A DNA stretch of 64,000 nt from Sinorhizobium alkalisoli (lineage in GTDB: Bacteria > Pseudomonadota > Alphaproteobacteria > Rhizobiales > Rhizobiaceae). Shown here piece by piece: positions 1 to 64,000 of the stretch. The stretch is from NCBI RefSeq assembly GCF_008932245.1, contig NZ_CP034909.1, forward strand, positions 3,218,001 to 3,282,000, written 5' to 3'. The notes under the pieces are model-generated. The model had not been told where the DNA came from. It searched no databases and saw only the letters and a program-made list of their open reading frames with translations. Within the stretch, counting starts at the first letter, position 1. Each line of letters begins with the position of its first letter. A program made the position numbers and the translations under genes.

Positions 1-2
1 CC

Positions 3-176
3 GCCGGGCGGGATCTGTTCCAGACCGTTCACCGGCGCGAGCTCGAGATGCTGCACGCCGTTCTCGGCGACATCAACCAGACCGAAGTGGTCGTGGCGCT
101 GCGGGTGATGATGCGCATCGACGCCGCCTTCGAGGCGCTCGCCGCGGCCAGTGAAGGCGGGGAGGAGAGATTGTGA
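3..176 (+). CDS. C-terminal fragment, possibly MarR-family regulator
   Basis: An open frame enters from the left edge and stops with TGA at 174-176, leaving the last 57 residues. The segment is helical and charged (HRRELEMLHAVL, then VALRVMMRIDAAFEAL), which fits the C-terminal dimerisation helices of a MarR-type regulator, but no DNA-binding part is inside the window. The stop codon overlaps the GTG start of the next gene (GTGA), so the two are probably translationally coupled. The family call is a guess from the helix pattern; the reading frame itself is well supported. Confidence 0.45.
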   Translation, partial: AGRDLFQTVHRRELEMLHAVLGDINQTEVVVALRVMMRIDAAFEALAAASEGGEERL

Positions 177-823
177 CGCCGCTCCTCTGGGCGCTCGCGG
201 CGATCGTCGTCGTCGCGCTGCTTTTTGTCCTCGAATTGCGGCGCGAACTCAAGGCAGCCTATACGCCGACGACCGGCGAACGCATCGATGTCTCCCTGCG
301 GCCGAACCTGGCGCTGCTCATCATCGACATGCAGGAGGATTTCACCACCGTCGGCGGACGGTACGGCTGGGACGAGGCCTATCTGAAGGCCCGTATCGAG
401 GCGATCGACATTATGGCCGCCAAGGCGAAGAAAGCGGACATCCCCGTGATCGCCATTCGCCATGTCTATCGCGCGCCGCTCATACGGCTGATGATCCGCC
501 TCTTCGGCGAAGGGCGCGGTATTCCCGGCTCCAGGGGCCTCGGTCTCATGAGGCTCCCGGTCGAGCCGGATTTCGAAGTGCTGAAGGCGCGCAGCGACAG
601 CTTCTCGTCACCGGAGCTGGAAGGCTATCTGGCGGCGAAACAGATCGGAACTCTCCTCCTCACCGGGCTCGACGGCTCCTATTGCGTGCAGGCCACCGCC
701 AACGGCGCGCTCAATCGCGGCTATCGGGTCGAGATCGTCGAAGACGCGGTGCTGAGCCGCGATCAAGCGGATTGGGGCAGGCAGGTCGCGGCGCTCAAGG
801 GCCGCGGCGCCGTCCTGATTTGA
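173..823 (+). CDS. membrane-anchored cysteine hydrolase (isochorismatase family)
   Basis: A 216-residue protein starting at GTG 173, overlapping the upstream stop by 4 bp. Residues 4-21 form a hydrophobic segment followed by RR, so the enzyme is probably membrane-anchored. The catalytic triad of the isochorismatase-like superfamily is visible: Asp52 in LLIIDMQEDF, Lys138 in VLKARSDSF and Cys171 in GLDGSYCVQATANGA. Members hydrolyse amides such as nicotinamide or N-carbamoyl compounds, or vinyl ethers such as isochorismate; the substrate cannot be read from sequence. The N-terminal anchor is not usual for the family. A hairpin followed by TTTTT at 960-998 and a separate promoter-like sequence downstream suggest it is not co-transcribed with ffh. 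Confidence 0.8.
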   Translation: MTPLLWALAAIVVVALLFVLELRRELKAAYTPTTGERIDVSLRPNLALLIIDMQEDFTTVGGRYGWDEAYLKARIEAIDIMAAKAKKADIPVIAIRHVYRAPLIRLMIRLFGEGRGIPGSRGLGLMRLPVEPDFEVLKARSDSFSSPELEGYLAAKQIGTLLLTGLDGSYCVQATANGALNRGYRVEIVEDAVLSRDQADWGRQVAALKGRGAVLI

Positions 824-854
824 AGCCGGGCGCTCCGGTTTCACCTTCCGCTCC

Positions 855-883
855 TTGACTTTCCGCCGGCTTTCCTGTTTATC
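855..883 (+). promoter_or_regulatory. candidate sigma70 promoter upstream of ffh
   Basis: TTGACT at 855-860 and TTTATC at 878-883 are separated by 17 bp. This resembles the rhizobial housekeeping pattern (CTTGAC, then a weak TA-rich -10 box). It would start a transcript near 890, just before the structured segment at 886-999. Sequence match only. Confidence 0.4.
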
Positions 884-885
884 CG

Positions 886-999
886 GGCAAAATCCTTCGC
901 AAGTGATGACTTCGAAGCCGCCGACCGGGGCCCGAAAAGGTGTAAAGAGAGCCCGGAGGCCACCATCCGACAGCGCGTCGCGCCCTCGGGTGGTTTTTG
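886..999 (+). ncRNA. candidate small RNA / structured leader upstream of ffh
   Basis: The 258-bp gap before ffh holds no plausible ORF but has a promoter-like pair at 855-883. It also has a bulged hairpin (CCACC at 960-964 pairing with the GGTGG ending at 993, plus an inner GCGCGTCGCGC self-complementary core) followed by TTTTT at 994-998, which looks like an intrinsic terminator. This suggests a discrete RNA of about 110 nt. From memory, a small RNA next to ffh has been described in S. meliloti and related alphaproteobacteria, and Rfam carries a family with that name. It is distinct from the SRP RNA itself. The limits are approximate. Confidence 0.5.
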
Positions 1000-1081
1000 G
1001 CTTTGCGCCTTGTTTTCCACGCGAGGGACCCCACGTTTCCGGCGAGCCTAGAAGGCCAACCGGAACCAGAAGGATGAGAGT

Positions 1082-2680
1082 ATGTTCGAGAGCCTGCAGG
1101 ACCGTCTTGGTTCCATATTGAATGGACTGACCGGCCGCGGCGCCCTGTCGGAAGCTGACGTTTCCGCGGCGCTACGGGAGGTTCGCCGTGCGCTGCTCGA
1201 AGCCGACGTCGCGCTCGACGTCGTGCGCTCCTTCACCGAAAAGGTCCGCGAAAAGGCGGTCGGCGCGGAAATCCTGAAGGCGATCAAGCCCGGCCAGATG
1301 GTCGTCAAGATCGTCCATGACGAGCTTGTCGCCATGCTCGGCTCGGAAGGGGTGACGATCGACCTCAACGCGCCCGCCCCAGTGGTCATCATGATGGTGG
1401 GCCTGCAGGGCTCGGGCAAGACGACGACAACCGGCAAAATCGCCAGGCGGCTGACGACGCGCGACAAGAAAAAGGTCCTGATGGCCTCGCTCGACACCCG
1501 TCGCCCGGCCGCCCAGGAACAGCTGCGCCAGCTCGGCGTCCAGACCGGCATCGACACGCTGCCGATCATCGCCGGCCAGTCGCCGACCGATATCGCCGTC
1601 CGCGCCGTGCAGGCGGCGAAGCTCGGCGGCCATGACCTCGTCATCCTCGACACCGCCGGTCGCACCCATATCGACGAGCCGCTGATGATCGAGATGGCGG
1701 AGATCAAGCGGAAATCCAATCCGCATGAGATCCTGCTCGTCGCCGACGCGCTGACTGGCCAGGACGCCGTCAATCTCGCCCGCAACTTCGACGAACGCGT
1801 CGGCATCACCGGCCTCGTCCTGACCCGCATGGACGGTGACGGCCGCGGTGGCGCCGCCCTGTCGATGCGCGCAGTCACCGGCAAGCCGATCAAGCTCATC
1901 GGCGTCGGCGAGAAGATGGACGAACTCGAGGAGTTCCATCCCCGCCGTGTCGCCGACCGCATTCTCGGCATGGGCGACATCGTCTCGCTGGTCGAGAAGG
2001 CGGCGGAGAACATCGATGCCGAGAAGGCGGCGGCCATGGCCGCCAAGATGGCCAAGGGAAAGTTCGACCTGAACGACCTCGCCGATCAGTTGCGGCAGAT
2101 GCAGAAGATGGGCGGCATGGGCGGCATCATGGGGCTGATGCCGGGCATGGCGGGCATGAAGGACAAGATGGCCGCCGCCGGCCTCGACGATAAGCTGTTC
2201 AAGCGCCAGCTTGCCATCATCTCCTCGATGACGAAGGCCGAGCGGGCTAATCCAGACATCCTCAAGCATTCGCGCAAGAAGCGCATTGCGAGGGGCTCCG
2301 GCACCGATGCCTCCGATATCAACAAGCTCCTGAAGATGCACCGCCAGATGGCGGACATGATGAAGATGATGGGCGGCAAGGGCAAAGGCGGCATGATGAA
2401 GCAGATGATGGGGGGCCTCGCCAACAAGATGGGCCTCGGGGGCTTAGGCGGCGGCATGCCCGATCTCTCCAAGCTCGACCCGAAACAGCTCGAAGCGCTG
2501 CAGAAGCAGGCTGAAGCGGCCGGTCTCGGCAAGCCGGGCGGGATGCCGGGCCTCGGCGGCGGAAATGGTTTGCCCGGCCAAGGTTTACCGGGCCAAGGTT
2601 TACCAGGATTGGGCGGCGCCAAGCTGCCGGGTCTTGGCGGCGGATTCCCGGGCCTTCCCGGCCTGCCGAAGAAGAAGTGA
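1082..2680 (+). CDS. ffh: signal recognition particle protein Ffh
   Basis: A 532-residue GTPase of the signal recognition particle. It binds SRP RNA and hydrophobic signal sequences on nascent chains and docks with FtsY to deliver membrane proteins. The N domain (about 1-95) is followed by the G domain with the P-loop GLQGSGKTT at 107-115, then DTAGR and TRMDGDGRGG. The Met-rich M domain spans about 300-440. The protein is longer than E. coli Ffh because of a Gly/Met/Pro-rich tail (about 440-532) containing a GLPGQ repeat. The RBS-like AGAAGGATGAG lies just before ATG 1082. It heads the block with chorismate mutase, rpsP, rimM and trmD, a common alphaproteobacterial order. Confidence 0.97.
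   Translation: MFESLQDRLGSILNGLTGRGALSEADVSAALREVRRALLEADVALDVVRSFTEKVREKAVGAEILKAIKPGQMVVKIVHDELVAMLGSEGVTIDLNAPAPVVIMMVGLQGSGKTTTTGKIARRLTTRDKKKVLMASLDTRRPAAQEQLRQLGVQTGIDTLPIIAGQSPTDIAVRAVQAAKLGGHDLVILDTAGRTHIDEPLMIEMAEIKRKSNPHEILLVADALTGQDAVNLARNFDERVGITGLVLTRMDGDGRGGAALSMRAVTGKPIKLIGVGEKMDELEEFHPRRVADRILGMGDIVSLVEKAAENIDAEKAAAMAAKMAKGKFDLNDLADQLRQMQKMGGMGGIMGLMPGMAGMKDKMAAAGLDDKLFKRQLAIISSMTKAERANPDILKHSRKKRIARGSGTDASDINKLLKMHRQMADMMKMMGGKGKGGMMKQMMGGLANKMGLGGLGGGMPDLSKLDPKQLEALQKQAEAAGLGKPGGMPGLGGGNGLPGQGLPGQGLPGLGGAKLPGLGGGFPGLPGLPKKK
2567..2611 (+). repeat. 15-bp tandem repeat (x3) inside ffh tail
   Basis: Three in-frame 15-bp units (2567-2581, 2582-2596, 2597-2611) each encode a GLPGQ-like pentapeptide (the third is GLPGL). 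The second and third units use the codon TTA for leucine, which is rare in this GC-rich genome. That fits a recent slippage-type expansion in the disordered C-terminal tail. Confidence 0.8.
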
Positions 2681-2692
2681 GGATCGCGACGA

Positions 2693-3028
2693 ATGCTTGA
2701 TCCCGAGATCAAAGAGGAATTGGCGAGCTACCGGCAGTCGATCGACAATATCGATGCCGCTCTCGTCCATATGCTGGCCGAACGCTTCCGCTGCACCAAG
2801 GCGGTGGGTGTTCTCAAAGCCAAGCACAGCTTGCCGCCGGCCGATCCGGCGCGCGAAGAATACCAGATCGAACGCCTTCGGCACCTTGCCAAGGATGCCA
2901 ATCTGGACCCGGATTTCGCCGAGAAGTTCCTGAACTTCATCATCAAGGAAGTCATCCGGCATCATGAAGCCATTGCCGCCGATCGCTCGCAGCCCGCGGG
3001 CAGCGCCGGCACCACCCGTTCCGCTTGA
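2693..3028 (+). CDS. chorismate mutase (AroQ type)
   Basis: A 111-residue all-helical protein of the AroQ fold, which converts chorismate to prephenate for phenylalanine and tyrosine synthesis. The N-terminal helix carries the family pattern YRQSIDNIDAALVHMLAERF, with Arg14 as the likely substrate-binding residue, followed by KAxxGVLKAKHSLPP and an ERLRHLA helix. It starts 12 bp after the ffh stop, with GAGGATCGCGACGA in front of ATG 2693, so it is probably in the ffh transcript. The last 15 residues or so are a low-complexity Ser/Gly/Thr tail. A short chorismate mutase between ffh and rpsP is a recurring arrangement in Rhizobiales. Confidence 0.9.
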   Translation: MLDPEIKEELASYRQSIDNIDAALVHMLAERFRCTKAVGVLKAKHSLPPADPAREEYQIERLRHLAKDANLDPDFAEKFLNFIIKEVIRHHEAIAADRSQPAGSAGTTRSA

Positions 3029-3066
3029 AAGAAGCGGTCAAGAAAGCCTGCAAGGAGTAAATTGAT

Positions 3067-3441
3067 ATGGCACTGAAAATTCGTCTCGCCCGCGGCGGTT
3101 CCAAGAAGCGCCCCTATTACCAGATCGTCGTTGCCGATGCCCGCTCGCCGCGTGACGGCCGCTTCCTCGAGAAGCTCGGTTCCTGGAATCCGATGCTTGC
3201 CAAGGATGACGAAAAGCGCATCGAACTGAACGCCGAGCGCGTGAGCCACTGGATCGCCCAGGGCGCGCAGCCGACAGACCGCGTGCTCCGCTTCCTCGAC
3301 CAGGCCGGTCTCGCCAAGCGCCCGGCCCGCAACAACCCGACCAAGGCACAGCCCGGCAAGAAGGCTCAGGAGCGCGCCGCCGAAGCCAAGCAGCGCGCCG
3401 AAGACGCAGCCGCTGCCGCAGCAGAAGCTGCCGCGGAATAA
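3067..3441 (+). CDS. rpsP: 30S ribosomal protein S16
   Basis: A 124-residue small-subunit protein. It begins [18 protein letters not shown], the signature start of S16, followed by [24 protein letters not shown]. The conserved core ends near residue 85; the rest is an Ala/Glu/Lys-rich extension ([26 protein letters not shown]) typical of alphaproteobacterial S16. AAGGAG lies 10 bp before the ATG. A strong intrinsic terminator follows at 3465-3494, which should separate part of its expression from rimM-trmD. Confidence 0.97.
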
Positions 3442-3464
3442 TCTGCATCAAAACGATGTGGCGG

Positions 3465-3494
3465 ACGGGCGGCATTTCCATGCCGCCCGTTTTG
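3465..3494 (+). terminator. rho-independent terminator after rpsP
   Basis: A perfect 11-bp stem (ACGGGCGGCAT at 3465-3475 and its complement at 3480-3490), loop TTCC, then TTTGCTTT. It sits between rpsP and rimM, and so may act as an attenuator that lowers rimM and trmD expression relative to S16. Confidence 0.85.
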
Positions 3495-3534
3495 CTTTAT
3501 GTGCAGCCCACAAGACCCCGCATGGATGCCGGCG

Positions 3535-4098
3535 ATGACGACACTCAAGAACCCTGTCCTGATGGCGACGATCGGTGCAGCGCAAGGCCTGCGCGGCGAA
3601 GTCCGGTTGAAATCCTACACGGACGATCCGACCGCGCTCGGTGATTACGGCCATCTGCACAGCGACGACGGCCGCGTCTTCGAGATCCTGGAAGTCCGCG
3701 AGGCAAAAAACGTCGTCATCGTGCGTTTCCGCGGCATCAACGACCGGACTGCTGCCGAGGCGCTGAACGGGCTCGAACTCTTCATCGAGCGCGACAACCT
3801 CCCCGACGATGACCTCGAAGAGGACGAGTTCTTCTATGCGGACCTCGAAGGCCTGGAAGCTGTCGACAGCGCCGGAAAGAGCTACGGCTCGGTGACGGGC
3901 GTTTTCGATTTCGGCGCCGGCGACCTTCTGGAACTGAAAGGCCCGGGCAGAAGACCGGTGCTCATTCCCTTCACCGAATGGTCGGTTCTGGAAATCGACC
4001 TGGAGGCCGGCAAGCTGCTGGTCGACCCGGTAGCCGCGGGCCTGGTCGACGACAAGGACGAGGGTATCGGCAAATCCTTCCCCACCAAGCGCAAGTGA
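3535..4098 (+). CDS. rimM: ribosome maturation factor RimM
   Basis: A 187-residue 16S rRNA processing factor that binds S19 and helps mature the 30S head. The N-terminal RimM beta-barrel is recognised by [23 protein letters not shown]; the C-terminal PRC-type barrel by [36 protein letters not shown] and [24 protein letters not shown]. In-frame ATGs also occur at 3499 and 3526. ATG 3535 ([14 protein letters not shown]) is chosen because family members begin a few residues before this motif, and because 3499 abuts the terminator T-tract. trmD follows 7 bp after the stop. Confidence 0.93.
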
Positions 4099-4105
4099 GA
4101 CGGCA

Positions 4106-4810
4106 ATGTCCTTTCGCGCGACGGTGCTGACGCTTTATCCGGAGATGTTCCCGGGGCATCTCGGCCTGTCCCTTGCCGGCAAGGCGCTCGAACGCGGGCA
4201 ATGGTCGATCGAGGCCGTGCAGATCCGCGATCACGCCGAGGACAAGCACCGCACCGTCGACGACACGCCGGCCGGCGGCGGCGCCGGCATGGTACTGAAA
4301 CCCGATGTGCTTGCCCGCGCCATCGATCATGTCTCGTCGGATGACGATCGGCCGCGCCTGTTGATGAGCCCGCGCGGGCGGCCGCTGACCCAGGCACGGG
4401 TGCGTGAGCTTGCGAGCGGCCCCGGCGCGGTCATCGTCTGCGGCCGCTTCGAGGGAGTCGACCAGCGCGTCATCGATACGCGCCAGCTCGAGGAGATCTC
4501 AATCGGCGACTACATCCTCTCCGGCGGCGAGCCGGCGGCGCTGGTGCTGCTCGATGCGGTCGTGCGCATCCTACCGGGGGTGATGGGCAACGACCTTTCC
4601 GGCGTGCATGAGAGCTTCGAGGGCGGATTGCTGGAGCACCCGCACTATACGCGGCCGCAGGTCTTCGAAGGTCAGGAGATCCCGGCGGTACTGACCTCCG
4701 GAAACCACGGGGCAATCGCCAGATGGCGCGAGGCCGAGGCGCGGCGGCTGACGGAGGAGCGCCGTCCGGACCTTCTGAAGCGTGATCCGGCTCAGCCCGT
4801 GAAGAAATAA
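4106..4810 (+). CDS. trmD: tRNA (guanine-N1)-methyltransferase TrmD
   Basis: A 234-residue SPOUT-class enzyme that makes m1G37 in tRNAs reading CNN codons, preventing +1 frameshifting. The trefoil-knot AdoMet site is visible as [14 protein letters not shown] and [28 protein letters not shown]; the C-terminal domain carries [27 protein letters not shown], also characteristic. It is the last gene of the rpsP-rimM-trmD series. Its final 19 bp overlap, tail to tail, the end of the opposite-strand permease gene. Confidence 0.97.
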
Positions 4811-5538
4811 TAGGCGGCCAGCAGCAGGCCGACGGCCACGACGAGCGCGCGGATCACCGATTGGGGAACCCGCCGCGCCGCCCAGACGCCTGAATAGCCG
4901 CCAAGTGCCGCGCCCGGCACCATGATCGCCGCGTGCAGCCAGGAAACGACGCCACCCGCCGCGAAGACGAAGATCGCGATCGTGGCAATCACGATCGAGA
5001 TGAAGTTTTTGAGCGCGTTCAGCCGGTGATAGCCACCGCCGGTCGCAAGTCCGAGCACCGCAAGCATCATGATCCCCATGCCGGCCCCGAAGAAGCCGCC
5101 ATAGACCGAGGTCGCCATCTGGCTTGCGACGCCCAGCGGGCCGATCCTGTGCTCGTCGCTGCGCGCCTTCGGCTTCAACAGGGGCCCAGCGGCGAAGATC
5201 GCGGTGGCGGCAATCAGCAGCCAGGGCACCATGGCGCGGAAGGACGGATTGGAGAGCGACAGGAGGATCAGCGCCCCCGCAAGTCCGCCGATCGCCGAGA
5301 TAAGTCCCAGGACGATCGCGTTGCGACGATCGGCGCGGATCTCCTTGGCATAGGCGAGCGCCGACGTGACATAGCCGGGCAACTGGATGATCGAGGAGGT
5401 CGCATTGGCGACGATTGGCGGCAGACCGCCGAGCGTCATGGCGCCGAAGGTGAGAAACGTGCCGCCGCCAGCGATGGCATTGACGACGCCGGACAGAAAT
5501 CCGGCAACGAACAGCAGTAGCACATGGAATAGCGTCAT
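4792..5538 (-). CDS. TSUP (TauE/SafE) family permease
   Basis: A 248-residue integral membrane protein with about eight hydrophobic segments. It carries the family signature [20 protein letters not shown] near the N terminus and a second half-repeat with [20 protein letters not shown]. Members export or import sulfite, sulfoacetate or related organosulfur anions; the substrate here is unknown. Two ATGs occur in tandem; 5538 is preferred because GGGGGGAG stands at the right spacing before it. The gene lies antisense between trmD and rplS, its 3' end overlapping trmD by 19 bp. The long upstream reading frame in the same phase lacks family similarity. Confidence 0.85.
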
Positions 5539-5725
5539 CATCTCCCCCCGAACGGCCTGGACATCGGGATAGCCGCTTGCGATATCGGCTGCAAGCACCG
5601 AGAAATTCCGCTTTCGGGGATGACAAGCGGGCCCGTTTGGTGTATGTGCCGGCCCGGTTCGGGTTCTTGCCCGAGACCGTAAACAAAGACGACCATAAAC
5701 AAAGAATGGTGAAACCGCTCCTGCC

Positions 5726-5764
5726 CGACCGGGCAAGGCCCGAAGGAATCCGACGGGCCGGTCG
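5726..5764 (+). promoter_or_regulatory. stem-loop in the rplS leader
   Basis: CGACCGG at 5726-5732 pairs with CCGGTCG at 5758-5764, and CCCG at 5739-5742 can pair with CGGG at 5754-5757 inside it. The hairpin ends 41 bp before the rplS ATG. It could be an autoregulatory L19-binding leader or an upstream terminator fragment. Seen in sequence; function inferred. Confidence 0.35.
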
Positions 5765-5805
5765 AGAGCGCTCTGGCTGTTTCAGAAAAGCAAAGGTTTA
5801 GACCG

Positions 5806-6336
5806 ATGAACATCATCCAGCAGCTGGAAGCCGAACAGGCCGCCAAGATCGCCGCCAAGCGCACCCTTCCGGAATTCTCCGCCGGCGACACCGTGCGCGT
5901 CAACGTCCGCGTCGTCGAAGGCAACCGTACCCGCGTCCAGGCCTATGAAGGCGTCTGCATCGCCCGCTCCGGCGGCGGCATCAACGAGAGCTTCACCGTT
6001 CGCAAGATCTCCTATGGCGAAGGCGTAGAGCGCGTCTTCCCGGTCTACTCGCCGCTCGTCGAAAGTGTAGACGTGGTTCGCCGCGGTAAGGTCCGCCGCG
6101 CCAAGCTCTACTACCTGCGCGACCGCCGCGGCAAGTCGGCCCGTATCGTCGAGAACACCGGCACGCGCGCCCGCAAGCTGAACGAAGCCGAGCGTCAGGC
6201 AGTTGCCGAGGAAAAGGCTCGCATCGAGGCTGAAAAGGTTGCAGCCGCCCAGGCGCTCGCCGCCGAAAAGGCAGCCGCCGAGGCCGCCGAGAAGGCCGCT
6301 GCCGAGGCAAATGCAGCGGAAAACGCCGCAGAATAA
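5806..6336 (+). CDS. rplS: 50S ribosomal protein L19
   Basis: A 176-residue large-subunit protein at the 30S-50S interface. The core (about 1-120) is recognised by [46 protein letters not shown] and [23 protein letters not shown]. The last 50 residues or so form an Ala/Glu/Lys-rich helix ([26 protein letters not shown]), the same kind of extension as in S16 of this window. It has its own long leader (267 bp to the divergent permease) and a terminator directly downstream. Confidence 0.97.
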
Positions 6337-6363
6337 GAAATCGCATTTTCCGGGATTTGCAGG

Positions 6364-6390
6364 AAGGCGGCCTCGGGCCGCCTTCTTTAT
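6364..6390 (+). terminator. rho-independent terminator after rplS
   Basis: A 9-bp perfect stem (AAGGCGGCC at 6364-6372 with GGCCGCCTT at 6376-6384), loop TCG, then CTTTATTT. It lies 28 bp after the rplS stop. Confidence 0.85.
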
Positions 6391-6552
6391 TTGGGGATCA
6401 ATGCGCAACAGTCTCGGCCCAAATCCCGCTCCACCCGCGAAGAGGGCCTACCACAAGCCTGGCAACCTCGAATCTCCGCGACCCATTTGGCTTGTATTCC
6501 CCTGAAATTTCGTGACATCTTCTGTCGCCATAAATTTCCAGGAGTACCTTCC

Positions 6553-7362
6553 ATGACAATCCGCCGCCAGGTGCTTGCGGGCATCGCCGCCGCCCTCGCC
6601 CTTCCCTTCGCCTTCTCCGCGCCCGCTGTCGCCAGCGACCTGCCGGATCTCGGCGGCAGAACGGTCGTCGTCGCCACCGAGAACGCCTATCCCCCGCTGC
6701 AATTCGTCGACCCGCAGAGCGGCAAGGCAGTCGGCTGGGAATACGACGCCATGAACGAGATCGCCAAGCGGCTGAACTTCAAGGTCGAGTATCAGAACGT
6801 CAGCTGGGACGCCATGATCCAGGCGGTTTCCGACGGCCAGTACCAGATCGGCATGACCGGCATCACCATCAAGGACGACCGCAAGGAGAAGGTGGATTTC
6901 TCCGATCCCTATATGCGCTCCCAGCAATTCATGCTGGTGCGCAGCGACGAGGCGCGCTTCAACGACGCCAAAAGCTTCGCCACGGTCGAGGATGCGCTGA
7001 TCGGCGCGCAGCCGGGCACTTCGCCTTTTTATACGGCCGTCTACGAGATTCTCGACGGCAACGAGCAGAACCCGCGCATCAAGTTGTTCGAGACCTTCGG
7101 CGCCACCGTCCAGGCGCTCAAGGCCGGCGACGTCGATCTGGTGCTGACCGACAGCGTCGCCGCACAGGGTTACGTCGACGCGTCCGAAGGCAAGCTGAAG
7201 GTGGTCGGCGAGCCGCTTGGCACCGAGGACTTCGGTTTCATCTTCCCGAAGGGCTCCGATCTTGTCGCCCCGGTCAATGCCGCCATCAAGGCGCTCAAGG
7301 AGGACGGCACCTTCGAGGCGTTGAACAAGAAGTGGTTCCTCGACTACAAAATGGGTGGCTGA
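6553..7362 (+). CDS. amino-acid ABC transporter, periplasmic binding protein
   Basis: A 269-residue family 3 solute-binding protein. Residues 1-28 are a Sec signal peptide (TIRRQVLAGIAAALALPF... ending SAPAVASDLP). The mature part has TVVVATENAYPPLQFVD, GWEYDAMNEIAKRL and the typical QIGMTGITIKDDRKEKVDFSDPYM. ATG 6553 is chosen over upstream in-frame starts because AGGAG lies 8 bp before it and the signal peptide begins there. The permease gene starts inside its last codons (8-bp overlap), so the two form one unit. No ATP-binding subunit follows. The polar amino-acid substrate is not identified. Confidence 0.88.
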   Translation: MTIRRQVLAGIAAALALPFAFSAPAVASDLPDLGGRTVVVATENAYPPLQFVDPQSGKAVGWEYDAMNEIAKRLNFKVEYQNVSWDAMIQAVSDGQYQIGMTGITIKDDRKEKVDFSDPYMRSQQFMLVRSDEARFNDAKSFATVEDALIGAQPGTSPFYTAVYEILDGNEQNPRIKLFETFGATVQALKAGDVDLVLTDSVAAQGYVDASEGKLKVVGEPLGTEDFGFIFPKGSDLVAPVNAAIKALKEDGTFEALNKKWFLDYKMGG

Positions 7363-8188
7363 TCGCTTGGCTCCAGTCAAATCATCCGGCACATCCGGGA
7401 AGGGCGACTATCCGTGGTGGCTGGTCGCCCTTCTCGCGATCGCCGCTCTTCTTGCTGCGGTCATCGTCACCAACGAGATATTTACACAGGTCTTCGGCGT
7501 CGTGCTCAAGGGCATAGGCGTGACCGTCTTCGTCACGCTTGCGGGCTTTGCGCTTGCGACCGTGCTGGGCCTTGGCATCGCCCTGATGGCCCTTTCCGAG
7601 CACGTGGCGCTCCGCCAGGTCGCGCGCTTCTATACGGAGGTCATCCGTGGCGTGCCGATCCTCGTCCTGCTCTTCTATATCGCCTTCGTCGGGGCGCCGG
7701 CGCTTGTGGTTGCGGCCAATTTCCTGGCGGCGCCGATCATTTCGGCAGGATGGATGGAGCCGCTGGTCGTTCGCGACATATCGCTGATGTGGCGGGCGAT
7801 CATCGCGCTGATGATCGGCTATTCGGCCTTCATCGCCGAGGTCTTTCGCGCCGGCATCCAATCGGTCGACAAGGGGCAGGTCGAGGCCGCGATGGCGCTC
7901 GGGCTCTCGCGCTTTCAGCGCTTCCGCCTTGTGGTCTTTCCGCAGGCGATCCGCGTCATCCTGCCACCGCTCGGCAATGATTTCGTGGCAATGGTGAAGG
8001 ATTCCTCGCTCGTTTCCGTGCTCGGCGTCGCCGACATCACGCAGATGGGAAAGATCTACGCCTCTGGCTCCTTCCGCTTCTTCGAGACCTATTCGATCGT
8101 CGCCTATGTCTACCTGATCCTGACGATCGGGCTGTCGCTCGCATTAAGGGCGCTCGAGCGGCGGCTGCGCCGGGCGCAGGCACGGTAG
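7355..8188 (+). CDS. amino-acid ABC transporter permease
   Basis: A 277-residue inner-membrane permease of the HisM/GlnP family, GTG start 7355 overlapping the binding-protein stop by 8 bp. About five or six hydrophobic segments are visible, with the N-terminal GITVFVTLAGFALATVLGLGIALM and RGVPILVLLFYIAF typical of the family. The EAA coupling loop reads EAAMALGLSRFQRFRLVVFPQAIRVILPPL. An ATPase normally follows; here the next gene is rpoH2 on the other strand, so the transporter must borrow an ATPase from elsewhere. The stop lies 2 bp before a RIME repeat. Confidence 0.88.
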   Translation: MADRLAPVKSSGTSGKGDYPWWLVALLAIAALLAAVIVTNEIFTQVFGVVLKGIGVTVFVTLAGFALATVLGLGIALMALSEHVALRQVARFYTEVIRGVPILVLLFYIAFVGAPALVVAANFLAAPIISAGWMEPLVVRDISLMWRAIIALMIGYSAFIAEVFRAGIQSVDKGQVEAAMALGLSRFQRFRLVVFPQAIRVILPPLGNDFVAMVKDSSLVSVLGVADITQMGKIYASGSFRFFETYSIVAYVYLILTIGLSLALRALERRLRRAQAR

Positions 8189-8190
8189 TG

Positions 8191-8289
8191 GAAGCGCCGC
8201 GCGTCTCTTCAGACGCGCAAAGCTTGCTGCAACTCTTTGAACCTGCGCAACGGCGCCCGAAAATCGGGTACGAATTTCGGGCCAATGCG
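8191..8289 (+). repeat. RIME palindromic element (copy A)
   Basis: About 99 bp starting GCGCCGCGCGTC, with palindromic arms CGCGTCTCTTCAGACGCG, a middle CTGCAACTCTTTGAA, and a second imperfect palindrome CCCGAAAATCGGGTACGAATTTCGGG. It matches copy B (15711-15810) in the same orientation nearly base for base. It fills the whole space between the convergent permease and rpoH2 stops. Identified as the Rhizobium-specific intergenic mosaic element from memory of its structure. Confidence 0.8.
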
Positions 8290-8294
8290 CCAAG

Positions 8295-9161
8295 CTAATG
8301 CATGCCTGAGGTCAGCGCAGGCGCCCTGGCGGCGAGCGCCGCGCGCAGCTTTTCGAGCGCCCTCGTTTCGATCTGGCGCACGCGTTCCTTCGATATGCCG
8401 AGAGCGACCCCCAGTTCTTCGAGTGTCGCTCCGTCCTCCGACAGCCGCCGCGCACGGATGATCTTCATTTCGCGCTCGCTGAGTTCGCCGAGCGCGCTGT
8501 GCAGCCAGCGGCGCGCGCGTTCGCCGTCGATCGTCTCGCTGACCTGCTCGTCTGGCAGCGGCGCGTCGCTTGGAAGGAAATCGAGGCGCGCGCCGCCCTC
8601 CGCGTCGCCGTGCCCAACCGGCGCCTGCAACGACGCGTCGTTGCCGGAAAGGCGCGCATCCATGGTCTGGACGTCCGCGAGACTGACGCCGAGAGCGACG
8701 GCGATTTCCTCATGCATCGCCTGCGATGTAAGCTGCCGGTCCCCTTGGGCCAGCCGGGCTCTCAGCCGGCGCAAATTGAAGAACAGCGCCTTCTGCGCCG
8801 AACTGGTGCCGCCTCTGACGATCGACCAATTGCGCAAGACATAATCCTGCATCGAGGCCCGGATCCACCAGGTGGCATAGGTGGAGAAGCGTACCTCCCG
8901 GCTCGGCTCGAAACGCGCGGCCGCCTCCAGGAGGCCGATATGACCCTCCTGGACCAGGTCGCCCATGGGCAGACCGAAGCTGCGGAATTTCGCTGCCATT
9001 GCGACAACCAGACGCATATGCGACATGGCAATCTTGTTGCGGGCCTCCTGATCGTGGTCGTATCGCCAGGCTTCTGCCAGCGCATGCTCTTCGTCCCGCT
9101 CCAGATAGGGGGCATCCATGGCGATCTTGATCAAACGCCGGTCTGCTGTGAGAGTCTTCAT
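8295..9161 (-). CDS. rpoH2: RNA polymerase sigma-32-type factor RpoH2
   Basis: A 288-residue sigma factor of the heat-shock class. Region 2 reads ARNKIAMSHMRLVVAMAAKFRSFGLPMGDLVQEGHIGLLEAAARF and STYATWWIRASMQDYVLRNWSIVR. The RpoH box follows as QKALFFNLRRLRARL, which distinguishes RpoH from RpoD. Region 4 carries SEREMKIIRARRLSEDGATLEELGVALGISKERVRQIETRALEKLR. ATG 9161 is preferred because GGAG lies 7 bp before it. Rhizobia carry several RpoH paralogs; sequence type and the neighbouring carD/fdxA order match S. meliloti rpoH2, a general stress and stationary-phase sigma factor under the RpoE2 response. Confidence 0.9.
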   Translation of the reverse strand: MKTLTADRRLIKIAMDAPYLERDEEHALAEAWRYDHDQEARNKIAMSHMRLVVAMAAKFRSFGLPMGDLVQEGHIGLLEAAARFEPSREVRFSTYATWWIRASMQDYVLRNWSIVRGGTSSAQKALFFNLRRLRARLAQGDRQLTSQAMHEEIAVALGVSLADVQTMDARLSGNDASLQAPVGHGDAEGGARLDFLPSDAPLPDEQVSETIDGERARRWLHSALGELSEREMKIIRARRLSEDGATLEELGVALGISKERVRQIETRALEKLRAALAARAPALTSGMH

Positions 9162-9492
9162 CGATTGCTCCGTATTGGCGCCGAACGCCTCGCCGTGAAT
9201 AGGGACCAAACGCCGCCGGCAGCGTTCGGCGATGACGGAAATGGGCACGACTTGACGAAATAAGAGAGCGCCCTAAATCGAAATACGAACCTGAAACGGT
9301 GAGAAGTCACAGAGCCAGATCGCCCGGGCGTAGAACCGTCCCGTTAACGTCAAACGTACGCGACAGCGAAAAGTTCCATCGGATGCACGATTTTTGATTG
9401 CAGCGGGCAAGGGCCTACACGGCGGTATTCTTGCTGTGGGCGCAACCACATCGACCTTTCAAATGTAATCGGACGCGCAACGGCCCCTTTTC

Positions 9493-9547
9493 TTTTCTTT
9501 GAATTGCTGCATGCCAAGAAATCGGATCCGATATTCGGGCCGATGCG
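9493..9547 (+). repeat. partial RIME-type element (copy D)
   Basis: TTTGAATTGCTGCATG followed by an imperfect palindrome around AAATCGGATCCGATATTCGGG and GCCGATGCG. This corresponds to the right half of the full elements; the left CGCGTC palindrome is missing. Confidence 0.55.
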
Positions 9548-9608
9548 AAAAACCGAAGTCGATAAGGAGACAGGCAGCGGGACCGGACCCGCTGTTGCAG
9601 TGAAAAAT

Positions 9609-9637
9609 AGAAAGCCCGGCACTGAGCCGGGCTTTCT
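9609..9637 (-). terminator. rho-independent terminator after carD
   Basis: A perfect 12-bp stem AGAAAGCCCGGC / GCCGGGCTTTCT with a 5-nt loop. On the minus strand it is followed by ATTTTTC, so it ends carD transcription about 87 bp after its stop. It may also act on the other strand. Confidence 0.85.
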
Positions 9638-9723
9638 GGTGTCTTGGTAAGTGCAGGTCGAGAAGTTTTGCCCGCGTCAACGCGGGTGCGCCGTTCCCAA
9701 GGAACCGTCGCCGATCCGGATGA

Positions 9724-10293
9724 TTAAGCGGCCTCGTCCTGGGCATCGTCCTCTTCGACGGCCTTGCCGCGCTTCGGCCCCTTATTGAGGTTCGCTTCCA
9801 CGAGGCGCACGGCTTCCGTTTCCGACATCCTGTTCACCGCCGCGATCTCGCGTGCCATGCGGTCCAGAGCGGCTTCATAGAGCTGGCGCTCGGAATAGGA
9901 CTGTTCCGGCTGGTTCTCCGCGCGATAGAGGTCGCGCACCACTTCCGCAATGGATATCAGATCGCCGGAGTTGATCTTGGCGTCGTATTCCTGGGCGCGC
10001 CGCGACCACATGGTCCGCTTGACGCGAGCCTTGCCCTGCACAACCTTCAACGCGCGATCAACGAAATCGGTCTCGGACAACTTACGCATGCCGATGCTGA
10101 CGGCTTTTGCCACCGGCACCTTGAGGCGCATCTTGTCCTTCTCGAAATCGATGACAAAAAGCTCGAGCTTCATGCCCGCAACTTCCTGCTCCTCGATCGC
10201 GACGATCTGGCCAACACCATGGGCCGGATACACAATCGATTCACCGGTCTTGAAGCCTTGGCGCGTTGAAGATTTTTTCTGCTGGGTCGTCAT
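9724..10293 (-). CDS. CarD family transcriptional regulator
   Basis: A 189-residue CarD/CdnL-like protein that binds RNA polymerase beta and stabilises open complexes, notably at rRNA promoters. The RNAP-interaction Tudor-like domain is seen in FKTGESIVYPAHGVGQIVAIEEQEVAGMKLELFVIDFEKDKMRLKVPV. The helical DNA-binding domain includes KRTMWSRRAQEYDAKINSGDLISIAEVVRDL and SERQLYEAALDRMAREIAAV. ATG 10293 (MTTQQKK) is chosen: AGGGAG lies 12 bp upstream, and the longer in-frame start has no family similarity. The acidic C-terminal tail (EEDDAQDEAA) is usual in Rhizobiales. Confidence 0.92.
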   Translation of the reverse strand: MTTQQKKSSTRQGFKTGESIVYPAHGVGQIVAIEEQEVAGMKLELFVIDFEKDKMRLKVPVAKAVSIGMRKLSETDFVDRALKVVQGKARVKRTMWSRRAQEYDAKINSGDLISIAEVVRDLYRAENQPEQSYSERQLYEAALDRMAREIAAVNRMSETEAVRLVEANLNKGPKRGKAVEEDDAQDEAA

Positions 10294-10699
10294 TCGTTTC
10301 AAACACTCCCTGTTGCGCACCGGCCTCAAGAGGCCGGGCCGGGTCGGTGAGGCCCGGATAGACGGGGATACCGCCGGGTGGGGTCCATCCTGCTCCGTCC
10401 GACGAAACACAAACAGCCACATACGCCGCAATCACAAGCAACGAAACGTTGCGTATTTGAAGAGTGCCGCGTCGTGGAGATCGTTTGCTTTCGTGCTGGT
10501 TTTCGGGCGCGCAAAAGCACCCTCTGTGGATCAGTGTGCGGAACCTATCACAAAAAACTGCCGAAATCAATAATTTGCTGCATGGCAACGATCAAGCAGC
10601 CACGCTCGCACCGGTCACGGGCCGGCGGGGATTTCCCCACATTTCGTCCCTGCATCTCTTAACCTTGGTCAGCCGCGACGAACGAAGCGGCCGCCGGCC
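10294..10699. other. intergenic region between carD and fdxA
   Basis: A 406-bp gap holding the carD promoter region and the 3' end of the fdxA transcript. It is richer in A/T between 10520 and 10600. I see no supported gene, RNA or repeat. Confidence 0.6.
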
Positions 10700-11038
10700 T
10701 CAGTCGCCTTGCCCCGGCTCCGGGGAGAAATACTGTTCGTATTTCCCTTCGACGCCGTCCATCTCCTTGGCCTCGGGCATCGGCTCCCGCTTGACCGTGA
10801 TGTTCGGCCACTTAGTGGAAAAATCAGCGTTCAATTTCAACCACATGTCCAGGCCAGGCTCGGTGTCCGGCTTGATCGCGCCAGCGGGACATTCCGGTTC
10901 GCACACGCCGCAGTCGATGCATTCATCAGGGTGGATGACGAGGAAGTTCTCGCCTTCGTAGAAGCAATCCACCGGGCAGACTTCCACACAGTCCGTATAT
11001 TTGCAGCGAATGCAATTGTCGGTCACGACATACGTCAT
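10700..11038 (-). CDS. fdxA: 7Fe ferredoxin FdxA
   Basis: A 112-residue electron carrier beginning [51 protein letters not shown]. The first cluster motif is CxxCxxxxCxxxCP, the pattern of a 3Fe-4S site; the second is CxxCxxCxxxCP, a 4Fe-4S site. The C-terminal extension (residues 60-112) is the conserved tail of alphaproteobacterial FdxA ([19 protein letters not shown]). GGAG lies 7 bp before the ATG at 11038. It is followed on the same strand by carD but with a 406-bp gap, so it is probably monocistronic. Confidence 0.95.
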
Positions 11039-11451
11039 GAGGTACTCCAGCCAATGCTCACATTTGATGGCAGACGGCAATTGACGGTGATGCCCTGTCG
11101 TCCGCACATGCTAGGAATGTCCGGCGCGCATAGCTGCCGAAGCAGACCCGAATGCCACCCAACGTGGCTTGTGACGTAAAGGCTTTGGACGTCCTTTGCA
11201 AGAATTATCCATGCGCGATTTGCCGCGGAATGAGCAGACTTTTCCGCCGCCGCCACGCTTTCGGATCGCCACGCCCAAAACGCCATCTACCCCGGCAGGA
11301 CCCAAACGGCCACCCCGGGTCGGGAGCGCGCCGGAGCTATTGCATCGGCCTGAATGTCGTACCCGACTTTTGGGAAGCTCAATGCACAGATTCAAAGGGT
11401 TGCGCGACCTTTGCGCGTCCGAAAAGACGTGCGGCGCTGCAGGTGCCGGCC
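11039..11451. other. intergenic region upstream of fdxA with a RIME element
   Basis: A 413-bp gap between fdxA and the S4-domain gene. It holds the fdxA promoter region, and its distal part is a RIME copy at 11340-11442. No supported gene. Confidence 0.6.
11340..11442 (-). repeat. RIME palindromic element (copy C)
   Basis: Reads as copies A and B on the opposite strand: TGCATCGGCCTGAATGTCGT at the left, CAGATTCAAAGGGTTGCGCG in the middle and TTTGCGCGTCCGAAAAGACG plus GCGGCGCTGCAG at the right. It ends 9 bp from the stop of the S4-domain gene, and so forms its 3' untranslated region. Confidence 0.75.
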
Positions 11452-11862
11452 CTAATCCCGGTCGTCGGAACCGGGCTTCAGGCGGTCCGTTTCGCGACGC
11501 TCCCTCTTGGTCGGTCGCCCGGCGCCGCGCTCGCGCGTCGCCTGCTCGAAGGGCGTCCGTTTCCGTGTGGCGACCGGCGGCGTCAGATCTTCGTAAAGCA
11601 GCCGGGCCTCTTCATAGGGCCCCCGCCGAGTTCCCGGCAAGAGCACCCGCACGACGAGATCGCGCTGCTCGAGCGACAGCTCCAGCATGTCGCCCGCCCT
11701 GACCTGGGCAGAGGATTGTATTTCCCGTGTGCCGTTCACCGCCACATGGCCGGCTTCGATCGCCTTCTGCGCAAGCGACCGCGACTTGATGAGCCGGGCG
11801 AAGAACAGCCACTTGTCGAGCCGCTGGCGCATTGCGGGCGGGGACGTTGGCTGTTTCTCCAT
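11452..11862 (-). CDS. S4-domain RNA-binding protein (Hsp15-like)
   Basis: A 136-residue basic protein with an S4 RNA-binding fold at residues 11-60: MRQRLDKWLFFARLIKSRSLAQKAIEAGHVAVNG, then QVRAGDMLELS. This resembles Hsp15 (HslR), which rescues stalled 50S-tRNA complexes. The C-terminal 45 residues are rich in Arg, Lys and Glu and probably disordered. It starts 8 bp downstream of the helicase stop, so the two RNA-related genes are likely in one operon. The exact target here is unknown. Confidence 0.85.
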   Translation of the reverse strand: MEKQPTSPPAMRQRLDKWLFFARLIKSRSLAQKAIEAGHVAVNGTREIQSSAQVRAGDMLELSLEQRDLVVRVLLPGTRRGPYEEARLLYEDLTPPVATRKRTPFEQATRERGAGRPTKRERRETDRLKPGSDDRD

Positions 11863-11870
11863 GACTTCGC

Positions 11871-14819
11871 CTATTTCTTCAGCTGCTCCTTGAGAGCGGC
11901 GAGCTTCGCGAAAGGCGAATCCGGATCGAGTGGCTTTTCCTTGCGCGGCGGGCGTCCCTCGAACTTGCCGCCGCGATCATGGCGATCCTGACGCTCCTTG
12001 CGCTGGCCACCCGGCTTGCCGTCCTGTGCCTTTCCACGCGCCGGTCCGCCGCTCTTGCGTCCGCCCTCGCGACCGTCAGCCTTACCATGGCGTTCGCCAT
12101 GGCGCTGACCGCCGCGGCGCTGGTCGCCCTGATGGCGTCCGCCCGCCCGTTGGTTGTCCTGGCGTGTGCCTGGACGCCACAGAAGCACCGGCTTCGGTTC
12201 CGCCGGGTCCTCCGCTTCGGCCGGCGCGACCGCGCCTTCGCCCGGGGTTTGCGCGGCCGGAGCATCCGCCGGCGCCTCGTCCAAGGCATCCGTCGCAACA
12301 TCGATTTCGCTCTGCTCCGGAGCAGCTTCCGCGGCGGCAGCCGCGTCGGCTGTCGCACCGTCGTCGCCCGCAAGGAAGCTTGCCGCCTCCTCCGCGGTGA
12401 CCACGTCCGCGCGATAGCCGAGACCCTTCAGGATCTCCTCCATGTCGTCCGGCGTCGCGCCCAGGATTGAGAGCATAGAGGTCGTCGCCATGAAGCGGCG
12501 GCCGTCATAGGCGCCGTCCGGACGCGGCGTCGTCCCCGGCGCCCATTGCAGGAGCGGACGGATGAGGTCGGCAAGGCGCTCCAATATGTCGATCCGGACC
12601 GCGCGCTTGCCGAGATAGCGAAAGCCCGCGAGCTTGTAGAACGTCCGCTCGAAGGACGGGTCGGCGACAACCGAGGTGCGGCCGGCGGCGAGCATCGGGA
12701 TCAGTTCGCCATAGCCGGGCTTGTCGAGTCCGTCGTTCTTCAACGCCCAGAGCAGCGTGATGAGCTCCGCCGGCGCCGGCTTCAGGAGCGCCGGCAGGAA
12801 GATGTGATAGGCGCCGAAGCGGACCCCGTATTTACGGATCGAGGCGCGGCTTTCTTGATCGAGCGACTTCACCTCATCCGCGACATCTCGGCGGAAGAGC
12901 ACGCCGAGATTCTCGACGAGTTGGAAGGCAAGCCCCTTGGCGAGTCCTTCGAGATCCTCCGCGCGGGAAATATCGTCCAGCGGCTTGAGCACCGTGCTGA
13001 TGTGATGATTGACGAAGCGTTCGATGCGGGCCAGCACATGCTCGCGGGCATTGGCCTGGAGCTGCTCGTCGGCGAGCAGGATAACGCGGGGACGCATGAC
13101 GTGGTCGCTGGCGGTAAGCCGCGCGACGGGATCGCCGAGCCAGCGCACGAGGCCGTCCGAGGACAGCGCCAGATCGCCATTGCCGGCCGCGTAAAGACGA
13201 GCGGCACGCGCCTCGAATTCCAGCGCCAGCGCCTTCTGGGCGGCGCCCTGAACAGCTTTTGCATCCGCCCCTTCGCCGGCGGCCAGGGTGAACCGGAACC
13301 CGGTTAGCTGACCAACATGGTGCCCCTCGACGAAGACATCCCCATTCACACTGATTTCTGCTTCCAGCATCGCATTCTCTCTCAGGCGCTTCATGAGCAC
13401 AGATGTCCTGCGATCAACAAAGCGTTTCGTCAACCTTTCATGCAACGCGTCGGACAATCGATCCTCGATTTCCCGCGTCTTTTCTTGCCAGTGTGTCGGA
13501 TCGGCAAGCCACCCGGGCCGGTTGGACACATAGGTCCAGGTCCTGATCTGCGCAATTCGCGCCGAAAGTGTGTCGATCTCGCCGTCCGTGTGATCGGCGC
13601 GGCGAACCTGCTCGGCCATGAAGTCTTCATTGACCCGGCCGTCACGAACAAGGTCCGCATAGATCGTCGAGATCAGGTCGGCATGCTGCGCCGGCGTGAT
13701 GCGACGATAATCGGGCAGCGCGCAGGCTTCCCACAGCTTCTCGACCCGCTCCGCCGTGGTTGCGACATCCGCCACCTCGGGATAGCGCGCCAGGTGCTCC
13801 AGCGCCTGCTGGTCGACGGCCGGAAGTGCGCGGGCAAGCCCGGAAACGGCAGGCGCCGCCTCGAGACTCATCTTCAGCGCCTTCAGCGAGGAGAAGTCGA
13901 GCGCCTTGGAACGCCATTGCAGCACCCGCACCGGGTCGAACTCATGTGATTCGATGCGATGGACGAGTTCGTCCTCGAACGGATCGACGCGTCCCGTCAC
14001 GCCGAAGGACCCGTCGCGGACATGGCGGCCGGCGCGCCCCGCGACCTGGGCGAGTTCCGCCGGGTTGAGGTTGCGGTACTGGTATCCGTCGAACTTGCGA
14101 TCCTGGGCAAAGGCGACGTGATCGACGTCGAGATTGAGACCCATGCCGATCGCGTCCGTCGCCACCAGATAGTCGACGTCCCCCTCCTGGTAGAGCGCGA
14201 CCTGGGCATTGCGGGTACGCGGCGAAAGCGCGCCGAGGACCACGGCCGCACCGCCGCGCTGGCGCCGGATGAGCTCGGCGATCGCATAGACCTCATCGGC
14301 CGAAAAGGCGACGATCGCCGAGCGGTTCGGCAGCCGCGTGATCTTCTTGGAGCCGGCATAGAGCAGTTGCGACATGCGCGGCCGCTCGACGACGGTGATG
14401 CCGGGCAGGAGATGCTCCAGGATCGGCCGCATGGTCGCGGCACCGAGGAGCAGCGTCTCGCCTCGACCACGCAGATGCAGGAGCCGGTCGGTGAAGATAT
14501 GGCCGCGTTCCAGGTCACCCGCGAGTTGCACCTCGTCGATCGCGACGAAGGAGGCTGTCGTCTCGCGCGGCATGGCTTCGACGGTGCAGACCGAATAGCG
14601 GGCCCGATGCGGCGAGATCTTTTCCTCGCCGGTGATCAGTGCGACATTGTGATGGCCGACCTTCTCGACGAGACGCGTATAGACTTCGCGCGCGAGCAAT
14701 CGCAGCGGCAGCCCGATGACGCCGCTGTCATGCGCCACCATGCGCTCGATCGCGTAATGCGTCTTGCCGGTATTGGTGGGCCCGAGCACCGCGGTCACGC
14801 CGCGGCCGCTCAGGATCAT
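11871..14819 (-). CDS. SUV3-like DEAD/DEAH-type RNA helicase
   Basis: A 982-residue helicase related to mitochondrial SUV3/SUPV3L1. Walker A is VLGPTNTGKTHYAIERM near the N terminus; motif II is AIDEVQLAGD; motif III GAAT. The C-terminal RecA domain ends in QVAGRAGRHVRDGSFGVTGR. Residues after about 450 match the long alphaproteobacterial extension. The last 130 residues are Ala/Pro/Gln then Arg/Lys/Gly-rich (GERHGKADGREGGRKSGGPARG), a basic low-complexity tail fit for RNA binding. ATG 14819 is used; an in-frame TTG at 14858 would add 13 residues. It precedes the S4-domain gene, suggesting a shared role in RNA turnover or ribosome handling. Confidence 0.85.
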   Translation of the reverse strand: MILSGRGVTAVLGPTNTGKTHYAIERMVAHDSGVIGLPLRLLAREVYTRLVEKVGHHNVALITGEEKISPHRARYSVCTVEAMPRETTASFVAIDEVQLAGDLERGHIFTDRLLHLRGRGETLLLGAATMRPILEHLLPGITVVERPRMSQLLYAGSKKITRLPNRSAIVAFSADEVYAIAELIRRQRGGAAVVLGALSPRTRNAQVALYQEGDVDYLVATDAIGMGLNLDVDHVAFAQDRKFDGYQYRNLNPAELAQVAGRAGRHVRDGSFGVTGRVDPFEDELVHRIESHEFDPVRVLQWRSKALDFSSLKALKMSLEAAPAVSGLARALPAVDQQALEHLARYPEVADVATTAERVEKLWEACALPDYRRITPAQHADLISTIYADLVRDGRVNEDFMAEQVRRADHTDGEIDTLSARIAQIRTWTYVSNRPGWLADPTHWQEKTREIEDRLSDALHERLTKRFVDRRTSVLMKRLRENAMLEAEISVNGDVFVEGHHVGQLTGFRFTLAAGEGADAKAVQGAAQKALALEFEARAARLYAAGNGDLALSSDGLVRWLGDPVARLTASDHVMRPRVILLADEQLQANAREHVLARIERFVNHHISTVLKPLDDISRAEDLEGLAKGLAFQLVENLGVLFRRDVADEVKSLDQESRASIRKYGVRFGAYHIFLPALLKPAPAELITLLWALKNDGLDKPGYGELIPMLAAGRTSVVADPSFERTFYKLAGFRYLGKRAVRIDILERLADLIRPLLQWAPGTTPRPDGAYDGRRFMATTSMLSILGATPDDMEEILKGLGYRADVVTAEEAASFLAGDDGATADAAAAAEAAPEQSEIDVATDALDEAPADAPAAQTPGEGAVAPAEAEDPAEPKPVLLWRPGTRQDNQRAGGRHQGDQRRGGQRHGERHGKADGREGGRKSGGPARGKAQDGKPGGQRKERQDRHDRGGKFEGRPPRKEKPLDPDSPFAKLAALKEQLKK

Positions 14820-15466
14820 GGATTGAAAGGACAAGGTATCGATCCCGGGCAGTCTCAACGAGCCGGCGCGCGCTCGCGCCCCGGCCGGAAACAGATGCCC
14901 ATGCGCAGGGCCAAACGCAAGGGGCGCGAGCGATTAAATGCGACTGGCGCTGGCCCATATCTAGCGTCTCCATACCGTTCCGCAATGTTGACATTTGGAA
15001 CAGCCGCGGAACGAATCGGCGACGAATCGCTATTCGCAATGATTCACTGTATGTTCACCGCTATATGTAGACCGTCCGTGGCGGATTCACACGAGATGCT
15101 GAATCTGTAACGACCATGTGGGCTCAGGGGCCCTTGACGGCAATTTCTTCGTCGCCGCGTCGGGACTCGGCGCAAAGGATTCGGAATCCAAGAGTCTTGA
15201 ATACCTGAAAAATTTTTCACCTGATTCGGATCGAGACTCGGAAGATCGGGGAATGAGAATCGCCGCCGCAGCATCCCGGAATCGATCGGCGCATAAAGGG
15301 AGACTCGCCGATAGACAAATTTTCCGTTTTTGTTCCCTACAAGATATAGATGCACATTGCCCATGCGCGAGGTCTGAAATGCTTCGCGCTCAACGTATGC
15401 CGACCAAGGAGAGGCGCTTCCCTGGCTGATCCCGAAGCCCATACAAGGCATGAGGGCGCCAAGGCG
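14820..15466. other. long intergenic region upstream of the helicase gene
   Basis: 647 bp without a supported gene. The stretch 15130-15400 is clearly poorer in GC than its surroundings, with runs such as GAAAAATTTTTC. One open frame on the minus strand (15044-15451) has atypical composition and no recognisable domain. Helicase promoter signals would lie at the left end. The low GC could mark acquired or decaying DNA. Confidence 0.5.
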
Positions 15467-15940
15467 CTAGCCAGGACGGAGTAAACCTCGACAGAACAGG
15501 TCGAGACCTTCCTTAAGGGCTCGATATTGGGCATCGGACGTGTCCGCGAAGGCCTCGTCGCGTGTCGACGCAACATCGTCGAACTGGATCGGCTCGTCGA
15601 ACTGCGAGAGCGTCAGATCATGCCGCTCGCCGTCGATCCGATTGTAGAAGTGCATACCCGCGCCGGTGCGGGTCTTCAGGATTTCGCCGCCGAAAAGGTC
15701 CTGAACCACTACAGCGCCGCGCGTCTTCAGACGCGCAAAGGTCGCTGTAACTCTTTGAATCTGCGCATCGAGCTTTTCGAAAATCGGGTACGATTTTCGG
15801 GCCGATGCGCTATCGCGGTAACGCTGCATTGGCCGCGCGCAGGATTCTCGACCGAATATTTGCTGGAGCTCGTCGGCGACCAGACGTGCTCCAGCGCCTG
15901 CTTGAGAGCGGCGACGGTAGATCCCCGCCGCCCTCTCCGC
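15467..15940 (-). pseudogene. YunG-like protein gene interrupted by a RIME element
   Basis: Two minus-strand halves of one protein are separated by the RIME copy at 15711-15810. The upstream half, about 15940-15814, reads STVAALKQALEHVWSP then SSKYSVENPARGQCSVTA. The downstream half, 15712-15467, is in another frame and reads VVVQDLFGGEILKTRTG, MHFYNRIDGERHDL and DEPIQFDDVASTRDEAF. Joined, they give the continuous YunG-type pattern GQCSVTA-VVQDLFGGEILKT. The insert shifts the frame and brings an in-frame TGA at 15727-15729, so the gene is broken. No clear start codon remains between the phbB stop and the first half. The function of YunG-like proteins is not established. Confidence 0.75.
15711..15810 (+). 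repeat. RIME palindromic element (copy B), inserted in a gene
   Basis: 100 bp: ACAGCGCCGCGCGTCTTCAG... with the stem GCGCGTC/GACGCGC, the linker CTGTAACTCTTTGAATCTGCGC, and the palindrome GAAAATCGGGTACGATTTTC, ending GGCCGATGCGC. Same orientation as copy A. No obvious target duplication flanks it. Confidence 0.85.
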
Positions 15941-15944
15941 TCGA

Positions 15945-16670
15945 TCAGGCGAAGTACTGTCCGCCATTTGCCGAAATCGTCGAGCCTGTGATGAAGCCGG
16001 CATCGTCGGACGCCAGGAACACGACGCAGCGGGCGATCTCCTCCGGCTCGCCGAGGCGCCCGACGGGGATCTGCGGGATGATCCTTTCGTTGAGCACCTT
16101 TTCCGGAACCGCACGCACCATCTCGGTGCCGATATATCCCGGGCAAATCGCGTTGACGGTGATCCCTTTCGCGGCGCCCTCCTGCGCGAGCGCCTTGGTG
16201 AAGCCGAGGTCGCCGGCCTTGGCGGCCGAATAGTTCGCCTGGCCCATCTGTCCCTTCTGGCCGTTGATCGAAGAGATATTGACGATGCGACCGAACCCGC
16301 GGTCGCGCATGCCGGACCAGATCGGGTGCGTCATGTTGAAGAGGCCCGTGAGGTTGGTGTTGATCACCTCTCCCCATTGCTCGGGCGTCATCTTGTGGAA
16401 CATCGCGTCGCGGGTGATCCCGGCATTGTTGACGAGGATATCGATCGGCCCGAGATCGGCCTCCACCTTGGCGATACCGTCGGCGCAGGCCTGATAGTTG
16501 GAAACATCCCATTTGTAGACCGGAATCCCGGTCTCCTGCTTAAAGGCCTGGGCCTTTTCGTCATTGCCGGCGTAGGTCGCGGCCACCTTATAGCCTGCCG
16601 CCTGCAGCGCGACCGAGATCGCAGCGCCGATGCCGCGGGACCCGCCCGTTACCAATGCTACTCTGCTCAT
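15945..16670 (-). CDS. phbB: acetoacetyl-CoA reductase PhbB
   Basis: A 241-residue NADPH-dependent short-chain dehydrogenase that reduces acetoacetyl-CoA to (R)-3-hydroxybutyryl-CoA, the second step of polyhydroxybutyrate synthesis. The Rossmann motif is TGGSRGIGAAI near the N terminus, NNAG follows in ILVNNAGITRDAMFHKM, and the catalytic Tyr-xxx-Lys is in QANYSAAKAGDLGF. The end reads ITGSTISANGGQYFA. Its ATG overlaps the stop of the small upstream gene (ATGA), so the two are translationally coupled in a phbA-small protein-phbB operon. Confidence 0.96.
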   Translation of the reverse strand: MSRVALVTGGSRGIGAAISVALQAAGYKVAATYAGNDEKAQAFKQETGIPVYKWDVSNYQACADGIAKVEADLGPIDILVNNAGITRDAMFHKMTPEQWGEVINTNLTGLFNMTHPIWSGMRDRGFGRIVNISSINGQKGQMGQANYSAAKAGDLGFTKALAQEGAAKGITVNAICPGYIGTEMVRAVPEKVLNERIIPQIPVGRLGEPEEIARCVVFLASDDAGFITGSTISANGGQYFA

Positions 16671-17053
16671 CTTTCGCCTCCCTCGACTAATTCAGTTTTG
16701 CGAATGCATTTTTCATCATTCTCGCCCATCTGCTGACCGTAGAGCTTGGCTGCCGCCTGGAAGGCAGGGGTCGAGAGTGAGGATATGCCGACCTCGCACT
16801 TCGTCAGCGCGAGATCCATGATTCTGCTCGTCATCTGCACCAGGGACGACTTGACGCCGCCGTCGTCCTCGGTGAGGACCGCGATCATGAGCTTCTTGAA
16901 GACGGCTTCATGGTCCGCCGTCGAGTGGTCCATCATGCATTGGACCACTCGCGCCTCGTTGAACTCCGCAGCCGTCGTCGATGTGGCGACAGACGAGAGG
17001 CCGACGGCGAGAAAGGCAATCCGAATCCTGCTTGGCCGCCCGGCGCCCGGCAT
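16667..17053 (-). CDS. small exported protein within the phbAB operon
   Basis: A 128-residue protein of unknown function. Residues 9-29 (RIRIAFLAVGLSSVATSTTAAEF) look like a signal peptide with an AxA-like cleavage site, so it is probably periplasmic. The mature part has three cysteines (39, 86, 116) and a helical pattern (EARVVQCMMDHSTADHEAVFKKLMIAVL). It starts 11 bp after the phbA stop, and its TGA overlaps the phbB ATG by 4 bp. Its stop and start positions, codon use and overlap support a real gene rather than a chance frame. An exported protein is unexpected between two cytoplasmic PHB enzymes. Confidence 0.7.
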   Translation of the reverse strand: MPGAGRPSRIRIAFLAVGLSSVATSTTAAEFNEARVVQCMMDHSTADHEAVFKKLMIAVLTEDDGGVKSSLVQMTSRIMDLALTKCEVGISSLSTPAFQAAAKLYGQQMGENDEKCIRKTELVEGGER

Positions 17054-17064
17054 GCGGCGGCCGC

Positions 17065-18246
17065 CTACATGCGTTCCACGCACATGGCAACGCCCATGCC
17101 GCCGCCGATGCAAAGCGTGGCGAGACCCTTGGAGACGCCGCGCCGCTTCATTTCGAAGAGCAGCGTGTTGAGGACGCGCGCGCCGGAGGCGCCGATAGGA
17201 TGGCCGATCGCAATCGCGCCGCCATTGACGTTGACGATCGACGGATCCCAGCCGAGGTCCTTGTTGACGGCGCAGGCCTGCGCCGCAAAGGCCTCGTTCG
17301 CCTCGACGAGCTCGACGTCGCCGACCGACCAGCCGGCCTTTTCGAGCGCCTTGCGCGAGGCGGGGATCGGGCCGGTTCCCATGATCTGCGGATCGACGCC
17401 GGCCGTCGCCCAAGAGACGATGCGGGCAAGCGGCTGGACGCCGCGCCTTCCGGCCTCCGCTTCCGTCATCAAGAGCGTCGCGGCCGCGCCGTCATTGAGA
17501 CCCGAGGCATTGCCGGCCGTGACCGTGCCGTCCTTGTCGAAGGCAGGCCTGAGCTTTGCAATGGAATCGAGCGTGGCGCCGTGGCGGATATATTCGTCCT
17601 GATCGACCGTGACGTCGCCCTTGCGGGTCTTGACGATGAAGGGGACGATTTCGTCGGCGAACCGGCCGGCCTTCTGGGCGTCCTCGGCCTTGTTCTGGGA
17701 GCGAAGCGCGAATTCGTCCTGCTCCTCGCGCGTCAGTTGCCATTTGCGCGCGACGTTCTCGGCCGTGATGCCCATGTGATAGCCATAGAAGGCGTCCGTC
17801 AGGCCGTCCTTGATCATCGTGTCGATCATCTTGAAGTCGCCCATTTTCACGCCGCCGCGAAGATGGGCGCAATGGGGTGCCATCGACATGGATTCCATGC
17901 CGCCGGCCACGATGATATTTGCATCGCCGGTCGCGATCTGCTGCATGCCGAGCGCCACGGCCCGGAGGCCGGAACCGCAAAGCTGGTTCATGCCCCAGGC
18001 GGTCTTCTCCTGCGGGAGACCGGCCTTCATCGCCGCCTGGCGGGCCGGATTCTGCCCTTCGCCGGCGGGCAGGACCTGGCCGAGGATCACCTCGTCCACC
18101 TCTGCCGCCTCGACGCCGGCGCGCTCGAGCACCGCCTTGATGGCGGCTGCGCCGAGTTCATGGGCGGGCGTATTGCCGAAGGCGCCGTTGAAGGACCCGA
18201 CGGCGGTACGGGCGGCACTGGCGATCACGATGGAGGGATTGCTCAT
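17065..18246 (-). CDS. phbA: acetyl-CoA acetyltransferase (beta-ketothiolase) PhbA
   Basis: A 393-residue thiolase that condenses two acetyl-CoA to acetoacetyl-CoA for polyhydroxybutyrate. The nucleophilic cysteine is in [16 protein letters not shown] (about residue 90). The second active-site segment is [19 protein letters not shown], and the C-terminal cysteine lies in [18 protein letters not shown] 18246 is chosen because GAGGAAA is 9 bp upstream and family proteins begin [17 protein letters not shown]. It leads the operon with the small exported protein and phbB, divergent from phaR. Confidence 0.96.
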
Positions 18247-18470
18247 GGGACGTTTCCTCTTCTTGCTTGGCCTCGCCGGCCAGACTGGCAAAGCCGCGCG
18301 CGCAAGTCAAACGCCTTGATGAAGCGATACAAAAGCTTCACGATTCGGCCGTTTCATCATATTTTTGCACCCGCGTCGCCGCATCGCACAAAGAGATTGT
18401 CAGCGGCGCTCTTTTGCGGATACTCTGAAAAACACAATAAAGACGGGACCATGGGTAAGAGGAGAGCCTG

Positions 18471-19052
18471 ATGGCGAAGAGCGATGGCCAGATCGTTATC
18501 AAGAAATATGCCAACCGGCGCCTCTACAACACCGGGACGAGCACCTACGTAACCTTGGACGACCTGGCCGTGATGGTGAAGCGGGGCGAGGACTTCATCG
18601 TCCAAGATGCCAAGTCGGGCGAGGACATCACCCATTCCGTACTGACGCAGATCATTTTCGAGCAGGAGTCGAAGACCGGTAACACGCTCCTGCCGGTCTC
18701 CTTTCTGCGCCAGCTGATCTCCTTCTACGGCGACCAGATGCAGATGGTCGTGCCAAGCTACCTCGAACACTCGATGCAGGCCTTCACCGAGCAGCAGGCG
18801 CAGATGCGCGAGCAGATCAACAAGGCCTTCGGCGACACGCCGCTCGGCAAGAACCTGCAGGTGCCGCTGCAACTCGTCGAGGAACAGGTCCGGCGCAACA
18901 CCGAAATGTTCCATCAGGCAATGCAGATGTTCTCCCCTTTCATGGCCGCCGCCCCTCCAGCCAAGGAGACGAAGAAGCCCGAGGCCAAGGACATCGACGA
19001 TCTCAAGGAGCAGCTGCGCGCGCTCCAGACGAAGCTCGATAACCTGGGCTGA
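18471..19052 (+). CDS. phaR: polyhydroxyalkanoate synthesis repressor PhaR (AniA)
   Basis: A 193-residue regulator that binds PHB granules and DNA. It senses polymer and represses phasin and, in rhizobia, affects carbon flow and exopolysaccharide (the aniA/phaR phenotype). The N-terminal PHB/PHA accumulation DNA-binding domain is seen in VIKKYANRRLYNTGTSTYVTLDDLAVMVKRGEDFIVQDAKSGEDITHSVLTQIIFE. The coiled C-terminal half ends in DIDDLKEQLRALQTKLDNLG. AGGAG lies 7 bp before the ATG. It is divergent from phbA across 224 bp and ends at a strong terminator. Confidence 0.95.
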   Translation: MAKSDGQIVIKKYANRRLYNTGTSTYVTLDDLAVMVKRGEDFIVQDAKSGEDITHSVLTQIIFEQESKTGNTLLPVSFLRQLISFYGDQMQMVVPSYLEHSMQAFTEQQAQMREQINKAFGDTPLGKNLQVPLQLVEEQVRRNTEMFHQAMQMFSPFMAAAPPAKETKKPEAKDIDDLKEQLRALQTKLDNLG

Positions 19053-19053
19053 A

Positions 19054-19078
19054 CCCCTCCCCTAAGGGGAGGGGCTTT
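19054..19078 (+). terminator. rho-independent terminator after phaR
   Basis: A perfect 9-bp stem CCCCTCCCC / GGGGAGGGG with loop TAA, followed by CTTTC, starting 2 bp after the phaR stop. Confidence 0.8.
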
Positions 19079-19121
19079 CGGGCGCGATCCGGTCCAATGC
19101 GACTACACCTGCCGCCAATAG

Positions 19122-19145
19122 AAAAAGGGCCGGCAATGCCGACCC
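19122..19145 (-). terminator. rho-independent terminator after rpmF
   Basis: On the minus strand, GGGTCGGC / GCCGGCCC forms an 8-bp stem (one G-T pair) with a 3-nt loop, followed by TTTTT. It is about 28 bp after the rpmF stop. Confidence 0.75.
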
Positions 19146-19172
19146 CTTCCAATCTATCCGCAGTGGAAACGC

Positions 19173-19358
19173 TTATGCGTTTTCCTTCGGCGTCAGGACC
19201 TGGCGCCCGCGATACATGCCGGTCTTCAGATCGATGTGGTGCGGACGGCGAAGTTCACCGGAGTTCTTGTCTTCGATGTAGGTCGGAGCCTTGAGGGCGT
19301 CGGCGGAACGGCGCATGCCACGCTTGGACGGGCTCGTTTTTCTTTTCGGTACAGCCAT
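19173..19358 (-). CDS. rpmF: 50S ribosomal protein L32
   Basis: A 61-residue ribosomal protein beginning [23 protein letters not shown], the standard L32 start, followed by [30 protein letters not shown]. The alphaproteobacterial form here has no zinc-binding cysteines. ATG 19358 is chosen over the ATG 12 bp upstream because it gives the canonical N terminus and has GGAG at the right distance. Confidence 0.97.
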
Positions 19359-19536
19359 TTCATTCTCCACTTATCGGGCAAAACACTGTTCAGCAGCCGA
19401 AAATGGCCGGGTCAAACAGATGTCGATCTCGGAAATTCCGCGCGCTTATACATGGCCGACCACCGTTTGACCAGTCCCCGCACGCAAATTTTCGACTTTG
19501 CGCCGGCGGCGGGGCCTCAGCCCAGCTTCGAGAGCA

Positions 19537-20184
19537 TCATGCTTCGTCCTCGGGAACAATCCAGGGTTCGGCTCTCGCCGCCTCTTCCCACTTCCGGAAG
19601 GCCGGATGCGTCCTGACCGCCTCCATATAGGCAAGCGTCGATGGATCCGTCACGAGTTCGTAGATGTCGAAGCGATTGACGACCGGCGCGAACATCGCGT
19701 CGGCGGCGGTGAAACGGCCAAACAGGAACGGGCCGCCGGAGCGGGTGATCGCCTCGCGCCAGATCGCTTCGATCCGCGCGACGTCGGCCGCCACCCCGTC
19801 GGGAAGGGCGATCGCCTGGCGCGGCCTGCGGATGTTCATGGGGCAGGCGCCGCGCAGCGCCCGGAAACCGGAGAGCATCTCCATTGAATAGCTGCGCGCG
19901 CGGGCGCGATCCTCCAGCGCCTCCGGCCAGAGGCCCGCTTCGGGGTAGAGCTCCGCCACATATTCGATGATCGCCAGCGACTCCCAGACCCGCACATCGC
20001 CGTGGTGCAGCACCGGCACGCGGCCTGTCGGCGAAATCTCGCTGAAGCGCGGATTTCCGGCGGGAAAGTCGAAGGGGATGACCACATCTTCGAACGAGAC
20101 GCCGCAGGCTTCGAGCGCCAGCCACGGCCTCAGCGACCAGGAGGAATAATTCTTGTTGCCGACGTAAAGCACGAGCTTGGCCAT
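19537..20184 (-). CDS. glutathione S-transferase family protein
   Basis: A 215-residue cytosolic-type GST. The N-terminal thioredoxin-like domain reads KLVLYVGNKNYSSWSLRPWLALEACGVSFEDVVIPFD, with the serine-containing active-site loop (YSSWS), then SPTGRVPVLHHGDVRVWESLAIIEYVAELYP, the cis-Pro and glutathione gamma-Glu recognition (ES) motifs. The C-terminal helical domain carries GPFLFGRFTAADAMFAPVVNRFDIY. ATG 20184 has GGAG 10 bp upstream. It is followed by no co-directional neighbour at close range; the substrate is unknown. Confidence 0.88.
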   Translation of the reverse strand: MAKLVLYVGNKNYSSWSLRPWLALEACGVSFEDVVIPFDFPAGNPRFSEISPTGRVPVLHHGDVRVWESLAIIEYVAELYPEAGLWPEALEDRARARSYSMEMLSGFRALRGACPMNIRRPRQAIALPDGVAADVARIEAIWREAITRSGGPFLFGRFTAADAMFAPVVNRFDIYELVTDPSTLAYMEAVRTHPAFRKWEEAARAEPWIVPEDEA

Positions 20185-20261
20185 GATCCTGTCTCCGTTC
20201 ATCTTTTCGGCAGCCAGCCTTGCCACATCAGCGGCGGGAGGACCAATGAATTGCCTTCATC

Positions 20262-20960
20262 TCAATCATAAAGACATGTGATGTAGTCGCGGGATTGGCT
20301 GGCGCGGCGCTCGATCACCGAGGCAAGCCGCCTGAGGCCTCGCCCGGGCTTGCCGGCATTGCGGTCGACCGGATTGGGCAGTGCGACGGCGAGCAGCGCC
20401 GCCTGACGGCGCGAGAGCTTTGCCGCCGGAACGCCGAAATAATGGCGCGCGGCCGCTTCGACGCCGTAGATCCCGTCGCCCCACTCGGCGACGTTCAGGT
20501 AGATCTCCATCATGCGCCGCTTGCTCCAGACGAAGTCGGCGGCGATCGCCAGCGGCACTTCCAGCGCCTTGCGGACGAAGGAGCGGCCGTTCCAGAGATA
20601 GAGATTCTTGACCGTCTGCATCGGAATGGTGCTGGCGCCGCGCGTCTGCGCGCCATCGAGCGCATCCGCGACCACACCGCGCATCTGTACCCAGTCCACG
20701 CCCGTGTGCGCGCAGAACTGACCATCCTCGGACATCATCACCGATTGCACGAGGACCGGCGCGATCTTCTCGAACTCGACCCATTGCCGGTCATAGCCGC
20801 GCAGCAACACGAGGTCGCGCAGCATCAAGGTCGAAACCGGATGAACGAACTCGGCGAGATAGAAGAAGACCAGGAGATAGGGCAGCAAGAGGAGAAAGAC
20901 GGCGAGACGGAGGAGGCGCCGCCAGGCGCCGCGCAGGGCAGATCCTCGGCCGGCAGACAT
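20262..20960 (-). CDS. mtgA: monofunctional peptidoglycan transglycosylase MtgA
   Basis: A 232-residue GT51 enzyme that polymerises lipid II glycan chains. One N-terminal transmembrane segment (about residues 17-38, [20 protein letters not shown]) anchors it in the inner membrane. Catalytic motifs are visible: [16 protein letters not shown] (first catalytic glutamate), [16 protein letters not shown] (in place of the more common GGSTITQQ), and [19 protein letters not shown] (second glutamate). No transpeptidase domain follows. ATG 20960 is used because an AGGGGGG ribosome-binding sequence precedes it. Confidence 0.93.
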
Positions 20961-21160
20961 CTCGCCCCCCTCGCGTTTTTCCGAAATGATGTCCACGGCC
21001 TGGCTGTTCGACCCTCTGTCCATTTCCGCTTTCTTATTTCACGGAGGCCGAAAGTTGAACGGCCTTGTTGCAAAAGACAAGTCTTGGATGCGCTCATCCC
21101 CGGCGAATGCGACGCGAAAGCCCGTTGAAAGCCGCTTCGGCCCGTGCCAAAGAGCCTTTC

Positions 21161-22075
21161 ATGACAGACGAGACACCATCCTTCGAGGCACGGCTGAAAT
21201 GCGATGCGCAGGCGGTCGAGAGCCTGCTTGCGACACTTCTCGGGCCCGTCCCGCTCGAAAACGAAATCGCCCGCCCGGCGGTCCTGCTCGACGCCATGCG
21301 CCATGGCGTGCTCAATGGCGGAAAGCGGCTGCGCCCCTTCCTCGTTGCTGAAAGCACCGCCCTTCTCCACGGCGATGCCGGGGCGGCCTTGAGGGTTGGT
21401 GCGGCGCTGGAATGCGTGCACTGCTATTCCCTCGTCCATGACGACCTGCCGGCGATGGATGACGACGAGTTGCGTCGCGGGCAGCCGACGGTGCATATCG
21501 CCTTTGACGAAGCGACCGCCATCCTTGCGGGCGACAGCCTGCTGACCTACGCCTTCGACATTATTGCCGCACCGGAAACGCCGCTATCGGACCGGCAGAA
21601 GACAGGGCTCGTGCTTGCGCTTGCCCGGGCTTCCGGCCATGGCGGCATGGCCGGCGGCCAGGCGCTCGACCTTGCCGCCGAGAGGACGGCACCGGACGAG
21701 GCCGGCATCGTCACACTGCAGGCGATGAAGACCGGGGCGCTGATCCGCTTTGCCTGCGAGGCCGGGGCGATCATAGCCGATGCGAGCGTCGACGACCGCC
21801 GGCGGCTGCGCGCCTTCGGCGACAAGATCGGCCTTGCGTTCCAGCTTGCCGACGACCTGCTCGACCTGACGGCCGACGCCAAGGCAATGGGCAAGGCCAC
21901 CGGCAAGGACGCCGCCCGCGGCAAGGGCACTCTGGTTGCGCTTCACGGTCAGTCCTGGGCCGAGCGCGAGCTCGAAAGACTGGTGGCCGAAGCGGAAGGC
22001 CTGCTCGCCCCCTATGGCGCCCGATCCACTATCCTTGCCGAAACCGCACGCTTCATCGCCAATCGCAGGAGCTGA
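21161..22075 (+). CDS. farnesyl/geranylgeranyl diphosphate synthase (IspA type)
   Basis: A 304-residue short-chain trans-isoprenyl diphosphate synthase that condenses IPP with allylic diphosphates. The first aspartate-rich motif is LVHDDLPAMDDDELRRGQPT and the second is LAFQLADDLLDLTAD; GGKRLRPFLV binds the diphosphate. The length and the bulky residues before the first motif suit a C15 product, but C20 cannot be excluded. ATG 21161 begins a family-typical N terminus; earlier in-frame starts add unrelated residues. hisC starts 6 bp after its stop, so the two are co-transcribed. Confidence 0.88.
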   Translation: MTDETPSFEARLKCDAQAVESLLATLLGPVPLENEIARPAVLLDAMRHGVLNGGKRLRPFLVAESTALLHGDAGAALRVGAALECVHCYSLVHDDLPAMDDDELRRGQPTVHIAFDEATAILAGDSLLTYAFDIIAAPETPLSDRQKTGLVLALARASGHGGMAGGQALDLAAERTAPDEAGIVTLQAMKTGALIRFACEAGAIIADASVDDRRRLRAFGDKIGLAFQLADDLLDLTADAKAMGKATGKDAARGKGTLVALHGQSWAERELERLVAEAEGLLAPYGARSTILAETARFIANRRS

Positions 22076-22081
22076 CCGCTC

Positions 22082-23137
22082 ATGAGTAAATTCTGGTCGC
22101 CGATCGTATCCGAACTGAAGCCCTATGTGCCGGGCGAGCAGCCGCGCATCGCCAACCTCGTCAAGCTCAACACCAATGAAAGCCCCTATGGGCCCTCGGA
22201 AAAGGCGCTGGAAGCGATCCGAGCCGCGGCAAGCGAGGATATGCGGCTCTATCCGGATCCGGTCGCACAGGGCCTGAGGCAGGCGATCGCCGAACGGTAC
22301 GGCGTCTCCGCCAACGAGGTCTTCGTCGGCAACGGCTCCGACGAAGTATTGGCGCACACCTTCGCCGCGCTTCTGAAACACGACCCGCCGCTGCTCTTTC
22401 CGGATATTTCCTACAGCTTCTATCCGACCTATGCCGGCCTCTTCGGTATCGAAGCGGTCGAGGTGCCGCTCAACGACGCTTTCCGTATCGATATTGCCGA
22501 TTATCGCCGCCCCGCGGGCGCCATCATCCTTCCGAATCCCAATGCGCCGACCGGTATCGGCATGCCGCTTGCGGAGATCGAACGGCTGGTCGCCGAGCAC
22601 CCGGAGCAGCCGGTGGTGATCGACGAGGCCTATGTCGACTTCGGCGGCGAGTCGGCGGTCGCGCTCGTGCCGAAATACGAGAACCTGCTCGTGGTGCAGA
22701 CCTTCTCGAAATCGCGCGCTCTCGCGGGCTTGCGCGTCGGTTTCGCCATCGGCCAGCGACCGCTGGTCGACGCGCTCGAACGCGTCAAGGACAGCTTCAA
22801 TTCCTACCCGCTCGGACGCGCCGCCCAGGCCGGCGCCATTGCCGCGATCAGGGATGAGGTTTGGTTCGACGAAACGCGCGGCAAGATCATCGCCACGAGG
22901 GCGGAACTCATCCGGGAACTGGAAGAGCGCGGATTCGAGGTCCTGCCGTCCCAGGCGAATTTCGTCTTCGCCCGACATCCGGACCATGCCGGCCGGACGC
23001 TCGCCGCCAAGCTGCGCGAACGCGCCGTGATCGTCCGCCATTTCGCCAAGCCGCGGATCGAGGATTTCCTGCGCATCACGATCGGAACGGACGCCGAATG
23101 TGCCAGGCTGATTGCGGCGCTTGACGAGATTCTTTAG
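22082..23137 (+). CDS. hisC: histidinol-phosphate aminotransferase
   Basis: A 351-residue PLP enzyme of fold type I that converts imidazole-acetol phosphate to histidinol phosphate; relatives also act on aromatic amino acids. N-terminal motif [21 protein letters not shown], then [21 protein letters not shown] and the PLP lysine in [18 protein letters not shown]. Rhizobia carry several hisC-like genes, so this copy could be a paralog with a role in tyrosine or phenylalanine transamination. It lies 6 bp after the isoprenyl synthase gene. Confidence 0.9.
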
Positions 23138-23139
23138 GC

Positions 23140-23250
23140 CGGTCTTTGCCCCGCAACTGGGGAGAGGACTTTGCGCCGGCGCTCGCCGCGAGTCCCCTTC
23201 GCCCCGCATGCGGGGAGAAGGTGGCCGATAGGCCGGATGAGGGGCAATCC
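23140..23250 (+). repeat. short palindromic intergenic repeat (GGGGAGAAGG type)
   Basis: Contains CCTTCGCCCCGC / GCGGGGAGAAGG (23196-23221) as a hairpin with one mismatch, then GTGGCCGATAGGCCGGATGAGGGG. The same motif family reappears at 54594-54765. The pattern is common in intergenic DNA of rhizobia. It fills the gap between the convergent hisC and ispG genes and may serve as a terminator for both. Confidence 0.65.
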
Positions 23251-23286
23251 GGACGGGTAAGTATTTGAGGAGATTAGCTCCTATAT

Positions 23287-24540
23287 CTACTCCGCCGCCG
23301 CCTGGCCGCGGCCGAAGCGTTTCTCGATATAGTCGGAGACGAGCAACTGGAATTCCTCGGCGATCTTGGGACCGCGTAGCGTCATCGCCTTCTGGCCGTC
23401 GACGAAGACGGGCGCGGCCGGCGTCTCGCCGGTGCCGGGCAGCGAAATGCCGATGTCGGCGTGCTTGCTTTCGCCGGGACCGTTCACGATGCAGCCCATG
23501 ACGGCGACCTTTAGCGCCTCGACACCCGGATATTTTTCGCGCCAGACCGGCATGCTGGCCCGGATGTCCTCCTCGATCTTCTGGGCTAGTTCCTGGAAGA
23601 CGGTGGACGTCGTGCGGCCGCAGCCGGGGCAGGCGGCAACGACCGGGACAAACTGGCGGAACCCCATGACCTGCAGGAGCTCCTGCGCCACCTGCACCTC
23701 GCGGGTGCGGTCGCCACCGGGCTCCGGCGTCAGCGAGATCCGGATCGTATCGCCGATGCCCTGCTGCATTAGAATGCCGAGCGAGGCCGAGGAGGCGACG
23801 ATCCCCTTGGTGCCCATGCCGGCCTCGGTCAAGCCCAGATGCAGCGCATGGTCGGAGCGCGAGGCGAGCATGGCATAGACGGCGATCAGATCCTGCACGC
23901 CCGAAACCTTGGCGGAGAGTATGATGCGGTTGCGCGGCAAGCCAAGCTCTTCGGCCAGTTCCGCCGAGATGAGAGCCGACTGCACGATCGTCTCTCGGGT
24001 CACCTGCTGCGCCGTCATGGGCGAGCCATCGGCCTTGTTATCGTCCATCAGCCGGGTCAGGAGTTCCTGGTCGAGCGAACCCCAGTTCACTCCGATGCGC
24101 ACCGGCTTGTCGTAACGCATCGCCATTTCGATGATCTCGGCGAACTGCTTGTCCTTTTTGTCCTTGAAGCCGACATTGCCCGGATTGATGCGGTATTTTG
24201 CGAGCGCCTCGGCACAGGCCGGATGGTCGGCCAAGAGTTTGTGGCCGATATAGTGGAAGTCGCCGACGAGCGGCACATCCATGCCAAGGCGCAACAGCCG
24301 CTCGCGAATCTTCGGCACCGCGGCGGCACTCTCGTCCCGGTCGACCGTGATCCGCACCAGCTCCGAACCAGCCCTGTAAAGCGCCGCCACCTGAGCGACG
24401 GTCGCATCGACATCGGCCGTGTCCGTATTGGTCATCGATTGGACGGCGACCGGCGCGCCGCCGCCGACGATCACGCCGCCGACATCGACGGCGACCGAGG
24501 CACGGCGCGGCTTGGGCTCGAAGTCGAAGGCAGAAGACAT
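23287..24540 (-). CDS. ispG: 4-hydroxy-3-methylbut-2-enyl diphosphate synthase IspG (GcpE)
   Basis: A 417-residue 4Fe-4S enzyme of the non-mevalonate isoprenoid pathway. It converts ME-cPP to HMBPP. The N-terminal TIM barrel shows [27 protein letters not shown] and [12 protein letters not shown]. The cluster-binding cysteines are in [19 protein letters not shown] and [23 protein letters not shown]. Length is normal for the family. It is monocistronic by position, with the isoprenyl diphosphate synthase close by on the other strand, so two isoprenoid genes are neighbours. Confidence 0.96.
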
Positions 24541-24675
24541 GAAGGCCTCTTCTTGGTATTGCGCAATTCCGGCCGGAAAGCCGCGTCACACGCTTTCGCG
24601 TTTCAGGTGGCGAAGGAAAACCCGCTTGTCAACGCCCACAGCACGCGCTGACGGCGAATTGATGGCACGCCGCCG

Positions 24676-25866
24676 TCATTGTTCCCGGCCGTGGTCGGCG
24701 TGGGAAGCGTGCTGCGACAGCAGCAGCACGACGACGAAAAGGACCGGGATGAAGGTGAAGATCACGGCGAAACCGCTGTGCTCCGCTATGAAGCCGATCA
24801 GCGACGGGGCGAAGAGCATGCCGGAATAGCCCATGGTGGTGGCGACCGCGAGCCCGATTCCCGGCTGCAGGCCAGGCATGTTGCCGGCGGCGGAGAAGGC
24901 GATCGGCACCATGTTGGAAATGCCGATGCCGGCAATGGCGAAGCCGAGAATCGCCAGCGCCGCATTGGGCGCGAGTCCGGCAAGGACGAGGCCGACAAGC
25001 GCCGTCATCGTGCAGATGCGCAGCGTGCGTTTCGCGCCCAGCCGGTCGCGCACATGGTCGCCGGCAAACCGCATGGTGGCCATCGTCGCCGAGAAGGCCG
25101 CGAAGCCGAAGCCGGAGAGCTCGATGGAGGCGCCGAGTTCGTTGCGGAGATAGAGCGCGCCCCAGTCAAGTACCGCGCCCTCCGGCACCATAGAGAACAG
25201 CGCCATGAGGCCGATCAGCCAGGGCAGCGGCGTCCTTGGCAGGCTGAGCTTCTGCCTCGCCGCCGTCGGATGCGGCTTGTCAGCGAGGACCATCGGCCAG
25301 GCGACGGCGAGGATTGCCAAACAGAGCAGGGTCACCGCGACCGCATGCGGCAGCACGCCCACGCGCGCCATCAGGAAGCCGCCGGTCCCGGCGCCGAGCA
25401 AGCCGCCGAGGCTCCAATAGGCGTGGCAGGAGGACATGATCGCCCGCCGCATCGACTTCTCGACCTCCACCGCATTGGCGTTCATTGCCACGTCCATGGC
25501 GCCGACAAAGCCCCCGAGCAGGAACATGCCGGTCGCGGCCGTCCAGACATTCGGCACCAGCGTCAGCAAAAGCAGCAGCGGCGAGAGAATGATCGCCGTG
25601 AGCTTCGCCACCTTTTCCGAACCGAAGCGGGCGATGAAGCCGCCGGCGATCGGCATCAGCACCAGCGAGCCGACACCAAACACCAGGATCAACAGGCCGA
25701 GCACGCTTTCGCCAATGCCGAGCCGATCCTTGAATTCCGGAATCTTGGGCGCCCAGCTGCCGGTGACGAAGCCATTCATCAGGAACAGGAGCGACACGGC
25801 AAGCCGGTTTCTCGTCATATAGCCCTGGCGGATGCCGGTCCGGGCACTGTCGGAATATTGGTCCAT
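24676..25866 (-). CDS. MFS transporter
   Basis: A 396-residue major facilitator with about 12 hydrophobic segments. It begins MTRNRLAVSLLFLMNGFVTGSWAPKIPEFKDRLG after a short leader and carries LILVFGVGSLVLMPIAGGFIARFGSEKV, an A-motif-like loop. It is most like the YbjJ/FucP-type branch often annotated as sugar or unknown-solute transporters. ATG 25866 has AGGAAGG upstream. A DeoR-type regulator gene ends 54 bp upstream on the same strand, so the regulator and transporter probably form an operon that the regulator controls. Confidence 0.82.
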   Translation of the reverse strand: MDQYSDSARTGIRQGYMTRNRLAVSLLFLMNGFVTGSWAPKIPEFKDRLGIGESVLGLLILVFGVGSLVLMPIAGGFIARFGSEKVAKLTAIILSPLLLLLTLVPNVWTAATGMFLLGGFVGAMDVAMNANAVEVEKSMRRAIMSSCHAYWSLGGLLGAGTGGFLMARVGVLPHAVAVTLLCLAILAVAWPMVLADKPHPTAARQKLSLPRTPLPWLIGLMALFSMVPEGAVLDWGALYLRNELGASIELSGFGFAAFSATMATMRFAGDHVRDRLGAKRTLRICTMTALVGLVLAGLAPNAALAILGFAIAGIGISNMVPIAFSAAGNMPGLQPGIGLAVATTMGYSGMLFAPSLIGFIAEHSGFAVIFTFIPVLFVVVLLLSQHASHADHGREQ

Positions 25867-25920
25867 GGGATCAGCCTTCCTGCTGCTCAATTGCTATCGC
25901 CAGACCGTCGAACGACCCGC

Positions 25921-26706
25921 TCATCGGTTTGGTTGCCCGGCGAGAATGACGCCTATGCCGCGCGCCTTCAGGGCGGCGACGTCAGCCGCCGGCGCATCCG
26001 CCTCGAGCACCAGCGTCGAGACGGCTTCGACGGCGATAACGGCATGAGGGGCAGCGGTGCCGAGCTTCTCCGTGGTGACGGCGGCGAGCACCGAACGGCT
26101 CTTGGATGCGACGAGCCGTTTGAATTCGGCGTCTTCGAAATGAACCGCCGTGAGCCCGGCCTCCGGGTCCGCGCCGCAGGCCCCGAGGATGCAGAGATCC
26201 GGCCGGAGCAGTTCCGCGTCGCGTCGCGCCCGCGCACCGACCGCGGCACCGACGGCGCGGTCCAGCGTGCCGCCGATCAGGATCAGATCGAGAGCCGGCT
26301 TCTCCATCAGGGCAGAAGCGATCAGCGGCGTGTTGGTGACGATGGTCGCGGCAACATCCGGAGCGATCGCTTGCGCGATCGCCAGATTAGTCGAGCCCGC
26401 ATCGAGAAAGACGGTCATGCCGCGCTCGATATAGCCGACACATGCCTGCGCCAGCGCGGCCTTGCGCTCGGATGCGATCCGAGTACGTTCGCTCAAGGAG
26501 CGGCCCGCATCCGGCGCAAGGGGCAAGGCGCCGCCATAGACGCGCTCGCAAAGCCCGGCCGCCGCCATTTCGCGGAGATCCCGGCGTATCGTGTCCTCGG
26601 AAACCTTGAACTCACGCGCCAAGTCGCCCGCAAGGACGCGACCACGCGTCACCAGGCGTTCCCGGATCGCCGATTGTCTTTCCCGCAGCAGCAATTCTGT
26701 CGACAT
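25921..26706 (-). CDS. DeoR/GlpR family transcriptional regulator
   Basis: A 261-residue repressor. The N-terminal DeoR helix-turn-helix reads RQSAIRERLVTRGRVLAGDLAREFKVSEDTIRRDLREMAAAGLCERVYGGAL. The sugar-phosphate-sensing domain follows with GMTVFLDAGSTNLAIAQAI, TNTPLIASALM and IGGTLDRAVGAAVG. Family members respond to phosphorylated sugars and usually control the adjacent catabolic or transport genes; here that is the MFS gene 54 bp downstream. A second in-frame ATG at 26730 is less likely. No operator repeat was evident by eye. Confidence 0.87.
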   Translation of the reverse strand: MSTELLLRERQSAIRERLVTRGRVLAGDLAREFKVSEDTIRRDLREMAAAGLCERVYGGALPLAPDAGRSLSERTRIASERKAALAQACVGYIERGMTVFLDAGSTNLAIAQAIAPDVAATIVTNTPLIASALMEKPALDLILIGGTLDRAVGAAVGARARRDAELLRPDLCILGACGADPEAGLTAVHFEDAEFKRLVASKSRSVLAAVTTEKLGTAAPHAVIAVEAVSTLVLEADAPAADVAALKARGIGVILAGQPNR

Positions 26707-26970
26707 GAGTGACCGTGCATAAACGTGCATTAACAGGCAGGAACGTGACTACCACCTTCCGCTCGCGAATTCAACCTCCAAGCGTGGAACAGGGCCGAGG
26801 CCCGTCGGTTGTACCGGCAGCCGTTTCGAAGGTTTCCTGACCAAGTGGAAAAAATATTCATCGGAACAGCCGCGAATTGGTCTTTTATGCGCTCAGCCGC
26901 ACCGGCTTTTGTGCGATGGTCGCCGCAATCCGGATGACGGGCCGGAGAACGACAAAATGGAACCAAGACG

Positions 26971-27744
26971 ATGAAACTTCTTCCGACGCTTTTCGCTGCC
27001 GCCCTCCTGCAACTTGCCGCCTTCGCGCCGGCCGAGGCCGGCTCCAACCTCGACGAGATCAAGTCCGCCGGGGTGCTGAAGATCGGCACCGAAGGCACCT
27101 ACGCTCCCTTCACCTATCACGACGCGAGCGGCGCGCTGGTCGGCTTCGACGTCGAGATCGGCCGGGAAGTCGCCAAGCGGCTCGGCGTTCAGCCCGAATT
27201 CCTCGAAGGCAAGTGGGATGGCCTGATCGCCGGCCTCGATGCCAATCGCTACGACGCGGTCATTAACCAGGTCGGCATTACTGAGGAACGCAAGAGGAAA
27301 TACGACTTCTCCGACCCCTATATCGCCTCGAAGGCAGTCCTGATCGTGCGCGGCGACGACGAGGAGATCAAGGACTTCGCCGATTTGAAGGGCAAGAAGG
27401 CCGCCCAGTCGCTGACTAGCAATTTTGGCAAGCTCGCCGAAGCATCGGGCGCCGAACTCGTCGGCACCGAAGGTTTCGACCAGTCGATCCAGCTCGTGCT
27501 GACCGGCCGCGCCGATGCGACAATCAACGATAGCCTCTCCTTCCTTGACTTCCGGAAGCAGAAGCCGGACGCCAATGTGAAGATCGCCGCCGAACAGGCG
27601 GATGCCGACTATTCCGGCATCATCATCCGCAAGGGCGAACCGGAACTGCTCGAGGCCATCAACAAGGCGCTGGAAGAGATCAAGGCGGACGGCACCTATG
27701 AGAAGATCTCGCAGAAATATTTCGGCGCCGACGTTTCCAAATAG
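26971..27744 (+). CDS. polar amino-acid ABC transporter, periplasmic binding protein
   Basis: A 257-residue family 3 binding protein with a signal peptide at residues 1-23 (LPTLFAAALLQLAAFAPAEAG). The mature part has GVLKIGTEGTYAPFTYHDASG, GFDVEIGREVAKRLGV and QVGITEERKRKYDFSDPYIASKAVLIV, closest to cystine/diaminopimelate-type binding proteins. It starts the SBP-permease-ATPase operon 26971-29314. There is a 116-bp gap before the permease that could hold a hairpin reducing downstream expression. Confidence 0.88.
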   Translation: MKLLPTLFAAALLQLAAFAPAEAGSNLDEIKSAGVLKIGTEGTYAPFTYHDASGALVGFDVEIGREVAKRLGVQPEFLEGKWDGLIAGLDANRYDAVINQVGITEERKRKYDFSDPYIASKAVLIVRGDDEEIKDFADLKGKKAAQSLTSNFGKLAEASGAELVGTEGFDQSIQLVLTGRADATINDSLSFLDFRKQKPDANVKIAAEQADADYSGIIIRKGEPELLEAINKALEEIKADGTYEKISQKYFGADVSK

Positions 27745-27860
27745 TCACCGATCGGCTCCTTCCCGGCAGATTTTATGGACGGGGCCTCACGCCTTTTACG
27801 TTCTGACCTCATGAACTACGATCCGCTCCGCCCATCGTGATCTGGTGCGGATCGCATTTT

Positions 27861-28556
27861 ATGAAAGGCCTTGCCTTGCCCGACTGGCTTCACCTCATAG
27901 CGCAATCGCTGCCGACCCTGCTCTGGGCCGGCCTCGTCTTCACGATTCCGCTCACGCTGCTTTCCTTCACACTGGGCCTCCTGCTCGGCCTGGTCACCGC
28001 GCTCGTCCGGCTCTTTGCGCCGGCTCCGCTCGTTGCCGTGGCGCGCTTCTATGTCTGGGTTATCCGCGGCACACCGCTGCTCGTCCAGCTCTTCGTCATT
28101 TTCTACGGACTGCCGAGCCTCGGCATCCTGCTCGACGCCTTTCCGGCGGCGCTGATCGGCTTCACGCTGAATATCGGCGCCTATTCGTCCGAGATCATTC
28201 GCGCGGTGATCTCGTCGGTCCCGCGGGGGCAATGGGAGGCGGCCTATTCGATCGGCATGAGTTGGCCCCAGGCAATGCGCCGCACCATCCTGCCGCAGGC
28301 CGGCCGCGTCGCCGTGCCGCCGCTCTCGAACACCTTCATCTCGCTGGTGAAGGACACCTCGCTCGCCGCCGCGATCACCGTGCCCGAACTCTTCCAGACG
28401 GCGCAGCGCATCGTCGCGACCACCTATGAGCCGCTGATCCTCTACATCGAGGCCGCCTTGATTTACCTCGTCATGAGTTCCGTGCTCTCGGCCCTGCAGG
28501 TGAAGTTGGAGAAGCGCTTCGCCCGCTATGGTGGCTTCCTGGAGGCGCGCGCATGA
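27861..28556 (+). CDS. polar amino-acid ABC transporter permease
   Basis: A 231-residue HisM-type permease. Hydrophobic segments begin at LPTLLWAGLVFTIPLTLLSFTLGLLLG; RGTPLLVQLFVIFYGLPSLG is the family signature. The coupling loop reads EAAYSIGMSWPQAMRRTILPQAGRVAVPPL. ATG 27861 is used; an in-frame GTG at 27837 would add eight residues. Its stop overlaps the ATPase start (ATGA), a tight coupling. It belongs to the complete transporter 26971-29314. Confidence 0.88.
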   Translation: MKGLALPDWLHLIAQSLPTLLWAGLVFTIPLTLLSFTLGLLLGLVTALVRLFAPAPLVAVARFYVWVIRGTPLLVQLFVIFYGLPSLGILLDAFPAALIGFTLNIGAYSSEIIRAVISSVPRGQWEAAYSIGMSWPQAMRRTILPQAGRVAVPPLSNTFISLVKDTSLAAAITVPELFQTAQRIVATTYEPLILYIEAALIYLVMSSVLSALQVKLEKRFARYGGFLEARA

Positions 28557-29314
28557 TCGAGCTCTCACATATCGTCAAGCGTTTCGGCACGCACACGGTG
28601 CTGAACGATATCAGCGTGACGCTGGCGGAGGGCACGGTCACGGCCCTTGTCGGGCCTTCCGGCGGCGGAAAAAGCACGCTTCTGCGCTGCGTCAACCTTC
28701 TCGAGATCCCGACCAGCGGCACGATTCGCCTAGGCGATGAACGGCTGGAATTCGCGCCCGACCGCAAGGTCGGCTGGCAGGCGGTCCAGAAACTCCGCCG
28801 CCAGACCGGCATGGTGTTCCAGAACTTCCAACTGTTTCCACATCAGACGGCGATCGGCAATGTCATGGAAGGCCTCGTCACCGTTCTCAAATGGCCCGCC
28901 GATCGTGCCCACGCCCGGGCGCTCGAACTCCTGGAAAAGGTCGGCATGGCCCACAAAGCCGACGCTTGGCCGGCAACGCTCTCCGGCGGCCAGCAACAGC
29001 GCGTCGCGATCGCCAGGGCGCTTGCTCCATCGCCGCGCGTGCTGCTTTGCGACGAACCGACCTCGGCCCTCGATCCGGAACTGGCGGAGGAGGTGGTGGA
29101 GGTGCTTAGCCGGCTTGCCCGCGAAGGCACGACGATGATCATGGCCACCCACGACCTGCGCCTTGCCTCCCGCGTTGCCGACCACGTCATCTTCCTCGAC
29201 GCCGGCGTCGTCGTCGAAAGTGGACCGCCGCGCAAGATTTTTTCGACGCCGGAGCGGGAGCGAACGAAGCGGTTCATTGCTTCGCTCAGCGCGCCGATGA
29301 GCTTTGATATCTAA
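28553..29314 (+). CDS. polar amino-acid ABC transporter ATP-binding protein
   Basis: A 253-residue ABC ATPase. Walker A GPSGGGKST, Q-loop MVFQNFQLFPHQTAIGNV, signature LSGGQQQRVAIARAL, Walker B VLLCDEPTSALDPEL and H-loop TMIMATHDLRLA are all intact. It completes the amino-acid importer with the preceding permease (4-bp overlap). It might also serve the ATPase-less transporter at 6553-8188; that is only a possibility. Confidence 0.93.
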   Translation: MIELSHIVKRFGTHTVLNDISVTLAEGTVTALVGPSGGGKSTLLRCVNLLEIPTSGTIRLGDERLEFAPDRKVGWQAVQKLRRQTGMVFQNFQLFPHQTAIGNVMEGLVTVLKWPADRAHARALELLEKVGMAHKADAWPATLSGGQQQRVAIARALAPSPRVLLCDEPTSALDPELAEEVVEVLSRLAREGTTMIMATHDLRLASRVADHVIFLDAGVVVESGPPRKIFSTPERERTKRFIASLSAPMSFDI

Positions 29315-29388
29315 AGTTCAGCCTCGCAGGTGCCGGTGAACCACCGGCCGTACACGCGGGGCAAATAACGGCTGATCGCTGCCGGCCT

Positions 29389-29868
29389 TTACTTTCCACA
29401 AGCTGGTTTGGCGGGTTCACGGCCCTCATTCCAACGCGCAAATAGCGGCGCAAAATCTTCTGGGTTGCCCGGATATTGCAGGCACTCTTCACCTATTCGG
29501 CTCCAGCCCTGTGCGCTATCGAGCCAGATATGGGCGACCGGAGCCAGGGCCGAGGTGTCGTCGAGCGTGCCGGGTTTGATGCTGATCAAGTCTGTCCGGC
29601 CCTGCTGGCGGTGGAACAGGCGCGTGCCACATTCCGGGCAGAAGTCGCATATCATGCGCCTGCCCGTTGGCGTCTCGCGTGTCCAGGAAGACAGCTCGCC
29701 CAGACCAAGCTCGACTTGCGAAGGCGCGATCCAGAAAGCCATCCCAAAGGCGCTTCCGGACTGCTTCTGGCATTCGCGGCAATGGCACGCAAACAAGGCC
29801 AGCGATCTGCCCCCGATGCGGTAGCGGCAATGACCACATTGGCAACCGCCCTCAAACGTTTCACTCAT
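29389..29868 (-). CDS. GFA-family zinc protein
   Basis: A 159-residue protein of the glutathione-dependent formaldehyde-activating (GFA/CENP-V) family. Zinc ligands are visible in GGCQCGHCRYRI, LFACHCRECQKQSGSAFG and FCPECGTRLFHRQQ, with the typical FWIAPSQ stretch between. The original enzyme activity of Gfa has been questioned, so most members are of unknown function. ATG 29868 is used; another in-frame ATG lies 6 bp upstream and neither has a strong RBS. It stands alone, convergent with the ABC operon. Confidence 0.85.
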   Translation of the reverse strand: MSETFEGGCQCGHCRYRIGGRSLALFACHCRECQKQSGSAFGMAFWIAPSQVELGLGELSSWTRETPTGRRMICDFCPECGTRLFHRQQGRTDLISIKPGTLDDTSALAPVAHIWLDSAQGWSRIGEECLQYPGNPEDFAPLFARWNEGREPAKPACGK

Positions 29869-29937
29869 TTGCAAAACGTCGCTAGCAAGATGGCGGCTCC
29901 CCAGCTGAGAAGCCGTGGCAACGTCGCGTCGGCCGCA

Positions 29938-32900
29938 TCAGCCAAAGACGACCAGCAGGTCCTTGGCGTCGATCTGATCGCCAGCCCGGACCAGCACCTC
30001 GGCGATGACCCCGTCCCTCTCCGCATGCAGCGCCGTCTCCATCTTCATCGCCTCGATCGAGAGCAGCACGTCGCCGGCCTTGACCGGCTGGCCAGTGACG
30101 ACGGCGACGGTCGAGATGACGCCTGGCATCGGCGCGCCGAGATGGGCGGCATTGCCGGCCTCGGCCTTGCGGCGGATGGCGGCGGAGGCGCCGTGCGCCC
30201 GGTCCGGGACCTTGATCGAGCGCGGCTGCCCGTTGAGTTCGAAGAACATCTTGACCATGCCCTTCTCGTCGATCTCGCCCTGGGCCTGGTTGAGGACGAC
30301 CAGCGTCTTGCCCTTCTCCAGGTCGGCGAAGAGCTCCTCGCCCGGCGTCATGCCGTAGAAATAGGCAGGCGTCGGCAGGACGCTGACCGGTCCGTAGGTC
30401 TCGCAGGCGACCGCATAATCGGTGAAGACTTTCGGATACATCAGATAGGAGGCGAACTCGAAGTCGCTCACTTCGCGGCCGAGCTTCTCCTCGATGGTCT
30501 TGCGCTCGGCGTCGAGGTCGGCCGGCGGCAGCAGCGAGCCCGGCACCGCCGTATAGGGCTCTTCGCCCTTCAGCACCTTCTTCTGCAGCGCTTCCGGCCA
30601 ACCGCCCGGCGGCTGGCCGAGGTCGCCCTTGAGCATCGAGACGACCGAGTCCGGGAAGGCGATGTCCTTCGTCGGGTTTTCGACATCGGCAACCGTAAGG
30701 TCCTGGCTGACCATCATCAAAGCCATGTCGCCGACGACCTTGGAGGAGGGCGTCACCTTGACGATGTCGCCGAACATCCGGTTGGCGTCGGCATAGGCCT
30801 GCGCCACCTCGTGCCAGCGGGTCTCCAGCCCGAGCGAGCGGGCCTGTTCCTTGAGATTGGTGAACTGGCCGCCCGGCATCTCATGCAGGTAGACTTCGGA
30901 AGCCGGTCCCTTGAGGTCGCTCTCGAAGGCCGCATATTGATGGCGCACCGCCTCCCAATAGAAGGAGATGCGGCGGATCCACTCGGGATTGAGACCCGGG
31001 TCGCGCTCCGAGCCGGACAGTGCCTCGACGATCGAGCCGAGGCAGGGCTGGGAGGTGTTGCCGGAGAGCGCATCCATCGCCGCATCGACGATGTCGACGC
31101 CGGATTCCACCGCGGCGAGCACCGTCGCCGCGGCAATGCCGGAGGTGTCGTGGGTGTGGAAATGGATCGGCAGGTCGGTCGCATCCTTCAGCGCCTTGAA
31201 CAGCACCCGCGCCGCTTGCGGCTTCAGAAGCCCGGCCATGTCCTTGACGGCGATGATGTGGGCGCCGGCCTTTTCCAGCTCGGCGGCAAGCGCGGTGTAA
31301 TATTTGAGATCGTATTTCGGTCGGGCGGAATTCAGAAGGTCGCCGGTGTAGCAGATCGCCGCCTCGCAGATCTTGTTCTCGGAAGCCACCGCGTCCATCG
31401 CGACGCGCATGTTCTCCACCCAATTGAGGCAGTCGAAGACGCGGAAGACGTCGATGCCGCCCCTGGCCGCCTGGGCGACGAAGTACTTCACCACATTATC
31501 GGGATAGTTCTTGTAGCCGACACCGTTGGCGCCGCGCAAAAGCATCTGCAGGAGCAGGTTCGGCGCGTCTTCGCGTACCATCGCCAGCCGCTCCCACGGG
31601 TCTTCCGTCAGGAAGCGCATCGAGACGTCGAAGGTGGCGCCACCCCAGCATTCGAGCGAGAAGAGGTTCGGCAGCGCCCGCGCATAGGTGCCGGCGATGC
31701 GGGCGATGTCGTAGGTGCGCATGCGGGTCGCAAGCAGCGACTGGTGCGCGTCGCGCATCGTCGTGTCGGTCAGGAGAACCTGCTTCTCAGCCTTCACCCA
31801 TTCGGCGAACTTCTTCGGTCCGAGCTCGTCGAGGCGCTGTTTTGTGCCAGGCTTCACCCCGCCGTCGATGAAGGGCACGACGGGCGCGGCGATATCGTTC
31901 GACGGCTTCGGCCTTCCCTTCGCCTCGGGATGGCCGTTGACGGTGACGTCGGCGAGATAGGTGAGTAGCTTTGTGGCGCGGTCCTGACGCTTCACCTGCT
32001 GGAACAGTTCCGGCGTCGTGTCGATGAACCGGGTCGTGTAGCTGTTGTCGCGGAACTTCGGGTGACCGATGATCGCTTCGAGGAAGGTGAGGTTGGTGGC
32101 GACGCCGCGAATGCGGAATTCCCTGAGCGCCCGGTCCATGCGGCGGATCGCTTCTTCCGGATTCGGGGCCCAGGCGGTGACCTTCTCCAAGAGCGGATCG
32201 TAGTAGCGGGTGATGACCGCGCCGGAATAGGCGGTGCCGCCGTCGAGCCGGATGCCGAAGCCCGTGGCGCCGCGATAGGCGGTGATGCGGCCGTAGTCCG
32301 GAATGAAGTTCTGCTCCGGATCTTCCGTTGTGATGCGGCACTGCAGCGCGTGGCCGTTGAGGCGGATATCCTCCTGCCGCGGCACGCCGGATTCCGGCGT
32401 GCCGATGGCATGGCCGTCGAGGATATGGATCTGCGCCTTGACGATGTCGATGCCGGTCACCTCCTCGGTCACCGTATGCTCGACCTGGATGCGCGGATTG
32501 ACCTCTATGAAGTAGAACTTGCCGGTGTCGGCATCCATCAGATACTCGACCGTGCCGGCGCCGATGTAATTGGTCGCGTGCGCAATCTTCAGCGAGTAGT
32601 CGGCGAGTTCCTGACGCTCGGCACCGGTGAGATAGGGCGCCGGTGCCCGTTCGACGACCTTCTGGTTGCGGCGCTGGATGGAGCAGTCGCGCTCGAAGAG
32701 GTGTACGACATTGCCGTGGGTGTCGCCGAGGACCTGGCTCTCGACGTGGCGGGCGCGCTCGACCAGCTTTTCCAGATAAACCTCGTCCTTACCGAAAGCT
32801 GCCTTGGCCTCGCGCTTGGCCTCGGTGACCTCACGGATCAGGTCCTTGGGATCGCGGATCGCCCGCATACCTCGGCCCCCGCCGCCCCAGGAGGCCTTCA

Positions 32901-33393
32901 GCATCACCGGATAGCCGATTTCATCGGCGAGCCGCGTGATCTCGGCCGGGTCGTCCGGCAGCGGATCCGTCGCCGGCACGACCGGCACGCCGATCGAGAT
33001 CGCCAGGTTGCGGGCGGCCACCTTGTTGCCGAGCTGGCGCATCGTCTCCGGCTTCGGCCCGATGAAGGTGATGCCGTTCTCGGCACAGGCCTCGGCGAAT
33101 TCCGGGCTTTCCGAGAGCAGGCCGTAACCGGGATGGATCGCGTCGGCGCCGGAAAGCTTGGCGACGCGGATCACCTCGTCGATTGAAAGATAGCTCTCGA
33201 TCGGGCCGAGATCGCGTGGAAGGTGCGGGCCGCGGCCGACTTGATAACTCTCGTCCGCCTTGAAGCGGTGCAGCGCCAGCTTGTCCTCCTCCGCCCAGAT
33301 CGCGACCGTTTTAAGCCCCAGCTCATTGGCCGCACGGAAGACGCGGATGGCGATTTCGGATCGGTTGGCAACAAGGATCTTTGAGATGGACAA
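29938..33393 (-). CDS. pyc: pyruvate carboxylase
   Basis: A 1151-residue biotin enzyme that makes oxaloacetate from pyruvate and bicarbonate. The biotin carboxylase domain (about 1-460) has SKILVANRSEIAIRVFRAAN, GGGGRGMR and FIEVNPRIQVEHTVTEE. The carboxyltransferase (about 530-800) has LLTDTTMRDAHQSLLATRMRTYD and FSLECWGGATFDVSMRFL. The C-terminal biotinyl domain carries the lysine in IEAMKMET (about residue 1117). A TTG start at 33393 is preferred: GAGGAGT stands 6 bp before it and it gives the family N terminus. The in-frame ATG at 33435 would add 14 residues and lacks an RBS. Confidence 0.95.
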   Translation of the reverse strand: MSISKILVANRSEIAIRVFRAANELGLKTVAIWAEEDKLALHRFKADESYQVGRGPHLPRDLGPIESYLSIDEVIRVAKLSGADAIHPGYGLLSESPEFAEACAENGITFIGPKPETMRQLGNKVAARNLAISIGVPVVPATDPLPDDPAEITRLADEIGYPVMLKASWGGGGRGMRAIRDPKDLIREVTEAKREAKAAFGKDEVYLEKLVERARHVESQVLGDTHGNVVHLFERDCSIQRRNQKVVERAPAPYLTGAERQELADYSLKIAHATNYIGAGTVEYLMDADTGKFYFIEVNPRIQVEHTVTEEVTGIDIVKAQIHILDGHAIGTPESGVPRQEDIRLNGHALQCRITTEDPEQNFIPDYGRITAYRGATGFGIRLDGGTAYSGAVITRYYDPLLEKVTAWAPNPEEAIRRMDRALREFRIRGVATNLTFLEAIIGHPKFRDNSYTTRFIDTTPELFQQVKRQDRATKLLTYLADVTVNGHPEAKGRPKPSNDIAAPVVPFIDGGVKPGTKQRLDELGPKKFAEWVKAEKQVLLTDTTMRDAHQSLLATRMRTYDIARIAGTYARALPNLFSLECWGGATFDVSMRFLTEDPWERLAMVREDAPNLLLQMLLRGANGVGYKNYPDNVVKYFVAQAARGGIDVFRVFDCLNWVENMRVAMDAVASENKICEAAICYTGDLLNSARPKYDLKYYTALAAELEKAGAHIIAVKDMAGLLKPQAARVLFKALKDATDLPIHFHTHDTSGIAAATVLAAVESGVDIVDAAMDALSGNTSQPCLGSIVEALSGSERDPGLNPEWIRRISFYWEAVRHQYAAFESDLKGPASEVYLHEMPGGQFTNLKEQARSLGLETRWHEVAQAYADANRMFGDIVKVTPSSKVVGDMALMMVSQDLTVADVENPTKDIAFPDSVVSMLKGDLGQPPGGWPEALQKKVLKGEEPYTAVPGSLLPPADLDAERKTIEEKLGREVSDFEFASYLMYPKVFTDYAVACETYGPVSVLPTPAYFYGMTPGEELFADLEKGKTLVVLNQAQGEIDEKGMVKMFFELNGQPRSIKVPDRAHGASAAIRRKAEAGNAAHLGAPMPGVISTVAVVTGQPVKAGDVLLSIEAMKMETALHAERDGVIAEVLVRAGDQIDAKDLLVVFG

Positions 33394-33398
33394 GTCGG

Positions 33399-33405
33399 AC
33401 TCCTC
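33399..33405 (-). promoter_or_regulatory. ribosome binding site deciding the pyc TTG start
   Basis: GAGGAGT on the minus strand, 5-6 bp before TTG at 33393. It is the only good Shine-Dalgarno match near the 5' end of pyc and supports the non-ATG start. Confidence 0.65.
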
Positions 33406-33509
33406 AATAGACTTGAATTCACGGGAATGCTGCACCCGCGAAATGAACTATTAGCGAGTCACGGAATGAAGTGCAATTTCAGATGCGACGCCAATAGGGT
33501 CCGTTTTCT

Positions 33510-34250
33510 CTAAGAGATCAGGCCGAGGCGGAAGGCGATAGCGACGGCGTGATGGCGGTTTTTCGCCTTCAGCTTTTCCTGAATGCCGTTCATGTACCAG
33601 TCGACCGTGTGGCTAGAAATATCGAGGACCTTGCCGATGTCGTTGGAGGTCATGCCGTCGGCGAGATAGTTCAGGGCCTCCATTTCGCGCCGTGTCATCT
33701 GCACGTCGACGCGCGAGACGAGCTCGGCCATGATCTCCGGGTCGGTAAGCTCCAGCAGCTTCCAGAACAGCCGTCTGGCGATCGAGTCGAAGAGGCTCAG
33801 CTCCACCGGCGTGAGATCGACCACACGGCCGCCGACCGTCAGGTTGCCCATGAGCCCGCGCCGCCCGTGCACCGGAAAGATATAGCCGTCGTAGAGGCCG
33901 TGATTGCGCGCCTCCACCATCATGCTTTCCATGCGCTTGCGATGCGGGTCCGAGCGGAAGGCTGCCAGCGTGTCACGCCAGCGAAATCCACGCTGGGCAT
34001 GGCCGAGATAGCGGATGGTCGGATCGATGACGACATATTTTTTGCGGATGTAGATCTGCGGCCAATTCTCCGGCCAGCGTCCGGCGAGCAGCAGGCGCAG
34101 CGGATTTTCGTGAGGTTTCGGCTGACGCACGACGCCATAGAAGTCGAACCCGCAGCGATCGAGCAACCGCTCGAATTCCGGCAGAATCTCTTCGCGTGTC
34201 CTCATTTCTTCCAGAAGAGCCAGAAACTGTACGAGCAACGTGATATTCAT
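33510..34250 (-). CDS. expR: LuxR-type quorum-sensing regulator ExpR
   Basis: A 246-residue LuxR regulator. The N-terminal autoinducer-binding domain (about 20-160) keeps the Trp, Tyr and Asp ligand residues in ENWPQIYIRKKYVVIDPTI and FRWRDTL. The C-terminal LuxR helix-turn-helix reads MTRREMEALNYLADGMTSNDIGKVLDISSHTVDWYMNGIQEKLKAKNRHHAV. Sequence and position between pyc and ndvA match S. meliloti ExpR, the receptor for long-chain acyl-homoserine lactones from SinI that controls EPS II, succinoglycan and motility. The frame is intact; in strain Rm1021 the gene is interrupted by an insertion sequence. No luxI-type synthase gene is in this window. Confidence 0.92.
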   Translation of the reverse strand: MNITLLVQFLALLEEMRTREEILPEFERLLDRCGFDFYGVVRQPKPHENPLRLLLAGRWPENWPQIYIRKKYVVIDPTIRYLGHAQRGFRWRDTLAAFRSDPHRKRMESMMVEARNHGLYDGYIFPVHGRRGLMGNLTVGGRVVDLTPVELSLFDSIARRLFWKLLELTDPEIMAELVSRVDVQMTRREMEALNYLADGMTSNDIGKVLDISSHTVDWYMNGIQEKLKAKNRHHAVAIAFRLGLIS

Positions 34251-34629
34251 GGAACACCTTCAGGTCGGAACAGGCTACAGCGCCCTGGAATTCCAACATG
34301 AATGCGCCGTTCAGAAGCCATTCATGTTGCAACCGCGATAATTCTTCTTACCACGCCCGGTCCTTAACGAAACCTGCAAAAAATCGGAGTCGGGGCAAGA
34401 GATAGCGAGCTGTGGATCGTCCCGCCAATCCTCCCATGGCGGCAGTCGGTCCGGCCTTCTGATCTGCCCCTTCCGCATTTCCAGCAGGTTTTTTCACGGG
34501 ACCGCTTCCGCGCGGCTTTGTCGCGCCCCGCATGGCGAAACCGCCATGTCGCCGGGGCGGCGAAGACGCATCGCACAGGCCGCACCGCTCGGTTGCGGCG
34601 TCCAATCGATGCCCAGAAGGGGTGAGACA
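34251..34629. other. divergent expR-ndvA intergenic region
   Basis: 379 bp between divergent genes. It holds the inverted repeat at 34294-34329 near expR and an A/T-rich stretch (34330-34390) suited to promoters. The right half is GC-rich, with in-frame ATG codons that would extend ndvA by up to 28 residues; these are not used here. Confidence 0.55.
34294..34329. promoter_or_regulatory. 11-bp inverted repeat upstream of expR
   Basis: CAACATGAATG at 34294-34304 and its exact complement CATTCATGTTG at 34319-34329, with a 14-bp spacer, lie 43 bp before the expR start. Arm centres are 25 bp apart. The arms are perfect, so this is a strong candidate operator or transcript hairpin. Whether ExpR itself, another regulator or a riboregulator binds here is inference. 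Confidence 0.6.
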
Positions 34630-36387
34630 GTGTCTTTGTTACAGGTGTATGCAAGAGCGCTTCAGTACCTTGCTGTTCACAAATTCCGCGTCGGGGCGAT
34701 TGTCATTGCCAATATCGTCCTCGCCGTCATCACGATTGCAGAACCGATCCTGTTCGGTCGCATCATCGACGCGATCTCAACGCAAAAGGAAGTCACTCCG
34801 ATGCTGCTCATGTGGGCGGCCTTTGGGGTGTTCAACACCATCGCCTTCGTCCTCGTTTCCCGCGAGGCCGACCGGCTGGCGCATGGCCGGCGGGCGACAC
34901 TCCTGACCCAGGCCTTCGGCCGGATCGTTTCCATGCCGCTCTCCTGGCACAGCCAGCGCGGCACGTCGAACGCGCTGCACACGCTTTTACGTGCCTGCGA
35001 AACCCTCTTCGGCCTCTGGCTCGAATTCATGCGGCAGCATCTTGCGACCGCCGTCGCGCTGGTGCTGCTCGTGCCGACTGCCTTCGCGATGGATCTCCGC
35101 CTGTCGCTCGTACTCGTCATCCTCGGCGCCGCCTATGTGGTGATCAGCAAGGTCGTGATGAACCGCACCAAAGAAGGTCAGGCCTCGGTCGAGAACCACT
35201 ATCATACGGTTTTCTCCCACGTCTCGGACTCCATCAGCAATGTGTCGGTGGTTCACAGCTACAACCGCATCGAGGCGGAGACCCGCGAACTGAAGAAGTT
35301 CACCGAACGGCTGCTGTCCGCGCAATATCCGGTGCTCGACTGGTGGGCGATCGCAAGCGCGCTTAACCGCATGGCCTCGACCATATCGATGATGGCCATC
35401 CTCGTCATCGGCACCATTCTAGTGCAGCGCGGCGAGCTCGGAGTCGGCCAGGTCATCGCCTTCATCGGCTTCGCCAATCTGCTGATCGGCCGCCTCGACC
35501 AGATGAAGGCCTTCGCCACGCAGATCTTCGAGGCGCGCGCCAAGCTCGAGGACTTTTTCCAGCTCGAAGATTCGGTGCGTGACCGCGAGGAGCCGGCCGA
35601 CGCCAAGGAACTGACCGGCGTCGTCGGAGAGGTGGAATTCCGCAACATCTCCTTTGATTTTGCGAATTCCGGCCAGGGCGTGCACAACGTCTCCTTCACG
35701 GCCAAGGCCGGCCAGACGATCGCCATCGTCGGCCCGACAGGCGCCGGCAAGACGACGCTCGTCAACCTCCTGCAGCGGGTCCATGATCCGAAGCACGGCC
35801 AGATACTGATCGACGGGGTCGACATCTCGACGGTTACGCGCAAGTCGCTACGCCGCTCGATCGCCACCGTTTTCCAGGATGCCGGCCTGATGAACCGGTC
35901 TATCGGCGACAACATCCGGCTTGGCCGCGAGGACGCCACGCTGGAAGAGATCGTGGCCGCGGCCGAGGCCGCCGCCGCGGGCGACTTCATCGAAGACCGC
36001 CTCAACGGCTACGACACGGTCGTCGGCGAGCGCGGCAACCGCCTCTCCGGCGGCGAACGCCAGCGCATCGCCATTGCCCGAGCCATCCTCAAGAATGCTC
36101 CGATCCTGGTGCTGGACGAGGCGACCAGTGCGCTCGACGTCGAGACCGAGGCCAGAGTCAAGGACGCGATCGATGCGCTTCGCAAGGATCGGACGACCTT
36201 CATCATCGCTCACCGCCTGTCGACGGTGCGTGAGGCCGACCTCGTCATCTTCATGGACCACGGCCGGATCGTCGAAATGGGCGGCTTCAACGAGCTCAGC
36301 CGCAGCAACGGCCGCTTCGCCGCCCTGCTGCGCGCCAGCGGCATCCTGACGGACGATGACGTCCGCCGGAGCCTCACCGCAGCCTGA
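34630..36387 (+). CDS. ndvA: cyclic beta-1,2-glucan exporter NdvA
   Basis: A 585-residue ABC exporter with fused membrane and ATPase domains that moves cyclic beta-1,2-glucan to the periplasm; needed for osmoadaptation and nodule invasion. Membrane domain: about six segments (VGAIVIANIVLAVITIAEPILFG onward, EADRLAHGRRATLLTQAFGRI). ATPase domain: Walker A VGPTGAGKTT, signature LSGGERQRIAIARAI, Walker B ILVLDEATSALD, and IIAHRLSTV. GTG 34630 is chosen because AGAAGGGG precedes it and it gives the ChvA-like start (SLLQVYARALQYL). Its substrate is made by ndvB, convergent at 38943-47441. Confidence 0.95.
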   Translation: MSLLQVYARALQYLAVHKFRVGAIVIANIVLAVITIAEPILFGRIIDAISTQKEVTPMLLMWAAFGVFNTIAFVLVSREADRLAHGRRATLLTQAFGRIVSMPLSWHSQRGTSNALHTLLRACETLFGLWLEFMRQHLATAVALVLLVPTAFAMDLRLSLVLVILGAAYVVISKVVMNRTKEGQASVENHYHTVFSHVSDSISNVSVVHSYNRIEAETRELKKFTERLLSAQYPVLDWWAIASALNRMASTISMMAILVIGTILVQRGELGVGQVIAFIGFANLLIGRLDQMKAFATQIFEARAKLEDFFQLEDSVRDREEPADAKELTGVVGEVEFRNISFDFANSGQGVHNVSFTAKAGQTIAIVGPTGAGKTTLVNLLQRVHDPKHGQILIDGVDISTVTRKSLRRSIATVFQDAGLMNRSIGDNIRLGREDATLEEIVAAAEAAAAGDFIEDRLNGYDTVVGERGNRLSGGERQRIAIARAILKNAPILVLDEATSALDVETEARVKDAIDALRKDRTTFIIAHRLSTVREADLVIFMDHGRIVEMGGFNELSRSNGRFAALLRASGILTDDDVRRSLTAA

Positions 36388-36398
36388 ATTGCGACCCC

Positions 36399-36430
36399 GA
36401 CGGCGCCGGCTCCTTGGGCGCGGCGCCGTC
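36399..36430 (+). terminator. candidate terminator hairpin after ndvA
   Basis: GACGGCGCC at 36399-36407 pairs with GGCGCCGTC at 36422-36430, 14-nt loop, followed by CCGTTTC. It lies 11 bp after the ndvA stop. The short T run makes termination uncertain. Confidence 0.5.
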
Positions 36431-36442
36431 CCGTTTCAACCT

Positions 36443-36498
36443 CTGCATGTCTCGTCGAATTGACTCGGCTCCGAAAAGACACGCAGCAACTCAAATTG
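36443..36498 (-). repeat. degenerate RIME-type fragment (copy E)
   Basis: CTGCATGTCTCGTCGAATTG, then GGCTCCGAAAAGACACGCAG and CAACTCAAATTG. This resembles the second half of the full element at 58268-58375, read on the other strand. The match is imperfect. Confidence 0.45.
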
Positions 36499-36559
36499 CC
36501 GCAGCGGCCGTAGGCTTGCTGCAGGGTGGGGCGGGGCGTCAAACCCGGAACAGGATCGC

Positions 36560-37717
36560 ATGCTGCAAAAGACCCTTCAGAGCACCAGACAGCAAATGGA
36601 AGCCGTGCGCCCCGGCGCGACGACCCGCGACACGCGCCTCGACGTCTTTCGGGCGCTCTGTCTGCTGACGATCTTCGTCAACCATGTGCCCGGCCAATAT
36701 CTCGAATATATCACGCACAAGAACTTCGGTTTTTCCGATTCGGCGGAGGCTTTCGTGCTGATCTCCGGCCTTGCGGTCGGCGCTGCCTATGGCCGCAAAT
36801 TCGTCGCCGGAGCACGTCTTGCATCGACGCTCAAGGCATGGCGGCGCGCCATGACACTCTATGTCGCCCACATCATGACGAGCATCGTGACGCTCGCGAT
36901 CTTCGCCGGCGCCGCCCTCTATTTCGGCCGGCAGGAACTGATCGGCGAGATCAACATCCGTCCGATCGTCGAACAGACGGAACAGGGCATCGTTGCCATG
37001 GTGCTCCTTGGCCACCAGCTCGGCTACAACAATATCCTGTCGATGTATGCCGTGCTGCTCCTGATGCTGCCGGCCATGCTCTGGTTGAACGCCATCAGCC
37101 CCCGCTTGCTGTTTGCGGTCTCGGCAATCTTGTGGCTTGCCGCCGGCTGCTTCAAGCTGGTGCCATACAATTTCCTTGACGAGGGCTACTGGTTCCTCAA
37201 TCCCTGGTCATGGCAGTTCCTCTTCGTGATCGGCATTCTGTGCATGAACCACGTGCGCGCCGGCGGCGACTTGCCGCGAAGCCCCTGGCTTATCGGGCTA
37301 TCGGCCGCCTATGTCCTCATTTCGGCCTGCTGGGTGCTGTTCTCCTGGTGGCACATCGACATTTCCTTCGGCCTGCCGGCGGTGCTGACCGGCTTCGACA
37401 AGACCTTCCTGTCGCTGACGCGGCTGCTGCACGTGCTGGCGCTCGCCTATCTGATCGCGATCATTCCCGGCGTCAGCCAGCTGGCGCGGTTGCGCATCGA
37501 TCATCCGCTGGTGATGATCGGCCGGCATTCGCTGCCGATCTTCATCTTCGGAACGATCCTCGCCATGGCGGGGCAGGTGTTTCTCTTCGTCACCGACAGG
37601 GACCCGATCGCCGGCTCGCTCTATGTCGTCGCCGGCATCGGCCTGCACTTCGTCTACGCATATTATCTCGACTGGCTGAAGGAAATGGGAACGGCGAGGC
37701 CGCTCGCCGCGGCGTAG
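36560..37717 (+). CDS. OpgC-type acyltransferase, candidate glucan-modifying enzyme
   Basis: A 385-residue polytopic membrane protein of the OpgC family (acyltransferase-3 type), with about ten hydrophobic segments. The N-terminal part shows RDTRLDVFRALCLLTIFVNHVPGQYLEYITHKNFGFSDSAEAFVLISGLAVG, which is the family signature. In Rhodobacter and Brucella such proteins succinylate periplasmic glucans. It starts 173 bp after ndvA and lies between the cyclic glucan exporter and synthase. This context suggests that it adds anionic groups to the cyclic beta-1,2-glucan. The modification is inferred; phosphoglycerol decoration is known to use other genes in S. meliloti. Confidence 0.8.
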   Translation: MLQKTLQSTRQQMEAVRPGATTRDTRLDVFRALCLLTIFVNHVPGQYLEYITHKNFGFSDSAEAFVLISGLAVGAAYGRKFVAGARLASTLKAWRRAMTLYVAHIMTSIVTLAIFAGAALYFGRQELIGEINIRPIVEQTEQGIVAMVLLGHQLGYNNILSMYAVLLLMLPAMLWLNAISPRLLFAVSAILWLAAGCFKLVPYNFLDEGYWFLNPWSWQFLFVIGILCMNHVRAGGDLPRSPWLIGLSAAYVLISACWVLFSWWHIDISFGLPAVLTGFDKTFLSLTRLLHVLALAYLIAIIPGVSQLARLRIDHPLVMIGRHSLPIFIFGTILAMAGQVFLFVTDRDPIAGSLYVVAGIGLHFVYAYYLDWLKEMGTARPLAAA

Positions 37718-37779
37718 GAATCTCGACCGAATCGGCGTGGCTCGGATCGGCTCGTCAGCGATGCGTAGTTTCATAGAGT

Positions 37780-37820
37780 TGCAGCAACCGTTGCGCGTCT
37801 GAAATGACGCGCAAAGCTGT
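37780..37820 (+). repeat. RIME-type palindrome fragment (copy F)
   Basis: GTTGCAGCAACCG leads into a 9-bp perfect palindrome TTGCGCGTC / GACGCGCAA (37791-37799 and 37806-37814) and AGCTGTAA. Only the left stem of the element is present. It stands directly before the nitrilase-family gene. Confidence 0.55.
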
Positions 37821-37823
37821 AAG

Positions 37824-38702
37824 ATGCGTTCCGGTGTCTTTGTGATTCGCAGAGATTGGGGCGCATCATTGAAAGTGACAACAGCACAGATCCCCGTTTC
37901 GCCCGAGATTTCGGTCAACGCAACAGCGGTACGGAAAGCGATCAAGGACGCGGCCGATCAAGGCGCGAGATTGATCAACTTCTGTGAAGGTGCGCTGTCC
38001 GGCTACGGTAAGGCGCAGATCATCAGTCCCGAACGCTGGCAAGACTTCGATTGGGATCGACAGGAAGCCGAGCTTCGCTCGATAGCCGAAACTTGCCGGC
38101 ACCTTCGCCTGTTCGCCGTGATCGGTGGTGCTCACCGCCTCTCAAAGGCTTATCCGCCCCATAACAGCCTCTATGTTTTCTCGGACAAGGGACATCTGCT
38201 GACTAGATACGACAAGAGATATTTGTCGCATGGCGAATTGGGCGGCTGGTACACGCCGGGAACGACGCCGATCACGTTCGAGGTCGATGGCTACCGGTTC
38301 GGCTGCGCCATATGCATCGAGTGCCAGTTCGCGGAGATATTCGCCGAGTACGAACGCCTCGGCGCGGATGCGGTTCTCTTCTCCTCCTACGGTATACCGA
38401 CGCACTTCCAGATCGCACTCCAGGCACATGCAGCGCTGAACTGTGTCTGGATAGGTGCCGCGACGCCGGCACAAACCGCTGACAAGGGACCTGCAGGGGT
38501 GATCGGCCCGGATGGGCAATGGATCAGTCGATGCTCGATGCAAGGGGCGGGGCTGGCAACCGCAGTGCTCAACCGTGACGATCCGGCTTACGAAATCCCG
38601 CTTCATAAGGCTCGTCCGTGGCGCAGCAAGGCGAGGCAAGGAGATATCTACCGGGAAAAGATGGCGGACGATCCAAGAAGCCGCAACAGAGGCGGCTATT
38701 GA
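37824..38702 (+). CDS. nitrilase-superfamily carbon-nitrogen hydrolase
   Basis: A protein of 292 residues from ATG 37824, or 275 from GTG 37875, whose start (VTTAQIPVSPEI) looks more like the family N terminus. The catalytic triad is present: Glu in LINFCEGALSGYG, Lys in TRYDKRYLSHGE and Cys in FGCAICIECQFAEIF. Members cleave amides, nitriles or carbamoyl groups; no substrate can be named. The gene is visibly poorer in GC than ndvA and ndvB, is preceded by a RIME fragment and has no functional link to glucan genes. It may have been acquired as a single-gene insertion. Confidence 0.78.
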   Translation: MRSGVFVIRRDWGASLKVTTAQIPVSPEISVNATAVRKAIKDAADQGARLINFCEGALSGYGKAQIISPERWQDFDWDRQEAELRSIAETCRHLRLFAVIGGAHRLSKAYPPHNSLYVFSDKGHLLTRYDKRYLSHGELGGWYTPGTTPITFEVDGYRFGCAICIECQFAEIFAEYERLGADAVLFSSYGIPTHFQIALQAHAALNCVWIGAATPAQTADKGPAGVIGPDGQWISRCSMQGAGLATAVLNRDDPAYEIPLHKARPWRSKARQGDIYREKMADDPRSRNRGGY

Positions 38703-38942
38703 ATCGCGCTCGGTGCGGATGGCCAAGCCATGTACGCGCACTCAAGCCAGATTGCTTTACCGCCAGCCGCCACCGTTCGAAAGCGATGCAAGGAAAGCCG
38801 GCTCATCTCCCGCTATCCTCACAGCTGACATCCGCCGACTCGCGAGTACAGGGAAGAGGGAGGCGGCTTCACCCCTCTCTGTCCTGCCGACAGAAGGGAT
38901 GGTGGCCGCCATTCTACTCTCAACCCCACCTGCACCCGCGAC

Positions 38943-41900
38943 CTATAGCAACACGCCCTCATGCGCGTCCTTGGTGACGCTGTCATTGATGCTGACGATC
39001 GGTTCGCCGGTCTTCGGATCGCGGCTGACGGAGATCCGGTGCGTGGCGCCGTTCACCCGGACCTTGGCGGTATAGCCGTCCCAATGGGCCGGCAGAACCG
39101 GCCGGACAGCCAGCCTCTTGCCCTTCTGGCCAATGCCGAGGATACCCTCGACGCCGGCGCGGTAGAGCCAGCCGGCCGAACCCGTATACCAGGTCCAGCC
39201 GCCGCGGCCGGCGAGCGCGCCTTCGCCGTAGATGTCGGCCGCGACCACATAGGGTTCGACCCGATAATGCTCCGCCTCTTCGCGGCTGCGAGCATGCGAC
39301 ACCGGGTTCAGCATCTGGAATGCGCGCCAGGCTTCCTCCGCACGCTCCTGGGCGGCAAAGGCCAGCGCGACCCAGGTGCCCGCATGGGTGTATTGGCCGC
39401 CATTCTCGCGCACGCCCGGCGGATAGGCCTTGATGTAGCCTGGATCCTGTTCGGTCCTTGCAAGCGGAGGCGTGAAGAGGCGGACGATGCGTTTCTCCGG
39501 ATCGACCAGTTCCGCCATGACCGCATCCATTGCGCGCCTGGACCGCTCCGCGTCGCCCTCGCCCGACAGCGTGCTCCAGGACTGGGCAATGGAGTCGATC
39601 CGGCATTCCTCGGCCGTCGCCGAACCGAGCGGCGTGCCGTCGTCATAATAGCCGCGGCGATAGTAGTCGCCGTCCCAGCCGGCTTCCTCGAGAGCCTGCT
39701 TCACCATCTCGAGATGCGCTTCCCAAAGCGTCACCCGCTTCTGGTCCCTGCGCTCGCGGGCAAAGGGCAGGAAGGCGCGGAGCGTACCGGCGAGGAACCA
39801 GCCGAGCCACACGCTCGTCCCCTCGCCCGCTTCACCGACGCGGTTCATGCCGTCGTTCCAATCGCCGCCAAGGATCAGGGGCAGGCCGTTGGCGCCCGTC
39901 CGCTTGATCGCGAGATCGAGCGCGCGGGCGCAATGTTCGTAGACATCGCCGACCTCTTCCGCCAGTTCTGGCTTGAAGAAGTTATCATGCTGCCCCTCTT
40001 CCAGTGCCGGCCCGATCAGGAAGGCAAGCTCCTCATCGAGGATGTCTTTCGTGCCGGTGACGGCGCAATAATGAGCGACTGCATGGGCGAGCCATACGAC
40101 GTCGTCGGAAATCATCGTGCGCACGCCCGCGCCCGTGCCGGGCAGCCACCAGTGCTGCACGTCACCCTCGACGAACTGCCGGGCAGCCGCGTTGAGGATC
40201 TGTGCGCGTGCAAGCTCCGGCTTGTGAATGAGGAAGGCCAGCGTATCCTGGAGCTGATCGCGGAAACCAAAGGCGCCGCTCGCCTGATAGAAAGCCGAGC
40301 GGGCCATGATCCGGCACCCGAGCGCCTGATAGGGCAGCCAGTGGTTGATCATGTGATCGAAGGCCCGATCCGGAGTCTTGACTTTTACCGTATCGGTGAA
40401 ATCTGCCCAGAAGCCCTTTGCCGTCTCCACGACCGTATCGAAGGCGGACGCGCGCAGTTCCGCAAGAATCGCCTCCACCGCTTCGGCGTTGTCGGCATCG
40501 CCGAGGAAGAAGGTGATCTGCCGCTCCGCGCCCGGCTCGATGGTAAGATCGCTGGCAAGCGCCGCACAGGCGTCGCCATCGACCTCGGTTGCCCCGGTAA
40601 GGCCGGCCCCCGACAGCACCGCCTGTGGGGCGAAAATGCCGCCGGCCCGGCCGAGGAACTCGCGCCGGCTCGCCGTGTAGCTCGCAACGTCACCGTCGAT
40701 CGCAAAGAACGCCGCCCGGCCCGCATAGTCGATGCTGAAGGGATTGGTCGCGAGCAGCGCGGCAGCCGCCTCCTGCCACTCTGTCACCACGAAGGGCGCC
40801 GTGCGGCCGCGATCGTTGCCGAGAACCCATTCGGCATAGCCGTAGAGCCGAAGCTTGCGCTTCGCGGAGCCGCGGTTGCGGATGGAAAGACGGACGAGCT
40901 TCGCCGGCAGGGTCGGGTGCACCGCATGCGCCGCCTCGATCTCCAAACCATCCTGTGCGCTTCTGAACAGAGAATAGCCGAGCCCGTGGCGCGCCTCGAA
41001 GACCACGGACTTGCGCCGCGACAGCGCCGCATAGGGCGTCATCACCGCGCCGCTCTTCAGGTCGCGGATGAAGATCGCCTCGCCCGGCGCATTGACGACC
41101 GTATCGTTGGTCCAGGGGGTCAGCTGGTAGTCGCGCGAGTTACGGCTCCAGGTGAAGGCCGCGCCCTCGGCCGCAACGTGGAAGCCGAAACTCTCGTTAG
41201 AGAGGACATTGATCCACGGCTGTGGCGTCGCCTCGCCGCCTCTGAGCCGCACCACATATTCACGACCGTCCTCGGCAAAGCCGCCGAAGCCGTTCCAGAA
41301 TTCGAGATCGTCGCCGCTGATCGCGGCGGCCGGCCGTTCGGCCCCCGCCTGCATCACCGGCAGCAGCATCTGCGTCGTCTCTGCGCTGCTTTCCAGAGGC
41401 TTCGCGTAAAGCGCGCTGGCGCGTGCGATCTGATCGGAGATGGTGCCGTTGCGGGCGTGGAACACGGCGCGCGAGGCCGAGATCAGCGTCGACCACGTCT
41501 CCGGCTCCATCAGGTCGCGGCGGACCGCAAAGATGTGCTGGCGCGGACCGTCGGAAAGACCGCGCAGCCGCAAGTTCTCGCACATGGCGTCGAGCGTGTG
41601 CTGCAGGTTCTGCGCATAGGACGAGGCCCGTTCGTTGATCACCACCAGATCGGCGGTGATGCCGCGGGCCCTTAAATATTCTTGCGCGCGGAGCGCCTCA
41701 CGGGCGATGCCGAGATCGCCCTCATCGTTGATCCTCAGGCAGAAGATCGGGAAATCACCCGATATCGCCAGCGGCCAAAGCGCCGCCTGCGTGGCAAGCC
41801 CCGCCTTCACCGTCGCCGTGTCGGCCCTGAGATGCATGTCCGGATAAACCAGGTAGCGGCCGAGCATCTGGAAGGACGCGGCCTCCTTGGAGGTGATGCC

Positions 41901-44900
41901 CACATGGCGCATCTGCACCTGGCTGCGCGTCCAGGCATGAATCAGCTCGTGATTGAAGGTTTCCGGGTGGCGATAGCGATCGATCGCGCGATCGATACCC
42001 TCGCGATCGGGGGCGGCGATCGTCCAGAAGATGACGCTTACCTTTTTGCCGGCCGGGACTCGCACGACGCGACGAAGCGCCATGATTGGATCGAGCGTGA
42101 AGCCGTCGGTGCCCGAGAGCTGAGCGCCGGGATCGAAAGCTGCCGCCTCGGATAGGGTGCGGCCCTGTCCGAGGAAGCGGCGCCGGTCGGTTTCCGCCTG
42201 GGTGTGGCGATCGCTGCCGGCATTGTCGGTGATGAGATGCGCGACCGCGATATCCGGGTCGCCCGGACTGCGCTTGTTGCGCGAGACGCGGATGACGTCG
42301 CCCTGGCCGCTAATCTCGGTACGGATGAACATCTTCGAGAATGCTGGGTGGGCGTTGTCGGCCTCCTCTAGGGAGAGCACCGGCTCGGCATAGGAAGTCA
42401 CCTCGATGAAGCGGTCTTCCAGCCCCGTATTGAGCAGGATCACACGGCGGCCTTCCGCATCGTGTTCGCTCGCGACGATGCACTCGACCTCGCTCGTCAG
42501 ATCGCCGACGACCTTGACGAACTCGGCCTTGTCGTCGCCGAAGCGCGTCAGCGACTTTTCGCCCGGGGCGCGCCGCGGCTCTGCCGTCGCCGACCACCAT
42601 TCGCCGCTGACCGTGTCGCGTAGGAAGATGAAGGTTCCGGTCCTGTCTTCCACGGGATCCGGCTGCCAGCGGGTGACCGCCTGTCCGTTCCAGCGGGCAT
42701 AACAGGCGCCAGTCGCCGTCAGCATGATCGAGTAATGGCCGTTCGACAGGAAGACGGTTTCGCGGTCCTGCATCAGCGGATCTTCGATGGCGCGGACCTC
42801 CGGACGCAGGAGGTCGGCCTGGCCCTTGCCGAGCGATTCCGGCTCGCGCTTGGCGGCCATCACCGGAATGTCGCGCGGCGCCTTCTCCTGCAGCAGGAGC
42901 TCGGCGGCCTCGATCACCGGATCGGCGTGGAACCACTCGCGCAGCTGTCCATTGAAGACGACGTTCGCGATCGCCGCGATCGACATGCCGTGATGGTGCG
43001 CATAATAGTTGCGCACCACGGCGCAAGTCTGGCCCTCGGGCACGCGGGTCGGCGTGAAATCGACGGCGTCGTGGTAGCCATAGGCACCGAGCGCGCCGAG
43101 CGCCCTCAGCCGCGCCAGGTTGGCAAGCGCCGCCTTCGGATCGTACATGCAGGCTAGAATCGACGCATAGGGCGCGATCACCGCATTCTGGCCGAGGCCG
43201 CGCTTGAGGCCCAGCGTCGGCACGCCGAAATTCGTATACTGATAGGTCAGCTCATGGTCACGCGCGTTGAACGCGGCCTCGGAGATGCCCCAGGGCGTTC
43301 CGAGGCGTCGGCCGTGATTGATCTGTTCCTGTACCACCAGATTGTTGGTCTGATTGAGAATGCCGCCCTGGCGCTCCTGCATGACGAGCGGCGGCATCAG
43401 ATATTCGAACATCGAGCCGGACCAGGAGACGAGCGCGCCGCGCGCGCCGACCGGCACGACGGGACGGCCGAGCTTGTACCAGTGCTCGGTCGGCAGGTCG
43501 CCCTTGGCGATGGCGAAGAGGCTCGTCAGCCGCGCTTCCGATGCGAGCAGGTCGTAGCAGGCCTCGTCGAGTTCGTTGGCGTTCACCCGGTAGCCAATGG
43601 AGAGCAGCCGCCGCTCCGGCCGGAACAGGAAGCCGAAATCCATCGAGAAGGCGATGTCGCGGGCGCGCTCCTTGAGGACCAGCAGCCGCTGGCGTAGTGT
43701 CTCGATCGCTCCGAGGTCGAAGACGCCGTCGGCAATATGCGCCTCGCAGGTCGCCACCAGCGAACCCGCCCATTTCGCCACCTCGCCCGTCTGCTGCGTG
43801 CGCACCTCATGGTCGAGATTGACGGTCAGCTTGTGCATATCGCGCGCAAGCACGGCCAGGTTGATTACGCGGATGGAGGCGAATTCGTGCTCGCGCTTGA
43901 CGGAGGCAAGCGCATTCTGGAAGCCGGCGATGCGCTCTTCGATCAGGCGCCGGAGCGGCCGCACGGTCTTGCGGTCGTCGGGCAGTTCCGACAGCATTTC
44001 CGCCAGGATGGCAGCGACATCGCCGAGCCCGTCGAGATTGCCCTGAACATGGGCGGAGGGCGCCTCTGCCCATTCGCGGCACATTGACGATACCGCGATC
44101 AGATGCCCGGCAAGATTGCCGCTGTCGACGGAGGAGACATAGCGTGGCTCCATGACGTCGAGCGTGCGGGTGCGGTACCAGTTGAAAAGATGCCCGCGAT
44201 ATTTCGGCATGCGGTCGATGGTAGCGATCGTCTGCTCGAGCCGCGTGATCGTCTCCTCGAAGCCGATCCAGCCGAAGGAACGCGCCGACATCACTGACAG
44301 CAGATAGACGCCGATATTCGTAGGCGAAGTGCGCTCGGCCAAGACCGGCTGCGGCGTTTCCTGGAAATTGTCCGGCGGCAGGAAATTGCCCTCGGCGGTG
44401 ACGAAGGTTTCGAAATAGCGCCAGGTGCGCCGGGCGATCCTGCGCATATCGCCGATCGCCTCTTCGGAGACGACGAGTTGGTCCTCCGTCTCGGCCGACT
44501 GGCTGACCAACCATGCGACCGCCGGCGAGAAGGCCCAAAGCAGGGCGAAGGGAATGCCGATGAAGGGCAATCCGGTATCCGAGATCGCCGCAAGCGCCAG
44601 CGAGACCGCGGCAAGCGCCGGGGCAGCCCACATGGCGCGGAAATAATCGCTGATCGATCCGTGACCGGCGCTCTGCACCTGTGCCGCCGTGCGCCACTCG
44701 AGCATCAGCTTGCGGCTGACGAAGGTACGGTAGATCGAGCGGACGATCGCGTCCGCCATCATCGCCGCGTTATGGGCGATGAAGATGATGCGGAGCGCAA
44801 CCTGCGCATTGGCCGCCTGGATCTCCGAGAACACCGCATGGATATGGGCTCTGGCGACGATGTCGCTCCGCCGCGGCATCAGCCCCGAAATCAGCGACAG

Positions 44901-47441
44901 GGTCGGCGCGACAAAAAGGCTGAAGATCAGCACGAGCTGCCAGATCAGCGCCTCCATCGGCTCCATGTAGTACCAGCCCATGACCGAGGCGACGAGCCAG
45001 GCGACCGGAATGAGCGACCGGCGCAGGTTGTCGTACATCTTCCAGCGCCCGAGCATGGAAAGCCCGTTCGACGGGTTGAAAATATAGGGCAGCAGCTGCC
45101 AGTCGCCGCGCGCCCAACGATGCTGGCGCGACATCTCCACCTCGTAGCGGATCGGGAAATCCTCGACGAGCTCGACATCCGTAACCAGCGCGCAGCGGGC
45201 ATAGGAGCCTTCGAGCAGATCATGGCTGAGCACCGCGTTCTCCTCGACCCGGCCCTTCAGCGCCGCCTCGAAGGCATCGACATGATAGAGGCCCTTGCCG
45301 GTGAAGCTGCCTTCGCCAGTAATGTCCTGGTAGACGTCGGAAACCGTAAAGACGTAAGGATCGATGCCGCGACTGGCCGAAAAGATGCGCTGGAAGGCCG
45401 AGGCCTCGCTGCCGGTGGTAAGCGATGGCGTCACGCGCGGCTGCAGGAGACTGTAGCCGGTCGCCACGTCCTGCGTCGCCGGATTCACGACGGGCCTGTT
45501 GATCGGATGGTAGAGCTTGCCGACAAGCTTCGTCACCGCGTCGCGCATCAGGCGCGTGTCGGAATCGAGCGTCATCACATACTGCACGCCGCCCGGCACC
45601 GTGTTGGCGCCCTGCAGGAAGGAGGTATCGCGGTCGCCGCGCAAGAGCAGGTTCAGCTCATGCAGCTTGCCGCGCTTGCGCTCCCAGCCCATCCACACGC
45701 CCTCGGCCTCGTTGTAGAGGCGCCGGCGATGCAACAGAAAGAAGCGGGTCTTGCCGTCATAGGCGTAGCGGGCGGAAAGCGAGGCCACTTCGCGCTTGGC
45801 GTATTCGAGCACGTCGTGGTCCGCCGGCGTTTCCTCGACCTTGCTGTCGGCCCAGTCGCTCACCAGCGCGAAGTAGATTTCGCCACGCGGATTGGCGAGG
45901 TAATGCACCTCGAGATTGCGCACCAGTTCGTCTACGTGATCGCGCTTGGCGATGAGACAGGGAACCGCGACGAGCGTGCGAGCATCCTGCGGAATGCCGT
46001 CAAGGAACTCGTAGCCGACGAGCCGCGACGGTTTGACGATCAGGGTGACCAGCGTGTTGAACAGACCCATCGCGCCCTCGGAGGCCGGCAGCGCGAAGAG
46101 AAGCAGCATGATCAGCTTGGCGCCGCTCGGAATGTCCATCGGATCGACGAAGGCGAAGACAGCCACCATCGCCAGCAGCGTCAGGAGGATGTTGGGTCCG
46201 GCGATCGCGAACCAGTCGAGCTTCCTGACGACCCGGATGACGCGCTGGAGCGGCGACGGCGAATAGCCGATCCTTCGTTCCAGGTCATTGCGCCGCTCGC
46301 CGACGAGGAAAGCGCCGACATTGGGCTCCTGCAGCGGCGCCTCGACGGTGGCGGCTGCCCTGGCCTCCTCGACCATGTCGATCGCGATCTGGGTAACCTC
46401 GTGCTCGCTGTGGCCGGAACGACGGGCGAGCTTCTCGATCGTGTCGCGATACGTGTTGCGTGAACCGAAATCGAGCGCGGCATAATCGGAACCGGCGCGC
46501 AGCGTCGCATCGATCTTGCTGACGCTTTCGAACCAGACCGCCCAGTCCGTGTCGTCGATTTCGCGTAGGCTGCGGATGATGTTGCTCATCGTCGCATTGC
46601 CCGACGAAAGGCGGTTCTGCTCGGCTACGAGCGCCTCCTCGACGTCGGTGCCGCGGCGCTCGAGCCGCTCCTCGATCCAGCCGATCACGACGCCCGAGGT
46701 CTGCGACCCGTCGCGCAGGCGATAGAGGAGCTGGGCGATGAAGGTGTTGTCGGCGGCCAGCGCCTCGTATTCCGCGAGCAGCGCCCGGCATCCTTCCGGT
46801 TCGCTCAGGCGGACGATCTGGTCGGCGACGTCATTTGCCTTCAGGCGCATGGCGCGCGAGCGCTCGACGCGGATGGCGATGCGGCGGAGGTTTTCAATGA
46901 GGACGAAGCGCAGGATCGACGGCAGCGCCCACAACTCGCCGATACGGAAGGTTTCGTGTTCCTGGAAGCCCTCGACCATCGCGGTGATGCTTTCCCAGGA
47001 GACGGTGCTGTGGGTGTGAGCGACATAGAGCCAGGCGAGCGCCATTGCGCGCGGAAGGTCGACGCCGGCGACGGCAATCGTCGGCAATTGCCGGTAGAAC
47101 CGGCGCGGAAAATCTCGCCGGACCTCCTGGATCGCATCCTCGACGACGTGGTGGTTGTCGAGCAGCCATTCGGCAGCCGGGGTGATCGCCGCGCCGGTCT
47201 CGACGTCCTGGGCGGTCACCCGGTAGATCCGGAAGATTTCCTTTTCGTTCTCCCGGTGCCGGGCGCGGAACTCGAAAGGGAAGAAGCCCGGCAGCGACGT
47301 AACGCCGACGCGTGCAAGATCGGCACCGCATGCCCTGAGGTCGTCTATCGAGAAATAGCTCGCGCGGATCGAATCGTTGTAGTCGATCTGCCTGGCTTCC
47401 GGCTCGCGCGGTGGACTGGAGGGCGTCGTGTTCTGGAGCAT
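38943..47441 (-). CDS. ndvB: cyclic beta-1,2-glucan synthase NdvB
   Basis: A 2832-residue inner-membrane enzyme, matching in length the S. meliloti protein as I recall it. It uses UDP-glucose to make, elongate, cyclise and trim cyclic beta-1,2-glucan. The middle part (about residues 430-1000) has membrane segments flanking a glycosyltransferase domain with YVMTLDSDTRL and RQHRWARGDWQLLPYIF (GT84 type). The C-terminal third is a GH94-type phosphorylase domain with LILGGDWNDGMNRVGEAGEGTSVWLGWFL. ATG 47441 (MLQNTT) is chosen because it gives this length; the frame stays open to 47564. The end converges on the nitrilase gene; ndvA exports the product. Confidence 0.96.
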   Translation of the reverse strand: MLQNTTPSSPPREPEARQIDYNDSIRASYFSIDDLRACGADLARVGVTSLPGFFPFEFRARHRENEKEIFRIYRVTAQDVETGAAITPAAEWLLDNHHVVEDAIQEVRRDFPRRFYRQLPTIAVAGVDLPRAMALAWLYVAHTHSTVSWESITAMVEGFQEHETFRIGELWALPSILRFVLIENLRRIAIRVERSRAMRLKANDVADQIVRLSEPEGCRALLAEYEALAADNTFIAQLLYRLRDGSQTSGVVIGWIEERLERRGTDVEEALVAEQNRLSSGNATMSNIIRSLREIDDTDWAVWFESVSKIDATLRAGSDYAALDFGSRNTYRDTIEKLARRSGHSEHEVTQIAIDMVEEARAAATVEAPLQEPNVGAFLVGERRNDLERRIGYSPSPLQRVIRVVRKLDWFAIAGPNILLTLLAMVAVFAFVDPMDIPSGAKLIMLLLFALPASEGAMGLFNTLVTLIVKPSRLVGYEFLDGIPQDARTLVAVPCLIAKRDHVDELVRNLEVHYLANPRGEIYFALVSDWADSKVEETPADHDVLEYAKREVASLSARYAYDGKTRFFLLHRRRLYNEAEGVWMGWERKRGKLHELNLLLRGDRDTSFLQGANTVPGGVQYVMTLDSDTRLMRDAVTKLVGKLYHPINRPVVNPATQDVATGYSLLQPRVTPSLTTGSEASAFQRIFSASRGIDPYVFTVSDVYQDITGEGSFTGKGLYHVDAFEAALKGRVEENAVLSHDLLEGSYARCALVTDVELVEDFPIRYEVEMSRQHRWARGDWQLLPYIFNPSNGLSMLGRWKMYDNLRRSLIPVAWLVASVMGWYYMEPMEALIWQLVLIFSLFVAPTLSLISGLMPRRSDIVARAHIHAVFSEIQAANAQVALRIIFIAHNAAMMADAIVRSIYRTFVSRKLMLEWRTAAQVQSAGHGSISDYFRAMWAAPALAAVSLALAAISDTGLPFIGIPFALLWAFSPAVAWLVSQSAETEDQLVVSEEAIGDMRRIARRTWRYFETFVTAEGNFLPPDNFQETPQPVLAERTSPTNIGVYLLSVMSARSFGWIGFEETITRLEQTIATIDRMPKYRGHLFNWYRTRTLDVMEPRYVSSVDSGNLAGHLIAVSSMCREWAEAPSAHVQGNLDGLGDVAAILAEMLSELPDDRKTVRPLRRLIEERIAGFQNALASVKREHEFASIRVINLAVLARDMHKLTVNLDHEVRTQQTGEVAKWAGSLVATCEAHIADGVFDLGAIETLRQRLLVLKERARDIAFSMDFGFLFRPERRLLSIGYRVNANELDEACYDLLASEARLTSLFAIAKGDLPTEHWYKLGRPVVPVGARGALVSWSGSMFEYLMPPLVMQERQGGILNQTNNLVVQEQINHGRRLGTPWGISEAAFNARDHELTYQYTNFGVPTLGLKRGLGQNAVIAPYASILACMYDPKAALANLARLRALGALGAYGYHDAVDFTPTRVPEGQTCAVVRNYYAHHHGMSIAAIANVVFNGQLREWFHADPVIEAAELLLQEKAPRDIPVMAAKREPESLGKGQADLLRPEVRAIEDPLMQDRETVFLSNGHYSIMLTATGACYARWNGQAVTRWQPDPVEDRTGTFIFLRDTVSGEWWSATAEPRRAPGEKSLTRFGDDKAEFVKVVGDLTSEVECIVASEHDAEGRRVILLNTGLEDRFIEVTSYAEPVLSLEEADNAHPAFSKMFIRTEISGQGDVIRVSRNKRSPGDPDIAVAHLITDNAGSDRHTQAETDRRRFLGQGRTLSEAAAFDPGAQLSGTDGFTLDPIMALRRVVRVPAGKKVSVIFWTIAAPDREGIDRAIDRYRHPETFNHELIHAWTRSQVQMRHVGITSKEAASFQMLGRYLVYPDMHLRADTATVKAGLATQAALWPLAISGDFPIFCLRINDEGDLGIAREALRAQEYLRARGITADLVVINERASSYAQNLQHTLDAMCENLRLRGLSDGPRQHIFAVRRDLMEPETWSTLISASRAVFHARNGTISDQIARASALYAKPLESSAETTQMLLPVMQAGAERPAAAISGDDLEFWNGFGGFAEDGREYVVRLRGGEATPQPWINVLSNESFGFHVAAEGAAFTWSRNSRDYQLTPWTNDTVVNAPGEAIFIRDLKSGAVMTPYAALSRRKSVVFEARHGLGYSLFRSAQDGLEIEAAHAVHPTLPAKLVRLSIRNRGSAKRKLRLYGYAEWVLGNDRGRTAPFVVTEWQEAAAALLATNPFSIDYAGRAAFFAIDGDVASYTASRREFLGRAGGIFAPQAVLSGAGLTGATEVDGDACAALASDLTIEPGAERQITFFLGDADNAEAVEAILAELRASAFDTVVETAKGFWADFTDTVKVKTPDRAFDHMINHWLPYQALGCRIMARSAFYQASGAFGFRDQLQDTLAFLIHKPELARAQILNAAARQFVEGDVQHWWLPGTGAGVRTMISDDVVWLAHAVAHYCAVTGTKDILDEELAFLIGPALEEGQHDNFFKPELAEEVGDVYEHCARALDLAIKRTGANGLPLILGGDWNDGMNRVGEAGEGTSVWLGWFLAGTLRAFLPFARERRDQKRVTLWEAHLEMVKQALEEAGWDGDYYRRGYYDDGTPLGSATAEECRIDSIAQSWSTLSGEGDAERSRRAMDAVMAELVDPEKRIVRLFTPPLARTEQDPGYIKAYPPGVRENGGQYTHAGTWVALAFAAQERAEEAWRAFQMLNPVSHARSREEAEHYRVEPYVVAADIYGEGALAGRGGWTWYTGSAGWLYRAGVEGILGIGQKGKRLAVRPVLPAHWDGYTAKVRVNGATHRISVSRDPKTGEPIVSINDSVTKDAHEGVLL

Positions 47442-47905
47442 GGGTATGGATTCTGATTCCCACCGGGCTTCGTCGGTCCGGTTCTCGTTGTTTTGCCGCA
47501 GGGATTGCGGCCCTGAAGTTTCAAGTGCCGCCGGCACCTTTCTAGACACGGTCATGTCCCCCATCCGCCGTCATTGTCCCGGGCTGGAAGGCGTGCAAAC
47601 GGGCGTCGGCAGGGCTTGGGGCAATGGTGGTCGCAAAGCCGACGGCACGTTGGCTGTCACGGGCCGGGTGATGCATGAAGATGGCATTTTTTAGCCGCAG
47701 TGTCAGCGTCTTGCAAGGATTGCGAGCGCCGGCGCGGGCGGATTGAGCAGGCTCTGGTTCGTGCGAAACCGCACTGTCCACCTGCGGCCTCGGCTCGATG
47801 AACGTCTCTCTCACGTCAGCCCCTTCCTGGTGCCTGGAGGTCCGAGGCTCCGGATGGCGAACGGCCGCCGAAATGGCCGGCCCGGACTTCTCCCGCCGTT
47901 ATGGA
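47442..47905. other. intergenic region upstream of ndvB
   Basis: 464 bp between ndvB and the LysR gene. No supported gene. Open frames here are in-frame extensions of ndvB or lack an RBS. It should contain the ndvB promoter; no clear repeat was found by eye. Confidence 0.5.
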
Positions 47906-48799
47906 TCAGCCGACCTGCTCGCTGATCCACTCCTGGAAAGCGCGGCTGATCGGGTTCTCCAATTTTCCTTCCGGAACAACGAGATAATAGCTGTTCTCAG
48001 TCTGCATCGGTCGATCGAGAACGATCCGCAGCGTGCCTGCGGCAAGTTCCTGTTCGATGAGATAGCGGGGCAAAAGGGCAAAACCGAGACCTGCGGCCGC
48101 CGCTTCGATGACCATGGAAAACTGATCGAAGCGATTGCCGCGATAGGCGCCATCGCTGTCGACGCCGTTCGCCTCGAACCATTGCCCCCAGAGCTTCGGC
48201 CTGGTCGCCAGATGCAAGAGCGGACTGCCGCCGATATCCTCCGGCGTTTCGATCGGCCTTGCGGCGCCGAGCGCCGGGCTTGCGACCGGCACGATGACCT
48301 CGCTGCAGAGATAGCTGCAGGCGGCGCGCGCCCAGACGGGCTGACCGTAGTGAATGGCGAGGTCGAAATTCTGCTCCTCGAAATCGAAGGGGGCGGAGCG
48401 GGAGGCGATGTTGAGGACCGTGCCGGGATGTCGTCTCAGGAAATCAGGCAGCCGCGGCACCAACCAGCGGCTGCCGAAGGTCGGCAGCGATGCGATCGAG
48501 AGGCTCGTTTCGGCGCGGGCCGAGGCCATCGCGCGCACCATCAGTTCCTCGGTCTGGTTGAGCAGGCGACGGACCTCCGGCAGGAGTTTCTGCCCCGCAT
48601 CCGAGAGGATGACGCGCTGGCGCACCCGCTCGAAGAGAAGCACGCCGAGCTGCGTTTCCAGATCCTTGATCTGGCGGCTGACGGCGCTCTGCGTCAGGTT
48701 GAGTTCGGCGGCGGCCTGGGTGAAGCTGCCGTGGCGCGCAGCGCATTCGAAAGCCTGCAGCGTCGTCACGTCGGGAACCAGTCGGCGGCTCAACTTCAT
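47906..48799 (-). CDS. LysR-type transcriptional regulator
   Basis: A 297-residue LysR regulator of the GcvA-like branch. The helix-turn-helix is LQAFECAARHGSFTQAAAELNLTQSAVSRQIKDLETQLGVLLFER. The effector-binding half reads SIASLPTFGSRWLVPRLPDFLRRHPG and FDFEEQNFDLAIHYG. It is divergent from hglS with 113 bp between the two starts, the standard layout for a LysR protein that controls its neighbour. The likely effector is therefore an intermediate of the aminoadipate-2-oxoadipate route, by inference. Confidence 0.88.
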   Translation of the reverse strand: MKLSRRLVPDVTTLQAFECAARHGSFTQAAAELNLTQSAVSRQIKDLETQLGVLLFERVRQRVILSDAGQKLLPEVRRLLNQTEELMVRAMASARAETSLSIASLPTFGSRWLVPRLPDFLRRHPGTVLNIASRSAPFDFEEQNFDLAIHYGQPVWARAACSYLCSEVIVPVASPALGAARPIETPEDIGGSPLLHLATRPKLWGQWFEANGVDSDGAYRGNRFDQFSMVIEAAAAGLGFALLPRYLIEQELAAGTLRIVLDRPMQTENSYYLVVPEGKLENPISRAFQEWISEQVG

Positions 48800-48912
48800 T
48801 CCGGCCTCGCATTAACATAGTCGGATGCAGCGCGATACATGGCCGCAGCGTTCCGATATAATTAGAAATAAGAATGATCTTGTCCTTCACCCTTAGCGCC
48901 AGGCGAGTCCCA

Positions 48913-50310
48913 GTGAAAGAGAATAGTTACGTTTCGGCCGACGATATCCGATCGGCCTTTTCCGCCGCGATGTCCGTCATGTACCGGGAAGAGGTTCCCG
49001 CCTACGGGACGCTGATGGAACTGGTCGAAACGGTGAATGCGGAGACGCTGTCCGCCGACGCGCAATTGAAGGAGCGCCTCACGGCGACCGATTCTCTCGA
49101 GCGCATCTCCGAGGAGCGGCACGGGGCGATCCGTCTCGGCACGCCCGCGGAGCTTTCGATGATGCGCCGTGTCTTTGCGGTGATGGGCATGTATCCGGTC
49201 GGCTACTACGATCTTTCGACGGCGGGCGTGCCGGTGCATTCCACCGCCTTCCGCCCTGTCGGCGAGGCCTCGCTGAAGCGCAACCCCTTCCGCGTCTTCA
49301 CCTCGCTCCTGAGACTCGACCTGATCGCCGACGAGACCTTGCGCGCCGAGGCCGAGGCGAATCTCAAGGCGCGCCGCATATTCACGGAGGGAGCGGTCGA
49401 ACTCACCGAAAAAGCCGAGTATGATGGCGGGCTGGACGAGGTGGACGCGAAACGCTTCGTCGCCGAAGTGCTCGAGACCTTCCGCTGGCACGACCGGGCC
49501 AATGTCTGCGCCGATCTTTACAAGCGGCTGCACGACGCCCACCGGTTGATCGCCGACGTCGTCTCCTTCAAGGGGCCGCACATCAACCACCTGACGCCGC
49601 GCACGCTCGACATCGACAAGGTGCAGGCGCTGATGCCGGACCATGGCATTGCGCCCAAGGCGGTGGTCGAAGGCCCGCCGACGCGCCGGTGCCCGATCCT
49701 GCTGCGCCAGACCTCCTTCAAGGCGCTCGAAGAGGCCGTGTCGTTCCGCGACGGCGATGGCTGGAAGGCCGGTTCCCACACGGCCCGCTTCGGCGAGATC
49801 GAACAGCGCGGCATTGCGCTGACGCCAAAGGGCCGCGGTCTTTACGATTGGCTGCTCGACCAATCGCGCAAAGTCGTTCGCCCCACGGCCGACGGTTCCA
49901 ATGCCCGGGAGTACGAGGCAGCGCTTGCCGAAGTCTTCGCCGCCTTCCCCGATAGTTGGGCCGACATTCGCGAGGCGGGCCTCGGCTATTTCAGCTATTC
50001 TCTGACGGAGAAGGGCCGTCGGACGAAGCTTCCCGGCCGCCGTGACCTTGAGTCGCTGATCGCGGAGGGCCTCGTCCGGTTCGACCCGATCGTCTACGAA
50101 GACTTCCTTCCGGTCAGCGCCGCCGGTATCTTCCAGTCGAACCTCGGCGACGGCGCCCAGCAGGAATTCGTCGCAAGTCCGAACCAGCAACGCTTTGAGG
50201 CCGACCTTGGCGCCGCCGTGCTTAACGAATTCGATCACTATGCCGGCATCGAAAATGCATCGATCGAAAGCTGCCTCACGGCGCTGACCACGGCAGTCGC
50301 AGCGGAATGA
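48913..50310 (+). CDS. hglS: 2-oxoadipate dioxygenase/decarboxylase HglS (YdcJ family)
   Basis: A 465-residue protein of the DUF1338/YdcJ family. In Pseudomonas putida the homologue HglS turns 2-oxoadipate plus O2 into D-2-hydroxyglutarate and CO2, an Fe(II) enzyme of lysine catabolism. Family signatures are MYREEVPAYGTLMELVETVN, ERHGAIRLGTPAEL, GMYPVGYYDLSTAGVPVHSTAFRP, HINHLTPRTLDIDKVQ and YEDFLPVSAAGIFQSNLG. The iron ligands lie among these His and Glu residues. GTG 48913 is chosen because AGGCGAG precedes it and it aligns with YdcJ; ATG 48874 would add 13 residues. It heads the cluster with the next three genes; its partner dehydrogenase starts 10 bp later. Confidence 0.9.
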   Translation: MKENSYVSADDIRSAFSAAMSVMYREEVPAYGTLMELVETVNAETLSADAQLKERLTATDSLERISEERHGAIRLGTPAELSMMRRVFAVMGMYPVGYYDLSTAGVPVHSTAFRPVGEASLKRNPFRVFTSLLRLDLIADETLRAEAEANLKARRIFTEGAVELTEKAEYDGGLDEVDAKRFVAEVLETFRWHDRANVCADLYKRLHDAHRLIADVVSFKGPHINHLTPRTLDIDKVQALMPDHGIAPKAVVEGPPTRRCPILLRQTSFKALEEAVSFRDGDGWKAGSHTARFGEIEQRGIALTPKGRGLYDWLLDQSRKVVRPTADGSNAREYEAALAEVFAAFPDSWADIREAGLGYFSYSLTEKGRRTKLPGRRDLESLIAEGLVRFDPIVYEDFLPVSAAGIFQSNLGDGAQQEFVASPNQQRFEADLGAAVLNEFDHYAGIENASIESCLTALTTAVAAE

Positions 50311-50320
50311 TACGCCAACG

Positions 50321-51742
50321 ATGATTGACGAGCACCATATCGACGCGCTGAAGGCCCTTCTTGGCGACAAGGGCGTCGTCACGCGTCAGAAGGACATGGA
50401 AGCCTACGAGACGGGCGCCCGCTACGACCGCGGGCGGGCCAGTGCCGTCCTGCGACCGGCGACGACGGCGGAGACGTCTGCGGCCGTCGGCTATTGCGTG
50501 CGCAATGGCCTCGCCCTCATTCCGCAATCCGGCAATACCGGCCTCGTTTCCGGCTCGACCCCGGATGAGACCGGCAGCGAGGTGATCCTCAGCCTCGATC
50601 GGCTGACCCGCCAGTTCGAAATCGACACGGACAACCGCTCGGTTCGCCTCGATGCGGGCTTTCACCTGTCGGATCTCAACCGGAGGCTAGAGGATCACGA
50701 CCTGTTCTTCCCGATCGACCTCGGCGCCGATCCGCGGATCGGCGGGATGATTGCCACCAACACGGGTGGATCGCGCTTCCTGAAATATGGCGACGTCCGC
50801 CGCAACACGCTGGGGCTCAAAATAGTTCTTGCCGACGAGGCGGGGACCGTGCTCGACCTCGGTTGCAGCCTGCGCAAGAACAATACCGGCGTCGATTGGA
50901 AGCAGATATTCATCGGCACGTCCGGCGCCTTTGGCATCGTCACCGAATGCGTGCTCAATCTCGAACGCCTGCCGAAACAGACGGCGACGGCTTTCCTGGT
51001 GCCCTCGGGTGGCGCTCAAGTGCTGCCGCTGCTCAAGGCCATGGAGGAACGGCTCGGCGCCTATCTCTCGGCCTTCGAAGGCATGTCGAAGAATGCGATC
51101 GCCGCGGCTTTCGCCCATGTACCGTCGCTGAAGAATCCCTTCCAGGGCGGAAACATCCCGGACTATGTGATCCTCGCCGAGATCTCCCGCACCTGGGCGC
51201 CGCGCGAGGGCGAGCAATCGCTCGACGCGGTGCTGGAAAGCGTTCTTGCGGAGATCTGGGAAATGGAGGACGCGCCGCTCGCCGACGCCTTCATCGGTCC
51301 GCCGCACGAGACCTGGGCGCTGCGCCATGCACTTTCGGAAGGGGTGAAACATCTCGGCAAGCTGATCGCCTTCGACCTTTCCTTCCGTCGGGGTGACATC
51401 ATGGTCTTCTGCGACCATATGAAGGCGGAAATGCCGGCGCAATTTCCAGGCGTCATCATCTGCGATTTCGGCCATATCGGCGATGGCGGGGTGCACTTCA
51501 ATCTGGTCGTGGAGAAGAATAGCCCGCTATTGGCTGAACCGGGTTTCGAGCAGCGCCTGCGCGAATGGGTCTTCGCCGTCGCGGTCGAGCAATACGGCGG
51601 CAGTTTCAGTGCGGAGCATGCGATCGGCCGCCGCAACCAGGCCTGGTACGATTTCTACACGCCGGAAAAACTGAAGCAAATGGCGGCCGGTCTCAAGCCG
51701 ATCACCTCGCCGGGAAAGCTCGGCAGTGTGCGGTTCGGCTAG
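50321..51742 (+). CDS. FAD-linked D-2-hydroxyglutarate dehydrogenase-type oxidoreductase
   Basis: A 473-residue flavoprotein of the D-lactate/D-2-hydroxyglutarate dehydrogenase family. The FAD_binding_4 domain (about 40-220) has LIPQSGNTGLVSGSTPD, DLGADPRIGGMIATNTGGSRFLKYG and GTSGAFGIVTECVLNL. The C-terminal FAD-oxidase domain has CDFGHIGDGGVHFNLV (metal-binding histidines) and GSFSAEHAIGRRNQAWY. It starts 10 bp after hglS. HglS makes D-2-hydroxyglutarate, so the oxidation to 2-oxoglutarate is the obvious role here; general annotation would otherwise read glycolate oxidase-like or D-lactate dehydrogenase. Substrate assignment is from context. Confidence 0.85.
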   Translation: MIDEHHIDALKALLGDKGVVTRQKDMEAYETGARYDRGRASAVLRPATTAETSAAVGYCVRNGLALIPQSGNTGLVSGSTPDETGSEVILSLDRLTRQFEIDTDNRSVRLDAGFHLSDLNRRLEDHDLFFPIDLGADPRIGGMIATNTGGSRFLKYGDVRRNTLGLKIVLADEAGTVLDLGCSLRKNNTGVDWKQIFIGTSGAFGIVTECVLNLERLPKQTATAFLVPSGGAQVLPLLKAMEERLGAYLSAFEGMSKNAIAAAFAHVPSLKNPFQGGNIPDYVILAEISRTWAPREGEQSLDAVLESVLAEIWEMEDAPLADAFIGPPHETWALRHALSEGVKHLGKLIAFDLSFRRGDIMVFCDHMKAEMPAQFPGVIICDFGHIGDGGVHFNLVVEKNSPLLAEPGFEQRLREWVFAVAVEQYGGSFSAEHAIGRRNQAWYDFYTPEKLKQMAAGLKPITSPGKLGSVRFG

Positions 51743-51782
51743 CGCACCAGCCCAAACGACAGGATCAAACGGGAGTCAGCAC

Positions 51783-53315
<1,533 letters not shown>

Positions 53316-53351
53316 TTGGCTACATCGAATGATTGGCGAATAGGATCGGCC

Positions 53352-54584
53352 ATGACCATCAATGCAACGGTCAAGGGGGCGGGATTTCGGCCCGCCTCGC
53401 GGATTTCCTCGATCGGTGTTTCAGAAATCCTGAAGATCGGCGCCCGCGCGGGTGCCATGAAGCGCGACGGCAAGCCGGTGATCATCCTCGGCGCCGGCGA
53501 GCCGGATTTCGACACGCCGGACCACATCAAACAGGCCGCCTGGGAAGCGATCCAGCGCGGCGAGACGAAATACACGGCGCTCGACGGCACGCCGGAGCTC
53601 AAAGCGGCAATCCGCGAGAAATTCGAGCGCGAGAACGGCCTCGCCTATGGGCTGGACGAGATCACGGTTGGCACGGGCGCCAAGCAGATCCTGTTCAACG
53701 CCATGATGGCGACAGTCGATTCCGGCGACGAGGTGATCATCCCGACGCCCTACTGGACCTCCTATTCGGACATTGTTCAGATTTCGGGGGGCAGGCCGGT
53801 CCTGATCGCCTGCGATGCATCCTCGGGATTCCGGCTTACCGCCGAAAGGCTCGAGGCGGCGATCACGCCCCGGACGCGCTGGGTGCTCTTGAACTCGCCT
53901 TCCAATCCCTCGGGGGCAGCCTACGGCGCCGAGGACTACCGGCCGCTTCTCGACGTGCTGCTCAGGCACCCGCATGTCTGGCTGCTGGTCGATGACATGT
54001 ACGAGCATATCGTCTATGACGACTTCCGTTTCGTGACACCCGCTCAGCTCGAGCCAAGGCTGAACGACCGCACGCTGACCGTCAACGGCGTATCGAAGGC
54101 CTATGCGATGACCGGCTGGCGGATTGGCTATGCCGGCGGCCCACGCGAGCTGATCAAGGCCATGGCGGTGGTGCAGAGCCAGTCGACCTCCTGCCCCTCC
54201 TCCGTCAGCCAGGCCGCCTCGGTCGCGGCGCTCAATGGCCCGCAGGACTTCCTGAAGGACCGCGCCGACAGCTTCAAGCGCCGCCGGGATCTCGTCGTCG
54301 CCGGCCTGAATGCAATCGACGGCCTCGACTGCCGCATCCCGGAAGGCGCCTTCTATACCTTCTCCGGCTGCGCCGGGATGCTCGGCAAGGTGACGCCCAA
54401 TGGCAAGACGATCGAGACGGATGCGGATTTCTGCGCCTACCTGCTCGATGACGCGCATGTCGCCGTCGTCCCCGGCTCTGCATTCGGCCTCTCGCCGTTC
54501 TTCCGCATCTCCTATGCGACCTCGGAGGCAGAACTGAAGGAAGCGCTCACCCGCATCGCCGCCGCCTGCGGACGGCTTTCGTGA
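53352..54584 (+). CDS. aatB: class I aminotransferase AatB, likely acting on 2-aminoadipate
   Basis: A 410-residue PLP enzyme of the aspartate aminotransferase fold. Motifs: ILGAGEPDFDTPDHIKQAA, KYTALDGTPELKAAI, NSPSNPSGAAYG, and the PLP lysine in VNGVSKAYAMTGWRIGYAGG. S. meliloti has a homologue called aatB with aspartate aminotransferase activity, in the same neighbourhood. The position after amaB suggests the physiological reaction is 2-aminoadipate plus 2-oxoglutarate to 2-oxoadipate plus glutamate, the missing step between AmaB and HglS. ATG 53352 has AGGATC upstream, 36 bp after amaB. A palindrome at 54604-54622 follows the stop. Confidence 0.85.
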   Translation: MTINATVKGAGFRPASRISSIGVSEILKIGARAGAMKRDGKPVIILGAGEPDFDTPDHIKQAAWEAIQRGETKYTALDGTPELKAAIREKFERENGLAYGLDEITVGTGAKQILFNAMMATVDSGDEVIIPTPYWTSYSDIVQISGGRPVLIACDASSGFRLTAERLEAAITPRTRWVLLNSPSNPSGAAYGAEDYRPLLDVLLRHPHVWLLVDDMYEHIVYDDFRFVTPAQLEPRLNDRTLTVNGVSKAYAMTGWRIGYAGGPRELIKAMAVVQSQSTSCPSSVSQAASVAALNGPQDFLKDRADSFKRRRDLVVAGLNAIDGLDCRIPEGAFYTFSGCAGMLGKVTPNGKTIETDADFCAYLLDDAHVAVVPGSAFGLSPFFRISYATSEAELKEALTRIAAACGRLS

Positions 54585-54593
54585 TGGCGTAGT

Positions 54594-54765
54594 TTGCCCC
54601 TCTCCTCGGGTTTAACCCGAGGACTAGCCCTCTCCTCCGCGCGCCGGGAGCGGGGACCCCTCGCTGGTGTACAGACTCGGGGTGAGGCGAGACAGTGCGG
54701 CAAGCCCCTTCTCCCCGCCTGCGGGAGAAGGTCGCGGCAGCGGGATGACGGGCTTTCCGTGCACC
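54594..54765 (+). repeat. composite palindromic intergenic repeat
   Basis: Contains a nearly perfect palindrome CCTCGGGTT / AACCCGAGG (54604-54622), and CCTTCTCCC / GGGAGAAGG (54707-54715 and 54723-54731), the same hairpin family as at 23196-23221. No gene is supported. It separates the convergent aatB and XRE-cupin genes and probably terminates both. Confidence 0.6.
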
Positions 54766-55313
54766 TCAAAAAGTCGGCGGCGTGCAGGCGCTGATCACCT
54801 CGCAGGGCACCGGCCCGACGCAGCGGAAGCGGTGCGGCCGGCGGCTTTCGAAATAATAGGCGTCGCCCGGCCCGAGAATGCGCCTTTCCCCGTCTACGGT
54901 CACCTCCAGCCGGCCCGAGAGCACGATGCCGCCCTCCTCGCCCTCGTGCACCAGCGGCACCTTGCCGGTATCCGCCCCCGGCTGATAGCACTCCTTCAGG
55001 ATTTGCAGGCTGCGGCCGAAGAGATTGTCGCCGATCTGGCGGTAGAAATCGGTCCCTTTCCGATCTCCACCAGTTCCTCGGCCGCGTAGAAGGCTTGGCG
55101 CGGCTTTTCCGGCTCGAAGGAGAAGAACTCGGCAAGCCCGATCGGAATGCCGTCGAGAATGCGCTTCAAGGCGCCGACCGACGGGTTGGAGGCGTTAGAC
55201 TCGATCAGCGAGATGGTGGAATTGGTGACGCCCGCGCGCTTGGCAAGTTCGCGTTGAGAGAGATTGTGCATGAGCCGCACATGGCGCAGGCGGTTGCCGA
55301 TATCGACGCTCAT
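54766..55313 (-). pseudogene. XRE-cupin regulator, frameshifted (PuuR-like)
   Basis: Two frames make one XRE-HTH plus cupin regulator. The first (55313 to about 55046) reads IGNRLRHVRLMHNLSQRELAKRAGVTNSTISLIESNASNPSVGALKRIL, a helix-turn-helix, then LAEFFSF and AAEELVEIGKGPIS. The second (from 55044 to 54766) continues YRQIGDNLFGRSLQILKECYQPGAD, VPLVHEGEEGGIVLSGRLEVTVDGERRILGPGDAYYFESRRPHRF, the cupin, with the end ISACTPPTF. One base is missing in the 55044-55055 interval; adding it restores one open frame. It may be a real loss of function or a sequencing error. Its divergent neighbour is an omega-aminotransferase, a typical target. Confidence 0.85.
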
Positions 55314-55457
55314 TGCAAATCCCGTGTTGATCTTGTTTGAAATACCGAAACCCTACCATCACAGCATGAAGAAAAACAATAAGTTAGATCATCGAAGAAA
55401 AGGACTTGTTCGAGTATTCAAATCATGGCGTCAATCGCGCGACCACAGGAGGATGCC

Positions 55458-56795
55458 ATGACCGCCCACATCAAGCCCAATGCTCCGGTTCTCGACAGCT
55501 ACTGGATGCCCTTCACCGCCAACCGCCAGTTCAAGGCGGGACCCCGCCTGCTCGCATCGGCCGAAGGCATGCATTATACCAGCGTCGATGGCCGCAGGAT
55601 CCTCGACGGTACTGCCGGCCTCTGGTGCGTCAATGCCGGCCACAGTCGTCGCCAGATCGCCGCGGCCGTCGAGCGCCAGCTGACGACGATGGACTATGCC
55701 CCCTCCTTCCAGATGGGCCATCCGATCGCCTTCGACTTTGCCGAGCGTCTCGCCGAAATTGCCCCGGGCGGTCCCGATGCCAGGCTAGACCGGATATTCT
55801 TCACCGGCTCAGGCTCGGAATCCGTGGACACGGCCTTGAAGATCGCGCTCGCCTATCAGCGCTCGATCGGCCAGGGCACGCGCACACGATTGATCGGCCG
55901 CGAGCGCGGCTATCACGGCGTCGGCTTCGGCGGCATTTCCGTCGGCGGCATCGTCAACAATCGCCGGGTCTTCCCGCAGCTTCCCGGTTCCGGTCATCTG
56001 CGTCACACCCATGATCCTGCCAGGAATGCCTTCGTCAAGGGCCAGCCGGAGCATGGCGCCGAACTCGCCGACGATCTCGAAAGGCTGGTGGCGCTGCATG
56101 GCGCCGAGACGATCGCCGCCTGCATCGTCGAGCCCGTCGCCGGTTCGACCGGCGTGCTGATCCCGCCGAAGGGCTATCTCGAAAGGCTGCGGGCGATCTG
56201 CGACAAACACTGCATCCTGTTGATCTTCGACGAGGTGATCACCGGCTTCGGCCGCCTCGGTGCCGCCTTCGCAACCGATTATTTCGGCGTGACGCCGGAT
56301 ATCGTCACCACCGCCAAGGGCCTCACCAATGGCGCGATCCCGATGGGGGCCGTCTTCGCCAGCCGTAAGGTGCACGACGCGCTGATGCATGGGCCGAAAG
56401 GCCAGATCGAGCTCTTTCACGGCTACACCTATTCCGGCCATCCGGCCGCCTGCGCCGCCGGCATCGCCACGCTTGACATCTATCGCGACGAAGGCCTGAT
56501 GACGCGCGCCGCGGAACTGCAGGAGGACTGGCATTCGGCCATCCATTCGCTGAAAGGCCTGCCGAACGTCATCGACATCCGCACCATCGGCCTGATCGCC
56601 GGCATCGAGCTCACACCGCGCGACGGCGCGCCCGGCGCCCGCGCCTATGACGTCTTCGTCGACTGCTTCGAGAAGGGGCTGATGATCCGCGTCACCGGCG
56701 ACATCATCGCCTTCTCGCCGCCGCTGATCGCCGAGAAGAGCCATATCGGCGAGATCGTCTCGATCCTCGGTGAGGCGCTGAAGCGGGCGAAGTAG
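55458..56795 (+). CDS. omega-amino acid:pyruvate aminotransferase
   Basis: A 445-residue class III aminotransferase. Motifs: YWMPFTANRQFKAGPRLLASAEGMHYTSVDGRRILDGTAGLWCVNAGH, FTGSGSESVDTALKIA, GRERGYHGVGFGG, LIFDEVITGFGRLGAAFA and the PLP lysine in TTAKGLTNGAIPMGAVF. The pattern is that of beta-alanine or taurine:pyruvate transaminases. AGGAGG at 55448-55453 precedes ATG 55458. It is divergent from the frameshifted XRE-cupin regulator across 144 A/T-rich bp. Members of that regulator family control polyamine or amine catabolism, so amine-derived amino acids are likely substrates. Confidence 0.9.
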   Translation: MTAHIKPNAPVLDSYWMPFTANRQFKAGPRLLASAEGMHYTSVDGRRILDGTAGLWCVNAGHSRRQIAAAVERQLTTMDYAPSFQMGHPIAFDFAERLAEIAPGGPDARLDRIFFTGSGSESVDTALKIALAYQRSIGQGTRTRLIGRERGYHGVGFGGISVGGIVNNRRVFPQLPGSGHLRHTHDPARNAFVKGQPEHGAELADDLERLVALHGAETIAACIVEPVAGSTGVLIPPKGYLERLRAICDKHCILLIFDEVITGFGRLGAAFATDYFGVTPDIVTTAKGLTNGAIPMGAVFASRKVHDALMHGPKGQIELFHGYTYSGHPAACAAGIATLDIYRDEGLMTRAAELQEDWHSAIHSLKGLPNVIDIRTIGLIAGIELTPRDGAPGARAYDVFVDCFEKGLMIRVTGDIIAFSPPLIAEKSHIGEIVSILGEALKRAK

Positions 56796-56881
56796 TAGGA
56801 TGGGCGACTCGGGAATGATCGCTGCGGGCGCTTAACCCCTCCCACCTGTGAGAGGGGCATTCACGCCATGCCTGAAGCGGC

Positions 56882-58153
56882 TCACCGTACCAAAATCGCC
56901 CGGAAATCATTGACATTCGTGCCCGTCGGCCCGGGCACGAACAGGTCTCCGCTCACCGAAAAGGCGGACCAGGCGTCGTGGCCGGCGAGATGGGCACGCG
57001 GGTCGATGCCTGCCGCGCGCATGCGGGCGATGCTCGCCCCATCGACAAAGGCACCGGCATTGTCTTCCGAGCCGTCGATGCCGTCCGTGTCGGCGGCAAG
57101 CGCATCGATCCCGGCAACGCCGTCGATGTCCAGCGCCAGCGACAGCAGAAGCTCGCTGTTGCGCCCGCCCTTGCCGTAGAGGTCGCCGGAAATGGTGACC
57201 GTGGTCTCGCCGCCGGAAAGCAGCACGACGGGTTTTGTAAACGGACGGTTCCGTGCGACCACCTCGCGCGCCAGCGCCGCATGCATGCGGCCGATGTCGC
57301 GCGCCTCGCCCTCGATCGCGTCCGAGAGAATGACCGCCTCGATGCCCGCCTCGCGGGCGCGCGCCGCAGCCGCCTCGAGCGACACGGCCGCGGAGGCGAT
57401 CACATGGACCTCGTTGCCGGCAAAGGCACGGTCATCCGGGCTCGGCGCGCGGGCGGCATCGGAGGCGAGGTGCGCCATCACCCTCTCCGGCAAGGTCAGG
57501 GCGTATCGGGCAACGATAGCGCGCGCTTCCTCGAGGCTCGACCGGTCCGGCACCGTCGGCCCGGAGGCGACGAAGGCCGGGTTGTCGCCGGGGACGTCGG
57601 AAACGACGAGGCTGACGACCCGTGCCGGCGATGCCGCCAGGGCGAGCCGTCCGCCCTTGATGCGGGAAATATGTTTGCGGACGACGTTCATCGCCGAAAT
57701 CGGCGCCCCGGAGGCAAGCAGCGCCCGGTGGACGGCGATCTCGTCCTCAAGCGTCAGGCCCTCGGGCGGCGCCGGCAATAGCGCCGAACCGCCGCCGGAG
57801 ATCAGCGCCACCACGAGATCGTCTTCGGCCAGCCCTTCCACCCGTTCGATGAGCGCCGAAGAGGCGACGAGCCCTGCCTCGTCCGGCACCGGATGCGCCG
57901 ATTGCAGCACCTTGATGCGCTTGCATGCCTCGATCGGTCCGTGCCGGGCGACGACAACGCCCTCGAGCGGACCGTCCCAGAGCCGCTCGAAGGCCGCCGC
58001 CATCTGGCTTGCCGCCTTGCCGGCGCCGACAACGATCGTCCGCCCCCTTGGTCGCGCCGGCAGATGCGCGCGGATGGCGGCCTCGGGATCCGCCGCCGTG
58101 ACGGCGGCTTGGAAGAGGGCGGTCAGAAAGGAACGCGGCTCGATCAACGTCAT
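56882..58153 (-). CDS. glycerate 2-kinase (MOFRL/DUF4147 family)
   Basis: A 423-residue protein of the GckA/TtuD family; it phosphorylates D-glycerate to 2-phosphoglycerate (older annotations say hydroxypyruvate reductase). The nucleotide-binding DUF4147 domain has RTIVVGAGKAASQMAAAFE, ALISGGGSALLPAPPEGLTLEDE and SLVVSDVPGDNPAFVASGPTVPD. The C-terminal MOFRL domain has VLLSGGETTVTISGDLYGKGGRNSELLLSLAL and DTDGIDGSEDNAGAFVDG. ATG 58153 gives a standard N terminus; the frame continues upstream into RIME-like DNA. It is convergent with the aminotransferase and may link serine/hydroxypyruvate or tartronate metabolism. Confidence 0.88.
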   Translation of the reverse strand: MTLIEPRSFLTALFQAAVTAADPEAAIRAHLPARPRGRTIVVGAGKAASQMAAAFERLWDGPLEGVVVARHGPIEACKRIKVLQSAHPVPDEAGLVASSALIERVEGLAEDDLVVALISGGGSALLPAPPEGLTLEDEIAVHRALLASGAPISAMNVVRKHISRIKGGRLALAASPARVVSLVVSDVPGDNPAFVASGPTVPDRSSLEEARAIVARYALTLPERVMAHLASDAARAPSPDDRAFAGNEVHVIASAAVSLEAAAARAREAGIEAVILSDAIEGEARDIGRMHAALAREVVARNRPFTKPVVLLSGGETTVTISGDLYGKGGRNSELLLSLALDIDGVAGIDALAADTDGIDGSEDNAGAFVDGASIARMRAAGIDPRAHLAGHDAWSAFSVSGDLFVPGPTGTNVNDFRAILVR

Positions 58154-58230
58154 CAAATCAAATCCGGGTTGGTTACGGGATAATGTCTCAGATCCTATTC
58201 GATCTAAGGATGAATTCGGCAGCAAGTTAA

Positions 58231-58375
58231 AGCGCTGCAGCGACCTTCGCGCGTCTGAACGAGACATTACAGCGCCGCGCGTCTTATGAGACGTGCAAAG
58301 GTCGCTGTAGCAATTTGAATTGCTGCATGTCTTTGCCCTTTAATCGACGTCGATTAAAGGAGACATGCAGTAGGC
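58231..58375 (+). repeat. RIME element (copy G), full with an inverted partial copy
   Basis: The full element, 58268-58375 (about 108 bp), begins ACAGCGCCGCGCGTC and includes AAAGGTCGCTGTAGCAATTTG. It ends with the large palindrome CTGCATGTCTTTGCCCTTTA / TAAAGGAGACATGCAG. Just upstream, 58231-58256 repeats GCGCTGCAGCGACC and GCGCGTCTGAAC in the opposite sense. This is the best intact copy in the window and shows both stems described for RIME1. Confidence 0.85.
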
Positions 58376-58424
58376 GCCGTAGCCCGAAAATGGAGACGAC
58401 TCCGTCGCCGCGGCCCCGCCGCCC

Positions 58425-60080
58425 TCAGCGCAATTCGGCGCGAGCGCGCGGCCTGGTGTCGTTGCGCTCGTGCTGGAATACCGCCGGCGGCAGCGGCGGC
58501 AGCCCGCGGATGATGTCTGCCCCCTTCTCGCCCACCATGATCGTCGGGCCGTTGGTGTTGCAGGAGGGCACCCGCGGCATGACCGAGCTGTCGCAGACGC
58601 GAAGCCCCTCGATCCCACGGACCCGGAGCTCGGGATCGACGACGGCCAGGGCATCGGTCCCCATCTTGCAGGTGCCGACCGGGTGATGGTCGGTCTTGGC
58701 GTTGGCGCAGCCATAATCGAAGAGCTGCTGTTCGGTCCCGATCTCCGGCCCCGGCAGCCGTTCGGCCAGGACGAAAGGCTTGAGTGCGGGCTGCTGCATG
58801 ATCTCGCGTGCGATCCTGAGGCCCTCGAGGGACATTTCGCGGTCGTGCGGATCCTCCCAGTAGTTTGGGTCGATCAGCGGTGCCGCGTTCGGATCGGCGG
58901 AGGAAAGCCGCACAGTGCCGCGCGAGCGCGGATGCAGATAGGCGGAATTGAGGGTGACGCCGGCATTCCTGAGCCGGGCGACGCCCGCCTCAATGCCCGA
59001 GCCGAGGCCGAGATGAAACTGGATATCCGGCGAGCGGGCGTCCGGGTCCGCATACCAGAAGCCGCCGGTCTCGAAGAGCGAAGAGGCGACGGGACCGGTG
59101 CGGAACAGCACATATTGCAGCCCGGCCCAAAGAGTGCGGTGCAGCTTCGCCACACTGTCATAGGTGTGGTCGCCGGTGCATTCTGAGATGACGAACAGGT
59201 CGAGGTGGTCCTGGAGATTGCCGCCGACGCCGGGGAGATCGTGCCGCACCTCAACGCCGACCGAGCGCAGGTGATCGGCCGGGCCGATGCCGGATTGCAG
59301 AAGCAGCTTCGGCGATCCGATAGCGCCCGAGGTGACGAGCACCTCGCGCTCGGCCCGGATGGTTTCGATGCCCTTGTCCATCAGGACTTCGACGCCGACT
59401 GCGCGCCGGCCTTCGAGCAGAACGCGAGCGACCCGGGCACCCGTGCGCACCGTCAGGTTCTTCCGTTCCTTGATCGGCGCCAGGTAGGCGAGCGAAGCCG
59501 AGGAGCGCCGGCGATTACGCTGGGTCAGTTGGTAGAAGCCGATCCCCGCCTGCCGGCTGCCATTGAAATCAGGATTGTAGGGGATGCCGAGCTCCTGGCC
59601 GGCGCGGATATAGGCCTCGCAGATCGGCAGCGCCGAGACCGGCATCGACACGCCGAGCGGCCCGCCATAGGCATGGTAATCGTCGGCAAAGCGCTCATTG
59701 TCCTCGGCGCGCTTGAAATAGGGGAGCACGCTGCGATAGTCCCAGCCGCTGCAACCGTCCTCGCTTGCCCAGCGATCGTAGTCGACCGCGTTGCCGCGCG
59801 TATAGAGCTGCGCATTGATCGACGAGCCGCCACCGATCACTTTCGCCTGGGTGTAGCGCAGCACTCTGCCGTTCATGTGCTTTTGCGGCACCGTTTGCCA
59901 GCCCCAACTCGCCACGCCCTTGGTCATCTTCGCAAAGCCCGCCGGCATGTGGAACAGCGGGTTCCAGTCGCCGCCGCCGGCCTCGAGGAGCAGCACCTTG
60001 ACCGTCGGATCCTCGCTCAAGCGGTTGGCCAGCACGCAGCCGGCAGGTCCGGCACCAGTGATGATGTAGTCGTAGCGCAT
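58425..60080 (-). CDS. GMC-family FAD alcohol dehydrogenase (choline dehydrogenase-like)
   Basis: A 551-residue glucose-methanol-choline oxidoreductase. FAD-binding: [43 protein letters not shown]; signature 1: [32 protein letters not shown]; signature 2 near [24 protein letters not shown]. The catalytic histidines are in [12 protein letters not shown] and [19 protein letters not shown]. It oxidises an alcohol to an aldehyde or ketone, but choline itself is not proven. It is 76 bp from the SDR gene on the same strand and probably joins that operon. Confidence 0.88.
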
Positions 60081-60156
60081 TCAATTCGTCCTCAAGCTCC
60101 GCGCTTGCCGCGCGCGATCATTTAGGTTCATTGCAGCTTGGCCGCTTGGCTGCCCC

Positions 60157-60930
60157 TCACAGCCGTCCGATCGACAACCCGCCATCCGCCTGGATCACCG
60201 AGCCGGTGGCGAAGCCGAACCTGCCGCTTGCGAGCCCGGCAACGATATTGCCGATATCGTCCGGCTCGCCCCAGCGCCGCATCGGCACCAGGCCGCCGGC
60301 AATCAGGCCGTCGTATTTGGCGGAAACCGTTGCCGTCATGTCGGAGCGGATGATGCCGGGGCGGACCTCGAAGACGGCGATGCCGGTCTCGGCAAGCCGC
60401 AGCGCCAGCCCCTGGCTGAAGGCGGCGAGTCCCGCCTTGCTCATGCAATAGTCGAGCCGTTCCGGCGAGCTCATCGCCGCCGACACCGAGGTTATGTTGA
60501 CGATCGAACGCGGCGCGACGGCTTGCGCGGCAAGCATCGCCTTCACGACCGCCTGGGTGAAGAAGACGGTGCCACGCAGATTGACGCCGATGATCGCGTC
60601 GAAATTCTCAGGCCTCAAGTCGAGGAAATCGCCGCGCACGACGGAGGCGATGCCGGCATTGTTGACGAGGCAATCGATCCGGCCGAACGCATCGACCACT
60701 GCGTCGACGGTCGCGTGATGGGTTCCGATATCGGCGAGATCCGCCCGCAGGAAGATCGCGCGCGCCCCGAGCGCCTCGAGATCGGCAATCGCCGGGTCGA
60801 CCCCCTCCGCATCGCCGATGCCGGTAATGGCGATGTCGAAGCCGCTTGCCGCCAGCGCGCGGGCGATGCCGAGCCCTATGCCGCGCCGGCCGCCGGTGAC
60901 GATCGCGATCGGACGTGCCGCTTCCGTCAT
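60157..60930 (-). CDS. short-chain dehydrogenase/reductase (FabG-like)
   Basis: A 257-residue NAD(P)-dependent SDR. Cofactor motif TGGRRGIGLGIARAL, then LVNNAG and the catalytic Ser-Tyr-Lys in NITSVSAA and LDYCMSKAGLAAF. The usual Asn in motif NNAG is kept. The ATG overlaps the stop of the upstream GMC gene by 4 bp (ATGA). Genetic linkage to an ABC sugar importer points to polyol or sugar-derivative oxidation rather than fatty acid synthesis. Confidence 0.87.
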   Translation of the reverse strand: MTEAARPIAIVTGGRRGIGLGIARALAASGFDIAITGIGDAEGVDPAIADLEALGARAIFLRADLADIGTHHATVDAVVDAFGRIDCLVNNAGIASVVRGDFLDLRPENFDAIIGVNLRGTVFFTQAVVKAMLAAQAVAPRSIVNITSVSAAMSSPERLDYCMSKAGLAAFSQGLALRLAETGIAVFEVRPGIIRSDMTATVSAKYDGLIAGGLVPMRRWGEPDDIGNIVAGLASGRFGFATGSVIQADGGLSIGRL

Positions 60931-62447
60931 GACCGGATCTCCTCCCTGGCGATATGATCGGCGACGCGCAACGCCTGGGCGGCGACCGTCAGCGCCGGAT
61001 TGACAGCCGCTGAAGTCGGCAGGAAGCCGGCATCGACGACGAAAAGATTGGGATGATCGAAGGCGCGGCAGTAGGTGTCGAGCGGCGCCTTTTCCGGATC
61101 ATTACCGATCCGGACCGTTCCGCATTGATGCGATGGCGTGCGCTTGTCGAAGGCGCGCGCCAGCACGACCGGAAAACCTGCCTGCCGGAGCACGGCCTTG
61201 AGCTTGGCGACGAGCTTCAGATGCGCCTGCCAGTTGGTGCGCACCCATTGCAGGACGATGCGCTCGCCATCGACCGTGACCCGGCTTTCCGGCGACGGCA
61301 GGTCCTCGCTCATGGCGTAGAAGTCGATGGCGCGGGCTGAAACCCGGTCCAGCAGCCATTCCGGCGTCGAACGCAAATTCGCCTTGAGGATTGCGCCGGA
61401 GACGCGGCCGAGAAGCTGGATATTGCCCAGCGGCGGCCCGCCGCCGCCGTCCGACAGATAGAAATCATTGAGCCCGAAGGTCTTCTGGTAGACGGAATCG
61501 TTGCGGTACCAGGGACTGACCGCAATGACCGCGCTCGAATTGTGGTTCATGAAATTGCGGCCGACCTGGTCGGAGCGGTTGGCGAGACCGGCGGGATTGC
61601 GCTCGTCGGCCGAGCGCAACAGGAGCACGGCCGACTGGACGGCGCCCGCCGAAAGGACGACGATTTTCGGCGTCACCCGTTGCTCCGTACCGCCCTCTAG
61701 ATAGTGCACCGTCTCGATCGCCTTGCCGTCGGGCGCGGTGGAAAGTCGGGTCACGCGCGATCCGGTCTGCAGCCGCACATTCGGAAATTCGAGCGCCTTC
61801 GCCAGCGCCGCGGTTTCGGCGTCCATCTTTCCGTCGAAACTGTTCGGATGTGCGTCCCAGGGCGTTTTGCCCTTGGCGAGCCAACGATCGATGTCGACCC
61901 CGAGCGGCAACGAATAGGGATGCAGGCCGAGCCCCCGCAAGCGCTCGCGCACCTTGGCGATTGCCGGCTCGTCCGGCACCGGCCGATGTGGATAGTCGTT
62001 CGAGTGCGGGGGCTCGGTCGGATCCTCGCCGAGGCACCCGCGCACCTGGTATAGCTCTTCGGCCTTCGCATACCACGGCTCGAGTTCCTCATATCGAAAA
62101 GGCCACGCCGGCGAGATGCCATCAAGATGGATCATCTCCTCGAAATCCTCACGTCGGTAGCGGGTGAGTACCGCACCGTAGAACTTCGAATTGCCGCCGA
62201 CATTGTAGTAGTTTCCGGGATTGAAGCCGGGGCCGCCCGCCTCGTACCAAGTCTCCTTCGGTCGGAATCGGCCGCGCTGGAAGATCGCCCGCTGATCGCG
62301 GTTTTCCGGCCGGTCCTCGATATGGCCACCCGCTTCCAGGATGAGGATTTCCGCACCCGAAGGGGCAAGACCCGCCGCGACGGTGGCGCCGCCGATACCC
62401 GAACCGATGATGACGACATCCGGCTCTCTCACCGCGGCCGCGCTCAT
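60927..62447 (-). CDS. GMC-type FAD oxidoreductase, sugar/polyol dehydrogenase-like
   Basis: A 506-residue GMC oxidoreductase of the gluconate 2-dehydrogenase/sorbose-dehydrogenase-like branch. FAD motif DVVIIGSGIGGATVAAGLAPSGAEILILEAGG; NVGGNSKFYGAVLTRYR replaces the classic GGSS motif; C-terminal active site HQCGTVRIGNDPEKAPLDTYCRAFDHPNLFVVDAGFLPTSAAVNPALTVAAQALRVADHI. It overlaps the downstream SDR gene and the upstream ABC ATPase gene by 4 bp each. So transport and oxidation are translationally coupled. The substrate is unknown. Confidence 0.86.
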   Translation of the reverse strand: MSAAAVREPDVVIIGSGIGGATVAAGLAPSGAEILILEAGGHIEDRPENRDQRAIFQRGRFRPKETWYEAGGPGFNPGNYYNVGGNSKFYGAVLTRYRREDFEEMIHLDGISPAWPFRYEELEPWYAKAEELYQVRGCLGEDPTEPPHSNDYPHRPVPDEPAIAKVRERLRGLGLHPYSLPLGVDIDRWLAKGKTPWDAHPNSFDGKMDAETAALAKALEFPNVRLQTGSRVTRLSTAPDGKAIETVHYLEGGTEQRVTPKIVVLSAGAVQSAVLLLRSADERNPAGLANRSDQVGRNFMNHNSSAVIAVSPWYRNDSVYQKTFGLNDFYLSDGGGGPPLGNIQLLGRVSGAILKANLRSTPEWLLDRVSARAIDFYAMSEDLPSPESRVTVDGERIVLQWVRTNWQAHLKLVAKLKAVLRQAGFPVVLARAFDKRTPSHQCGTVRIGNDPEKAPLDTYCRAFDHPNLFVVDAGFLPTSAAVNPALTVAAQALRVADHIAREEIRS

Positions 62448-63556
62448 GCGATGCGATTCTCGCTCTCGGGATCGAAGAAGACCGCCTTGTCGAGATTGAA
62501 GGCAAGGCGCGACGTCTGGCCGGGGGCGATGCGGGCATCGGCCCGGAGCCGGGCGATGATCTCCTTGCCGCCGAGCCGGGTGACGGCAAAGGTGTCGGAG
62601 CCGGCCGGCTCGACCACTTCAATCAGGCAGTCGCCTTCGGCGACGAACTTCGCATTGCGGTCGGCGCCGTCCGGATCGGTCAGCGCCTCCGGACGGATAC
62701 CGAAGACGACCTGTCTGCCGGCATAAGCGGACAGCGCGCCGTCATGCGGCACGGGAAGCCTCAGTGGTTCGGCATTCGGCCGCTCCAGCGCCACGGCGAC
62801 CTGGGCGCCCTGGGTCTCGACGCGGACGCTCAGCAGGTTCATCGCTGGCGAGCCCATGAAATCGGCGACGAACATGTTGGCCGGGTTATTGTAGATCTCC
62901 GCCGGCGTGCCGAACTGCTGCAGCACGCCGTCCTTGAGCACCGCGATCTTGGTCGCAAGCGTCATCGCCTCGATCTGGTCATGCGTCACATAGACGATCG
63001 TCGTCTTCATGCGGCCGTGCAGGCGCTTGATCTCGGTGCGCATGTCGACGCGCAGCTTGGCATCGAGGTTCGACAGCGGCTCGTCGAAAAGGAAGACCTG
63101 CGGTTCGCGCACGAGCGCCCGTCCCATGGCGACGCGCTGACGCTGGCCGCCGGAGAGCTGGCTCGGCTTGCGGTCGAGCAGGTGGCCGATCTGCAGCATG
63201 TCGGCGACCTGCTTAATGGCCTTGTCGCGTTCCTCCTTCGGCACGCCACGGATCTCCATGCCGAAGGCAATGTTGCCGGCGACCGTCATGTTCGGATAGA
63301 GCGCGTAGGACTGGAACACCATGGCGATGTCGCGCTTCGACGGGTGCAGGCCCGAGACCGAGCGGCCGTTGATGGCGATGTCGCCGGAGCTGATCGGCTC
63401 CAGCCCCGCAATCGTGTTCAGAAGGGTCGACTTGCCGCAGCCGGAGGGGCCGACGAGCACGAGGAAGCCGCCCTCCTCGATCTCGAGGCTGATGTCCTTC
63501 AGGATCTCGAGCGAGCCGTAGGACTTGCGCAGGTTGCTGATCTTCAGGAATGACAT
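62444..63556 (-). CDS. sugar ABC transporter ATP-binding protein (UgpC/MsmK type)
   Basis: A 370-residue ABC ATPase of carbohydrate importers. Walker A GPSGCGKST, Q-loop MVFQSYALYPNMTV, signature LSGGQRQRVAMGRALV, Walker B FLFDEPLSNLDAKLRVDMRTE and VYVTHDQIEAMTLA. The C-terminal regulatory TOBE region (about 235-370) carries VFGIRPEAL. It starts 4 bp after the permease and overlaps the GMC gene by 4 bp. The permease, and presumably a binding protein beyond the edge, complete the importer. Confidence 0.93.
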   Translation of the reverse strand: MSFLKISNLRKSYGSLEILKDISLEIEEGGFLVLVGPSGCGKSTLLNTIAGLEPISSGDIAINGRSVSGLHPSKRDIAMVFQSYALYPNMTVAGNIAFGMEIRGVPKEERDKAIKQVADMLQIGHLLDRKPSQLSGGQRQRVAMGRALVREPQVFLFDEPLSNLDAKLRVDMRTEIKRLHGRMKTTIVYVTHDQIEAMTLATKIAVLKDGVLQQFGTPAEIYNNPANMFVADFMGSPAMNLLSVRVETQGAQVAVALERPNAEPLRLPVPHDGALSAYAGRQVVFGIRPEALTDPDGADRNAKFVAEGDCLIEVVEPAGSDTFAVTRLGGKEIIARLRADARIAPGQTSRLAFNLDKAVFFDPESENRIA

Positions 63557-63560
63557 GGGC

Positions 63561-64000
63561 TTATCCTTTCACGGCGCCGGACATCAGCCCGCGAACGAAG
63601 TAGCGGCCCGACACGATATAGACGATGAGCGTTGGCAGGGCGGCGAGGATCGCGCCGGCGAAGTGGACGTTGTATTCCTTGACCCCGGTCGAGGAGCTGA
63701 CGAGATTGTTGAGCGCGACCGTCATCGGGGTCGAGAAGGGGCCGGAGAAGGAAGCGCCGAACAGGAAGTCGTTCCAGATATTGGTGAACTGCCAGATGAC
63801 CGAGACGACGATGATCGGTCCGGAGGACGGCAGCATGATGCGCCGGAAGATCTGGAAGAAGCCGGCGCCGTCGATCTGCGCCGCACGCACCAGTTCGGTC
63901 GGAAACGCCTCGTAGTAATTGCGGAAATAGAGCGTCGTGAAGCCGATGCCGTAGACCACATGGACGAGGATCAGCCCGGAGATCGAGCCGGCAAGGCCGA
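63561..64000 (-). CDS. carbohydrate ABC transporter permease (partial)
   Basis: The C-terminal about 145 residues of an inner-membrane permease of the MalG/UgpE type; the gene runs past the right edge. The coupling loop is EAFPTELVRAAQIDGAGFFQIFRRIMLPSSGPIIVVSVIWQFTNIWNDFLFG, characteristic of sugar permeases. The end reads YFVRGLMSGAVKG. It is upstream of the ATPase by 4 bp in the same operon. Confidence 0.92.
   Translation of the reverse strand, partial: GLAGSISGLILVHVVYGIGFTTLYFRNYYEAFPTELVRAAQIDGAGFFQIFRRIMLPSSGPIIVVSVIWQFTNIWNDFLFGASFSGPFSTPMTVALNNLVSSSTGVKEYNVHFAGAILAALPTLIVYIVSGRYFVRGLMSGAVKG

Follow-up and report, generated by a model that had tools for sequence, protein, structure and literature searches.

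A LysR-linked gene cluster of Sinorhizobium alkalisoli as a candidate operon for allysine breakdown through 2-oxoadipate and D-2-hydroxyglutarate

Five neighbouring genes of S. alkalisoli very probably form a LysR-controlled operon that completes L-lysine and/or pipecolate degradation, leading from allysine through 2-aminoadipate, 2-oxoadipate and D-2-hydroxyglutarate to 2-oxoglutarate. At the level of sequence, this assignment is based on protein families, gene order and conservation. The chemistry of the pathway is already known and a conserved role of HglS, with S. meliloti fitness data cited, was previously published (PMC7286885). The unusual part of the cluster, as judged from alignments, is its FAD enzyme, which belongs to a branch devoid of a residue thought essential. 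We infer how the operon would be regulated, what would induce it and which upstream enzymes S. alkalisoli would use.

Organization of the cluster

The window analysed is a stretch of 64,000 nucleotides from S. alkalisoli, a soil bacterium akin to the root-nodule symbionts of alfalfa. The list of open reading frames shows one LysR gene divergent from four closely spaced genes encoding HglS, a FAD-dependent dehydrogenase, AmaB and AatB (Table 1). An earlier sequence-only reading had proposed four consecutive same-strand genes with a divergent LysR gene, and the ORFs indeed lie at the coordinates and on the strands that it gave. Using the starts 51783 and 53352, which match those of S. meliloti, the four genes are separated by 10, 40 and 36 bases. 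The first of these starts, that of amaB, comes from the S. meliloti comparison, the ORF being open from GTG 51726, and the second is the probable ATG start of aatB, the ORF of which is open from TTG 53316. The start of hglS is either ATG 48874 or, by S. meliloti comparison, GTG 48913.

Table 1. Features of the cluster and their positions in the window
Feature	Position	Strand	Basis
LysR-family regulator, presumed controller of the operon	47906..48799	-	PF00126 and PF03466
Candidate operator in the lysR-hglS gap, AT-rich core and partial dyad	48852..48866		weak
hglS, 2-oxoadipate dioxygenase/decarboxylase	48913..50310	+	PF07063, NF049974, P. putida 6w1g
FAD D-2-hydroxyacid dehydrogenase of a sister clade of D2HGDH, presumed to oxidize D-2-hydroxyglutarate to 2-oxoglutarate	50321..51742	+	PF01565/PF02913, tree
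amaB, L-piperidine-6-carboxylate/allysine dehydrogenase (to L-2-aminoadipate)	51783..53315	+	NF050084, PDB 6dbb
aatB, class I aminotransferase, presumed L-2-aminoadipate + 2-oxoglutarate to 2-oxoadipate + glutamate	53352..54584	+	PDB 6f35

It had also been predicted that such genes would carry generic annotations. This is the case in the S. meliloti Ak57 record, where they are labelled 'VOC family protein', 'FAD-binding oxidoreductase', 'aldehyde dehydrogenase family protein' and 'pyridoxal phosphate-dependent aminotransferase'.

Conservation among relatives

The surroundings of hglS were surveyed in the 80 nearest HglS loci out of at least 583, neighbouring genes being scored by tblastn. The identical five-gene order, which the earlier reading suggested seeking in other rhizobia, was found in 22 of these loci, i.e. 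beyond chance, although the counts are not independent because the 80 loci are related by descent. AmaB and/or AatB adjoin HglS in 75 loci, the tally per gene being 69 for AmaB, 49 for AatB, 35 for the FAD gene, 13 for YdiJ and 0 for the FAD gene and YdiJ together. Among 151 genomes of the host's family, HglS and the FAD gene co-occur in 20 (6.4 expected) and are adjacent in all 20, and HglS and AmaB co-occur in 42 (27.1 expected).

No description of the five-gene cluster was found in the literature searched, which was mostly without subscription papers, so that absence is unproven. The locus tag smc04385 presumably designates a gene of the S. meliloti version of the cluster. In one study, this tag is among the genes changed in a nolR comparison (PMC12445080).

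From allysine to D-2-hydroxyglutarate

L-lysine and pipecolate would both give L-piperideine-6-carboxylate/allysine, which AmaB would oxidize to L-2-aminoadipate. AatB would then yield 2-oxoadipate, using 2-oxoglutarate as amino acceptor, and HglS, according to its presumed function, would convert 2-oxoadipate and one O2 to D-2-hydroxyglutarate and CO2. The oxidation of D-2-hydroxyglutarate by the FAD enzyme would provide 2-oxoglutarate; as this would refill the acceptor of AatB, the net organic product would be glutamate.

HglS passes the curated equivalog cut-off of NF049974 (748.5 bits for a cut-off of 550) and matches PF07063 with 544.7 bits. It carries His70, His226 and Glu295, which we take to be the HHE metal triad positions and which are invariant across 6 aligned sequences. 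In P. putida, HglS is presumably encoded apart from both the aminotransferase and the D-2-hydroxyglutarate dehydrogenase, which is of YdiJ type; here, in contrast, an aminotransferase, a P6C dehydrogenase and a FAD dehydrogenase share one LysR-linked cluster with HglS. HglS matches P. putida HglS (6w1g) with 560.6 bits, the PVS loop and Arg74 being aligned; the latter is the substrate arginine, according to PMC7286885. The same paper describes the P. putida D-lysine/2-aminoadipate route, in which, as proposed here, HglS converts 2-oxoadipate to D-2-hydroxyglutarate (PMC7286885).

AmaB passes the equivalog cut-off of NF050084 (L-piperidine-6-carboxylate dehydrogenase) with 823.8 bits (cut-off 730). 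Its match to PDB 6dbb reaches 749 bits, and aminoadipic semialdehyde dehydrogenases and antiquitin are among the next matches.

Lysine or pipecolate as the source of allysine

The cluster had been read as a lysine or aminoadipate catabolic operon. The route from allysine is upheld by families, gene order and co-occurrence, but the cluster starts only at allysine and the candidate sources of this compound are encoded elsewhere in the genome. Plant-derived pipecolate or a derivative, rather than free lysine, may be the main physiological substrate, a reading that we consider plausible while leaning against it. Indeed, 34 of the 80 loci have an AmaA-like (pipecolate-oxidase-like) gene close to the cluster, versus 16 with a LysDH-like (lysine-dehydrogenase-like) gene (46 have either). 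These AmaA-like neighbours are 43-100% identical to a representative that scores 489 bits in the L-pipecolate oxidase model, under its cut-off of 600, and S. alkalisoli itself has an AmaA-like protein, unlinked to the cluster, that scores 447 bits in this model. However, HglS and a LysDH-like gene co-occur in 32 of the 151 genomes of the host's family (13.7 expected), and S. alkalisoli encodes such a LysDH-like protein, also unlinked, with Sacchrp_dh domains, 88.6 bits to 3abi and no NCBIfam match at 1e-30. In all 16 loci where it neighbours the cluster, the LysDH-like gene is on the opposite strand, and 14 of the 46 HglS genomes among the 151 are devoid of it. The two sources are compatible, as they would converge on this operon.

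S. alkalisoli also encodes a 483-aa saccharopine-dehydrogenase-like protein and a carboxynorspermidine synthase/decarboxylase-like pair, with scores just or well under the cut-offs.

The FAD dehydrogenase, a sister clade of D2HGDH

Besides its Pfam domains, the FAD protein matches no NCBIfam model above the model's own cut-off. It gives 208 bits with human D2HGDH, 122 with LctD and 103 with D-LDH, and the top matches of its predicted structure are 3pm9 and 6lpn (TM 0.82-0.89); 3pm9 was deposited as a putative oxidoreductase. In a tree of 20 hand-chosen rows, in which long branches are flagged, the FAD clade groups with D2HGDH to the exclusion of LctD and two GlcD-like proteins (100/99), and the FAD proteins form a separate clade (100/100). 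The FAD enzyme shares with the human (6lpn) and Rhodopseudomonas (3pm9) D2HGDH the fold, the metal/catalytic residues and Asn443, but differs from them by its separate clade and by the replacement of Lys401 by Ala.

The metal/catalytic residues Arg386, His434, His441, Glu475 and His476, whose roles in human D2HGDH are given in PMC7801405, are identical in all 32 aligned FAD copies; they are common to D-LDH and GlcD and therefore not specific for D2HGDH. The position of Lys401 is occupied by Ala in 31 and by Gly in 1 of these 32 copies, 4 of the 35 FAD loci lying outside the alignment. It is also occupied by Ala (8) or Ser (1) in the 9 named-record copies viewed, one being from S. meliloti, out of 19 plasmid records matching the FAD clade. 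Lys401, the C5-carboxylate lysine, is strictly conserved among D2HGDH orthologues. Its mutation abolished the activity of human D2HGDH (PMC7801405). Compensation by Arg408 was considered and is weakened, as LctD aligns an Arg there too in the alignment as read.

Because Lys401 is replaced, the FAD enzyme is not counted as a member of the human type. The earlier name, D-2-hydroxyglutarate dehydrogenase, is thus unsafe for this sister clade lacking the C5-carboxylate lysine, although the D2HGDH-related fold and catalytic set are retained. A D2HGDH-like working is favoured by clade and context, with D-2-hydroxyglutarate as the probable substrate. The electrons may go to the quinone pool or be accepted by ETF: in Aureimonas and Variovorax the cluster is followed by ETF genes, and 5 of the 9 named-record regions viewed have no annotated ETF gene. 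Tentatively, and with some doubt, the FAD enzymes could constitute a distinct class of D-2-hydroxyacid dehydrogenases, perhaps ETF-linked, whose substrate binding dispenses with the lysine on which human D2HGDH was found to depend; they would read the distal carboxylate otherwise or use another substrate such as D-2-hydroxyadipate.

It is unlikely that the route holds up to D-2-hydroxyglutarate and that the FAD enzyme acts on something else, such as D-2-hydroxyadipate, feeding 2-oxoadipate to HglS, or a wider range of D-2-hydroxyacids. The last step would then fall to a canonical-looking D2HGDH that possesses the lysine and is encoded elsewhere in the genome (C1:481442-482668). The existence of this protein, the loss of the lysine from all 32 aligned and all 9 named-record FAD copies, and one plasmid FAD copy accompanied by an aminotransferase and by no annotated HglS within ~5 kb would fit such a division of tasks. 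Nevertheless, Asn443 is retained in the 32 copies and Thr390 is replaced by Ser; according to PMC7801405, GlcD and D-LDH have hydrophobic residues at these positions.

The distribution of YdiJ (NF049975), a protein named D-2-hydroxyglutarate dehydrogenase, also argues for D-2-hydroxyglutarate as the substrate of the FAD enzyme. Its gene begins 20-258 bases past aatB in 13 of the 80 loci, all of them among the 45 without the FAD gene and none among the 35 with it; 32 loci have neither gene. YdiJ has about 1010 aa, versus 473 for the FAD protein, which scores 51.9 in the YdiJ model (cut-off 1350); one YdiJ representative from the loci passes with 1460 bits. YdiJ is absent from the S. alkalisoli genome at E <= 1e-200 and is also present in 4 of the 21 FAD-bearing genomes among the 151. 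Globally, the full route from allysine to 2-oxoglutarate proposed initially is sustained by families, gene order, co-occurrence and the presence of YdiJ in part of the FAD-less loci, whereas the name of its last enzyme, the action of AatB on 2-aminoadipate and a start from lysine itself go further than the sequence does.

The aminotransferase

AatB and its S. meliloti Ak57 counterpart share 89.5% identity, and the best PDB match of AatB is 6f35, Aspartate aminotransferase B (825 bits, from residue 13 of the TTG ORF); it is under the cut-off of its top NCBIfam model (573 vs 617). All that sequence says is that it is an AatB-type class I aminotransferase, and its action on 2-aminoadipate is a presumption. 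That AatB would be a housekeeping aspartate aminotransferase, downstream by mere position, agrees with the name of its PDB match and with the 31 of 80 loci where an AatB of at least 60% identity does not adjoin HglS, but is quite improbable, as such an AatB adjoins HglS in 49 loci, 6 of them without AmaB, and an annotated aminotransferase is also found in the Paracoccus, Mameliella, Variovorax, Aureimonas and Roseovarius clusters.

The LysR gene and the intergenic gap

A LysR relative adjoins HglS in 73 of the 80 loci. The top NCBIfam model of the S. alkalisoli LysR protein is GcvA, with 270.9 bits, under the cut-off of 288. The core of the candidate operator occurs, with at most 1 mismatch, in 40 of 71 lysR-hglS gaps (mean 12 and maximum 22 in shuffles); the candidate is weak because the pattern was picked by eye on the same sequences. 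At least 3 of the 4 arm pairs are present in 10 of these 40 copies, no pair is present in 9, and the copy of the window has 2 of 4. A palindromic motif search mainly returned the conserved start region of lysR. No Rfam match was found across 47500-56900; searches for sigma-70-like promoter sites and terminator-like sites gave 0 (0.9 in shuffles) and 5 (6.1 in shuffles), respectively.

Significance

The cluster would be a candidate operon, compact and linked to a LysR gene, for the rhizobial 2-oxoadipate/2-hydroxyglutarate route and would give AatB a testable role. It could serve as a marker to re-annotate genes now labelled as VOC protein or FAD-binding oxidoreductase. The FAD clade would offer a natural test of how flavin dehydrogenases recognize D-2-hydroxyglutarate and, if its substrate were D-2-hydroxyadipate, lysine catabolism would comprise one more step.

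Organization and conservation of the cluster

The five open reading frames proposed by the sequence-only reading are present as it gave them (see table). Family scans assign the first gene to the LysR regulators and the FAD gene product to the FAD_binding_4/FAD-oxidase_C proteins, and the last gene encodes a class I aminotransferase whose top PDB match, 6f35, is AatB. The identities put forward for HglS and AmaB hold, as the curated models are passed in both cases (NF049974, 748.5 bits for a cut-off of 550; L-piperidine-6-carboxylate dehydrogenase NF050084, 823.8 bits for a cut-off of 730). Gene order and strands are the same in S. meliloti Ak57, from which the starts of HglS, the aldehyde dehydrogenase (ALDH) gene and AatB were deduced.

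Location of the cluster genes and of related genes (identities are to S. meliloti Ak57)
Feature	Location	Strand	Remarks
LysR regulator	47906-48799	-	91% identity
HglS	48913-50310	+	GTG start, from Ak57; 88%
FAD gene	50321-51742	+	88%
AmaB (ALDH)	51783-53315	+	start from Ak57; 95%
AatB	53352-54584	+	ATG start, from Ak57; 90%
Cupin-domain regulator	54769-55313	-	split over two frames, each ~94% identical
Omega-aminotransferase, AptA match	55425-56795	+	725.6 bits, cut-off 500
LysDH-like	C1:3031308-3032462		same genome (contig C1), away from cluster
AmaA-like	C1:2197218-2198492		same genome (contig C1), away from cluster
FAD-clade copy, Ochrobactrum plasmid	L104 4962-6410		outside HglS cluster
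FAD-clade copy, S. americanum	L109 4956-6380		outside HglS cluster
FAD gene and aminotransferase pair, Mesorhizobium plasmid	L105 4989-7690		no HglS annotated within ~5 kb

Conservation was assessed at 80 HglS loci, the best among at least 583 in a scan of genome contigs, with genes placed by tblastn; as nearly all are Alphaproteobacteria by record title (one is labelled Arenimonas), the counts describe near relatives. The exact order LysR-HglS-FAD-AmaB-AatB, which the sequence-only reading had proposed to look for in other rhizobia, occurs at 22 of the 80 loci. The same order without FAD is found at 20, LysR-HglS-AmaB only at 21, HglS-FAD-AatB without AmaB at 6 and other combinations at 11. 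Gene by gene, LysR is present at 73 loci, FAD at 35, AmaB at 69 and AatB (≥60% identity) at 49. HglS itself is patchy (10/199 genomes of the order, 46/151 of the family).

Among the 151 family genomes, with statistics that ignore relatedness, HglS co-occurs with FAD in 20 genomes (6.4 expected; the genes are adjacent in all 20), with AmaB in 42 (27.1 expected), with LysDH-like genes in 32 (13.7) and with YdiJ in 9 (3.7), and AmaB co-occurs with LysDH-like genes in 43 (26.5). A single FAD-like match (46% identity) lies in a genome without HglS; at the thresholds used, AmaB is missing from 4 of the HglS genomes and a LysDH-like gene from 14.

The FAD enzyme and its relationship to D2HGDH

The sequences closest to the FAD enzyme are human D2HGDH, at 208 bits, and 3pm9 from R. 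palustris, at 205 bits; LctD (122) and D-LDH (103) come next. The top matches of its AlphaFold2 model (23 sequences, mean pLDDT 82.9) are 3pm9 and 6lpn (TM 0.82-0.89). In a 20-row tree with long branches flagged by the tool, the 14 FAD-clade rows stand together (100/100); their grouping with D2HGDH, to the exclusion of LctD and two GlcD-like proteins of the genome, has a support of 100/99.

Compared with human D2HGDH (PMC7801405), the enzyme keeps Arg386, His434, His441, Asn443, Glu475 and His476; Thr390 is replaced by Ser and Tyr432 by Phe, as in the canonical-looking D2HGDH of the same genome. The catalytic set is kept, but Lys401, described in PMC7801405 as strictly conserved in D2HGDH orthologues and abolishing activity when mutated, is replaced by Ala in 31 of 32 sequences and by Gly in the other (the window and 31 of the 35 FAD loci). 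Among named-record copies (9 of 19 matched records), this position is Ala in eight and Ser in one, the latter copy lacking Asn443 and the Ser at 390 as well. The assignment of this gene as a D-2-hydroxyglutarate dehydrogenase thus survives in part: from its context the enzyme likely works like a D2HGDH, whereas membership of the human type, judged from the alignment, fails at one defining feature, Lys401.

FAD-clade copies also occur outside HglS clusters, where they may act on different substrates. That of the Ochrobactrum plasmid, which retains neither Asn443 nor the Ser at 390, lies near 3-oxoadipyl-CoA thiolase and ETF genes, and that of S. americanum is accompanied by ETF and transhydrogenase genes. 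The Mesorhizobium pair adjoins a LysR gene and a betaine/proline-type ABC transporter.

A second line of support for the pathway, absent from the sequence-only reading, comes from YdiJ, a D-2-hydroxyglutarate dehydrogenase by model name (the one representative scanned scores 1460 bits for a cut-off of 1350). At 13 of the 80 loci, YdiJ starts 20-258 bases 3' of aatB on the same strand. All belong to the 45 loci without FAD, versus none of the 35 with it (Fisher p 0.0004, uncorrected for descent); one more locus without FAD, with a 48% YdiJ match on the other strand, was left out of the count. However, 32 of the 80 loci carry neither gene and YdiJ is found in 4 of the 21 FAD genomes of the family, both of which count against a strict displacement rule.

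Candidate sources of allysine and flanking genes

Genes that would each yield L-piperideine-6-carboxylate/allysine give further support that the earlier reading did not contain. An AmaA-like (pipecolate-oxidase-like) gene, 43-100% identical to the representative, is found no more than 400 bases from a cluster gene at 34/80 loci; the one representative scanned reached 489 bits with the model for L-pipecolate oxidase (cut-off 600). A LysDH-like (lysine-dehydrogenase-like) protein with saccharopine-dehydrogenase domains is encoded 0.1 to 3.5 kb past the last cluster gene at 16/80 loci, in all 16 on the opposite strand. At least one candidate source is near the cluster at 46 loci and both at 4. 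The LysDH label is weak, because the top PDB match, 3abi, reaches 88.6 bits and was deposited as uncharacterised PH1688; we take 3abi to be a lysine 6-dehydrogenase.

Upstream of the cluster, a 2873-aa open reading frame matches ndvB of S. meliloti in position. The Ak57 record (CP090106.1) is labelled plasmid pSymB, yet it is 3.72 Mb long with ndvB adjoining the cluster, and may be a mislabelled chromosome. Downstream lie the cupin regulator, whose two frames would reflect a frameshift or a sequencing error, the AptA-like aminotransferase, a MOFRL/DUF4147 gene and a GMC oxidoreductase gene. As the AptA-like gene is beside the cluster at 4 of the 80 loci (the sequence of a fifth stops too soon to judge), it is probably not part of the pathway.

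Proposed route and its novelty

The net reaction would be allysine + NAD + O2 + acceptor -> glutamate + CO2 + NADH + reduced acceptor, with glutamate as net organic product because AatB needs as acceptor the 2-oxoglutarate that the last enzyme releases. An aerobic route is expected, since HglS uses one O2 for each 2-oxoadipate (PMC7286885). Concerning the other acceptor, four of the 9 named-record regions carry annotated ETF subunit genes close to an FAD-clade gene: in Aureimonas and Variovorax they follow the cluster, and in S. americanum and Ochrobactrum they adjoin a copy that is not in an HglS cluster. Annotation gives none in the other five regions, and family scans none in the scanned part of the window.

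The chemistry of HglS and its specificity arginine are already published in PMC7286885, which states that published S. meliloti fitness data support a conserved HglS role. The main text of Price 2022 (PMC9007349) contains none of the terms hydroxyglutarate, 2-oxoadipate, aminoadipate or meliloti, and no description of the five-gene cluster was found in the literature searched. The pathway is already known; what appears to be new is the gathering of its putative genes in one LysR-linked cluster with a dehydrogenase clade of presumed function.
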